From Myxococcales bacterium (GTDB taxonomy: Bacteria > Myxococcota_A > UBA9160 > SMWR01), in NCBI GenBank assembly GCA_029881215.1, contig JAOUNA010000009.1, forward strand, positions 1-38,940: 38,940 bases of DNA, written 5' to 3'. Both the position numbers and the translations under genes were made by a program. Positions 1-38,940 of this stretch are shown piece by piece (within the stretch, counting starts at the first letter, position 1; every line of letters starts with the position of its first letter). The notes under the pieces were generated by a model. The model had not been told where the DNA came from and ran no database searches. It worked only from the letters and a program-made list of their open reading frames with translations.

Positions 1-212
1 AGACCCAGGGCGTCCCAGATGTCCTGGCGACCCCAGGCCACCGCGAACCAGCGCAGGGTGAGACCGGGCGGCGGGAACTGATAGGACTGGTCCTCGGTGG
101 TGAAGGCGTAGAGCAGGATCAGCGCCAGGGGCAGATGCAGGAACAGCAGTCCCGCCACGGCGGCGAGGCCCAGCGCCACGGGCCTCTCGCGCAGCCCCGC
201 CTCAGAGCGCAT
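1..212 (-). CDS. ydcV: YdcV-like ABC importer permease, 5' part only (runs off the window)
   Basis: Only the first 70 codons are in the window; the rest lies beyond position 1. The ATG at 212 overlaps the end of ydcU by 11 bases, typical of translational coupling. The residues seen include one hydrophobic segment (about 13-30) and then FPPPGLTLRWF, a stretch I know from the PotC/YdcV family of inner-membrane permeases. In that family the protein pairs with a second permease to form the pore of a spermidine/putrescine-class ABC importer. Gene order S-T-U-V and the neighbours give the assignment. The substrate is inferred from the family only. No truncation is implied other than the window edge. 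Confidence 0.85.
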   Translation of the reverse strand, partial: MRSEAGLRERPVALGLAAVAGLLFLHLPLALILLYAFTTEDQSYQFPPPGLTLRWFAVAWGRQDIWDALG

Positions 213-1143
213 CGAAGGCCCCCAGGCGCCGTGCGACGGCGAGATAGATCGACATCAAGACGATCGGCACCACGCAGAACGCCGCGGCGAGCGGAATGTT
301 GCCGGCGGTTCCCTGCTGCACGTAGACCACCTGCCCGAGGAACAGGCGCGAGGATCCCACGATCTGCGGAACGATGTAGTCGCCGAGCGTCAGCGAGAAC
401 GTGAAGATCGAGCCGGCGACGACGCCGGGAAACGCGAGGGGCAGGATCACGCTGCGGAACGTTCTGCGCGGGGGCGCCCCGAGATCCGCCGACGCCTCGA
501 TGATCGAACGCGGCACGCGTTCCAGGGCCGCCTGGATCGGCAGGATCATGTACGGCAGCCAGATGTAGAGGAAGACCAGGAAGGTGCCCACGTAGGAGAC
601 CGAGAGCGACGTGCCGCCGATCACGGGGAGCGCGAGGACGGCGTCGATGGCCACGCCGAGGCCGAGGTGCTCCGCCAGCCAGGTCAGGATGCCTTCCTTG
701 GCGAGGATCAGCTTCCAGGCGTAGACGCGCACGAGATAGCTCGACCACAGGGGCAGCAGCACCGCGAGATAGAAGAAGGCCTTGGCGCGCGCCGATGCAT
801 AACGCGCCATGTAGTACGCGACCGGGAAGGCGACCACGGCCGCCGCCAGCGTCACGCTCGCCGCCATCGCGGCACTGCGCAGGATGATGTCGAGATGCGC
901 GGGTTGAAATAGCTCTATGTAGGTGCGCAGCGTGAACTCGCGACGGATCAGTCCGGTAAACTCGTCGACGGAGAAGAAGCTCTGCAGCAGCAGCGCGAAC
1001 ATCGAGCCGAGGTAGACCGCGCCCAGCCAGAGCAGTGGCGGCGCCAGCAGAAAGGCCAGGAAGAGCCGGGGTCGCGCGAAGAGCTGCGTCGACGCGCGGC
1101 GCGCGAGGGGCGGCGCCGCGGGCGCAGCAGGGGCCGCGCTCAC
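202..1143 (-). CDS. ydcU: YdcU-like ABC importer permease (PotB family)
   Basis: Inner-membrane permease of a polyamine-class ABC importer, 313 residues, close to the family length. It shows about six hydrophobic segments and the cytoplasmic EAA loop that docks on the ATPase (SIIEASADLGAPPRRTF). The C-terminus RRLGAFDAL matches my recollection of E. coli YdcU. I chose the GTG at 1143 because it forms a 4-base GTGA overlap with the ydcT stop. An in-frame ATG at 1197 would add an Arg-rich tail inside ydcT and is less likely. It lies third in the ydcSTUV operon and its end overlaps ydcV. Confidence 0.92.
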   Translation of the reverse strand: MSAAPAAPAAPPLARRASTQLFARPRLFLAFLLAPPLLWLGAVYLGSMFALLLQSFFSVDEFTGLIRREFTLRTYIELFQPAHLDIILRSAAMAASVTLAAAVVAFPVAYYMARYASARAKAFFYLAVLLPLWSSYLVRVYAWKLILAKEGILTWLAEHLGLGVAIDAVLALPVIGGTSLSVSYVGTFLVFLYIWLPYMILPIQAALERVPRSIIEASADLGAPPRRTFRSVILPLAFPGVVAGSIFTFSLTLGDYIVPQIVGSSRLFLGQVVYVQQGTAGNIPLAAAFCVVPIVLMSIYLAVARRLGAFDAL

Positions 1144-2177
1144 GACGCGCTCCGCTCGTCGAGACGGTGCATGTCGGCGATGCGCCAGGCGAGCCAAACC
1201 CGCTCGCCGATCCCCGGATTGCGCTCTTCGCGGTCCGCGCGCCGGCTGTGTGTCACGACACTCATCGAGCGATCGCCCTCGAGCGCGACCACGGTGCGCA
1301 CGCTCGCGCCATGGAACTGCACGTCCGAGACCCGGCCCGCGCGGGCGATCCAGCCCGGCTCGAGCGCCGGTTCGCTCGCCGCCAGGCGCACTACCTCGGG
1401 ACGCACGCTGAAGAGTCCCGCGACGCCCGCGCGCGCTCGATCCCCGCGCAGATCGACGAGATTCGAATCTCCGACGAATTCCGCTGCGAAGCGCGTCGCC
1501 GGTCGCTCGTAGATCTCGCGCGGGGTTCCGATCTGCTCGATGCGTCCCGCGTTGAAGACCGCGAGCCGGTCGCTCATCGAGAGCGCCTCGCCCTGGTCGT
1601 GCGTCACGAAGATGAAAGTGATGCCGAGCGCGCGTTGCAGGCTGCGCAGCTCCACCTGCATCTGCTGGCGGAGCTTCAAGTCGAGCGCGCCGAGCGGCTC
1701 GTCGAGGAGCAGGGCGCGCGGTCGATTGATGAGCGCGCGGGCGAGCGCGACGCGCTGGCGCTGGCCTCCCGAGAGCTCGCTCGGCCGCCGCGGACCGAAG
1801 CCCTCGAGACGCACCATCTCGAGCATCTCCTGCACGCGCGCGCGGCGCTCGCTGCGGCCCACGCGCTTCACCAGCAATCCGTAGGCGACGTTCTGCTCGA
1901 CCGACATGTGGGGGAAGAGCGCGTAGTCCTGGAAGACGGTGTTCACGTCCCGGTCGTACGGGGGGATCGCCTCGGCGGCGCGGCCGTAGAGCTCGATCGT
2001 GCCCTGCGTCGGCCGCTCGAAGCCCGCGATCAGGCGCAGGCAGGAGGTCTTGCCCGAGCCCGACGGCCCGAGGATGCCGAAGAACTCCCCGTCGCCGATC
2101 TCCAGGTCGACGCCATCCAACGCGCGCGTGGCGCCGAAGCGAAGCGCGACGTTCCGGAAGCGGACGGCGATGTCCAT
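1140..2177 (-). CDS. ydcT: YdcT-like ATP-binding subunit of polyamine-class ABC importer
   Basis: Cytoplasmic ATPase that powers the YdcUV permease, 345 residues. Walker A GPSGSGKT is at 37-44. It is followed by a Q-loop (NTVFQDYALFPH), the signature LSGGQRQRVALARAL, Walker B (LLLDEP), the D-loop and the switch His (FVTHD). The C-terminal third has the usual TOBE-type region of MalK/PotA ATPases. The start at 2177 (MDIAVRF) is preferred over an upstream in-frame start at 2222, which would read through the hairpin at 2202-2233; a GGTGAG-type ribosome site precedes 2177. Family knowledge points to putrescine or spermidine-like substrates, but specificity cannot be read from this subunit. Confidence 0.93.
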   Translation of the reverse strand: MDIAVRFRNVALRFGATRALDGVDLEIGDGEFFGILGPSGSGKTSCLRLIAGFERPTQGTIELYGRAAEAIPPYDRDVNTVFQDYALFPHMSVEQNVAYGLLVKRVGRSERRARVQEMLEMVRLEGFGPRRPSELSGGQRQRVALARALINRPRALLLDEPLGALDLKLRQQMQVELRSLQRALGITFIFVTHDQGEALSMSDRLAVFNAGRIEQIGTPREIYERPATRFAAEFVGDSNLVDLRGDRARAGVAGLFSVRPEVVRLAASEPALEPGWIARAGRVSDVQFHGASVRTVVALEGDRSMSVVTHSRRADREERNPGIGERVWLAWRIADMHRLDERSAS

Positions 2178-2201
2178 GGTGCAGATCTCACCCGCGCGTG
2201 C

Positions 2202-2233
2202 GCGCGGCGGCGGCGGCTGCACCGCCGCCGCGC
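2202..2233 (-). promoter_or_regulatory. Intercistronic GC hairpin between ydcS and ydcT
   Basis: Perfect inverted repeat with 12-bp arms (2202-2213 and 2222-2233) and an 8-base loop. It starts one base after the ydcS stop codon and ends 24 bases before the ydcT ATG. There is no T-tract on the minus-strand side, so a partial terminator or an mRNA-stabilising stem is likelier than a full stop. In binding-protein ABC operons such hairpins commonly let the binding protein be made in excess over the membrane parts. The role here is inferred from position and form. Confidence 0.6.
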
Positions 2234-2234
2234 T

Positions 2235-3398
2235 TCAGCGGCCGCCGAGCACGGCGATGTAATCCGTCACCCAGCGGTAGTACGGCACGCACGCGCCCTG
2301 GCTGGCGCAGCGGCTCGTCGGGGTGCGCCAGAATCGGATCTTCTCGAAGTTCTCGAAGCCGTTGCGCTTGCAGCCGTCTTCGCCGAGCAGCGCGTTTCCC
2401 TCGCAGGCGGCCGGCACCACCGGCACCGAGCCGAACCAGGCCGCGAGATCTCCCTGCAGCTTCGGATCGAGGGAGTGTTGCAGCCAGCGGTAGGCGCAGT
2501 TGGGGTGGGGCGCGTCCACGTGCAGCATGGTCGTGTCGGCCCAGCCCGTCGCACCCTCGTCCGGAATCGTGCTGGCGATGGGCTTGCCCTGCCGCTGCAG
2601 GATGTTGACCATGAACGGCCAGCTCGACGAGGCCACGACGCCCTCGTTGGTGAAGTCGTCGATCTGGATGAACGGATCGTGCCAGTACCGGCTCACGATC
2701 TTGCGCTGGCCGCGCAGCAGATCGAGCACCGCCTTGTACTGCGCCTCGCTGAGCTCGTACGGATCCGAGATCCCCAGCTCGGGGCGATGCGACATCAGAT
2801 AGAGCGCGCCGTCCGCGATGTAGATGGGGCCGTCGAAGGCCTGGACGCGCCCGGCGTTGCTCTTTCCGTCGGGCAACACGGTCTCCTCGAAGATCACCTT
2901 CCAGCTGCGCGGCGGCTTCGGGAACACCTCCGTGTTGTACATCAAGACGTTCGAGCCCCATTGGTACGGTACGCCGTAGTGCACGCCGTCCAGCGTGTGC
3001 CACGGCGCGCTGCGCAGGCGCTCATCGATCGTGTTCCACTTGGGGACGCGCGACACGTCGATCGGTTGGACGCGCTTGCCCGCGATCAGGCGCAGGCTGG
3101 CGTCGCCCGACACCGTGGCGAGGTCGAATCCGCCTTCGTTCATGAGGGCCACCATCTCGTCCGAGGTGCCGGCGACCTTCACGCGCACCTGGCAGCTCGT
3201 CGCCTTCTCGAAGCCGCGCACCCAGTCGTAGTTCGGATCGCTCTCGCCGCGCTCGATGTATCCGGGCCAGGCGACGATGTCGACCAGGCCTTCGCCGGGC
3301 CCGATCTCGGTCGCGGCGTCCGCGGCGCGGGCCGCGCCCGCTGCGAGGGCGACCCAGGCCGCCACACCGATTCCCATGGCTGTGCCGATTCGCGTCAT
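2235..3398 (-). CDS. ydcS: YdcS-like periplasmic polyamine-class binding protein
   Basis: Periplasmic solute-binding protein that delivers substrate to YdcUV, 387 residues. A Sec signal peptide covers about residues 1-25, ending AARA before ADA. Blocks such as IVAWPGYIERGESD, GDASLRLIAGKRVQPI, GWADTTMLHVDAPHP and AAWFGSVPVVP agree closely with E. coli YdcS as I remember it, and the length is near the same. The start at 3398 is set by a GGGGAGA ribosome site; an upstream in-frame start at 3455 has none. First gene of the operon, divergent from the dehydrogenase at 3643. E. coli YdcS has been linked to putrescine uptake and also to polyhydroxybutyrate, so the exact ligand is open. Confidence 0.93.
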   Translation of the reverse strand: MTRIGTAMGIGVAAWVALAAGAARAADAATEIGPGEGLVDIVAWPGYIERGESDPNYDWVRGFEKATSCQVRVKVAGTSDEMVALMNEGGFDLATVSGDASLRLIAGKRVQPIDVSRVPKWNTIDERLRSAPWHTLDGVHYGVPYQWGSNVLMYNTEVFPKPPRSWKVIFEETVLPDGKSNAGRVQAFDGPIYIADGALYLMSHRPELGISDPYELSEAQYKAVLDLLRGQRKIVSRYWHDPFIQIDDFTNEGVVASSSWPFMVNILQRQGKPIASTIPDEGATGWADTTMLHVDAPHPNCAYRWLQHSLDPKLQGDLAAWFGSVPVVPAACEGNALLGEDGCKRNGFENFEKIRFWRTPTSRCASQGACVPYYRWVTDYIAVLGGR

Positions 3399-3516
3399 TC
3401 GCTCTCCCCATTCGAGGTGGCGCGCCGCCCGCGGGCGAGCGCCGGCGCATAGCATCGGCCGGGCGCCCCGCGCCCGCCAGCGCGGGCCCTCCGCCCGGGC
3501 TCGGCGGGCCGTGCCA

Positions 3517-3530
3517 TGGCGATTTCGCCA
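3517..3530. promoter_or_regulatory. 14-bp palindrome in the ydcS/dehydrogenase divergent promoter region
   Basis: TGGCGA-TT-TCGCCA is a perfect dyad with a 2-base T-rich centre. It lies 119 bases upstream of ydcS and 113 upstream of the dehydrogenase, almost midway in the 244-base divergent gap. Size and position suit a regulator binding site serving both genes. No regulator gene is adjacent and GC-rich DNA yields chance palindromes, so this is only a candidate. Confidence 0.3.
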
Positions 3531-3642
3531 GCGGCGGGCGCCGCGTTACCATGCGGCCGCGACCGCGCGACTGCTGCACGCGGGGCTCGCGAGCGCTGCG
3601 CCGGTTGCGCCGCACGATCCACCAGCGATGAGGGAGTACAGC

Positions 3643-4863
3643 ATGAAGAAGGTCATGATCATGGGCGTGGGTGCGCAGGGCAGCACCATCGCCAAGCGGC
3701 TGCAGGAGGAGCCCAAGATCCGGGAGATCATCTGCGCCGACTACGACCCGCGCGCGGCCCAGGATCTCGAAAAGTCCCTCTCCAAGGCGAAGGCCGTGCA
3801 GGTGGACGCGCGCAAGGTGGCGGACGTCGTCAAGGCGGCGAAGGGCGCAGAGTTGATCGTCAACGGGCTGCCGCCGGACTTCAACATGAGCGTGATGGAC
3901 GCGGCGCTCGAGGTGAACGCCTGCTACCAGGATCTCGCATCGGGCCCCCTGGGAGACGGGAACTTCGTCGGCGCGGTGCGCAAGCAGCTCGACCGCGACC
4001 AGCAGTTCAAAGATGCGGGACTTGCCGCGCTCACGAACACCGGCTCGGCGCCGGGGGTGGCCAACATCGTGACGCGGGAAGCGTGTGACAAGTTCGACAG
4101 CGTCGACGCGATCACGATCTACGTGTACGACGGCATCTGGTCGAAGCGCTTCATCCCCTTCTGGTGGTCACCCGACACCGCCTTCGGCGACATGGCCGCC
4201 GAGCCCGTCATCTACGAGAACGGCGCCTTCAAGACCGTGCCCCCCTTCAGCGATCCCGAGTGGGTCGACTTCCGGGGCATCGGCAAGCGCCGCGTCTACG
4301 ACCACGAGCACGAGGAGCCCGTGACGATGGGCCTGCTCGCCGATCGCTACCTGAAGGGCGTGCGCAACGTGCGCTTCCGCTACGGCGGCCCGGCCTGCGA
4401 GCTGGCGCGAGATTTCTACCGCATGGGTCTGCTCTCCTGGCGGGCCGTGGAGGTGGACGGTGTCGAGATCGTGCCGATGCGCCTGATCTCCAAGCTGACC
4501 CCGCCGGCGCCGAAGTACCGGGAGGAGATCCAGCAGGTGCTCGACGAGGGCATGGAGCTGGAGGAGGGCGCTTTCCTGGTCCGCGTGGACGGCGTGAAGG
4601 ACGGCGGCGCGCTGCGCGTCGACAGCTACGTGAATGCGCCGGACCTGACCGAGTCGTTCCGGAAGGCGGGCATCACCCACGAGTCGTACTACACCGGGCA
4701 GAGCGCCTTCCTGTTCACGAAGATGTTCGTCAACGGCAAGATCGATCTCACGGGCGTCTTTCCGCCGGAAGCGTTCGAGGCGGGGGCGCGGCGCTACTAC
4801 CTGGAGGAGGCGGCCAAGCTCGACATCACCGTGGACGAGGTGGTGCAGCGGCGCCTGTACTAG
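3643..4863 (+). CDS. Saccharopine dehydrogenase-family NAD(P) oxidoreductase
   Basis: Soluble cytoplasmic oxidoreductase of 406 residues. The N-terminal Rossmann fold has the GxGxxG nucleotide motif at 8-13 (GVGAQG), followed by a strand ending ICADYD and a helix, as in the Sacchrp_dh_NADP family. The C-terminal catalytic part lacks any motif that lets me name a substrate. The family includes saccharopine dehydrogenase/reductase, homospermidine-type and carboxynorspermidine-type enzymes, so divergence from a polyamine importer is suggestive. The start at 3643 is chosen for the GAGGGAG site 6 bases upstream; an in-frame ATG at 3628 overlaps that site. Function beyond the family level is not claimed. 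Confidence 0.85.
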   Translation: MKKVMIMGVGAQGSTIAKRLQEEPKIREIICADYDPRAAQDLEKSLSKAKAVQVDARKVADVVKAAKGAELIVNGLPPDFNMSVMDAALEVNACYQDLASGPLGDGNFVGAVRKQLDRDQQFKDAGLAALTNTGSAPGVANIVTREACDKFDSVDAITIYVYDGIWSKRFIPFWWSPDTAFGDMAAEPVIYENGAFKTVPPFSDPEWVDFRGIGKRRVYDHEHEEPVTMGLLADRYLKGVRNVRFRYGGPACELARDFYRMGLLSWRAVEVDGVEIVPMRLISKLTPPAPKYREEIQQVLDEGMELEEGAFLVRVDGVKDGGALRVDSYVNAPDLTESFRKAGITHESYYTGQSAFLFTKMFVNGKIDLTGVFPPEAFEAGARRYYLEEAAKLDITVDEVVQRRLY

Positions 4864-4874
4864 GTGGGGTGTGC

Positions 4875-4895
4875 GCAGTCCGGGCCGCGGGCTGC
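4875..4895 (+). terminator. Possible hairpin terminator after the dehydrogenase gene
   Basis: Stem of 7 pairs (one G-T wobble) between 4875-4881 and 4889-4895 with a 7-base loop, beginning 12 bases after the stop at 4863. No T-run follows, so it may only slow or protect the transcript end. The remaining sequence to 5097 shows no gene. Confidence 0.3.
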
Positions 4896-5097
4896 GATCG
4901 CGCCCTGGGGTGGATCGGCATCGGTTGGGCCCGGAAAGGGCGGGCGTACCCGCTCGCGGAACCTGGCCATGGCGAACCCCTGCGCCGGAGGCCGCGATCC
5001 TGGTAAGGTTCGCGACACCTGGTGCAGCGCGCCCCGGCGGGCGTGGCACAGCTCGGCGCGCGCCCCGCGCCGATGAACGAGGGTGGACTCCGGTCCG

Positions 5098-6468
5098 ATG
5101 CAACCGCTGCAAGATTCCCGTGCGACGCTGGATTTCGTGACCTTTGGCTGGCGCCTCGCCGCCACGTTCTTCGTGGTGCTGCTCAACGGCTTCTTCGTGG
5201 CCGCGGAGTTCGCGCTGGTGAAGGTGCGCTCCACGCAGATCCAAGCGCGCGCCGAAGCCGGCAGCAGCGGGGCCAAGGCGGTCCAGCACATCCTCGCGCA
5301 CCTCGATCGCTATCTCTCCGCCTGCCAGCTCGGCATCACCATCGCCAGCCTGGTCCTCGGCTGGCTGGCGGAGCCCGCCGTGGCCGAGCTGCTGCTGGCC
5401 GGCGCCGTCTCCGCGGGGTTCGAGATCCCGGTAGACGATCCCGTGCTGCACGGCATCGCGCTCGGCATCGCGCTCACGCTGGTGACAGTGCTGCACATGA
5501 CCGTCGGCGAGCAGGCGCCGAAGATCTGGGCCATCCACCACGCGGAGTCGGTCGCGATCCAGATCTCGCGCCCGCTGCGCATCTTTGCGTCGACGTTTCA
5601 CTTCTTCATCGCGATCATCAATACGCTCGCGAACGGCCTGCTGCGGCTGGTCGGGCTGTCGGCGGAAGAGCTGGCCGACACCTCCAGTCACAGCGCCGAG
5701 GAGATCAAGCGCATCCTCGCCACGTCGGCGAAGTCCGGACACATCAGCGCGCGCCAGCTCGATCTCGCGCAGAACGTGCTCGACATCTTCGGGCTCGAGG
5801 TGCGGCACATCATGGTTCCGCGCGTCGACGTCACCTACCTCACGCTGCAGAATTCGCTGGAGGACAACCTGCGCGTCGTGCGCGAGACCGGGCACTCGCG
5901 CTTTCCGCTGTGCAGCTTCGGGCTCGATTCGGTGATCGGGGTGGTGCACGCGAAGGACGTGATGGCGGCGGTCGCCGCCGGCGCCGCGCCCGATCTGAAG
6001 ACGATCGCGCGCAAGCCGGTCTTCGTGTCGGATACGCAGTCCGTCTCGCGGCTGATCTACGAGCTGCAGCGCAGCCGCAGCCACTCCTGCATGGTGCTCG
6101 ACGAGCACGGAACCACGATCGGCCTGGCCTTCCTCGAGGATGCCCTCGAGGAGATCGTCGGACCGATCCAGGACGAGTTCGACGCGGAGATGGAGCCGGG
6201 CGTGACGCGCCTCGGCACGGGCGCCGTCGAGATGCCGGGCTCGCTGTCCCTGCCCGAGGCCAGCGAGATCCTCGACCTCGATTCGCTGGCCGAGGAGGCC
6301 GACACGATCGGCGGCCTGATCGTGGCCATGCTCGGCCGGCTGCCGCGGCGCGGCGATGAGCTCACGGTGGGCGGCTACCGCGCGCGGGTGCTCGCCGTGA
6401 CGCGCCGCCGCATCGAGCGGCTGCGCTTCGAGCCGCTGAGCGCGGACGAGTCGGCCCCGTCGGCATGA
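5098..6468 (+). CDS. CNNM/HlyC-CorC family membrane protein with CBS pair
   Basis: Inner-membrane protein of about 456 residues. An N-terminal DUF21/CNNM transmembrane domain (about 10-190, several hydrophobic helices) contains NGFFVAAEFALVKVR, a hallmark of the family. Two CBS motifs follow (about 235-355, including HIMVPRVDV and HSCMVLDEHG) and then a CorC/HlyC C-terminal domain. Family members are linked to Mg2+ or Co2+ efflux and, in older annotation, to haemolysins. The start is uncertain: a GTG at 5083 is also in frame, and neither has a strong ribosome site. Its stop overlaps the ATG of the MscS gene by 4 bases, so the two are co-translated. Confidence 0.9.
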   Translation: MQPLQDSRATLDFVTFGWRLAATFFVVLLNGFFVAAEFALVKVRSTQIQARAEAGSSGAKAVQHILAHLDRYLSACQLGITIASLVLGWLAEPAVAELLLAGAVSAGFEIPVDDPVLHGIALGIALTLVTVLHMTVGEQAPKIWAIHHAESVAIQISRPLRIFASTFHFFIAIINTLANGLLRLVGLSAEELADTSSHSAEEIKRILATSAKSGHISARQLDLAQNVLDIFGLEVRHIMVPRVDVTYLTLQNSLEDNLRVVRETGHSRFPLCSFGLDSVIGVVHAKDVMAAVAAGAAPDLKTIARKPVFVSDTQSVSRLIYELQRSRSHSCMVLDEHGTTIGLAFLEDALEEIVGPIQDEFDAEMEPGVTRLGTGAVEMPGSLSLPEASEILDLDSLAEEADTIGGLIVAMLGRLPRRGDELTVGGYRARVLAVTRRRIERLRFEPLSADESAPSA

Positions 6469-8699
6469 GAGCGAGCCTTCGCGCGGGCGTTCTGCAGCTG
6501 GGCATGCTGATCCTCATCGCTCCGGCCGCCCTGGCGGCCGACGCGCCCGTCGTTGCGGCGCCGAGCGACGCGGAGCGCCAGCTCGGCCAGGTTCGCGCCG
6601 AGATCGAGCGCGCGCGGCTCGCGGCGGGTGGGGGAGGGCGCGAGGCGGGCGAAGCCCGCGCCGAGATGGAGACTCTCGAGAAGCTGGCGCGGATTCTGGC
6701 CGAGCAGCGCGTCGCCGAGCAGCGCGCCCAGGCGCTGGCCGAAGAAGCCGACGCGCTGACTGAGCATCTCGCAGCGCCGCCTTCCGCCAACGTCGCAGCG
6801 GCGCCCCCGTATTCGCTGCGTTTCTTCGACGAGGCCGCGGGTGCGGCCGAGGCGTTGAGGCACGCGGTTGCGCTCGCGGAGACCGCAGCCGGGGACGCGC
6901 TCGCTCTGCTCGAGACGGCGCGGGCCGAGAGCAAGGAGGAGGCGCGCGTCCTGCGGCTGGCGCGCGAGCAGCGCAGTCCGCAGCCATCGGCGCAGGTCGC
7001 GGGCGAGGAGCGCCGGCGGGAGCTGGCCGGAAGGCTCGCGGAGGCGCGGGTACGCCTGCGGGAGCTCGATCACCGCAATGCGCTGGCGGCGCTCGAGCTG
7101 GAGCGGAAGCGGCTGCAGCGCAGCGACGCAGAGCTCGCCTGGATTCGCGAGCACGTCGACGCGCGGGAACGCGATCTGGACGAGGTGCGTACCGAGCTCG
7201 CCCAGGAGGAGTTCGACGCCGCGCGTCGCCTCGAGCTGAGCCGGCTCGAGCTGGCCTCGGCCGAGGAGCGGCTCGCGGCTGCGCAGCGGCGCATCGGCGC
7301 GGCCCGCGACCCGCAGCCCGCAGCCGAGGAGGAGGCTGCGGCGCGGCGACTCGAGGTGGCGCGCTACCAGAGAAGCGTGGCGTTTCTCGGGGAGCGGCTC
7401 GAGCGGGTCGCCGCCGATCGGCAGCTCTGGGAGCGCCGCTATCAGCTGGTGTCCGATCGCGCCTCGCGCGTCGAGGTTGCCGCGTGGTTCGAGGAGACCG
7501 CGCGCCAGCTGGAAGAAACGACGCGCCAGATTCGGATCCGCGCGACGCGGGTCGAAGAGCTGCGCCGCCAGAGCGAGGAGATCCGCGCGAAGATCGAGCG
7601 GGCTTCCGATCCTCGTGTCGGGCACTGGCTCGGCGCGCAGAGCGAAACGCTCGGACAGCTCATCCAGATCTACACAGAGGATCTCGCCGGTCTCGCCAGC
7701 CACCGCGCTCTCGAGCAGCGGCTGCACGCCGAGCTCGAGGCGCGGCGCACGGAAGTCGACCTCTCGGATCGGATTCGAGCATTGTTCGACGTCGCGCGCT
7801 CCGCCTGGCACTACGAGATCACGTCCTCGGAGAATCGTGCGATCACGGTGGGGAAGGCCGTGAGCGCGGTCGTCGTGTTCCTGATCGGCTACCTCTTCGC
7901 CTCCGCCGTCACGCGCATCGGGGGCCGCCGCGTGTTCTCCCGCGTCGGCATGGACGAGGGCGCGGCTCATGCCTTCGAGTCGCTCGCCTTCTATGCGCTG
8001 ATGGTGGCTGCATTCCTCTTCGCGCTGCGCATCGTCAACATCCCCCTCACGGCCTTCGCGGTGGTCGGCGGTGCGCTTGCCATCGGTGTGGGCTTCGGCA
8101 GCCAGAACGTCGTGAACAACTTCATCAGCGGCGTGATCCTGCTGGCCGAACGGCCCCTCAAGCTCGGGGATCTCGTCGAGCTCGGGGGGGTCTACGGGAC
8201 GATCGAGCGCATCGGGCTGCGCAGCACGCGGGTGCGCACCGGCGACAACATCCACATCATCGTGCCGAACTCGTCCTTCCTCGAGAACAACGTGATCAAC
8301 TGGACCCACAACGACGAGACGGTCCGGATCGTGGTCAAGGTGGGCGTCGTCTACGGATCGCCCACCCGAGACGTGGAACGCATCATTCGCGAGGTGCTCG
8401 ACGAGCAGACGGGCATCTTGAAGCAGCCGGCCCCGATGATCCTCTTCACGAACTTCGGGGACAATTCCCTCGATTTCGAGGCGCGCTTCTGGATCCGCAT
8501 GCGCACGCACGCCGAACGGCTCCAGATCGAGAGCGACGTGCGCTACCGCATCGACGATCGCTTCCGCGACGCGGGGATCGTGATCGCGTTTCCGCAGCGC
8601 GACGTGCACCTCGACAGCATCGCGCCCCTCGAGGTGCGGTTGGTCGGCGAGTCGATCGGTGCGAGGCGCGCAGCGCCCGTCGGCGAGTCGGATCGCTGA
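6465..8699 (+). CDS. MscS-family channel with long periplasmic coiled-coil N-terminus
   Basis: Inner-membrane mechanosensitive channel of 744 residues, far longer than MscS (286). Residues 1-25 look like a signal peptide. Residues about 30-440 are Glu/Arg/Ala-rich and strongly coiled-coil in character, presumably periplasmic as in the MscK/MscM class. Hydrophobic helices lie near 464-482 and 505-522. The Gly/Ala-patterned pore helix lies near 525-565, with GGALAIGVGFGSQNVVNNF followed by the LGDLVEL segment of the MscS beta domain. The start overlaps the previous stop (ATGA). It probably releases solutes on hypo-osmotic shock. The gate type cannot be told from sequence. Confidence 0.93.
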   Translation: MRASLRAGVLQLGMLILIAPAALAADAPVVAAPSDAERQLGQVRAEIERARLAAGGGGREAGEARAEMETLEKLARILAEQRVAEQRAQALAEEADALTEHLAAPPSANVAAAPPYSLRFFDEAAGAAEALRHAVALAETAAGDALALLETARAESKEEARVLRLAREQRSPQPSAQVAGEERRRELAGRLAEARVRLRELDHRNALAALELERKRLQRSDAELAWIREHVDARERDLDEVRTELAQEEFDAARRLELSRLELASAEERLAAAQRRIGAARDPQPAAEEEAAARRLEVARYQRSVAFLGERLERVAADRQLWERRYQLVSDRASRVEVAAWFEETARQLEETTRQIRIRATRVEELRRQSEEIRAKIERASDPRVGHWLGAQSETLGQLIQIYTEDLAGLASHRALEQRLHAELEARRTEVDLSDRIRALFDVARSAWHYEITSSENRAITVGKAVSAVVVFLIGYLFASAVTRIGGRRVFSRVGMDEGAAHAFESLAFYALMVAAFLFALRIVNIPLTAFAVVGGALAIGVGFGSQNVVNNFISGVILLAERPLKLGDLVELGGVYGTIERIGLRSTRVRTGDNIHIIVPNSSFLENNVINWTHNDETVRIVVKVGVVYGSPTRDVERIIREVLDEQTGILKQPAPMILFTNFGDNSLDFEARFWIRMRTHAERLQIESDVRYRIDDRFRDAGIVIAFPQRDVHLDSIAPLEVRLVGESIGARRAAPVGESDR

Positions 8700-8710
8700 G
8701 GAGGTCTGCC

Positions 8711-9781
8711 GTGTTCCACAAGCGCAATCCGCCGATCGGCTCGCGGCCCGGCACGCTGGCCATTCCCGAGGGCTCGCCGCCGCCGCGCATCCGCCTGCTG
8801 CAGTACGACGCCTCGACCCACCGCGATGAGGCGATCGAGGATCTGGAGCGGCTGCCGGAGCGGCTCGCGTTCGAGGGCGTGACGTGGATCAACGTGGTCG
8901 GCCTCGGGGACGAGCCCACCCTGCGGCGGCTGGCTGAGATCTTCGAGATCGCGCCGCTCGCCCTCGAAGATGCGGTGAACGCTCCGCAGCGCGCCAAGTC
9001 GGAGCTCTTCGACGCGCACCAGCTGGTGATCGCGCGCGTGCCCATGCAGGAAGGCGAAGCGCTGAGCGTTCCGCAGGTCTGCTTCTTCATCGGAGCGCGC
9101 TACCTGCTCACCTTTCAGGAGCGTCCTTTCGGCTTCTTCGATCCCGTGCGCGAGCGCATCCAGGCGGGCCTCGGTCCGATGCGGCGCTCGGGCCCCGACT
9201 ACCTGGCCTACGCGCTGATCGACACGCTCGTCGATCGCTACTACCCGATCGCGGAGAAGCTCGCCCACGAGCTCGAGGATCTCGAAGAGGAGATCCTGGA
9301 GAGCGCCGAGGCCGACACGCTGAATCGCATCCACCGCGTGCGCCGGGATCTGGTGATCCTGCGGCGCGTGGGCTGGCCGCAGCGCGAGACCGTCGCGAGT
9401 CTGGTGCGCGGCGAGAGCTCGTTCCTGAGCGCGCCGGTGCGCGGCTATCTGCGCGACACGGACGACCACATCGCCCAGATCATGGAGGTGGTGGATTCGT
9501 CTCGCGAGATGGCCGTGGGTCTCGCCGAGATGTACATCTCGGACTTGAGCCATCGCACCAACGAGATCATGAAGATGTTGACGCTGATGGCGAGCATCTT
9601 CATCCCGCTGACGTTCGTGGCCGGCGTCTACGGTATGAACTTCGAATTCATGCCGGAGCTGGGCCACCGCCTCGCCTATCCCACGGTGCTCGCAGCCATG
9701 TTCGGGATGGCGGCCGCGATGCTCGTGTATTTCCGGCGCCGCGGCTGGCTCGGCGGCGGACGCCGCAAGCGGAAGCCGTGA
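8711..9781 (+). CDS. corA: CorA-family Mg2+/divalent cation channel
   Basis: Inner-membrane pentameric Mg2+ channel, 356 residues, the usual CorA length. A long cytoplasmic domain rich in helices is followed by two C-terminal transmembrane helices. The signature GMN motif (YGMNF, starting at Tyr307) lies between them, and a basic tail ends the protein. The GTG start at 8711 has a GAGGAGG ribosome site 4-8 bases upstream, directly after the MscS stop. The end overlaps the next gene by 4 bases. Co-transcription with a CNNM/CorC-type protein and a MscS channel suggests a cation and osmotic homeostasis operon. Ni2+ or Co2+ uptake is also possible in this family. Confidence 0.95.
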   Translation: MFHKRNPPIGSRPGTLAIPEGSPPPRIRLLQYDASTHRDEAIEDLERLPERLAFEGVTWINVVGLGDEPTLRRLAEIFEIAPLALEDAVNAPQRAKSELFDAHQLVIARVPMQEGEALSVPQVCFFIGARYLLTFQERPFGFFDPVRERIQAGLGPMRRSGPDYLAYALIDTLVDRYYPIAEKLAHELEDLEEEILESAEADTLNRIHRVRRDLVILRRVGWPQRETVASLVRGESSFLSAPVRGYLRDTDDHIAQIMEVVDSSREMAVGLAEMYISDLSHRTNEIMKMLTLMASIFIPLTFVAGVYGMNFEFMPELGHRLAYPTVLAAMFGMAAAMLVYFRRRGWLGGGRRKRKP

Positions 9782-12249
9782 CGCCGCGGAGCCGTCTGCG
9801 CTGCCGTGTGTCGGACCGCGCGCTGCGGCGCATGGCCGCCGGCATCGCCTGTCTCGCGCTCCCGGTCGCCGCCTGCGAGGCGCGCCATCCCGAGGCGGAG
9901 GCGCGCGCGCTGCTCGAGCAGGGACGAGCCGAGGAGGCCGTCGCGCTGCTGCAGCCGGAGATCGAGGCCCGGTCCGGCAATCCCCGTCTCTACCATCTCT
10001 ACGGCGCGGCGCTGCTGCAGAGCGGACAGCCGAGCCTGGCGACCTGGCCGCTGCAGCGCGCCGCGCAGGATCCCGAACAGGCGGTGGAGAGCGGGCTGCT
10101 GCTGGCGCGGGCGCTGCTCACCGGCGGCAGCCCACACGATGCGGTGTGGGCTGCGAGCGCGGTGCTCGAGCGGGATCCGGACAACGCGGGCGCGCTCGGC
10201 CTGCGCGCGCAGGGCTCCCTGCGCTCTCTCGACGAAGAGCCCGCGCTGCGCGACATCGAGCGCCTGCTCGCGCTCGGCTACGGTGCCGATCCGAACGACG
10301 TGAGTCTGCTGCAGGCCAAGCTCGAGGCCGAGCTGCGGCTCGGGCGCAGCGAGGACGCGGAGCGCACGATCGCGCTGTTGCGCGCGCGCGCCGCCGAAGC
10401 CGAGAATTTTCCGGAGGAGCTGGCGGCGCGGCTGTGCGCGCTGGACGCGGTGTTCAGCGCCGAGAAGGGCGACGCGGTCGCGGCGCGCGCGCAGCACGAG
10501 GCTTGCCTCGAGCGCCATCCCGCCGCGCACGTCGTGGTGCAGGAGGCGGCCCGCTACTTCGACGCACAGGGCGAGTTCGAGCGCGGCACGCAGATCCTGG
10601 AGCGGGCGGTCGAGGCGGCGCCGGACGACCTGCCGCTGCGCATCCAGCTGGCGGCGCGCCTGCGGGATCTCGGACGCAGCGACGAGGCGGGCGACACGCT
10701 GCGCGACCTCGCCGAACGCAGCGGCGCACCGCTCGCCTGGACGGCCCTCGCGGACCACTTCGTCGAGCTCGAGGATCTCGAGGGGGCCGCCGACGCACTC
10801 GGCCGCGCCGTGCAGGCGCAGACGAGCCGCGCTCTCGACGAGGGCGGCTTCTACGACGTGCCCGATGCCGGACTGTTCGCCTACGCAGACATCCTGGTGC
10901 AGCTCGGCGAATCCACCCACGCGCGTGTGCGGCAGATGCTCCCCGCCCTCGAGGAGCCCGCCTACGCCCACTTCCTGGAAGGTCGCATGCGGCTCGTGAG
11001 CGGAGACTACGCCGGAGCGGACGCCGCGTATCGGGCCGGGCTGCGTCTGTGGCCCTCGAATCCCGGCGCGCGCTACCTCGCCGGGCAGGCGGCCGAGCAG
11101 CTCGGCGACTTCGTCGCCGCGATCTCCCACTACCGCGAGGCGATTCGCGCGGATGCCTCGCGCTCGCCCGCGGGTCTCGCGCTGGCCCGCATCCAGATCG
11201 CCCAGGGCAACCTGGGCGCGGCCCTCGACGCGCTCCGCTTTCACCTGCAAGGGCACGATGGTGACGTGCACGCGCTGCGCCTCTACGCCGACGTGGCCTT
11301 CCAGATGGGGCGCGACGAGGAGTCGGCCGGGGCGCGCCGTCGCATGGCGGCGATGCCGGGTCAGGCGGCGCGGGCCGTGGCGGATCGGGCGCAGGATCTG
11401 GCGCGCGCGCAGGGTGTGGAGGCCGCGCTCGTCTTTCTCGAGAGCTCGCGGCTCGATCTCGACGATCCCGCCCATGCGCCGGCGCTGGATGCCTGGTGCG
11501 CGCTGCTCGCCGGCCAGGGCCGGCACGCGGAGGCGCTGGCGCGCATCGACGGGCTGCTCGCGCGCCATCCCCAGGTCGCGGCGCTGCACGCCGCGCGCGG
11601 CGCCGCTCTGCACCGGGCGGGGCGCGATGCCGAGGCGCGCGCGGACCTCGGGCGCGCCCTCGCGCTGGATGCGCGCCAGCTGTCGGCGCTCGTGATGCTG
11701 GCCGCGCTGAGCGGCGCAGCGGGAGAGATCGATGAGGCGGTCGCTCTGTACGATCGCGCGAGCGAGGTGGAGCCCGACGAGCCCGCGCACGCCTACGCCG
11801 CCGCGTCGCTGCGCCTCGAGGCGCGCGCCGAGGCGGATGCGGAGCAGCGCTTCGAGAGTCTCCTGCGCAACTTCGCCTGGCACGGCGACGCCGCCTACGC
11901 GCTCGCGCAGCGGGCGCTGGCGCGCGGGGCAACGGATGCGCGCGCCCTCGACCTCGCCCAGCGCGCCGCGCGCTTCCGCGCGGGGCCGGAAGGCATCGTC
12001 CTGCTCGGTCGGATGCTGCTGACGCGCGGCGAGAGCGACCAGGCGGTCGCCGTGCTGCGCCACGCCGCTGCGCTCGAGGAGCCTGGGCCGGGCACGCAAT
12101 ATTATCTGGGGCGCGCCCTGGCGGCTGTTGGCGACCTAGACGGTGCGCGCGCGGCGTACCGCGCAGCGATTGACTCCGAGTCAGGTTTGGAGGTGGCATC
12201 CGCGCGGCGCGAGCTGGCGCGTCTGGAGGCCGACGCGGCCGCGCCTTGA
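9778..12249 (+). CDS. Large TPR-repeat lipoprotein (PrsT-like layout)
   Basis: Exported protein of 823 residues made almost wholly of tetratricopeptide-like helix pairs. Repeated cores include LYHLYGAALLQSGQ, AARYLAGQAAEQLGD-type and LHAARGAALHRAGR segments. The N-terminus (hydrophobic stretch, then VAAC near residue 33) fits a lipoprotein signal. The GTG start overlaps the corA stop (GTGA). I do not know a specific function. Large TPR lipoproteins called PrsT occur in exosortase/PEP-CTERM clusters, and a PEP-CTERM protein follows here, so that is one option. A scaffold for the ion-transport operon is another. Family match is by architecture only. Confidence 0.8.
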   Translation: MTPRSRLRCRVSDRALRRMAAGIACLALPVAACEARHPEAEARALLEQGRAEEAVALLQPEIEARSGNPRLYHLYGAALLQSGQPSLATWPLQRAAQDPEQAVESGLLLARALLTGGSPHDAVWAASAVLERDPDNAGALGLRAQGSLRSLDEEPALRDIERLLALGYGADPNDVSLLQAKLEAELRLGRSEDAERTIALLRARAAEAENFPEELAARLCALDAVFSAEKGDAVAARAQHEACLERHPAAHVVVQEAARYFDAQGEFERGTQILERAVEAAPDDLPLRIQLAARLRDLGRSDEAGDTLRDLAERSGAPLAWTALADHFVELEDLEGAADALGRAVQAQTSRALDEGGFYDVPDAGLFAYADILVQLGESTHARVRQMLPALEEPAYAHFLEGRMRLVSGDYAGADAAYRAGLRLWPSNPGARYLAGQAAEQLGDFVAAISHYREAIRADASRSPAGLALARIQIAQGNLGAALDALRFHLQGHDGDVHALRLYADVAFQMGRDEESAGARRRMAAMPGQAARAVADRAQDLARAQGVEAALVFLESSRLDLDDPAHAPALDAWCALLAGQGRHAEALARIDGLLARHPQVAALHAARGAALHRAGRDAEARADLGRALALDARQLSALVMLAALSGAAGEIDEAVALYDRASEVEPDEPAHAYAAASLRLEARAEADAEQRFESLLRNFAWHGDAAYALAQRALARGATDARALDLAQRAARFRAGPEGIVLLGRMLLTRGESDQAVAVLRHAAALEEPGPGTQYYLGRALAAVGDLDGARAAYRAAIDSESGLEVASARRELARLEADAAAP

Positions 12250-12554
12250 ACCGGGAGTCAACCTCTGTGACGCGTGCGGCGCGATTCCTCATCGTTGTGC
12301 TTGACCCGCGACGGCGGCGCGGGAGAGAATCGCTGCGAAGGCAACGGCCCTGCGCACGTGTGGGGATTGTGATCGGAAAGCTTGCGATCGGGAAGATTGT
12401 GATCGGCAAGGATCGCAAGGTGTCACGCGCAGGGCGCCGGAATCTGGAGGCCGACGTCGGCGTCCAGGCAAGCAGAGAGCAGAGAACCCGACATCGGAAC
12501 GTCGACACGCGCCGCGGATCTGGCGGCCGTGGACGCCGCCAGGAGGGAGATCCG
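12250..12554. other. 305-base leader between the TPR gene and the PEP-CTERM gene
   Basis: No gene is supported here. The frame of the downstream gene stays open back to a TTG at 12246, but the encoded peptide is Arg-rich and lacks a ribosome site. A weak promoter-like pair (TTGACC at 12301 and GAGAAT at 12325, 18-base spacing) is visible. Position 12366-12419 holds short tandem repeats and a dyad (listed separately). The end carries the ribosome site AGGAGGGAG for the next gene. A regulatory leader is the simplest reading. Confidence 0.5.
12366..12419 (+). repeat. Three 15-bp tandem repeats plus a 9-bp inverted repeat
   Basis: Three head-to-tail copies of a 15-base unit resembling ATTGTGATCGGAAAG occupy 12366-12380, 12381-12395 and 12396-12410; copies one and three differ at one base. 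A perfect 9-bp inverted repeat pairs CTTGCGATC (12381-12389) with GATCGCAAG (12411-12419) around a 21-base loop. The stretch is more AT-rich than its surroundings. It lies about 140 bases before the PEP-CTERM gene, a position suiting repeated operator sites for a regulator. No function is proven. Confidence 0.55.
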
Positions 12555-13616
12555 ATGCAATCGACTCGTCTGATCCGCACCGCGCTCTGGGTTGCAACCG
12601 CCGCGCTATTACTCGCGCTTCCCGCGCAGTCGCAGGTGGTCGTGCAGTACACGGCCACGCTGGTCAGCGGCTTCGGCGATGGCCCCGCGCCCACGCCGAA
12701 CGATCCGCTCGGCCTGCCGGATACCGCGAACAACGGCTTCCCGGCCTGCCAGGCGAACATTCTTGGCACGCGCAGCTCGGCCACGGCGGCCACGGTGAGC
12801 TTCGCCGGCCAGGCCTCGGTCACCACGGCGGGCACCGCGCCGCGCGCGGTCTCCTTCGCCACGGGCACGCCCGGCAACGGCATGGTCACCACCTGCCTGT
12901 CCACGCAGACGAAGATTCCGCCCTTCCTCACGCAGCGCATCCAGTCGAGCAACATGACCTGGCCGGGCTCGGCGGGTGGCTTCGCGGCGGGCGGCGGCTT
13001 CGGCGGCACCGCGATGAGTCCGTTCGTGCACGTCCCGGTCTTCAACTCGCTCCAGGCGGTGCTCGCCACGGCGATTGTCCCGGGGACGGGCATGGGTCCC
13101 CCGACGCCGAACGCCAAGTTCGGCGGGGCGCTGCGCGTGAACGGCGTGAGCAATGCTTTCCTCGGCATCAACACCGGGGCGAACATCTTCACGGGCACGC
13201 TGCCCGTGCGCCTGAGCGTCGGCGCGGGGGGGGCGGGAGTGCCGACCTTCCAGGTCACCACGACGCGCACGTTCATGCGCAAGGGCGGCCTGCCGCCGAC
13301 GGTGCCGGAGCAGGCCCGGCAGGTGCTGTTCCCGTGGACGACGGGCCGGGTGATCGCGTCCGATAAGACGGGCAATTTCTGGACGTTCCGCACGCGCACG
13401 GGCTTCGACAGCCGCAACAGCGCCGGAACCACGGGAACGCTGCAGCTCGTCACGCCGGGTCTCGTCACGATCAGCGGGCCGCTCACGGTCCTGCCCTTCG
13501 CCATCACCTCGGTGCTGACGCTCACGTTCACGCCGGAGCCGGGCGCGACGCTGCTGCTCGCGGGCGGCGCGCTCACGCTGCTGGTGCTCGTGGCGTTGCG
13601 GAGGCGCAGAGGCTGA
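12555..13616 (+). CDS. PEP-CTERM-tagged exported protein, unknown function
   Basis: Secreted or surface protein of 353 residues. The signal peptide is at about 1-26 (hydrophobic run ending PAQSQ). The middle is Gly/Thr/Ala-rich with low complexity and no domain I recognise. The C-terminus has the PEP-CTERM sorting tag: Pro327-Glu-Pro329, a hydrophobic helix and a terminal RRRRG cluster. By family knowledge this tag is read by an exosortase, which must be encoded elsewhere. The start at 12555 is set by AGGAGGGAG and the signal peptide; the longer open frame from 12246 is rejected. Cargo is often matrix or exopolysaccharide related. Confidence 0.85.
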   Translation: MQSTRLIRTALWVATAALLLALPAQSQVVVQYTATLVSGFGDGPAPTPNDPLGLPDTANNGFPACQANILGTRSSATAATVSFAGQASVTTAGTAPRAVSFATGTPGNGMVTTCLSTQTKIPPFLTQRIQSSNMTWPGSAGGFAAGGGFGGTAMSPFVHVPVFNSLQAVLATAIVPGTGMGPPTPNAKFGGALRVNGVSNAFLGINTGANIFTGTLPVRLSVGAGGAGVPTFQVTTTRTFMRKGGLPPTVPEQARQVLFPWTTGRVIASDKTGNFWTFRTRTGFDSRNSAGTTGTLQLVTPGLVTISGPLTVLPFAITSVLTLTFTPEPGATLLLAGGALTLLVLVALRRRRG

Positions 13617-13678
13617 GCGGCGCGGTCTGCTAGGGGATCGCCGGCAACATCTCGAGGGGGCGGTGAGGAGCTAGGAGG

Positions 13679-15064
13679 ATGCGGCTTCTCGCCTCGCGTT
13701 GGTTTCTTCCCGCCGCCCTGCTCGCGATGCTGGCGGTCTACCTGATCACCCAGCTCGAGGTGCGCGTCGACGCGCGGCCGAAGGGCACGCGCGAGGACAT
13801 CGCCCGGCTCGCGCAGCGCACCGACCTCAATGTGCTCTTCGTGCTGATCGACACGCTGCGTGCCGATCGCCTCGGGGCCTACGGCTACGAGCGGCCCACC
13901 AGCCCGGGCATCGACTATCTGGCCGCCACGGGCGCGCGCTTCGCGCGCCAGCGCGCACAATCTTCGTGGACCAAGGCCTCGATGGCCTCGCTGTGGACCG
14001 CGCTGTATCCGGCGCGCACCGGGGTGCTGCGCTACCCGGACGCGCTGCCCGACGCGGCCCAGGTTCCGGCCGAAGTCCTGCAGGCGGCCGGCTTCGTCAC
14101 CGCCGGCATCTGGCGCAACGGCTGGGTGGCGCCGAACTTCGGCTTCCGGCAGGGCTTCGAGATCTACCAGAACCCGCTGGCCCGGCAGTCGCCGGATTCG
14201 CTGCGGCGCAACGCGCGGGCGGGCCGCATCGCGGGCACGGACATCGATCTGGTGCTCTCCGCCATGGAGTTCCTGCGCGTGCACCGCGACCAGCGCTGGT
14301 TTCTGTACGTGCACTTCATGGACGTACACCAATACGTGACGGATGCCTCGACCGCGCGCTTCGGCACGAGCTACTCGGACAGCTATGACAACGCCGTGCT
14401 GTGGGTGGATCGCCAGCTGCAAGGGCTCGTCGGAGAGCTCGAGCGCCTCGGCCTGCGCGACCGCACGCTCGTGGTGGTGGCGTCCGATCACGGCGAGGCC
14501 TTCGGCGAGCACTGGCACGAAGGGCACGCGCGGGATCTGTACCGCGAGGTGACGCACACGCCGCTCGTGCTGAGCTTTCCGTTCCGGCTGGATCCGGGCG
14601 TCGTCGTCGAGGTGCCCACGCAGAACGTGGACCTCTGGCCGACGCTGCTGGCGCTCTGCGGCCTGCCGCCGCTGCCGCTGGCGGACGGGCGCTCGCGCCT
14701 GCCCGAGCTGCTCGGCGGCGGCGCAGGCAGCGGCGCCGGCGACGACCTCGATTTCGCGCAGCTCGACCGCACCTGGGGGCGGGCGGGCACGGAGCCCGCG
14801 CCCCTCGTGGCCGTGCGCGAGGGCAGCTACCGCCTGATCCACGACGTGCGCGACCCGAGCGCGGACGAGCTCTACGACCTCGCCGCGGATCCACAGGAGT
14901 TCGAGGACATCGCGGCGCAGTCACCGGAGCTCACCGCGCGGCTCGCAGCCGTGGCCCGCCGTCACTTCGAGCGCGACACCGCGTGGCCGGGCGGTGCGCC
15001 CCGCGTCGAGCTCGATGACATGTCTCTGCGTCAGCTGCGGGCGCTGGGCTATGCAGTGGAATAG
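13679..15064 (+). CDS. Membrane-anchored sulfatase-fold hydrolase with Thr at the formylglycine site
   Basis: Alkaline-phosphatase/sulfatase superfamily protein of 461 residues, anchored by an N-terminal helix (about 8-24) with the catalytic domain outside the inner membrane. Metal ligands are visible: Asp58 in VLIDTLRADR and Asp270-His271 in ASDHGE. Where sulfatases carry the Cys or Ser that becomes formylglycine, this protein has Thr98 in SWTKASMASL, and the usual Pro two residues later is Ala100. Thr nucleophiles are known in phosphotransferase relatives such as LtaS and EptA, so a phospho- or lipid-headgroup substrate is as likely as a sulfate ester. Only 31 bases separate it from the receptor gene. 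The ribosome site (GAGGAG, 13663) is a little distant. Confidence 0.82.
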   Translation: MRLLASRWFLPAALLAMLAVYLITQLEVRVDARPKGTREDIARLAQRTDLNVLFVLIDTLRADRLGAYGYERPTSPGIDYLAATGARFARQRAQSSWTKASMASLWTALYPARTGVLRYPDALPDAAQVPAEVLQAAGFVTAGIWRNGWVAPNFGFRQGFEIYQNPLARQSPDSLRRNARAGRIAGTDIDLVLSAMEFLRVHRDQRWFLYVHFMDVHQYVTDASTARFGTSYSDSYDNAVLWVDRQLQGLVGELERLGLRDRTLVVVASDHGEAFGEHWHEGHARDLYREVTHTPLVLSFPFRLDPGVVVEVPTQNVDLWPTLLALCGLPPLPLADGRSRLPELLGGGAGSGAGDDLDFAQLDRTWGRAGTEPAPLVAVREGSYRLIHDVRDPSADELYDLAADPQEFEDIAAQSPELTARLAAVARRHFERDTAWPGGAPRVELDDMSLRQLRALGYAVE

Positions 15065-15095
15065 AGGAGGGCGCCGCATCGGTGGGGAGGCGCGG

Positions 15096-17732
15096 GTGAG
15101 AACGACCGGGATGAGCCGATTCGCGGCGCTGGTCTGCGGGCTGGCGTGGCTCGTGGCCTGGAGCGCCAGCCCGGTGCGGGCTGCGGAGCCGGAGACGCCA
15201 CCCGAGCCCGCCGACGCGGTCGGCGGCGGCGAAGACGAGGAGCTCGAGATTGGGGTTCCCGCCTCGGCGAGCGCGACCCGATCCGAAGGCATCGAGGACA
15301 TCCTGGTCACCGCCCAGGGGCGCGAGCAGACCGTGCAGGAGGCGTCCGTGTCGGTAGCCGCCTTCAGCGTCGAGTACCTGGAGGCGCTCGGCGCCCAGAA
15401 CATCGCCGATCTCTCCCAGTTCACACCCAACCTCGAGATCCGCACGGTGTTCTCCGCCTCGAATCCCACGCTGTTCATCCGCGGCGTGGGGCTGCGCGAC
15501 TTCAACGCCAACTCGTCGAGCTCGGTGGCCGTCTACAACGACGACGTCTACATGAACTCGCCCGCCGGTCAGCTCGGCCAGCTCTTCGACCTGCAGGGGG
15601 TGGAGATCCTGCGCGGGCCGCAGGGGGCGCTCTACGGTCGCAACGCCTCGGCGGGGGCGATCCGCGTGATCACGCGCAAGCCGCTGATGAACGAGTTCAA
15701 TGGCTTCGCGAACGTGAGCTACGGGCGCTTCGACCAGATCGACGTGGAGGGCGCCCTCGAGGTGCCCCTGGTGACGGACCTGCTCGGCCTGCGCGTGTCC
15801 GGCGTGATGCACCGGCGCGACGGCACCACCGTCAACCGCTGCGCCGACGACAGCTTCTGGCGGAGCGCCCAGGGAGCCACCAACGAGGATCGCAGAACGC
15901 TCGCGTGGCGCGTGTTCTCCAGCTGCTTCAACGGCAGCGCCGGAACGACGGGCTTCGTGGGAACGCGTTCGGATCCGTCGGTCGGCGGTCAGGGCTGGGA
16001 TGCGGGGGGCACGGGGCCGATCGGCGGCGGCGTCGGCGCGATCCTCGACGCGAGCAATGCCGTGGTGCCCGACGACATCGCCCGCAAGGTCAACGACGTC
16101 GAGAACTGGGCTGGGCGCGGTCTGCTGCGCCTGCATCCCGCCGACGGCTCGGATTGGATCCTCAACGTGCACGGCGGCCGCAACCGCGCGCTGGCGCGCC
16201 AGTTCCAGATGCTCGGTGCCAAGACGAACGCCAACACGGGAGAGCCCACGGTCGGCGCCAACGACATCGATGGCTACAGCGATCCGGATACCGTCACGTT
16301 CGGCGGTCCGCCGCGCTTCTCCCGGATCAATCCGACCTCTCCGGAGGACGGGGATGTCTTCCAGGGCGACTACAACCGCACCGGGCCCGAGCGGCTCGAC
16401 CTGCTCGGGGCGAATCTGAGCGGCGAGATCTCGATCGGCGACTTCGCACTGAAGAGCGTCACCGCCTACGAGTGGAACGACCGCCTCGTGCTGAGCAACG
16501 TGGACGCCAACCCCTACATCGGTCTCGAAGTCGACTTCTCCAACACGGCCTGGCAGCTGAGCCAGGAGCTCAAGACGCTGTGGGATGCGGGCGGCACCAC
16601 CACCTGGCAGGCGGGCAGCCTCTTCCTCTACGAGAATCTCGACGTCCTGAACGATTTCCGCACCGCGCCGACGGTGGTCAATCGTCAGGACTACACGCAG
16701 AAGACCTACTACGGCGCTCTCTACGGCTACTTCTCCTGGGCGCCGCTCGAGACCTTCTCGATCGAGGGCGGCGCGCGCTGGAACATCGAGCACAAGGACT
16801 TCGCGATCACGGCGGATCTCATCTCTGTCGGGGTGCTGTCCCAGGAGCAGACGGCGGACGTGACCAAGCAGGCGCCGACCGGTGACATCTCCATCAACTA
16901 CCGCCCCCACGACGACGTGAATCTCTACGCCAAGTTCAGCCGGGGCTGGAAGGGCGCCCACTTCAACGGCAACGTGATCACCAGCGCGGGGGATCTGGGC
17001 GCCTCCCTGGTCGAGCCGGTGCGGCCGGAGAAGGTGAACGCGCTCGAGATCGGGCTCAAGTCGAAGTGGCTCGACGAGCGCCTGCGCTTCCACGCGGCCG
17101 CCTTCTACTACGACTACGAGGATCATCAGATCTTCCAGGTGCGCAACAGCTCGGTGGGGACCCCGGTGCAGGAGCTGCTCAACGCCGACGATGCGGACGT
17201 CTACGGCGTGGAGCTCGAGCTCGAGGCGCGGCCGCTCGACGGCTGGGCGCCCGGCTACCTGGAGGGCCTCACGCTGTTCGCCTCCTTCGCCTGGCTCGAG
17301 AGCAGCTACACCGACTTCACCAACGAGCGCGGCGAGGTGGTGAGCGGCCGGATCGTGACGCGCATCGACGACTTCTCCGGCCAGCAGCTGATCAACGCGC
17401 CGCGCCACGCCTTCACCGGCTACGCCCAGTGGGATCTCGGGCTCGGGCGCTACGGCACGCTGGTGCCGCGCTTCGACTGGAGCTTCAAGGATCGCGTCTA
17501 CTTCAGCCCCCAGAACATCGAGCCGGTGAGCCAGGAGGCGCTGTGGCTCATGAACGCGCGGCTCGGCTACCGCACGCCGGACGAGCACCTCGAGATCGCC
17601 GGCTGGGTGCGCAACCTGACCGACCAGATCTACCGCATCGACGTGATCGACATCTCGCGCTTCCAGCAGTCCATCCTCTACGCCATCGGCGACCCCCGCA
17701 CCTACGGGGTGACGCTCTCCGTGCAGTTCTGA
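15096..17732 (+). CDS. TonB-dependent outer-membrane receptor
   Basis: Outer-membrane active importer of 878 residues. A signal peptide (to about 30, ending VRAAE) is followed by an acidic linker and a TonB-box-like IEDILVTAQ. The plug domain follows (about 65-180, with SVAVYNDDVYM, GVEILRGPQGALYGRNA and GAIRVITRKP). A long 22-strand-type barrel ends in a terminal aromatic (SVQF), as expected for BAM-dependent proteins. The GTG at 15096 is chosen for GGGGAGG 5 bases upstream; ATG at 15111 is the alternative. The closest type in my memory is the large group of receptors for siderophores, carbohydrates or small organics, and the ligand is not evident. The downstream gene begins 2 bases after its stop. 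Confidence 0.95.
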   Translation: MRTTGMSRFAALVCGLAWLVAWSASPVRAAEPETPPEPADAVGGGEDEELEIGVPASASATRSEGIEDILVTAQGREQTVQEASVSVAAFSVEYLEALGAQNIADLSQFTPNLEIRTVFSASNPTLFIRGVGLRDFNANSSSSVAVYNDDVYMNSPAGQLGQLFDLQGVEILRGPQGALYGRNASAGAIRVITRKPLMNEFNGFANVSYGRFDQIDVEGALEVPLVTDLLGLRVSGVMHRRDGTTVNRCADDSFWRSAQGATNEDRRTLAWRVFSSCFNGSAGTTGFVGTRSDPSVGGQGWDAGGTGPIGGGVGAILDASNAVVPDDIARKVNDVENWAGRGLLRLHPADGSDWILNVHGGRNRALARQFQMLGAKTNANTGEPTVGANDIDGYSDPDTVTFGGPPRFSRINPTSPEDGDVFQGDYNRTGPERLDLLGANLSGEISIGDFALKSVTAYEWNDRLVLSNVDANPYIGLEVDFSNTAWQLSQELKTLWDAGGTTTWQAGSLFLYENLDVLNDFRTAPTVVNRQDYTQKTYYGALYGYFSWAPLETFSIEGGARWNIEHKDFAITADLISVGVLSQEQTADVTKQAPTGDISINYRPHDDVNLYAKFSRGWKGAHFNGNVITSAGDLGASLVEPVRPEKVNALEIGLKSKWLDERLRFHAAAFYYDYEDHQIFQVRNSSVGTPVQELLNADDADVYGVELELEARPLDGWAPGYLEGLTLFASFAWLESSYTDFTNERGEVVSGRIVTRIDDFSGQQLINAPRHAFTGYAQWDLGLGRYGTLVPRFDWSFKDRVYFSPQNIEPVSQEALWLMNARLGYRTPDEHLEIAGWVRNLTDQIYRIDVIDISRFQQSILYAIGDPRTYGVTLSVQF

Positions 17733-17734
17733 AC

Positions 17735-18967
17735 GTGGCGAATTCCGGAAAACTCAGCCTGCGCAGCGCGGCGGCGCGCATCGGCGCCGTGCTGCTGTGC
17801 GCGGCACTGGGCGGCTTCGCGTGCGGGGGTGAAGCGTTCGGCCGTGTCGACGCGGACGCGATGCGGGCGGGCGTCGCCGCGGCGCTGCGCGAGCCGAAGA
17901 CGCTGGCGCGCACGGCCGGGCTGGTCGAGATCTTGCAGCAGCTCGACGCCGCAAACGTGGCGGGCGCCGCCGCGGCCTTCGACGCGCAGCTCTCGGTGCT
18001 GGACGACGAGGACCTGCGCCTGTTCCTGCACGCCTGGTCGGCCTTCGATCCCGCGGCGGCACTCGACCACACCCAGGCGTGGACGATGCTCAGCAAGCGC
18101 GAGCTCGGCGCGGGCCAGGTGATCTACGCCTGGGCCCGCTACGGCGCTGCGCTCGAGGCGAGGCTCAACGCGGACTCGCTGGCCGAGCCGAGCGTGCGCC
18201 GGGTGGCGCACGCGGAGCTGGTGCGCGGCTGGGCGCGCTCGGGCGACACCGACGGCGTGACGACCTACGTCTCGGAGCTGCCCCACGGCGATCTGCGCGA
18301 TCGCTACACGGCCACCCTCGTGGCCGCCCTCGTCGCGAACGAAGGCGTCGAGGGCGCCGTGCGCTGGGTCGAGAGCATCCCCGACGATGCCCACGACAGG
18401 TTCAAGCGCACGGCCTTCCGCAAGGCGCTGCGCCACGTGACGGCGCGCGATCCGCAGGCGGCGGCGCGCTGGTACGAGCGGCACGCGGCGACATTCTACG
18501 CGGACCTCGGCATGTCCGTCGTCGCCACGGAGTGGGTGGAGCGCGATCCGCAGGCGACCTTCGCCTGGCTCGTCGCGCAGCCCGCGGGCGCCGACCGGGA
18601 CATGGGCGTTCGCTTCGCCATGAACCGCTGGCTCGCCCTCGACGCGCCCGCGGCGGAGGCGTGGATGCGCGGCAACGAGCCCGTCGGCGCGCTCGCGCCC
18701 GCCCTGGAGCCCTTCGCGATCTGGCTGGCCAAGCGCGACCCGGCCGAGGCGGTGCGCTGGAGCGAGCGCATCCCGGACGACACGAAGCGCGCGCGCATGC
18801 TGGTGCTCACGGGCACGCGCTGGCGCCGGCAGGATGCGCCCGCCTTCGAGGCCTGGCTTGCGGAGGCCGAGCTGCCGGACGCGGTGCGGCGCGCCCTCGA
18901 GGGCGCGCCCGGCGCGACCGCCGCGGGCGCGGCGCGTCTGGCGCCAGAAGAGGAGGGGGGCGAGTGA
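17735..18967 (+). CDS. Secreted Trp-rich helical repeat protein, unknown function
   Basis: Exported protein of 410 residues with a signal peptide-like N-terminus (about 10-30, including LLCAALGGFACGG, so possibly a lipoprotein). The second half repeats a pattern of about 33-38 residues: W or R, two residues, D-P-x-A-A, three residues, W, then a proline-containing turn. Examples are TARDPQAAARWY, VERDPQATFAWL and AKRDPAEAVRWSERIPDD. This suggests an alpha-solenoid. I know no named family. The start is a GTG 2 bases after the receptor stop with no clear ribosome site, so translation is probably coupled. It most likely acts with the TonB receptor in the periplasm, by context only. Confidence 0.75.
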   Translation: MANSGKLSLRSAAARIGAVLLCAALGGFACGGEAFGRVDADAMRAGVAAALREPKTLARTAGLVEILQQLDAANVAGAAAAFDAQLSVLDDEDLRLFLHAWSAFDPAAALDHTQAWTMLSKRELGAGQVIYAWARYGAALEARLNADSLAEPSVRRVAHAELVRGWARSGDTDGVTTYVSELPHGDLRDRYTATLVAALVANEGVEGAVRWVESIPDDAHDRFKRTAFRKALRHVTARDPQAAARWYERHAATFYADLGMSVVATEWVERDPQATFAWLVAQPAGADRDMGVRFAMNRWLALDAPAAEAWMRGNEPVGALAPALEPFAIWLAKRDPAEAVRWSERIPDDTKRARMLVLTGTRWRRQDAPAFEAWLAEAELPDAVRRALEGAPGATAAGAARLAPEEEGGE

Positions 18968-19890
18968 GGGCGATGCTGCTGCGATTGCGACACGATCGAC
19001 GTCGAGCGCCGCGCGCCGGCGTCGGCCGGGCGTGCGCGCTGTCGTTCGCGCTGCTCGCGTGGCTGCCGCGCGGCGCCGCAGCCGAAGCGCCGGACGCCGC
19101 GGCGACGCGCTGGACGCCGGCCTTCTCGCTCGGCTTCGACGTCCAGAACCAGGGCCTCGAGGCGGATCTCGACAGCTCGATCGGCCTGAGCGCCAGCAGC
19201 GGCAGCACCCAGCTCTCCTCGCTGTTCCGCCTCGACGGTACGCTCTACACGCCGTCACTCCTGTCTGGCGCAGGCGCGCCCCGGCTGCTGCTCCACGCGG
19301 GCGCGCAGATTCCCCTGGCGGAGGGATTTCTCGTGCTGCGCGCCAATGAGCAGTATCTGGTGGGCACCCTGGAGGCGGCGCAGTTCTGCCCCCTCGCGCC
19401 GGGTCCGCCGGTGATCGACTCCTGCGACCAGAAGGGCCGCACGGATCTGCGCTACGACGTGGCCTGGAGCGCCGGTCTCGGCGTCGAGTTCACGCTGCCG
19501 CTGGCCGAGCGGCAGATCAAGCTGCGGCCCTCGATCGATTACTTCGGTCAGTCGCTCCAGCTCGACAGCCGCATCGAGCGCGTGGACATGGGCCTGCAGG
19601 GGGCGCCGATCAACGCGGTCACCGTGGTCCAGACCACGACGCTGGCGGCGTCGCGCGGCGAGCTCGTCCATGCCATCGGCCCGCGCCTCAGCGTCGACGT
19701 CGAGACGGGGCGCATCGGCCGCTTCTCGCTGAACGTATTCGTGGAGACCCAGTTCTACTGGATCGTGTCGAATCGCACGTTCATCTACGGCGCCTCGAAC
19801 GGCGCGGACAGCGCGGATTTCCGCGCGGTGCTCGATCCACTCGTTGCCCAGGGCGGCGCCGGCCTGCGCATCGTCTGGAGCGGCGACTGA
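18964..19890 (+). CDS. Predicted outer-membrane beta-barrel protein
   Basis: Exported protein of 308 residues. A signal peptide ends near residue 39 (RGAAAEAP). The rest alternates polar and hydrophobic residues in short strands with Gly/Asp/Asn turns (for example FSLGFDVQNQGLEAD, RLSVDVETGRIGRFSLNVF), as in outer-membrane barrels. The last strand ends AGLRIVWSGD, not in an aromatic residue, which is a little unusual. The GTG start forms a GTGA overlap with the previous stop; GGAGGGGGG lies upstream, and ATG at 18973 is an alternative. Fourth gene of the sulfatase-receptor set. No named family recognised. Confidence 0.72.
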   Translation: MRAMLLRLRHDRRRAPRAGVGRACALSFALLAWLPRGAAAEAPDAAATRWTPAFSLGFDVQNQGLEADLDSSIGLSASSGSTQLSSLFRLDGTLYTPSLLSGAGAPRLLLHAGAQIPLAEGFLVLRANEQYLVGTLEAAQFCPLAPGPPVIDSCDQKGRTDLRYDVAWSAGLGVEFTLPLAERQIKLRPSIDYFGQSLQLDSRIERVDMGLQGAPINAVTVVQTTTLAASRGELVHAIGPRLSVDVETGRIGRFSLNVFVETQFYWIVSNRTFIYGASNGADSADFRAVLDPLVAQGGAGLRIVWSGD

Positions 19891-19905
19891 GCGGCTGCGT
19901 TTCGC

Positions 19906-19923
19906 AACGCCCCAGCGGGCGTT
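19906..19923. terminator. Short hairpin between convergent genes
   Basis: Perfect 6-bp arms (AACGCC and GGCGTT) around a 6-base loop, in the 52-base gap between the barrel gene (+) and the GAF gene (-). No T-tract is present. Position suggests a shared transcript end, but the stem is short. Confidence 0.35.
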
Positions 19924-19942
19924 CCGGGGCCGGTCCTGCGCC

Positions 19943-20725
19943 TCAGGAGCCCCCGTTTCCGTGTGCTCGTCGGGCGTGCAGCGCGTGGAGGTTCGCGCAG
20001 TGGAGCGCGAAGGAGGCCTGACACGCCAGCATGTCGAAGAGCTCGTAATCCAGCGACGACACCCCGGTCTTCTGCGGCAGGAGATCGAAGACCGCGATGG
20101 CGCCCTGCGTCTCGCCTGCGACCACCAGCGGCACACAGGCGGTGAGGTTGGTTTCGTGCGCCAGAGCCGGGATTTCCTGCTCGAAGTCGCGGGGATAGAT
20201 CTTCTGATTGCGCGCCGAGTAGCCGATGATGCCGGAATCCAGGGGCAGGCTCGCGCACTCCGCCTCGTCGAGGCCCATCGACGCGATCAGGCGCAGCTCG
20301 GGGCGTCCTTCGACGCGCTCGAAGATGCCGATCTCTTCCGATCCGATCAGGTTGATCACGATCTCCTTGATCACGCCGAGGATGGCGTCCCGGTCGAGCC
20401 TTCCGTGCAGGCTGTAGGTTGCGGAGTACAGATTGGCAAGATTGTTGTTTTCTTCTTCGACGGCCGCGTACTCCTCGGCGCTGTCCACCCGCAGCGCCTC
20501 GATCGACTCGATCGTTTCGAGCAGCTTGTTGCGTTGCTCCCGCTCGCGGCGCAGCTCCTCTTCGAGATTGGCAAGGCGCTCCTCGAGCAGGCGGTTGTCG
20601 CAGCTCAGGACCTCGACCTTCTGGCGCAGTCGGTCGTTGTCGCCGCTGAGCTCGTCCAGGAACTTCTGTGTATGGACGCGGACGCTGTCTACGAATTTCG
20701 GGGTCTTGCGGGATTCTCCGCTCAC
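19943..20725 (-). CDS. Coiled-coil protein with C-terminal GAF domain
   Basis: Cytoplasmic protein of 260 residues. A long charged coiled coil (about 25-95, for example LEERLANLEEELRREREQR) leads into a GAF domain (about 105-250) with SGIIGYSARNQ and CVPLVVAGETQGAIAVFDL, typical GAF core strands. GAF domains bind small ligands, haem or nucleotides, but no specific ligand residue is evident. There is no kinase, cyclase or DNA-binding part, so it may be a sensory partner for another protein. GTG start at 20725 with GAGGTGA just upstream. Monocistronic, facing away from the nuclease gene. Confidence 0.85.
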   Translation of the reverse strand: MSGESRKTPKFVDSVRVHTQKFLDELSGDNDRLRQKVEVLSCDNRLLEERLANLEEELRREREQRNKLLETIESIEALRVDSAEEYAAVEEENNNLANLYSATYSLHGRLDRDAILGVIKEIVINLIGSEEIGIFERVEGRPELRLIASMGLDEAECASLPLDSGIIGYSARNQKIYPRDFEQEIPALAHETNLTACVPLVVAGETQGAIAVFDLLPQKTGVSSLDYELFDMLACQASFALHCANLHALHARRAHGNGGS

Positions 20726-20961
20726 ACGTCACCTCTTTCCGCGCCCGGAACGCCCTCTTCATCCCGGCTGCGCGGCACCACCCCGGGGGTGCGGTGTCGC
20801 AGCGCCGTTCGAATTCTTCGGGATTTCGGAGGGATCCCTTGAACGCTGCGGCAGCCCGGGCGGCTGCCTGCGCCGCAGCGCCCGTCGTCCGCGCCGGCGT
20901 GGCCGACCCCGCGTGGCGGGGGCTAGCGTGGCGCGCATCGCGCGCGGCGGGAGGCGCGCTC

Positions 20962-21537
20962 ATGCACTGGCTCGCATCGAAATCCGGCGCCCTTCCGCGA
21001 TGCCGGATGCGGAGCACGGCAGGCGCGCTGTGCGGCGCCGCGCTGCTGCTCGCCCCGGCGGCCGCGACGGCCGCGGCGCCCTTCCTCGAGGGGCGCGTGG
21101 TGGCCGTGTTCGACGGCGACACGCTCGAGGTGCTGGTGGACCAGGAGCGACGGCGCATCCGCATCGCGGGCATCGACACCCCGGAACGCGGCCAGCCCTG
21201 GGCCGAGCGCGCCAAGCAGGCGCTCTCGGCGCGCGTCTTCGGCAAGCAGGTGCAGATCAACGAGATCGCGGTGGACCGCTACGGCCGAACCGTGGGGGAG
21301 GTCTACGCCGACGACGTATGCGTCGGCTGCGAGCTGGTGCGCGAGGGGCACGCCTGGGTCTACCGCGATTTCAGCGACGATGCGGTGCTCCTCGATCTCG
21401 AGGCGCAGGCCCGCGCGGCCGGGCGGGGGCTCTGGGGTCTGCCCGAGAGTCAGCGCACGCCGCCCTGGCAGTGGCGGCGCGAACAGCGCGCGCGGCGCCG
21501 TGCGCAGGACGCCGCGCCGCGCGGCGCATCCGATTGA
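20962..21537 (+). CDS. Secreted thermonuclease-family nuclease (SNase)
   Basis: Small Ca2+-dependent nuclease fold of 191 residues, exported by a signal peptide (about residues 16-40, ending ATAAA). Catalytic residues of staphylococcal nuclease are matched: Asp in DGDT, Arg and Glu in RIRIAGIDTPE, and Arg in DRYGRTVGEVY. The TPER motif is characteristic. It should cut DNA or RNA outside the cytoplasm. The start at 20962 has a GGGAGG site upstream; an internal ATG at 21007 would give a cleaner signal peptide. The stop codon lies inside the terminator hairpin at 21518-21548. Confidence 0.93.
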   Translation: MHWLASKSGALPRCRMRSTAGALCGAALLLAPAAATAAAPFLEGRVVAVFDGDTLEVLVDQERRRIRIAGIDTPERGQPWAERAKQALSARVFGKQVQINEIAVDRYGRTVGEVYADDVCVGCELVREGHAWVYRDFSDDAVLLDLEAQARAAGRGLWGLPESQRTPPWQWRREQRARRRAQDAAPRGASD

Positions 21538-21548
21538 TGCGCCGCGCG
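21518..21548. terminator. Strong hairpin at the convergent end of the nuclease and PilZ genes
   Basis: Perfect 13-bp arms (21518-21530 and 21536-21548) with a 5-base loop. The nuclease stop codon (21535-21537) lies at the loop and the start of the 3' arm, so the last codons of the gene form the 5' arm. The PilZ/PATAN gene ends 29 bases further on from the other side. There is no T-run, but stem strength and location support a bidirectional terminator. Confidence 0.6.
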
Positions 21549-21576
21549 CAGCGGCTGGCTGGGAATGCGCGCCCGC

Positions 21577-22845
21577 TCAGCCTGGCTCGACCGCGAGGAC
21601 GCCCGCGTCGATCAGCTCGGCGAGCGTGCGGTAGATGAGCGCGTCGCTCGCGGGCAGCATGTCGAGCAGCGCCGCGAGCGGAAATCCCATGGCTGCGTTC
21701 TCGGCGATCTCGCGAGCGATCTCCGCGAGGGTCGGCTCGAGGGCGGTGAGGCGCTCCGCGTGCACCCGGAACGTCACCTCCGGATCCAGATCGCTCAGGT
21801 CGAGGCGCGCCAGCTCGTCGCGCTGCACCGCGGCGGCGAGAATGGCGGAGGCGAGCGGCAGGCGGGTGCTCGCGTCGTTCATCGGCTCGAGCTCGGGCTT
21901 GAACTCGAACTGGGCGTCTCGCCAGGTGAAGAGGCGGCCGAGGGCTTTCGCGCCCGAGACGAGGCCCGTCGTCGCGTAGAGGATCTCGCCGTCCTGGTAG
22001 GCGATCTTGCCCTCCTCGCTGTCCCGCCGGAGGCGCAGCGTGCCCGCGTTCGACGTGCTCGAGAAGGTTTCGAGCACCGCTTCGAGGGGCGTGTCCGCCA
22101 GGGATCCCGAGATCGTTGCGAGCGTGCGCGCGTGGTGGAAGCTGCGCAGATCGTCGACGAAGTGCGAGACCTCGTCGACGCGCTCGAGTCCGTAACGGAA
22201 CTGGATGCCCGCCACCATCAGTCCGTGATCGCAGCGCGTCTGGTTGGCGATGCGGCCCTCGATCTCGAGCTTCTCCCCGCTACGCGGGTGCTGGATCTGC
22301 AAGCGCACATCCGTCTCCACGCCCAGGTCGAGCCCGGGGAGCAGCACGAGCATGCCGTTGTAGCTCACGTCGCCCGTCTCGGCGGCGAAGCGGCGGCCGC
22401 GTGCCTCGATCTGCACGTGCGTGCGCACCGGATAGCGGGGCTCCACGCGCCGGAATTCCAGCGGGCGCGCGTCGATCTCGTGCAGCTCGATTCCGCTCGC
22501 TGCTTCGAAGCGCTGGCGCAGCTCCGCCGGGGCGCTGCCGAGCTGGATCGAGACGCCCGGCTCTGCGCCCGCCCGGGCCATGTGGGCGGGCAGGACCGCC
22601 ACCACCTGGCCGCTGAGCTCGACGCGTGCGCCGCGGAAGGGGAGCTCGAAGCTCACGTGCACCTGCGCGCCGGGCGGCAGCCACTCGACCGTCGGCACGA
22701 AGACCGCGCCGCTCGAGAGATCGCGGGCGAAGGCCGCCTGCAGCGCTTCCGGTGTCGCGTATTCGACACAGAGATGCGTGGGATCGGAGCGCTCGGCAGC
22801 GCCGGCCCCCCCGTTCACGCCCTCCTCGTGCTGCCCCTGGCCCAA
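21577..22845 (-). CDS. PilZ and PATAN (DUF4388) domain protein, likely c-di-GMP effector
   Basis: Cytoplasmic signalling protein of 422 residues. Residues about 28-115 resemble a degenerate PilZ-like domain. A canonical PilZ domain follows (about 130-225) with the c-di-GMP motifs RRVEPR and DVSYNG (D-x-S-x-x-G). A DUF4388/PATAN domain spans about 240-325 (ISGSLADTPLEAVL, GKIAYQDGEILYATTG). The tail is helical. In myxobacteria-type genomes such proteins link c-di-GMP to motility or surface behaviour, but no partner is nearby. The start is a TTG at 22845 with GGAG 7 bases upstream; a GTG at 22818 is possible though its ribosome site is too close. Confidence 0.87.
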   Translation of the reverse strand: MGQGQHEEGVNGGAGAAERSDPTHLCVEYATPEALQAAFARDLSSGAVFVPTVEWLPPGAQVHVSFELPFRGARVELSGQVVAVLPAHMARAGAEPGVSIQLGSAPAELRQRFEAASGIELHEIDARPLEFRRVEPRYPVRTHVQIEARGRRFAAETGDVSYNGMLVLLPGLDLGVETDVRLQIQHPRSGEKLEIEGRIANQTRCDHGLMVAGIQFRYGLERVDEVSHFVDDLRSFHHARTLATISGSLADTPLEAVLETFSSTSNAGTLRLRRDSEEGKIAYQDGEILYATTGLVSGAKALGRLFTWRDAQFEFKPELEPMNDASTRLPLASAILAAAVQRDELARLDLSDLDPEVTFRVHAERLTALEPTLAEIAREIAENAAMGFPLAALLDMLPASDALIYRTLAELIDAGVLAVEPG

Positions 22846-23013
22846 CGCTGCGCTCCAGTCCGATTGCGGCGTCCCGCTCCGGGCTCATCGGCAGGTCGGG
22901 TCCTCGACACGAACGCGCGCGCCCCGGCGGGAAGGAGCGGGTGCGGCTACCCTGGCGTGCGTGCCGCCGCGCCCCCGCGGGAGCGTCGCTGCGGCTGCGG
23001 AGGCGGCTCAGCC

Positions 23014-23466
23014 ATGCGTTTCGAGACCCTGCTGGTTCCCCTGGACTTCTCTCCCCACGCCGACCGCGCCCTCGCGGCGGCCCTCGAGCTCGCGGTCGCG
23101 CTGGGCGCGAAGCGCGTGCACCTGCTTCACGTCCACCACCCGCCGCCCATGCCCACACCGCTTCCGGGCAGCGGCCCGAGCTACGTGGAGATCGAGAGCC
23201 GGCTGATCGAAGATGCGGGTCGCGCGTTGCAATCGCGCGTGGATCGGGTCGGCAAGATGTCCTTCGCGCTGGAAATCTCGGTGGAGGTCGGCGTGCCCGC
23301 CGAGGTGATCTGCAGCGAGGCGGAGAAGCGCGCGGCGGACCTGATCGTGATGGGCACGCACGGCCGCACGGGCGTGGCGCACGTCCTGCTCGGCAGCGTG
23401 GCGGAGCGCACCGTGGCGCGCGCGCCCTGTCCGGTGCTGACGGTGCGCGCGCGGGATGCGTCCTAG
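23014..23466 (+). CDS. Universal stress protein (UspA family)
   Basis: Single-domain cytoplasmic protein of 150 residues, the usual length. It opens with the typical strand LLVPLDFS and a helix. The nucleotide-binding motif is present as MGTHGRTG followed nine residues later by GS (GVAHVLLGSVAERT), so this is an ATP-binding type. It ends with CPVLTVR, the classical last strand. GGAGG lies about 10 bases before the ATG. It faces the esterase gene and the two stop codons share the four bases CTAG. It likely binds ATP in stress or energy limitation; the partner is unknown. Confidence 0.95.
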   Translation: MRFETLLVPLDFSPHADRALAAALELAVALGAKRVHLLHVHHPPPMPTPLPGSGPSYVEIESRLIEDAGRALQSRVDRVGKMSFALEISVEVGVPAEVICSEAEKRAADLIVMGTHGRTGVAHVLLGSVAERTVARAPCPVLTVRARDAS

Positions 23467-24443
23467 CCGCGCTGCAGCGCGGATGGCGCACAGGCGCGCG
23501 ACGTGGCGCGCACGAAATCGAGCACGCTCTGCGACGCCAGCCCCGGTGCCCGCGAGAGCGCGAGCACGATCGTGTAGTGATCCTCGTCCGGAATTTCGAG
23601 CACGCGCCGCGGCACGCCGGCCCGCTCGAGCTTCGCGCCGAACACCTGCGCCTGTCGCTTGAGGGCGGGCCAGTCGCCCTCCGCGTAGAGCAGCAGGGAC
23701 GCCGGCGCCGCCGCGGTCACGAACGAGGCAGGCGATGCCTCGTCCGCCCACGCCTCACCCGGGTCGCCGTTGCGAAAGCGCGCTTCGTAGTAGTCGCGCG
23801 AAGCGCCGAGCGCGTACGTCTCCTCGTCGGTCAGGTCCAGCGCGGCCCCGCTGACGGAGACGAGGCCGCAGACGCCGCTCAGGCCGAGGCGCCGGGTCAG
23901 CTCCGCGTCGAGCGCGACGCGGTTCACGAGGTGGGCGCCCGCCGAGTGGCCGGCCAGGAACAGCGCATTCGCGTCGCCGCCGTAGCGCGGGATGTTCTGG
24001 TGCAGCCAGGCCACGGCCCGGGCCACGTCGTCCACCTGCTCCCGCCAGGTCACGTCGAACTGCAGCCGGTAGCTGACGATCGCCGTGGCCACGCCCCGCG
24101 CGGCGTAGAAGCGCCCGATGTTGCCGTAGACGTCGCGGCCGCCCACGCGCAGCGAGCGGTCGCCGCTGGTCCAGCCGCCGCCGTGCACGAAGACGAGCAC
24201 CGGCCAGGGCGGGGCGCCGGACTGCGCGGGATCCGGCAGGTAGAGATCGAGGCGATGCTTGGCCGGGTCCGCAGCGCCATCCGAGCGGTAGGGCAGGTCG
24301 CTCCGCACGCGTTCGTCGGGAAGCGCGGCTCTCCGGTAGACGAAGGGCATCGCCACCCAGGCTGCCGTCTCGAGGCAGCCCGCGGCACCGAGGGGTACGA
24401 GCGCGGCGGCGATTCGCGAGAGCGCGCGTCGGGGGAGGGGCAT
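23463..24443 (-). CDS. Alpha/beta-hydrolase esterase (BD-FAE/HSL-like)
   Basis: Carboxylesterase-type hydrolase of 326 residues, probably exported: the N-terminus has a hydrophobic run ending GAAGC, which could be a lipobox. The oxyanion-hole motif HGGGWTSGD is followed by the nucleophile elbow GHSAG. The acid is probably Asp in YAEGDW and the catalytic His lies in DEDHYTIV. The PYRSDG and LDLYLP blocks are typical of bacterial esterases that act on small acyl esters. The start at 24443 is the better of two (24479 is also in frame); no strong ribosome site is seen. Its end overlaps the universal stress gene by 4 bases. Confidence 0.88.
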   Translation of the reverse strand: MPLPRRALSRIAAALVPLGAAGCLETAAWVAMPFVYRRAALPDERVRSDLPYRSDGAADPAKHRLDLYLPDPAQSGAPPWPVLVFVHGGGWTSGDRSLRVGGRDVYGNIGRFYAARGVATAIVSYRLQFDVTWREQVDDVARAVAWLHQNIPRYGGDANALFLAGHSAGAHLVNRVALDAELTRRLGLSGVCGLVSVSGAALDLTDEETYALGASRDYYEARFRNGDPGEAWADEASPASFVTAAAPASLLLYAEGDWPALKRQAQVFGAKLERAGVPRRVLEIPDEDHYTIVLALSRAPGLASQSVLDFVRATSRACAPSALQRG

Positions 24444-24527
24444 GGCGCACAGGATGCCCGCTGCTCCCGATGCTGCCAACGCGATGCGCGTGCCGCAGCG
24501 CTCTCCCCCGGCAGGCGTGCCTCCAAA

Positions 24528-25511
24528 TCACACGACCTGGTGTTGGTCGATCCAGGCGTCGACCCCGCGCCAGGTATCGAGGAGCCAGGCGATCCGCGCC
24601 TCGCGCGCGACCGGAATCTCCCGGCGCGCGATGCGGCGGAACTGGACGCGAATCGTCCGGTGCACGAGAGCGCCCCTCCAGATCTGGCCGAGCGAAGCGG
24701 CGCCCTCGAAGCCCGTGTGCGCGCAGACGACCACGTCCGCCTCGGCGGTCGCGTCGAGGAGCGCGAGCGTGCCGCCGAGCCTCGGGGGCAGCACGTGCGT
24801 GCAGGCGCGCGCGCAGGCCAGCTGCTGCGCGTTGCCCGCGCGCTCGAGCCGCTCGAGCGCGCGCAGCCGCTTCGCCACCGAGAAGCGCGACCCTTCGGGA
24901 TAGATCAGAACCGCGTCGCGCGGGCCGAGCCCCCGCGCGAGCGCGTGCACGCGCTGTACCTCGCGCGCCGAATCGTCGGAGAAGCGCTCGACGAAGACGT
25001 TGGGCAGTCGCTGGCCGACGATGTCGATGCAGGGATCCCAGAGCAGCTCGCGCTTCAGCACGTAGCGCAGGCGCATGCCGTGGGGTCGAGCCACCAGCGC
25101 GGACGCGAGCAGCGTGTCGCCCGTGCTGGCGTGCCGCATGAGCAGGAGGTAGGGACCGCGACCGAGCGCGGCGTCGCCTTCGAGCGCGAGCTCGAGCCCG
25201 AAGAGATGCCGTGTGGCGCCGAAGAGGCTGGCGCCCCACCCTGCCTGCAGCCGGAAGTGTGCGTTCTGCCACGCAGCCTCGTCGACGCGAGCCACGCGCC
25301 GCCAGCCCCACAGCACGGCGCTGGCCGCGAGGCCGATCACCTCGCACGAGAGGTAGACGCAGACGAGAGCGGCGCTGCGCAGTGCGACCGCGGGGCCCGG
25401 GCGCAGCACGTCCACGAGCACCGACAGGGGCAGCCACAGCGCTGCGGTCGCCAGACAGAGGCCCCAGGCCAGGAGATAGGCCGGCACACTGAGCAGCCGA
25501 CGCGCGCGCAT
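24528..25511 (-). CDS. PlsC-family 1-acylglycerol-phosphate acyltransferase-like protein
   Basis: Membrane-bound acyltransferase of 327 residues. Two hydrophobic helices near 10-35 and 45-70 precede the catalytic domain. The HX4D motif is present as RHASTGD and the substrate-binding block as YPEGSR, with PNVFVERF between them. This is the PlsC/LPLAT type that transfers an acyl chain to lysophospholipids. The C-terminal AHTGFEG and late helices suit the larger LCLAT/LPIAT-like subgroup, so substrates other than lysophosphatidate are possible. ATG at 25511 is chosen; GTG at 25526 is in frame. It diverges from the ABC1 kinase gene across 82 bases. Confidence 0.87.
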   Translation of the reverse strand: MRARRLLSVPAYLLAWGLCLATAALWLPLSVLVDVLRPGPAVALRSAALVCVYLSCEVIGLAASAVLWGWRRVARVDEAAWQNAHFRLQAGWGASLFGATRHLFGLELALEGDAALGRGPYLLLMRHASTGDTLLASALVARPHGMRLRYVLKRELLWDPCIDIVGQRLPNVFVERFSDDSAREVQRVHALARGLGPRDAVLIYPEGSRFSVAKRLRALERLERAGNAQQLACARACTHVLPPRLGGTLALLDATAEADVVVCAHTGFEGAASLGQIWRGALVHRTIRVQFRRIARREIPVAREARIAWLLDTWRGVDAWIDQHQVV

Positions 25512-25593
25512 CGCGCGCAGTCTCACCCATCGCGCCGCTGCGGGCACGCAGACACGCGACGGTCTGCTGCTAGTCTCGCCGCGAGGCATCGAC

Positions 25594-26994
25594 ATGTCCG
25601 AACCGCGCCGCCCGCAACGCCGCTCACGCGTTCCCACGGGGCGGCTGGAGCGTCTCGTGCGCATCGGATGGCTCACCGGCGAAATCGCGCTGGGGGGCGC
25701 CGCCGAGGGTCTGCGTCGCATCGGAGGTGGCGCGCCGAGCCCGAGCAGCGTGTTCCTGACCGGCGCCGCGGGGCGCCGTCTGGCCAGCCGCCTGTCGACG
25801 ATGCGCGGCGCCGCCATGAAGCTCGGCCAGCTGCTCTCCCTCGAGGCCGACGACCTGCTGCCGCCGGAGGTCACGGAGGCGCTCTCGGTGCTGCGCGCGG
25901 AGGGCGATGCCATGCCCCGCTCGCAGCTGCGGCGCGTGCTGGGTCGGAACTGGGGCAAGGGCTGGGAGCAGCGCTTCGCCTCCTTCGACTTCGAGCCCAT
26001 CGCGGCCGCGTCGATCGGGCAGGTGCACGCGGCCGTGACCCGCGACGGCCGCGAGCTCGCGCTCAAGATCCAGTACCCGGGCGTGGCGAGCAGCATCGAC
26101 AGCGACGTGGACAATCTGGCGGCGCTCCTGCGTCTGGCGCGCGTCCTGCCCGGCGACGTGGACTTCTCGCTGGTGCTCGCCGAGGCGAAGCACCAGCTGC
26201 GGCGCGAGGCGGACTACCAAACCGAAGCCGAGCAGCTGCGCCGCTACCGCGCGCTGCTGTCCGATGATCCCGAGTTCGTGGTGCCGCGCGTGCACGACGA
26301 CTTCACGACCTCGCGCATCCTCGCCATGGACCGCCTGCGCGGCGTGCCGCTCGAGGATGCCTGCGGCAGCGACCACACCGATGCGCGCCGCGACGCGCTG
26401 TGCGCGCTGCTGCTCCGCCTGGTGCTGCGCGAGCTCTTCGAGTTCGGCTTCATGCAGTCGGATCCGAACTTTGCCAACTATCTGCTGCTTCCCGACGGCC
26501 GGGTTGCGCTGCTCGATCTCGGGGCGGGCTACGAGATTCCGCCGGCGCTGTCCTCCGGCTACGCGCGCCTGTTCCGCGCCGCCGCCGACCAGAACCGCGG
26601 CGAGCTCAAGCGCGTGGCGCAGGAGATCGGCTTCATCGCGGCTTCGGACACGCCGGCGCAGGCGGAAGCGATCGTCGATCTGATGCTGCTCGCCACGGAG
26701 CCCCTGCAACACCGCGGTGTCTACGATTTCGGCGCCTCCAAGCTGCCCGCGCGAGCGCGCGACGCCGGCACGTCGCTCGTGTTCAAGCAGGGCGTGTGGC
26801 GCCCGCCGCCCGCCGCCACGCTGCTGTTGCAGCGCAAGCTCGGCGGCACCTTCCTGGTCTGCGTGCGCCTGCGCGGCCGCGTCGATGCCCGCGCGCTGCT
26901 CGAAGAGGCGCTGGCGCGGCGCGCGTCAGACGAGGCCCGCGCGGCGGCGCCAGCGCGGGCGAGCGACGGCGATCGGGCCGAGGCCCCGTTCTGA
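25594..26994 (+). CDS. ABC1/UbiB (AarF) family atypical kinase
   Basis: Protein of 466 residues with the ABC1 hallmarks: KxGQ motif (MKLGQLLS), Ala-rich loop in place of the P-loop (AAASIGQVHAA), the ion-pair Lys (ALKIQYPG), the catalytic-loop equivalent QSDPNFANYL and the metal-binding DLG. Family members act as ATPases that support ubiquinone or other prenyl-lipid metabolism at the membrane (UbiB, COQ8). There is no C-terminal transmembrane pair as in UbiB proper, so it is a soluble or peripheral subtype. Its divergent neighbour is a lipid acyltransferase, consistent with a lipid role. Substrate unknown. Confidence 0.92.
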   Translation: MSEPRRPQRRSRVPTGRLERLVRIGWLTGEIALGGAAEGLRRIGGGAPSPSSVFLTGAAGRRLASRLSTMRGAAMKLGQLLSLEADDLLPPEVTEALSVLRAEGDAMPRSQLRRVLGRNWGKGWEQRFASFDFEPIAAASIGQVHAAVTRDGRELALKIQYPGVASSIDSDVDNLAALLRLARVLPGDVDFSLVLAEAKHQLRREADYQTEAEQLRRYRALLSDDPEFVVPRVHDDFTTSRILAMDRLRGVPLEDACGSDHTDARRDALCALLLRLVLRELFEFGFMQSDPNFANYLLLPDGRVALLDLGAGYEIPPALSSGYARLFRAAADQNRGELKRVAQEIGFIAASDTPAQAEAIVDLMLLATEPLQHRGVYDFGASKLPARARDAGTSLVFKQGVWRPPPAATLLLQRKLGGTFLVCVRLRGRVDARALLEEALARRASDEARAAAPARASDGDRAEAPF

Positions 26995-27080
26995 TCGACG
27001 CCGCGCGCGCAGCGGGCTCGCCGCCGGGGTTTGGTACCGTCCGCAGCCCGCGAAGACACGCGGCAAGCAGGGAGCGTGAG

Positions 27081-28390
27081 GTGGGGCGGCGAGACGCGCG
27101 GATCGGACAGCGACGCGGGCGGCGTGGTCGGCGACCCGGCCGGCGACGACGCGCGGCTGCCTGTGCGCTCGGTCTGGTGCTGGGCGCCGCGCCGCTGAGC
27201 GCCGAGGAGCTCTACGAGGCACCCGGCGCGCTGCGCGCGCGCGAGCTGCTGCCGCCCGAGCTGCGCGAAGGGCCCTGCCACCGCGTCGCGGACGTGGTTT
27301 CGACCGACGGCCTGCTGCGCGTCTACGCGGTCGAGACGGAGTTCGGCCGCTTCGAGGCGCGCGGCGAGGACGTGTTGCGGGCGCGCATCCGCGAAGCCGA
27401 GGCACTCGTCGCGCTGCGCGACGCGCGCCGCATGCCGCCTTCGCAGCGGCGGAGAAGCAGGCCGGGCCGAGCCCCTTCGTCTCGGGTCGGCGCCTCGGCG
27501 GGGGAACGATCCGGATGCGGCCGCAATCCTCAGCCGGCGCCGGCGTGCTGCTGCCAGGGCTGCCGGGCGCCGACGCAGCGGGCGGCGACTTCCTCGGGCA
27601 GCTCGTCGCCTTCCAGGCGCGCAAGCGCGAGATCGCCGCCGCGCTCGGTGTCGATCCGTACTGCGACAACGCCCCGCTGCAGGAGGCGCTCGATCGCCAC
27701 GCCTGGGCCGTGCAGGCGGGCGGCGCGCCGCTGCCCAGCGCAGCGCCCGACGCCTCTGCGACCCCGGTGCTTTCCGACGGCGGCGCGGCCCGCAGCGAGC
27801 GGGCGGGCGAGATGCTGCGCGACTACTCCGCGGAGGATCTGGAGCGGCTCAACCGCATCGAGCTCGCCGTCATGGGCGTGCCCGAGCCGCTGCGCGAGCA
27901 GTTCATCGCGAACCCCGCCTACTCGCCCAGCCACGAGACCGTGCTGGTCGAGGCGCTCGCGGCGCTCGAGGGGACGGAAGACCGCGTCGCCTTCATCGAG
28001 GCCGCCGTCGCGGCGCAGTCCGGCGACGAGGCGCAGGACTACCAGCGCATGGCAGAGCTCATGCGCCGCTACGCGGATCGCGCGGGCGGGCTCGAGCGCA
28101 TCGAGCGCGTCGAGGGCGGTGTCGCCGCGCGCGCGCAGGACGGCACCCTGGTCGTGCCCGTGCGCGCCGATCACGCGCTGTGGACGCAGCGCATGGCGAG
28201 CCTGGCCGAGAGCGTCGCGCGGGAGATGGGCGGAGACCGGGATGCCGCGCGGGCGCGCATCGTGTTCTCGGGCTCGGTCTCGCCCATGGCGCGCGAGCAC
28301 CTCGAGAATCTCGGCATGTCGGTGGCGGAGGACGCCATGGACGCGCCGCCGTCCGAGCCGGACGGCGCCGAGAGCGGAGCGTCGCCGTGA
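27081..28390 (+). pseudogene. Conserved exported protein interrupted by an apparent -1 frameshift
   Basis: Frame one starts at GTG 27081 (AGGGAG 6 bases upstream) with a basic N-terminus and signal peptide, then a strand-rich region ending EAEALVALRDARR near 27431. The protein sense continues in another frame (AAFAAAEKQAG at about 27434 onward, then LGVDPYCDNAPLQEAL) to the stop at 28390. Restoring one base between about 27427 and 27433 would join both parts. The joined layout (VETEFGRFEA, IREAEAL, LGVDPY, then AW) matches a conserved proteobacterial family of unknown function that I recall as one continuous frame. It may be a sequencing error or a real pseudogene. There is no slippery heptamer. 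An ATG at 27515 could begin a shorter product. The end overlaps the protease gene (GTGA). Confidence 0.6.
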
Positions 28391-29850
28391 GCCGTGCGCG
28401 CCGACTTCGCGCCGCGGCTCTGCTGCTGCTGTCCGCCTGCGCACTCGCCTGCGGCGGTGGCGGTACGACCCAGGCGGCGCCGCGCCGCGAGGTCATCCTG
28501 CGCACCGAGGCGGACGACGAGCGGGTCGGCGAGCAGACCGCCATGCAGGTCGGCGGCGCGATGGGCTTCGTCGAAGATGCCGCGCTCGGGGCCTACGTCG
28601 ACGCCGTCGGCAAACGCCTGGCGCGCTACGCGCCCCGCGGCGGCTTCCAGTACCAGTTCAAGATCGTGGACCAGGACGTCCCGAACGCCTTCGCGTTGCC
28701 CGGCGGATACATCTACGTGTCGCGAGGCCTGCTGATCATGGCCAACTCGGAGGACGATCTCGCCGGGGTCCTCGGCCACGAGATCGTCCACGTCGCGGCG
28801 CGGCACGCTGCCGCGCGCCAGGGCGTCATCCAGGGCATGCCGGGCATCGTGCAGGCGCTCGCCGGCGGAACCATCGCCGAGTACGGTCGCGATCAGGAGC
28901 GCGAAGCCGATCGCCTCGGGCAGGGACTCGCCGGGCTCGCCGGCTACGATCCGCAGGGACTCGCGAACTTCCTCACCAGCCTCGAGTTCCAGGAGCGGCT
29001 CCAGCTCGGCGGCTCGCGCCTGCCCCGCTTCTTCGACTCCCACCCCGCCACCGCCGAGCGGACCGCGTCGGCGTCGAGCCGCGCGCGCATGGTCGCCTGG
29101 CAGCGCGAGCCCGGGATCGCAAACGGTCCGGCCGGCTACCTGGAGAAGATCGAGGGCCTGGTGGTGGGAACAGGCGCCTCGGAAGGCGTGTTCCAGGGCA
29201 GCCGCTTCCTGCACCCCGAGCTCGACTTCACGCTGCGCTTCCCGCCCGACTGGGACACGCAGAACACGCGCGAGGCCGTGGGCGCGATCTCGCCACAGCG
29301 CGACGCGATGATCTCGCTGGCGCACGAAGCCATGGGGCAGGATCCGCGGCGCGCCGCCTCGGACTTCCTCGCGCGCGCCCGCGAGCAGGGGCTGCGCGTG
29401 GACAGGACGCAGCCGGTCGTGCTCGCCGGGATGAACGCGTTCCGCGCCGAGGGGCACGCGCTGGCATCGGGCGCCGCGCTGCCCGTCGAGCTCACCTGGA
29501 TCGCGCACCGGGGCGCCATCTACCGCATCACGGGCGTGTCGAGCCCGCGCGCCGGAACCCGCTACAGCGGCGCGTTTCGCAGCGTGGTGCGCAGCTTTCG
29601 CCCGCTCAGCGCGGAGGCGCGCCAGAGCATCCGGGAGAGCCGCCTGCGCATCGTGCCGGCGCGCGCGGGCGAGACGCTCCCCGAGCTCAGCGAACGCACC
29701 GGCAACTTGTGGAACGTGCAGGAGACGGCGGTGATGAACGGGCTCTACGCGAACGCGATCCTCGCATCCGGCCAGCGGGTGAAGGTGGCGCTGCCCGAGC
29801 GCTACGGCGCGCTGCGGCGCTCCGAGGCGTACGCGTCATCGGAGCACTGA
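28387..29850 (+). CDS. M48-family metalloprotease lipoprotein with LysM-like tail
   Basis: Exported zinc protease of 487 residues. The N-terminus (LLLLSAC) fits a lipoprotein signal, so it probably sits in the periplasm on a membrane. The zinc site is HEIVH at 131-135 with the third ligand Glu171 in EREAD (ExxxD to Asp175). After the peptidase domain (about 30-230) comes a PsbP/DcrB-like beta region (about 270-410). A C-terminal LysM-like segment follows (about 418-475, GETLPELSERTGN, ILASGQRVKVALP). The layout resembles BepA/YfgC-like quality-control proteases with extra domains. GTG start overlaps the stop of the preceding frameshifted gene. Confidence 0.9.
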   Translation: MSRARRLRAAALLLLSACALACGGGGTTQAAPRREVILRTEADDERVGEQTAMQVGGAMGFVEDAALGAYVDAVGKRLARYAPRGGFQYQFKIVDQDVPNAFALPGGYIYVSRGLLIMANSEDDLAGVLGHEIVHVAARHAAARQGVIQGMPGIVQALAGGTIAEYGRDQEREADRLGQGLAGLAGYDPQGLANFLTSLEFQERLQLGGSRLPRFFDSHPATAERTASASSRARMVAWQREPGIANGPAGYLEKIEGLVVGTGASEGVFQGSRFLHPELDFTLRFPPDWDTQNTREAVGAISPQRDAMISLAHEAMGQDPRRAASDFLARAREQGLRVDRTQPVVLAGMNAFRAEGHALASGAALPVELTWIAHRGAIYRITGVSSPRAGTRYSGAFRSVVRSFRPLSAEARQSIRESRLRIVPARAGETLPELSERTGNLWNVQETAVMNGLYANAILASGQRVKVALPERYGALRRSEAYASSEH

Positions 29851-29875
29851 GGCTCCGGTCCCGCTCCGCAGCCGC

Positions 29876-30781
29876 TCAGAACTCCGCGGCCGAGACCCGG
29901 TGCTCGCCGCTGCGCGTTTGCCTGATGGTGCTGAAGCTGCTGTCGGTGTACTCGTGGCAGGCGCCCGTGCAGTCCTTCAGCTCCGCCACGGTATACAGGA
30001 TGGGCGGCGAATCGACCTTCTTGTGAGCGTCGGGCTTGAAGTCGGTCGCGTGGCACGCGGCGCAATCGGGCGCATAGCCCGGGCTCGGCCACGGAACGCT
30101 GTCGCGGTTCGTGGTGTGGCACGCGGTGCAGTCGAGCGCGCGGCGATGATCGCCGGAGTAGCCGGCGGAGGCGTGGCGGAACGTCGACGGACTCCAGCGT
30201 CTCGTGTCGTGGCAGGCGCCGCAGTCGCTGGTCGTCACGAAGTGCCCGGTGTCGATGCCCGTCGCCGTGACGCCGTCGTGACAGCCCGCGCAGGTCCCCG
30301 TGATGTTCGCGTGGTCGAAGCTCGCCGGCGTCCACGCCAGCGTCGAGTGGCAGGACCCGCAATCCCCGTTGGTCAGGATGTGATCGAGGGGCTTGCCCGT
30401 CGCCTGCATGCCGTCGTGACAAGTGGCGCAGCGGCCTTCGACGCCCGAGTGATCGAATACGGCGCGGCTCCAGATCACCGTGTCGTGGCAGTCATCGCAG
30501 CGATTCGAGCTGGAGACGTGGTCGCGGGTCTTCTCCGTCTGGGCGCGCAGGCCGGAGCCGTCGTGGCAGAGCTCGCAGCGGTCGGGTGTTCCCGCGAACA
30601 GGCCCTCGGCGTGGCACGATTCGCACGGCTCCCTGCGGTGCGAGCCGGTCAGCGGAAAGCGGGTCGTCGAGTGGTCGAACGCCGCGCCGCTCTGCGCCCG
30701 TGCGGGGTCGCTCCAGAGCAGAGAGCCGGCGAGCGCGCAGCACCCCAGCAGGAAACGGATCGAGACGCATCGCGTGTTCAT
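29876..30781 (-). CDS. Multiheme c-type cytochrome, nine CXXCH plus one CXXXCH
   Basis: Exported cytochrome of 301 residues with a signal peptide (about 1-30, ending DPARAQ). I count nine CXXCH haem motifs (CESCH, CELCH, CDDCH, CATCH, CGSCH, CAGCH, CGACH, CTACH, CAACH). A tenth element near the C-terminus, CTGACH, has one extra spacer residue. Units of about 30 residues of the type C..CHD...W....FDH recur, like the cytochrome c7/c3-type families. The C-terminal SGEHRVS segment is a feature I recall from related deltaproteobacterial proteins. The start forms an ATGA overlap with the 21-haem gene, so the two are co-translated. It should carry electrons in the periplasm or at the outer membrane. 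Confidence 0.93.
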   Translation of the reverse strand: MNTRCVSIRFLLGCCALAGSLLWSDPARAQSGAAFDHSTTRFPLTGSHRREPCESCHAEGLFAGTPDRCELCHDGSGLRAQTEKTRDHVSSSNRCDDCHDTVIWSRAVFDHSGVEGRCATCHDGMQATGKPLDHILTNGDCGSCHSTLAWTPASFDHANITGTCAGCHDGVTATGIDTGHFVTTSDCGACHDTRRWSPSTFRHASAGYSGDHRRALDCTACHTTNRDSVPWPSPGYAPDCAACHATDFKPDAHKKVDSPPILYTVAELKDCTGACHEYTDSSFSTIRQTRSGEHRVSAAEF

Positions 30782-32373
30782 CGCATGCTCCTCAGCTCTC
30801 GCCACGACGTATCGACGTGACACTGGCCACAGCTGCGCCCGAAGGAGCCTCGATGCACGTCGTCCTCGGTGTGGCACGTCTCGCAGCGGCGCGACTGCTG
30901 CACCCGGCCGCGCGTCGGCTCGCTGTGGCACGCGCGGCAGGCGAGGCCCTCGTGGGCTCCGTGCAGGGAGAAAGACGTCTGCGTGTCGTGATCGAAGCTC
31001 CAGACGCGCCAGCTGTTCGGCACGTGACAGCGCCCGCAATCGTCGCCGAGCCGAGTCTCGTGGTGGTCGTCAGTGGCGTGACACGAGGAACAGTTCGGAT
31101 CCGCGTCCGCGAAGCGCTGGCTGCGATGGCAGTCCTCGCACGAGACCAGCGCGTGGAGCCCGAGCAGGGGGAATTTCGTCAGCCCGTGATCGAATGACAC
31201 CTGGTCTGCCCACCCGCGTTCGTCGTGACACCCAGCGCAATCCCTGCCTTCCTGGCCCTCGTGCGCGTCGTCTGCTCGGTGACACGAGTAGCAGTTCATC
31301 GAGATTCGTTCTTTTCCGAGGGTTCCCTTGTGACATGCGTCACAACGCACCTCCCCGTGCAGCCCGCGCAGCGGGAAGCGGGTCTTTCGATCGTGTTGGA
31401 AACGGGAGGACTTCCACGACTGGCTGGTGTGGCAGTCGCCGCAGCGCGGCCCGTTGCGCCCGCGGTGGTCGTCGTCGAGGCGGTGACAGGTTCCGCACTC
31501 CAAGGGGAGCTTCTCGTCGAACGCATCCTGGCGGTGGCAGCTCCGGCACGCCAGCTCGCGGTGCGCGCCCGTGAGCGGGAAGCGCGTCTTCGAGCCGTGA
31601 TCGAAGCGCGTCTTCTTCCAGCTGACGGAGTCGTGGCAGTCCCCGCACGCCGCTCCGAGACGCCCCCGGTGGCTGTCGTCGATGCCGTGGCAGCTGGCGC
31701 AGGAGGTGGGCGTCTTCTTGTAGCGCTCGTTCACGTGGCACGCGGCGCACTGCACCTGCGCGTGGGAGCCCTTCAAGGGGAAGGCTGTGGCGGCGTGCTC
31801 GAAACGCGCCCGATTCCAGCTCGTCTCCTGGTGGCAGTCGCCGCAGGCCTCGCCGAGCCCCTGCCTGTGCGGATCGTCGTCGCGGTGGCAACCGATACAG
31901 GCCGAGGCCGCCTCGGAGAAGCGCTGCCCCGCCGCATGGCAGCGCTCACAGGTGAGGCTCGCGTGGGCGCCGCGCAGGCTGAAGTCGGTCTTGCGGTGGT
32001 CGAACGCATCGCGGTCGAGGCCGAGGACATCGGCCTCGCGCCCCTTGTGCTCGGTGTGGCAGTCGCGGCAGGCGACTCGATCCACATCCGTCAGCCGACC
32101 GTGATAGCCCCGTTGGCTCTCGAGATCCGCGCCGACTGCCTTGTGACAGTCCACGCACAGCTCGCGCTGCGCCTCGGCGCGCAGCGCCTGGTGGCAGCTG
32201 GCGCAATCGGCTTCGATCTTCGCGTGCCCGGCGATCACGGGGCCGGGCATCACCAGCGTCTTCCAGTCGCCGGCGCGCGCCGCGCTGGAGAGCAGCACGA
32301 CCGCGAGCGACAGGATTCGCCACCCCGCGCGGCGCAGCGACCGGCTTCGCGACCTGTGCGTGACACGGGACAT
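30778..32373 (-). CDS. Large modular 21-heme c-type cytochrome
   Basis: Exported cytochrome of 531 residues with a signal peptide (about 14-35, ending AARAGDW). I count 21 CXXCH motifs, one per 25 residues. The first three are in an N-terminal c3-like part. The other eighteen fall in six modules of about 60-66 residues, each with three haems and the frame FPLxGxH, C..CH, C..CH, DDxHxG, C..CH, W. Many extra His residues can serve as second axial ligands. Such strings form haem nanowires in known families. The gene begins next to the stop of the membrane cytochrome b gene (no gap) and its end overlaps the smaller cytochrome by 4 bases. No lipobox, so location outside the inner membrane is certain but the exact site is not. 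Confidence 0.95.
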   Translation of the reverse strand: MSRVTHRSRSRSLRRAGWRILSLAVVLLSSAARAGDWKTLVMPGPVIAGHAKIEADCASCHQALRAEAQRELCVDCHKAVGADLESQRGYHGRLTDVDRVACRDCHTEHKGREADVLGLDRDAFDHRKTDFSLRGAHASLTCERCHAAGQRFSEAASACIGCHRDDDPHRQGLGEACGDCHQETSWNRARFEHAATAFPLKGSHAQVQCAACHVNERYKKTPTSCASCHGIDDSHRGRLGAACGDCHDSVSWKKTRFDHGSKTRFPLTGAHRELACRSCHRQDAFDEKLPLECGTCHRLDDDHRGRNGPRCGDCHTSQSWKSSRFQHDRKTRFPLRGLHGEVRCDACHKGTLGKERISMNCYSCHRADDAHEGQEGRDCAGCHDERGWADQVSFDHGLTKFPLLGLHALVSCEDCHRSQRFADADPNCSSCHATDDHHETRLGDDCGRCHVPNSWRVWSFDHDTQTSFSLHGAHEGLACRACHSEPTRGRVQQSRRCETCHTEDDVHRGSFGRSCGQCHVDTSWRELRSMR

Positions 32374-33348
32374 TCAGTACACGTGCACCGCAAGCACGTG
32401 CACCGCGGCCGTGGCGAAGAGCAGGACGCAGAGCGGCAGGTGGAGCACGTGCCAGATGGCGAAGGCGCGTTCGTAGCCCGAGAAGCGCGCGACGCGCCGG
32501 ACGGCGGCGCCGTACTGTTCGAGTGCGCGCCGGGCGGCCCGCGGATGCAGTCCGAGCCGATCGGCACCCCGGCGCTGGGCGGTCAGGAGCGGACGCACGC
32601 TGCGCCACGCCCGGCGCACGGCGGCGCGTTCGATCCCTCCGGCGCGGAGAAAGCGCCAGGCGCCCTGCACGCGGCCGCTGGACGGTGTGAGCAGCCGGGA
32701 CTCGAGCTCGCGCAGGGTGCGGATGAGCTCCGGCGAGTGCTGCGCGAGGGCGCCGAGGGCGCCACGTCCATCCTGTGCGGCGGCGCGGATCTCGGCGAGC
32801 GTGGCGCGTCGCCCGTGGTACTCGTGGTGGATCCGGGTGTAGATGAAGCGCCCCGCGATGCCGCTGCCCGCCACGAGCAGCATGCTGACCAGTGCAACCG
32901 TCGAGTTGCGCGATCCGAGCTGGAAGTTCGCGTGCAGCAGGATGGCGGTGGGCCCGAGCAGGCCGAGCATCATGTGCACGAGAAACCAGCCGCGCAGGCT
33001 GCCTAGATTGCGCAGCGCCCGAATCCGCTTGCGCAGCGAGTAGAGCAGAAGAAGCGCCATCATGGCGAGGCCGGCGATGCCGAGTGCGTAGCCGACCCCC
33101 GACCTGGCCACGATCCAGTACTCGTCGCGCGCGAGCCAACCCGTCCAGAGCAGCAGCGCGCAGGCGATCCCCGTGCCGGCGAGGCTGAGCGCGAGCGCGG
33201 ACGCGCGCTGGCCCGGCGCGCGCGCGGGACGGGCGGGCGGCGCGACGGGCCCGTGCTGGCCGCGCGCGCTGCGCAGGGGCGGGGTGGATCGCGCCGCGGC
33301 TGCAGGCGTCGTTGCAGTCGTTGCGCGGGAGGCTTCGTTGCGCGGCAT
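32374..33348 (-). CDS. Ferric-reductase-like di-heme b membrane protein
   Basis: Integral inner-membrane protein of 324 residues. It has a Pro/Ala/Arg-rich soluble N-terminus, four hydrophobic helices, a polar loop of about 100 residues and a last helix. Two helices each carry His-X13-His: one in LVHMMLGLLGPTAILLH, one in LHLPLCVLLFATAAVH. This is the spacing that holds two stacked b haems in ferric-reductase/NOX and cytochrome b proteins. It has no FAD/NAD domain, so it probably takes electrons from quinol or from a partner. First gene of the cytochrome operon. The ATG at 33348 is chosen; an in-frame GTG at 33414 is also possible. No clear ribosome site for either. Confidence 0.8.
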   Translation of the reverse strand: MPRNEASRATTATTPAAAARSTPPLRSARGQHGPVAPPARPARAPGQRASALALSLAGTGIACALLLWTGWLARDEYWIVARSGVGYALGIAGLAMMALLLLYSLRKRIRALRNLGSLRGWFLVHMMLGLLGPTAILLHANFQLGSRNSTVALVSMLLVAGSGIAGRFIYTRIHHEYHGRRATLAEIRAAAQDGRGALGALAQHSPELIRTLRELESRLLTPSSGRVQGAWRFLRAGGIERAAVRRAWRSVRPLLTAQRRGADRLGLHPRAARRALEQYGAAVRRVARFSGYERAFAIWHVLHLPLCVLLFATAAVHVLAVHVY

Positions 33349-33430
33349 CTGAAACCCGGGGTGAGGGGCGACCCTTCGCTTCGATCGTCCGGAGCGGAAC
33401 TGCACATCGGACACGCCGTGCCCGCAGGAT

Positions 33431-33446
33431 CGTGACGAAGATCACG
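33431..33446. promoter_or_regulatory. CRP/FNR-superfamily-like operator between the two redox operons
   Basis: CGTGA-N6-TCACG is a perfect 5-bp dyad with the spacing of the CRP-family consensus TGTGA-N6-TCACA. It lies 83 bases upstream of the cytochrome b start and 131 upstream of the barrel gene start, in a 228-base divergent gap. Inverted repeats TCGGACA/TGTCCGA (33407-33413, 33463-33469) share nearly the same centre. A regulator of the CRP/FNR class, which often responds to oxygen, NO or energy state, is a plausible binder. No promoter elements could be fixed. Confidence 0.5.
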
Positions 33447-33576
33447 CGTTGGGCGGTTCCGCTGTCCGAAATTGCCCCGGGCGCGGCTCGGACGCGACGG
33501 GACGCGCACCCGACGGGTAACAGGGCATGTGGCGAAATCCGGTGTCTCGATGCTGCTTGCGGCACAGGAGCGTCGC

Positions 33577-35628
33577 GTGAGCGGCGGCCGGATGGGCTGC
33601 GCCGCGATCCTGGTTGCATGCGGGCTGCTCGTGTGCAGCGCGGCGGCGCGTGCGCAGCATGCGGCGACGCGCCTGCTCTCCTCGCTGTCCGTGCACGAGA
33701 GGCGCGGCCGGGTCGAGGTTCAGATCCACCTGGGTGTGCCGGTGCGCTACCTGGGGCACACGCCCACCGCGCAGAGCGAGCGTTTCGTGCTCGAGATCGC
33801 TCCCCTCGCGGCGGATTCCGCGGGCGTCCCGGAGATCGATACCCGCGGTGTCCTCACGCTGTCCAACGCGGGGAGCCTTCCCCTCGACGCAGTGCGCGCG
33901 GACGGCCCGGCGGCGGCGCCTCGCCTCGAGATCCGCTTCTCCCGTCCGGTCGTTGTCGAGATCGGCCAGGCCGACGATCCGCGCAGCATCGTGGTGTCGA
34001 TCGATGCCGACTCGCTGCAGGGGCGCGACGCCGCGCGCGGCGAGCGCCTGCTGCGCGAGGCCCAGGCCGCCTTGACCGCGCAGGAGATCGACCGCGCCAT
34101 CCTGCTGTGTACCTCGGCGCTGGCGCTGGAGGAAGGCCCCCACACGCCTCGGGCGCTGGAGCTGCTGGGCGTTGCGCGCGAGCGGAAGGGTCAGTTCGCG
34201 CAGGCGATCGCGCAGTACCGAACCTATCTGGAGCGCTATCCCGAGGGCGAGGACAGCGAACGCGTGCGGCAGCGCATGCAGACGCTGATCAGCGCGAGAG
34301 ATGCTCCCGCGAGGCCGCTGCGCCGCGCGGAGCGACCCGCGCGCGCGACCGATTACGACATCTTCGGCAGCGTCGCCAGCTACTACACGCGCGCCGGTCA
34401 GATCGGCGGAGACTTCGGCGGTCGACTGCTCGACTCGTCCCAGCTGGCCGACGTGTACCTGTCGGGCCGGCTCCGCACGCCTTCGCTCGAGCTGCGATCG
34501 CGCGTCGCGGGAAACTACCGCTTCGACTACCGCGACCAATCCACCGCCGACGATGCGCGCATTCGCGATCTGAGCGTGGAGTTGATCCAGCGCAACGGGC
34601 CCCTGCGCATGACGCTCGGGCGGCAGTCGCGCAACCGGGGCGGCGTGCTCGGGCGCTTCGACGGGCTCGCTCTCAGCTACGCGCTGAGCGACTCCGTCGA
34701 GCTCGGCGCGGTCTCCGGCTTTCCGCTCGACACGGGCTTCTCGAACGCCATCGACACCGACGTCGTGCTCGGCGGCCTGCGTCTCGGCCTGCGCGGGCCC
34801 GACGAGCGCGTGAGCGGAGAGCTGTACGGCATCTACCAGGACGGGCCCGCATCGACCGATCGCGCGGCGCTCGGCGGAGAGCTGCGCTACCGGGGCGACT
34901 GGGGTGTGGCGGGCGGATTCGTCGATTACGACGTCTACTTCGCGAGCCTCAATCGCATGTTCCTGGTCGGCAACTGGAACGCGACGCCCGCACTCGATCT
35001 GAACGCGCTCGTGCAGTACGGGAACGCGCCCTTCCTCACCTCGCGCAGCGCCCTCATCGGCTCGGGGGTGACGTCGCTCGACGATCTGCCCGGGAATCCC
35101 GACGCCGCTGCGGTTCGGGATCTCGCGCTCGACCGGACCGGCAAAGCCACCAATTTTGCCATCGGAGGCAGCTATCGCTTCCTGGATGTGTACCGGTTCA
35201 CGCTCGATCTCAACGCCGGTCGCTTCTCGGGTACGCGCGCCCTGAACGAACAGGACGCGACGGGATTCGAGTTCTCGTACCTCGCTCAGGTATCGCGCGA
35301 CGCGCTATTCCTGAGCCGGGATTCGCACACGCTGGGCGTGCGGGCTTTCGACGGCGAGAGCGCGCGCAGCGCCGGCGTGTACTGGCTCGGACGCCTGCCG
35401 CTCTCGGATCGGCTGTACGTGAATCCGCGCCTGCTGGCAGAGTTCCGCGATGCGGCGGCGGGAGCCAATCAGTGGCTGCTGACCCCCGCGCTGCGTGTCG
35501 AGTACCGCCTCGATCAGCTGATCTTCGACCTGGAGGGTCGCTACGAGGTGCGCCTGCTGTCGACGCCACGGGTTTCCGACACGGGATCGTTCTACAGCAT
35601 CGACCTGGGGCTTCGCTATGAGTTCTGA
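33577..35628 (+). CDS. Outer-membrane beta-barrel with AMIN-like and TPR-like N-terminal parts
   Basis: Exported protein of 683 residues. Signal peptide at about 5-27 (ending AARAQ). A beta-rich segment (about 30-145) resembles AMIN-type domains. A TPR-like helical stretch follows (about 150-235, for example ALELLGVARERKGQFAQAIAQY). From about 255 to the end it has alternating strands and short turns, closing with the aromatic LGLRYEF expected for barrel insertion. A porin or conduit sheath is likely. The GTG at 33577 is set by AGGAG 6 bases upstream; ATG at 33550 is in frame. It diverges from the cytochromes and its end overlaps the flavoprotein gene by 11 bases. I know no exact family name. 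Confidence 0.8.
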   Translation: MSGGRMGCAAILVACGLLVCSAAARAQHAATRLLSSLSVHERRGRVEVQIHLGVPVRYLGHTPTAQSERFVLEIAPLAADSAGVPEIDTRGVLTLSNAGSLPLDAVRADGPAAAPRLEIRFSRPVVVEIGQADDPRSIVVSIDADSLQGRDAARGERLLREAQAALTAQEIDRAILLCTSALALEEGPHTPRALELLGVARERKGQFAQAIAQYRTYLERYPEGEDSERVRQRMQTLISARDAPARPLRRAERPARATDYDIFGSVASYYTRAGQIGGDFGGRLLDSSQLADVYLSGRLRTPSLELRSRVAGNYRFDYRDQSTADDARIRDLSVELIQRNGPLRMTLGRQSRNRGGVLGRFDGLALSYALSDSVELGAVSGFPLDTGFSNAIDTDVVLGGLRLGLRGPDERVSGELYGIYQDGPASTDRAALGGELRYRGDWGVAGGFVDYDVYFASLNRMFLVGNWNATPALDLNALVQYGNAPFLTSRSALIGSGVTSLDDLPGNPDAAAVRDLALDRTGKATNFAIGGSYRFLDVYRFTLDLNAGRFSGTRALNEQDATGFEFSYLAQVSRDALFLSRDSHTLGVRAFDGESARSAGVYWLGRLPLSDRLYVNPRLLAEFRDAAAGANQWLLTPALRVEYRLDQLIFDLEGRYEVRLLSTPRVSDTGSFYSIDLGLRYEF

Positions 35629-36955
35629 CGCAGTGTTCACGGGTCTGGTCTACGTCGCACCGATGCTGGCGCTGTGCGTCCTGTACCTGTGGCGCAACGA
35701 GGCGCGCACGCAGAAGAACCTCGCGACGCTGAGCCGGGCGCAGCGCGAGGGGCTGACGGAGCCGCCCTCGCTGCATCCCCAGATCGACCCCAACCGCTGC
35801 CTCGGCTGCGCGACGTGCGTGGATGCCTGCCCCGAGCACGACGTGCTGGGACTCGTTCACGGCAAGGCGCAGATCCTGGTCGCCGCCAACTGCGTCGGTC
35901 ACGGGGCCTGCAAGGATGCCTGCCCGTTCGATGCGATCAGCCTCGTGATCGGAACCGAGCGCCGCGGCGTCGAGATTCCACGGCTCGATGCGAAGTTCGA
36001 GACGAATCTCCCCGGCCTCTTCGTCGCCGGAGAGCTCGGCGGGATGGGACTCATTCGCAACGCGATCACCCAGGGCAGCCAGGTGATCGAATCGGTGTGC
36101 CGGCGCGGAGGCTCCTCGGGCCGCTTCGACTACGACGTGATCATCGTGGGCGCCGGGCCCGCCGGCTTCGCCGCATCGCTCTCCGCGCGCGAGCGCGGAC
36201 TTCGCGCGCTGACCCTCGAGCAGGAGCAGCTGGGCGGAGCGGTGGCGCACTATCCCCGGCGCAAGCTCGTGCTCACGGCCCCCGTCGTGCTGCCCAGCGT
36301 GGGTCGCATCGATCTGCGCGAGACCACCAAGGAGGCGCTGCTCGCGCTCTGGATGCGGGTCGAGGCCGACGTGGGTCTCGGCATCCACTACCGCGAGCGG
36401 GTGGAGCACATCGAACGCACCGGCGGCGGCTTCCGCGTGACGACGCAGCGCGCCGCCTACACGGCGCGCTCCGTGGTGCTCGCCATCGGCCGGCGCGGCA
36501 CGCCGCGCAAGCTCGAGGTCCCGGGAGAGGAGCGCAGCAAGGTCGTCTACCGGCTCAGCGACGCCGCACAGTATCGGGGTCTGCACACACTCGTGGTCGG
36601 TGGTGGCGACAGCGCGATCGAGGCCGCCTGCAGCCTGGCCGAGGAGCCCGGCACCACCGTCACCTTGTCGTATCGCGGCGCGGCGTTCAGCCGCGCCAAG
36701 CCGCGCAATCGCGAGCTCGTGAGCCAGGCCGCGGCGGCCGGGCGCCTCCAGGTGTGGCTCGCCTCCCAGGTGCGGGAGATCGCCGAGTCGAGTGCGCACA
36801 TCGAGATCGCCGACAATCTGAAGGAGATTCCGAACCAGGCGGTCTTCGTGTGCGCGGGCGGCGTGCTGCCGACGAGCTTCCTGCAGGCCATCGGGGTCGA
36901 GACGGAGACGCTCTACGGCCGGCCGCCCCGAGCGGCGGGGGGGAGCCCGAGATGA
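35618..36955 (+). CDS. Membrane-anchored 4Fe-4S/FAD NAD(P)-type oxidoreductase
   Basis: Protein of 445 residues. An N-terminal helix (about 6-26) anchors it in the inner membrane with the rest in the cytoplasm. A two-cluster ferredoxin domain follows (about 56-110): CLGCATCVDACP is canonical, while CVGHGACKDACP has His in place of the second Cys. A thioredoxin-reductase-like flavin domain is next: GAGPAG (FAD) near 178 and GGGDSA (NAD(P)) near 329. The usual CxxC redox pair is absent. I recall the His form (CxxHGAC) in related proteins, so it may be a normal family trait. It could feed electrons from NAD(P)H or ferredoxin to the envelope chain. The overlap with the barrel gene and ATGA with the next gene indicate one operon. 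Confidence 0.88.
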   Translation: MSSDAVFTGLVYVAPMLALCVLYLWRNEARTQKNLATLSRAQREGLTEPPSLHPQIDPNRCLGCATCVDACPEHDVLGLVHGKAQILVAANCVGHGACKDACPFDAISLVIGTERRGVEIPRLDAKFETNLPGLFVAGELGGMGLIRNAITQGSQVIESVCRRGGSSGRFDYDVIIVGAGPAGFAASLSARERGLRALTLEQEQLGGAVAHYPRRKLVLTAPVVLPSVGRIDLRETTKEALLALWMRVEADVGLGIHYRERVEHIERTGGGFRVTTQRAAYTARSVVLAIGRRGTPRKLEVPGEERSKVVYRLSDAAQYRGLHTLVVGGGDSAIEAACSLAEEPGTTVTLSYRGAAFSRAKPRNRELVSQAAAAGRLQVWLASQVREIAESSAHIEIADNLKEIPNQAVFVCAGGVLPTSFLQAIGVETETLYGRPPRAAGGSPR

Positions 36956-38940
36956 GCGGCGCGGCGAGCATCCGGCGCCGCGTCGCGCGCTCCGTCTGCG
37001 CGGTCGTGCTGATCGGTGCGTTCTGCGGCGCCGCGCGCGCCGGCCGCTTCGAAGACGGGCTCGCCGCCGCGAAGCTGCAGCGCTACGCAGAGGCGGCCGC
37101 GATCTGGCAGCCCCTCGCCCGCAAGGGGAACGTCGAGGCCCAGTACAGCCTGGCGGTCCTGTATCGGTCGGGCCGCGGGGTCGCCAAGGACCCGCGACGC
37201 GCCTTGCAGTGGCTCGAGCGGGCGGCGCGCGCCGGTCACGTGAAGGCGCAGTACGACCTGGCGCGGTGGTACGAGCGGGGCTGGGGCGTCAAGGCCGACC
37301 CCGACGCCGCGCGACAATGGTTCGAGCGCGCGGCCGCGCAGGGGCACGAAGCGGCGCGTGCGCATCTCGCCGAGCAGGCCGCCGGCTCGCCGCGCGTGCG
37401 TGCCGTGGGCGGGCGCGATGCGGAAGAGCGGGCGGCTCGCGCCGTGGACGACGGCGCAATCGACGGGTTGCGCGCGGCGCTCGCCGCGGGGGCGGACCCG
37501 AACGCCCGCGATCCGGGCGGGCGCACGCTGCTGATGCGCGCGGCGGCGGGCGATCGACAGGCCGTGCTGAAGGCGCTCCTGGCGGCCGGCGCAGATCCGA
37601 AGCTGCGCGATGCCTATGGCGACACGGCCCTGACGCTCGCAGCCCGCAACGGGCACAGTGCCAGCGTGCGCGCGCTGCTGGCCGGCGGTGCGCCGGTCGA
37701 TGGGCGCGACCGCATCGATCAGACACCCCTGATGATCGCGGCCTACAAGGGTCACGCGGCCACGGTCGCTGTGTTGCTGCGCGCCGGCGCCGATCCGAAC
37801 GCAGCGGACGCGGAGGGACGCCGGGCGCGGAGCCTCGCCGCAGATGCCGGTCACGCGGCGCTCGCCCGAAAGATCCGAGATGCCGGCGGGAAGTCGTCGC
37901 GCGCCGCATCCGCCGCCGCCGCACGCGACGCCAAGTGGCTCGAACAGCGCAGCGCGGCGGCGCGGGCGCAGGAGGTCGGGCCGCCGCTGGTGCTGGCGGC
38001 GGGGCGCGGGCGCGAGCCCATCGTGCGCTCGCTCCTCGCGCAGCGCGCCGACGTCGACGTGCGGGACGAAGAAGGCTTTACGGCGCTCGCGCGAGCGGCC
38101 TGGCACGGGCACGCTGCGATCGTCGGGCTGCTGCTCGATGCCGGGGCCCGCGTGGACCTCGCACCGCGGGATGGGCGCGGTCCGCTCGCACGCGCCGCGC
38201 AGGCCGGGCACGCGGACGTGGTGCGCGTGCTCGCAGCGCGCAACGGCCCGCTCGATGCAGCGGACGCCGATGGCTCGACGCCCCTCATGCTCGCCGCGCA
38301 GGCCGGACACGAGTCCGCGCTCAACGCGCTCCTGAAGGCCGGTGCGGATCGAGAGCGTGTCGATCGGGATGGCATGACGGCGCTCGCCTTCGCGGCTCGC
38401 GCGGGCCACACCGCCAGTGTGCGCGCCCTGCTCGAGGCGGGTGCCGATGCGTCGCGCGCGGATCGCGACGGCAATCCGCCCGCCTGCTGGGCGCAGGCCT
38501 CCGCTCGCCGCGCCGCGCTGGAGGAAATTCTTGGCCGCGGCGTTTCGCCGGAGACGCGCTGCGCCGACGGGGTGACGCTGCTCGGTCGCGCCGCCGCCGC
38601 GGGCGACGCCGACATGGTCGCCGCACTGCTCGAGCGCGGCGCAGAGCCCGACGCGGCGAGTGCGAACGGCAACGCGCCGCTGCTCCTGGCGGCCGACCGC
38701 GGCCACGCGGACGTGGTGCAGCTCCTGCTGGACCGCGGCGCCGTTCCCGATGCGCGCGGCTACCGCGGCAACACCGCACTGCTGCTGGCGTCGCAGCACG
38801 GGCACGCCGACGTAGTGCGACTGCTGCTCGAACGCGGCGCGCGGGCCTCGCTTCGCAATGCCGATCATCGCACGGCGGCCGAGCTGGCGGCGCGCGGGCG
38901 TCACGACGCGGTGACCGCGCTGCTCGACGGAGGGGCGAAG
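36952..38940 (+). CDS. Secreted Sel1/ankyrin-repeat protein (3' end outside window)
   Basis: At least 663 codons; the frame is still open at the window edge. The N-terminus is a basic, hydrophobic signal peptide ending ARAG. Residues about 25-140 carry about two Sel1 repeats (for example AQYSLAVLYRSGRGVAKDP). From about 160 on I count about fifteen ankyrin repeats of 33 residues (TPLMLAAQAGH, VVQLLLDRGA), with a break near 305-335. Such solenoids bind proteins. The location outside the inner membrane is notable, since most ankyrin proteins are cytoplasmic. ATGA overlap with the flavoprotein stop. Codon use looks like the neighbours, so recent transfer is not suggested. Partner unknown. Confidence 0.85.
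   Translation, partial: MSGAASIRRRVARSVCAVVLIGAFCGAARAGRFEDGLAAAKLQRYAEAAAIWQPLARKGNVEAQYSLAVLYRSGRGVAKDPRRALQWLERAARAGHVKAQYDLARWYERGWGVKADPDAARQWFERAAAQGHEAARAHLAEQAAGSPRVRAVGGRDAEERAARAVDDGAIDGLRAALAAGADPNARDPGGRTLLMRAAAGDRQAVLKALLAAGADPKLRDAYGDTALTLAARNGHSASVRALLAGGAPVDGRDRIDQTPLMIAAYKGHAATVAVLLRAGADPNAADAEGRRARSLAADAGHAALARKIRDAGGKSSRAASAAAARDAKWLEQRSAAARAQEVGPPLVLAAGRGREPIVRSLLAQRADVDVRDEEGFTALARAAWHGHAAIVGLLLDAGARVDLAPRDGRGPLARAAQAGHADVVRVLAARNGPLDAADADGSTPLMLAAQAGHESALNALLKAGADRERVDRDGMTALAFAARAGHTASVRALLEAGADASRADRDGNPPACWAQASARRAALEEILGRGVSPETRCADGVTLLGRAAAAGDADMVAALLERGAEPDAASANGNAPLLLAADRGHADVVQLLLDRGAVPDARGYRGNTALLLASQHGHADVVRLLLERGARASLRNADHRTAAELAARGRHDAVTALLDGGAK

Follow-up and report, generated by a model that had tools for sequence, protein, structure and literature searches.

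A conserved PCC3-type locus for probable trans-envelope electron transfer in a Myxococcota genome and its apparently overlooked flavoprotein partner

Six genes at the end of a contig from a Myxococcota genome raise the question whether they encode a new kind of trans-envelope electron-transfer system or a variant of a known one. The window, i.e. the whole stretch of 38,940 nucleotides that was analysed, is one entire contig (G000:C164) of a MAG of 3.43 Mb (89% complete, 5% contaminated). A sequence-only reading had proposed that the six genes lie in two divergent, tight operons and that their combination is undescribed. We found all six ORFs between positions 29876 and 38940, in two closely packed operons that diverge from a short intergenic region:

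29876..30781, minus strand: cytA, outer-type multiheme cytochrome c (MHC), 301 aa, nine CXXCH and one CX3CH, Sec signal
30778..32373, minus strand: cytB, PCC3-type MHC, putatively periplasmic, 531 aa, 21 CXXCH, Sec signal
32374..33414, minus strand: memb, predicted di-heme b inner-membrane protein (PCC3 IMP), 346 aa, start possibly further in
33415..33546, no strand: short region between the divergent genes, 57 bp when the longest ORFs are taken and more should the later starts apply
33472..35628, plus strand: barrel, PCC3 porin homologue, 718 aa, signal peptide, beta domain, TPR helices, 22 strands
35618..36955, plus strand: fad, membrane-anchored 2x[4Fe-4S]/FAD protein, 445 aa, one N-terminal TM helix, YpdA/TrxR-like FAD/NAD(P) domain
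36952..38940, plus strand: sel_ank, Sel1 and ankyrin-repeat protein, 663 aa or more, truncated at the contig end, signal peptide by inspection

In the minus-strand operon (memb, cytB, cytA) each gene touches or overlaps the next: the memb stop codon lies immediately 5' of the cytB ATG, and the overlap of cytB and cytA is of the ATGA type. In the plus-strand operon barrel and fad overlap by 11 bp, fad and sel_ank by 4 bp (ATGA), and the contig end at 38940 truncates the latter gene. Next to the locus the window carries an M48 family peptidase gene (28420-29850), convergent with cytA. An ABC1/UbiB-like kinase ORF lies elsewhere in the window (25594-26994, identified by eye from the translation). 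M48-like matches also adjoin PCC3-like genes in two other loci (L052, L140). In a close relative the six-gene locus is adjoined by ORFs that by eye resemble the Complex I membrane subunits NuoJ/K/L/M (L078:14800-21238).

Comparison of the locus with known conduits

PCC3 (porin-cytochrome complex 3) was proposed by He et al. in 2017 (PMC5566968) as a wire that carries electrons between cell interior and exterior. It comprises a porin, two MHCs, one of them extracellular (median 34 hemes) and the other periplasmic (median 21 hemes), and an IMP; examples are Slit_0867-0870 and Slit_1446-1449 of Sideroxydans lithotrophicus. The published IMP has about 300 aa and five TM helices, of which TM3 and TM5 each bear WX3HX13H and TM4 bears SGXXG. 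The signature of memb is identical: its five hydrophobic helices carry four His as two HX13H pairs, in the motifs W143X3H147X13H161 on TM3, SGIAG (184-188) on TM4 and W321X3H325X13H339 on TM5 of the predicted topology. These motif residues are invariant or nearly so across 21 homologues. Memb, present as a sole copy in the host genome, shares 36% identity (E=5e-44) with the IMP of a Gallionellaceae PCC3 locus (L085). Pfam/NCBIfam assigned no family to the IMP, Foldseek of the memb model against the PDB returned no meaningful match, and the Pfam matches of the IMP family were weak (DUF4405 in 14 of 21 members, best E 0.0022). PF01794 (Ferric_reduct, FRD/NOX) matched two of the 21 members (best E 0.018), below its gathering score. 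As far as sequence tells, the likeness of memb to the di-heme b proteins of the FRD/NOX type is one of motifs only.

The cytochromes were predicted to hold 30 or 31 haem sites, and this number is correct (21 in cytB; nine CXXCH plus one CX3CH in cytA). Shuffled proteins contained on average 0.1-0.3 CXXCH and at most three, far below these counts. CytB corresponds to the periplasmic MHC of PCC3 and its roughly 21 heme sites: nearly all close relatives have 21 hemes, and its match to the 24-heme MHC of L085 is strong (phmmer E=1e-204). In gammaproteobacterial PCC3 loci the large second MHC is homologous to the C-terminus of cytA, with single-sequence phmmer E values from 1e-15 to 1e-39 (L079, L081, L082, L084, L091, L100). 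A C-terminal module, PDCAxCHAxDF, is located 63-64 residues from the C-terminus in cytA and in five of six other motif-bearing cytochromes. By this module, common to second MHCs, cytA is a candidate for the extracellular MHC of PCC3. Second cytochromes can be much larger, with 62-70 CXXCH in loci of Thiodiazotropha, Rhodothermia, Saprospiraceae and Rubrivivax (L079:2193-7283, L110:3359-8344, L115:13089-18332, L096:1-7062). Further multiheme-cytochrome ORFs occur elsewhere in the host genome (G000:C40, C326, C17, C26, C30).

An AF2 model of the barrel (mean pLDDT 82.5; residue numbering begins at base 33547) predicts a beta domain at the N-terminus (44-153), followed by TPR helices (161-251) and a barrel of 22 strands (269-692). 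The Foldseek matches listed for this model were generic outer-membrane porins only (best 9.5e-10), so we assigned the barrel from its sequence relatives. It shares 24% identity over 739 alignment columns with the porin of L085 (E=2e-36) and 29% with that of L100 (E=2e-71). Model and homology together point to an outer-membrane beta-barrel porin as in PCC3, for which Pfam/NCBIfam hold no full-length family. The front of the barrel had been described as AMIN/TPR-like. Its TPR part is confirmed by Pfam matches and the modelled helices; AMIN, a fold-level impression, had no Pfam match.

Genes for all four PCC3 components are thus clustered in the window, with the porin gene on the opposite strand. 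On the IMP signature, the homology of memb, barrel and cytB to L085 and the cytA module we filed the core of the locus as PCC3. A categorically new system was rejected because the IMP signature matches PCC3. Judged by its sequence, the locus is a conserved PCC3 variant and not a new kind of system. The layers listed earlier, an Fe-S/FAD protein with a TM anchor, a di-heme b protein, two cytochromes and a barrel, are all present, and a putative role in trans-envelope electron transfer is well supported by these predicted components, by the homology to PCC3 and by conserved co-occurrence. The supposed lack of a description applies to part of the locus: the core of porin, two MHCs and HX13H IMP was described in 2017 (PMC5566968), while the flavoprotein is apparently new.

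The locus departs from published PCC3 in several respects. By its relatives the host belongs to the Myxococcota group; published hosts are Alpha-, Beta- and Gammaproteobacteria. The barrel gene is divergent from the cytochrome genes and shares an operon with fad and the Sel1/ankyrin gene, both absent from the published definition. The barrel has 22 predicted strands compared to up to 42, and the second MHC has 9/10 hemes compared to a median of 34 (10-35 in Gallionellaceae).

Other known systems fit less. PCC4 (He et al. 2017) likewise combines a porin, periplasmic MHCs, a five-helix HX13H IMP and extra redox/Fe-S proteins, but its MHCs have 4, 5 and 10 hemes, an outer MHC is absent and the IMP belongs to another family. 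MtrCAB, MtoAB and PioAB have the layout of outer-membrane barrel and multiheme cytochromes in common with the window, but differ by decaheme DmsE-family cytochromes, a 26-28-strand MtrB and the quinol dehydrogenase CymA. Membership in MtrAB/MtoAB/PioAB was rejected on a TIGR03508 score of 24 bits, far below the cut-off of 192, and membership in the Mtr, Omb and PCC4 types on heme numbers (21 and 9/10) and profile scores.

The flavoprotein and its linkage to the inner-membrane protein

Downstream of its anchor fad contains two ferredoxin motifs, C61xxC64xxC67xxxC71P followed by C92xxH95xxC98xxxC102P. Of 116 distinct sequences, 113 have His in place of the second Cys of the second motif (CxxHxxCxxxCP), and in the first motif the Cys at the matching position is often Ser, Thr or Ala. 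The second motif may hold a His-ligated [4Fe-4S] cluster. The FAD domain is related to YpdA, TrxR and ferredoxin-NADP reductases (E=2e-27 to PDB 7a76). Both Rossmann motifs are present, but the C-terminal FAD segment is located upstream instead of downstream of them: matches to YpdA end about 50 residues short of the YpdA end, and the segment missing there (ETNLPGLFVAGELGGMGLIRNAITQG) is found upstream of GxGPAG. A profile of the moved segment matched glutamate synthase small chains only, at their C-terminal FAD segment (E=2e-4). The permuted order is kept in 92 of the 93 fad ORFs in which both motifs were scorable, and by this order of motifs the FAD domain is circularly permuted. While fad shares the Rossmann FAD and NAD(P) domains with the YpdA/TrxR-like ferredoxin-NADP reductases (PDB 7a76, 2zbw), it differs from them by the N-terminal TM helix, the two ferredoxin motifs, the FAD segment in front of GxGPAG and a flavin domain that has no redox-active CxxC pair. 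From this relatedness NAD(P)H is the probable partner of fad; a specificity for NADH or NADPH is illegible from the sequence.

This flavoprotein goes unmentioned in the main texts of the original PCC3 study and of later work on PCC3 (PMC5566968, PMC10734462, PMC8788666, PMC12442390, PMC12016527). A literature search returned nothing relevant on a fad-type flavoprotein or on ankyrin proteins with multiheme cytochromes. A '4Fe-4S ferredoxin' of Gallionellaceae (cluster 360, 41 genomes; PMC10734462) was considered as a counterpart of fad. We did not equate the two, because the cluster was counted with one CX2-4CH motif, which is absent from the flavoproteins examined.

To characterize the conservation of the locus we used fad as query. 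A protein search found it in 45 of 148 related genomes, and cytB, memb, barrel and sel_ank recur in its 20-kb neighbourhoods. Eleven relatives carry all six genes (L029, L031, L034, L035, L037, L042, L043, L044, L048, L049, L050), a count that takes in only loci with cytA as a separate ORF. Named relatives at this distance are labelled Myxococcales or Deltaproteobacteria (L078, L083, L116), which places the host probably in the Myxococcota. Sel_ank follows fad at the identical place and on the same strand in about 20 related loci. Since it occurs in Myxococcota and in gammaproteobacterial loci (e.g. L077, L079, L084, L100) but in none of the Gallionellaceae loci examined, we regard it as accessory. 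Barrel and second cytochrome are found together with the 21-heme cytochrome in Myxococcota, Beta- and Gammaproteobacteria. Conserved synteny, which had been named as a test of the locus, is thus strong, and a lack of conserved co-occurrence is excluded. The Fe-S/FAD protein had been listed among the differences from known conduits. This view has to be reversed, as fad is a near-constant neighbour of PCC3 genes.

The linkage is closest between fad and the IMP. Among 80 genomes of the Sideroxydans family the IMP was found in 33, fad in 34 and both in 32 (Fisher p=8e-19, a value that overstates the case because related genomes are not independent). There, 28 of 35 fad genes are divergent beside an IMP gene, 196-1348 bp away. 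Over all fetched loci, an IMP shares the locus with 99 of the 120 fad ORFs, where the 120 include some loci that are one contig fetched twice. Moreover, 18 single ORFs contain both proteins, in opposite orders: 13 as FAD-IMP, mostly from Planctomycetes, and five as IMP-FAD, from genomes of the window's phylum. An automatic split of 12 and 6 was recounted since the label of L142 was an artefact of overlapping match ends. In L063, L064, L066 and L067 tblastn matches the flavoprotein only from beyond its would-be own anchor. Fusions in both orders are strong evidence, at the level of gene structure, that fad and the IMP are direct partners. The linkage has exceptions: IMP copies outnumber fad copies in some genomes, one genome (G234) has an IMP and no fad, and in three loci (L055, L057, L077) fad occurs with neither a multiheme cytochrome nor an IMP within the fetched flank.

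Two neighbourhoods hold additional genes. In the cultured Emticicia aquatica (L118:5961-9062) a CcsBA-type cytochrome c assembly protein precedes a run of IMP, fad, 23-heme and 43-heme cytochromes. In Methylotenera a gene for an exported thioredoxin/AhpC-like protein (L152:11347-11859) is located directly 3' of fad.

Possible electron path and its alternatives

A PCC3-type conduit joined to a cytoplasmic NAD(P)H-linked module is probably the right explanation of the locus as a whole. The exceptions to the linkage of fad and IMP and the poor fold and Pfam matches of the IMP count against it. Provided that the proteins bind the predicted cofactors, reside in the predicted compartments and form a complex, the membrane-anchored FAD/2x[4Fe-4S] protein would exchange electrons with cytoplasmic NAD(P)H. 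Electrons would pass from FAD via the Fe-S clusters to the pair of b hemes in the five-helix protein, by analogy to NAD(P)H oxidases and ferric reductases. Such enzymes also combine a cytoplasmic FAD/NAD(P)H module with two b hemes and HX13H pairs, sometimes in fused form. The window flavoprotein differs from theirs in belonging to the YpdA/TrxR type, with two [4Fe-4S] motifs, and not to the FNR type, and the acceptor in the window would be a 21-heme cytochrome. From this wire electrons would reach the outer-membrane barrel of 22 strands, and the 9/10-heme cytochrome would carry them through or past the outer membrane. The Sel1/ankyrin protein could be a periplasmic accessory for scaffolding or assembly. 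Net flow would more likely be outward, to an extracellular or periplasmic acceptor, than inward, since the membrane potential would assist the outward direction.

A different inner end was proposed for PCC3 by He et al. (PMC5566968), whose model links the IMP to the quinone pool. Applied to the window, an external donor such as Fe(II), Mn(II) or minerals would feed electrons through the IMP into the quinones, with fad as a side branch for NAD(P)+ reduction or maturation. That such di-heme b proteins can be quinone-active and that extra IMP copies exist without a fad of their own agrees with this model, as does the frequency of PCC3 among iron oxidisers (PMC10734462). The 18 fusions in opposite orders and the near-perfect co-occurrence instead favour direct transfer between fad and the IMP, and Fe(II) does not induce the PCC3 genes of S. 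lithotrophicus (PMC8788666). Additionally, many carriers, e.g. Emticicia and Arenibacter, are not known to oxidise metals. We consider a quinone-linked IMP unlikely here.

The same chain could also run in reverse, with low-potential external donors driving electrons inward to NAD(P)+. Every component could work in both directions, and autotrophic iron oxidisers carry PCC3. Such flow would, however, oppose the membrane potential, and from Fe(II) it would be uphill, since at neutral pH the Fe(II)/Fe(III) couples lie well above NAD(P)H. The host genome has heme-copper oxidase genes and one RuBisCO-family match that could speak for uptake but is weak and partial (56 bits) and may represent a RuBisCO-like protein, such that the direction of flow is not settled by these genes. 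Overall, inward uptake appears distinctly improbable. The chance is very slight that the cytochromes serve periplasmic reduction or electron storage with no link to the outside while the barrel exports or assembles something else: TPR-fronted barrels do occur in secretion (BcsC, PgaA, Slam) and the Foldseek matches listed for the barrel include no specific resemblance to MtrB, but the barrel and second cytochrome accompany the 21-heme cytochrome across three groups, and a periplasmic role hardly accounts for second cytochromes that reach about 70 hemes.

Consequences for PCC3

In published models the quinone pool is the inner end of PCC3, and experiments have until now traced just four genes. 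Fad appears to be a new, overlooked partner of this system. With a conserved flavoprotein of the NAD(P)H type that is co-inherited and in some cases fused, PCC3 gains a defined partner in the cytoplasm, and its coupling to the IMP becomes directly testable with a single purified fusion protein. Whether the NAD(P)H-linked reading extends to PCC3 in general we regard as evenly balanced. If so, these systems would be five-component, NAD(P)H-linked trans-envelope oxidoreductases in which fad, as a circularly permuted flavoprotein with a His/Cys [4Fe-4S] site, and a NOX-like di-heme b IMP form one enzyme, in some cases a single polypeptide. This enzyme would link cytoplasmic NAD(P)H directly to a wire of 20 to 70 or more hemes, and the quinone pool would be bypassed. 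The known range of PCC3-like modules now takes in Myxococcota, Bacteroidota, Acidobacteria, Planctomycetes and further groups, and many of these are not known for metal respiration. The flavoprotein partner could explain why PCC3 expression does not track Fe(II) oxidation, and the gene linkage suggests that the PCC3 wire is fed by NAD(P)H instead of membrane quinones.

Follow-up and report, generated by a model that had tools for sequence, protein, structure and literature searches.

Direct action of CRP on outer-membrane cytochrome promoters is already known from Shewanella. In S. oneidensis, CRP directly activates omcA and mtrC, whose putative CRP sites are centred at −61.5 and −60.5, respectively (PMC4417206). 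As described in the passages of that report on these promoters, the genes belong to the Mtr system, the sites are imperfect and lie at separate promoters, with mtrC having only half of the consensus, and both binding and activation were shown by EMSA and deletion (PMC4417206). PCC3 porin-cytochrome clusters are present in many bacteria. The PCC3 passages of PMC5566968 describe an inner-membrane protein (IMP) of ~300 aa with five helices, an SGxxG motif and two W-x3-H-x13-H motifs, an outer-membrane beta-barrel, and periplasmic and extracellular cytochromes with median counts of 21 and 34 CXXCH, in hosts from the Alpha-, Beta- and Gammaproteobacteria. In Sideroxydans ES-1, both PCC3 clusters are downregulated in Fe(II)-grown cells, according to the part of PMC8788666 that treats them. 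Our search of titles and abstract openings in the open literature found no report of CRP control of PCC3.

The window considered here, the whole stretch of 38,940 nucleotides that was analysed, contains a PCC3-like gene set arranged around a divergent promoter region. We predict that positions 33431–33446 of this region are an operator for the CRP-type regulator of the genome, the C129 protein, and we consider this reading likely. As with omcA and mtrC of Shewanella, the CRP-type site is upstream of genes of a putative outer-membrane multihaem conduit and is built from GTGA/TCAC half-sites. In contrast to Shewanella, it belongs to a PCC3-like system, has all eight core bases and lies between two divergent operons.

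Gene content of the divergent operons

The two divergent operons contain three genes each, packed end to end or overlapping (Table 1). The leftward operon starts with an IMP that resembles the PCC3 IMP, having five hydrophobic segments by hydropathy, two W-x3-H-x13-H motifs and one SGxxG. Residues H125, H139, H303, H317, S162, G163, G166 and W299 are invariant in 21 sequences and W121 is nearly so, and the protein has no match in Pfam or NCBIfam. Judged by haem count, the first cytochrome equals the reported median of PCC3 periplasmic cytochromes, and the second has 9 CXXCH, compared with the extracellular median of 34 given in the PCC3 passages of PMC5566968. The first product of the rightward operon has a signal-peptide-like N-terminus by eye, and its model shows a barrel of 22 strands in residues 259–682 (mean pLDDT 84, pTM 0.57). 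The top eight Foldseek matches are outer-membrane porins, with ushers from rank 9, at low TM-scores of 0.20–0.33 by query and 0.27–0.50 by target among the 50 matches listed; a viral scan with the same protein returned no result. The predicted barrel and its porin-like matches correspond to the outer-membrane beta-barrel of PCC3, with the difference that the barrel gene here is divergent and paired with an FeS/FAD oxidoreductase. Relatives of this oxidoreductase (47–59% identity) are found near an IMP gene in 69 of 80 named loci, and the PCC3 passages of PMC5566968 do not mention a 4Fe-4S/FAD oxidoreductase as a component. Unlike the alpha-, beta- and gammaproteobacterial hosts given there, some of the related loci match records labelled Deltaproteobacteria or Myxococcota. 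Taken as a whole, the gene set resembles a PCC3 porin-cytochrome cluster and probably functions as an electron conduit, as the family suggests.

Table 1 Features of the window around the divergent promoter region
Feature	Position	Strand	Remarks
Multihaem cytochrome c, 9 CXXCH	29876–30781	−	ATG overlaps stop of preceding gene
Multihaem cytochrome c, 21 CXXCH	30778–32373	−	
Inner-membrane protein (IMP), 324 aa	32374–33348	−	predicted start ATG 33348; alternatives GTG 33405, GTG 33414
Divergent intergenic region separating the two operons	33349–33576		228 nt
Pair AGCGGAAC 33393–33400 / GTTCCGCT 33456–33463	33393–33463		centre 33428; judged chance
Outer pair TCGGACA 33407–33413 / TGTCCGA 33463–33469	33407–33469		centre 33438.0; judged chance
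Candidate CRP-type operator CGTGA-N6-TCACG	33431–33446		core GTGACGAAGATCAC 33432–33445
TPR and beta-barrel protein, porin-like	33577–35628	+	predicted start GTG 33577; AGGAG 33566–33570
4Fe-4S/FAD (Pyr_redox) oxidoreductase	35618–36955	+	overlaps barrel gene
Sel1/ankyrin-like repeat protein	36952–38940	+	start overlaps preceding stop; runs off window; repeat type by eye

The CRP-type dyad and its recurrence at related loci

The sequence CGTGACGAAGATCACG forms a dyad centred at 33438.5. The initial annotation had described this dyad as CRP/FNR-like, and both its position and the five sequences quoted in that description are borne out. The core matches the CRP palindrome [T]GTGA-N6-TCAC[A] at 8 of 8 bases, with the outer T and A replaced by C and G. 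The consensus of FNR-type operators is TTGAT-N4-ATCAA, from which the half-sites here depart, with GTGAC on one strand and GTGAT on the opposite one. The CRP half of the original description stands, also at related loci, and the FNR half fits less well.

The dyad sits between the earliest possible start in the IMP frame (GTG 33414) and that in the barrel frame (TTG 33472), and the IMP frame is stopped at 33442–33444, within the dyad itself. Even the earliest start codons of the two flanking genes are downstream of it, and it is outside their coding sequence. It can be translated as V-T-K-I-T and V-I-F-V-T in two open frames, neither of which is that of a flanking gene, and a home-made codon model gives no coding signal at the dyad at a threshold that likewise fails to call the site at 31330, which is coding. 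A sigma-70 scan of 33300–33650 called no promoter, with a shuffle level that is likewise 0.0, so that the scan has no power.

The core is above chance level, because an exact GTGA-N6-TCAC arises in just 0.385% of 20,000 dinucleotide shuffles of the 228-nt region, an estimate about equal to the density of the pattern in the genome itself (0.004 per 228 nt). On a matrix made from orthologue sites, with the window excluded, the site scores 14.5 bits. A search for the IMP in 147 genomes, repeated over 79 genomes of the order and 90 of the class, yielded 20 orthologous class loci besides the window, with 41–52% identity to the window IMP; no orthologue above 52% was found in the genomes searched. 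The counts leave out IMP matches weaker than locus L036, the second copy L187 of genome G041 and the fragment L188 of G009; neither the weaker matches L037–L045 nor the L187 locus had an exact site on scanning. In the 400 nt that precede the matched part, the exact pattern is present in 5 of the 20 class loci (L021, L027, L028, L034 and L035), twice in L034; 2000 rounds of shuffling gave 0.079 loci on average and never more than 3. Among these five loci we are least sure of the site in L021, because by eye it is GC-rich and near a neighbouring gene.

Outside the class set, scanning named genomes gave 441 relatives, of which 80 were retained; removal of nine duplicates of class loci left 71 wider loci. 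The exact pattern lies in the upstream 400 nt of four of these, all from Gammaproteobacteria (L068, L073, L077 and L122); shuffling gives 0.28 loci on average and reached four in none of 1000 rounds. In L082 and L118, likewise from Gammaproteobacteria, a site lies at a greater distance, before a small gene (identified by eye) that precedes the IMP gene. The sites of these two Woeseiaceae loci, at 4482 and 4437, respectively, share a common flank, AACTTAATGTGAC-N5-TCACGGGA.

An unbiased scan of 2560 dyad forms (256 four-base arms with ten spacers) placed GTGA-N6-TCAC at the top of the class set (P 3.6e-8) and of the combined 91 loci, 9 of which carry it where 0.34 would be expected (P 1.2e-10). 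The next form in both rankings was TGTG-N8-CACA, which consists of the outer bases of the CRP consensus. When the 71 wider loci were taken by themselves, GTGA-N6-TCAC ranked eighth (4 loci against 0.25, P 1.4e-4) and the TGTG-N8 form second, behind a GGCT-N7 form, and the forms ahead of GTGA-N6 include ones without CRP meaning. The P values of the shuffles and of the 2560-form scan ignore relatedness and coding bias, and those from empirical backgrounds are milder: 6 sites in 8000 nt of upstream sequence compare with 5 in 68,335 nt from other parts of these loci (P 3.8e-4) and with 10 in 99,742 nt of CRP-family loci (P 7.0e-4), and the 80 named loci, nine of them class duplicates, have 7 sites in 32,000 nt against 9 in 370,191 nt (P 1.2e-4). 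Against empirical background, the recurrence excess is weaker but holds.

These results bear on whether the dyad is a functionless chance palindrome. The DNA is GC-rich, codons can yield GTGA-N6-TCAC, and 15 of the 20 class orthologues lack an exact site, which we count against an operator. The rarity of the pattern in shuffles of its own region, its recurrence at other loci, also relative to empirical backgrounds, and its place ahead of both earliest start codons all argue the other way, making a chance origin very improbable.

Six of the 20 class loci showed a divergent barrel when 1.5 kb on each side was considered. Counting the window, four of the seven loci with such a barrel have an exact site, two have a site with one mismatch (L017 and L033) and one has none (L036). 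The association of site and divergent barrel (4/7 versus 2/14 loci) is not significant (P 0.12). Where the exact site and the divergent barrel occur together, in the window, L027, L028 and L035, the site is between the two operons in all four cases. With guessed starts, its distance is 138, 140, 149 and 98 to the barrel gene and 90, 148, 205 and 106 to the IMP gene, respectively.

Candidate regulators and the likely mode of control

Three cyclic-nucleotide-binding domains were detected in the genome, two of which are in proteins with a CRP-type HTH over cut-off. One of the two, encoded on contig C129 of genome G000, has the recognition helix SRETVTR, which agrees with the R-E-x-x-x-R expected for reading GTGA; the base-contacting residues of E. 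coli CRP are R180, E181 and R185, as given in a table of PMC12531629. An orthologue with at least 55% identity is present in 17 of 21 genomes, the own genome included (in two pieces in G018), and the helix reads RET[VI]TR in 17 of 17 readable copies. C129 also keeps a G-E...R-S cassette, the motif of cyclic-nucleotide binders, and the genome has two matches to class III cyclase. The best PDB sequence matches of C129 are the solved CRP/FNR proteins 3d0s and 3i54, presumably from M. tuberculosis, and 3r6s and 4cyd, which we take to be from a corynebacterium. In 3d0s and 3i54 the recognition helix likewise reads SRETV in the alignment, whereas the ligand contacts of the four structures are only partly kept in C129. 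Two points make cAMP a less certain ligand for C129: its best NCBIfam match, the CRP equivalog, is below cut-off (127.5 versus 266 bits), and in the helix after the ligand domain a Val takes the position of a Thr in its closest relative of solved structure. Sites are found in 6 of 17 genomes with the CRP orthologue versus 0 of 4 without it, a difference that is not significant (Fisher P 0.28).

The second protein, C77, is FNR-like, with N-terminal cysteines and the helix SPETVCR, and it scores best in NCBIfam against models of FixK and FNR, without reaching the cut-off of either. Redox genes would be fitting targets for control of the FNR type, and with the assembly 89% complete a regulator may be missing. 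Another member of the CRP/FNR family, for example C77 giving an oxygen or redox signal, might thus bind the dyad instead of C129. However, C77 lacks the arginine that precedes the glutamate in the CRP recognition helix, only two proteins were found with both a cyclic-nucleotide-binding domain and a CRP-type HTH over cut-off, and the FNR form TTGA-N6-TCAA is present in none of the 71 wider upstream regions of 400 nt, a comparison of little power at 0.66 expected from shuffles. C77 appears a poorer fit to GTGA, the CRP-type reading fits better than the FNR-type one, and we regard binding by a protein other than C129 as very unlikely.

Returning to the preferred reading, we infer that a C129 dimer would bind the GTGA half-sites of 33431–33446, and that one CRP-type site may serve both operons without any nesting. 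Bound there, C129 would regulate, and most likely activate, the leftward operon of the IMP and the 21-haem and 9-haem cytochromes, and would act in the same way on the rightward operon of the porin-like barrel, the FeS/FAD oxidoreductase and the repeat protein. Joint control of this kind would let the parts of one putative trans-envelope electron conduit be made together. We infer the direction of control and cAMP as the putative ligand by analogy with Shewanella.

A CRP-type protein may, on the other hand, bind here and serve one operon only, or repress. The site is single, its distance to the starts varies among the window, L027, L028 and L035, and L021 and L034 have sites with no divergent barrel found within 1.5 kb on each side. 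Against this stand its constant place between the operons at the four class loci with both features and the example of Shewanella, where direct CRP control of outer-membrane cytochromes takes the form of activation. We therefore give control of a single operon, or repression, appreciable weight while favouring joint activation by C129.

The presence of a CRP site ahead of PCC3-like operons suggests control by cAMP-type signalling. A more tentative proposal, which we think rather unlikely, is that PCC3-type conduits are as a rule under CRP control, in the Myxococcota-like class and in some Gammaproteobacteria, in parallel to the Mtr system of Shewanella. If true, conduit building would follow carbon and energy status and not the redox partner directly.

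In 5 of 16 CRP orthologue genes, with the own gene excluded, GTGA-N6-TCAC is found 106–226 bp upstream of the approximate start, and the site in L198 has a core identical to that of the window. Autoregulation of the CRP orthologue was nevertheless dropped, since at least three of the five sites (L190, L196 and L198) are within a long upstream reading frame, which in L196 and L198 encodes D-V-I-x-[VI]-T-K at the site; upstream of the own C129 gene there is no GTGA-N6-TCAC. Genes for CRP paralogues with the helix RES[IV]NK have TGTGAA-N4-TTCACA ~92 bp upstream in L206 (2233) and L216 (1372), with an inner base different from that of the sites at IMP loci. In L013 (26–817 and 1193–2500), the FNR-like gene has as its divergent neighbour a gene that by eye resembles one for a cytochrome c peroxidase.

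Outer inverted repeats and coding look-alikes

The initial annotation had made its main point of the dyad being nested in further inverted repeats with a shared centre. The TCGGACA/TGTCCGA pair does lie around 33438, but its axis and that of the core differ by half a base, one falling between two bases and the other on a base, so that the centre is not shared. The AGCGGAAC/GTTCCGCT pair is also present where it had been placed, centred ten bases from the core. With the core kept, 2000 shuffles give 1.74 ± 1.34 dyads with arms of at least 7, compared with the two observed, and the 420-nt upstream regions of eight related loci, including five with a CRP-type site, contain none of the four outer words. 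Nor is there a separate outer dyad with arms of at least 5 around six CRP-type sites in five orthologues, the site in L028 having merely a longer core arm.

A real multi-arm operator, with the TCGGACA/TGTCCGA arms as a second contact of the same regulator, would draw on the centres being just half a base apart; some dyad with arms of at least 7 falls within 0.5 base of the core centre in 3.65% of shuffles, which is weak evidence because the coincidence was picked afterwards. Set against the chance-level count, the axis mismatch and the lack of both pairs at the related loci, we reject the nested operator and hold a second contact to be extremely unlikely. In our model the outer repeats would have no part in control.

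Genome-wide, GTGA-N6-TCAC is in excess (62 versus 8). The search for further sites suggested alongside the original description thus did find many, but mostly within coding sequence: of 50 sites in the loci inspected, the home-made codon model assigns 14 to intergenic and 36 to coding sequence, in an inspection that covered all but 10 of the 62 genome sites. We therefore do not use the whole-genome count as evidence. Intergenic half-sites more often have the outer T (10/28 versus 2/72 coding, P 3.3e-5) and an inner pyrimidine (24/28 versus 30/72, P 9.8e-5), a contrast that is supportive only, because coding constraint also shapes the coding group. Sequence that encodes V-[IT]-x-[IV]-T or C-D-x-C-H can contain GTGA-N6-TCAC dyads; this partly accounts for the genome-wide count and also accounts for the site at 31330–31343 (GTGACATGCGTCAC). 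That site has a matrix score of 15.9, the highest in the window, and was rejected because its bases encode, in frame, a C-D-A-C-H haem motif. An identical core on contig C362 was likewise rejected, being within a frame that is response-regulator-like by eye. Multihaem genes can thus create false CRP boxes, and CRP-site scans of multihaem-rich genomes should mask coding sequence. In locus L144, two GTGA-N6-TCAC sites at 607 and 659 lie 52 bp apart in sequence that is non-coding by the codon model.
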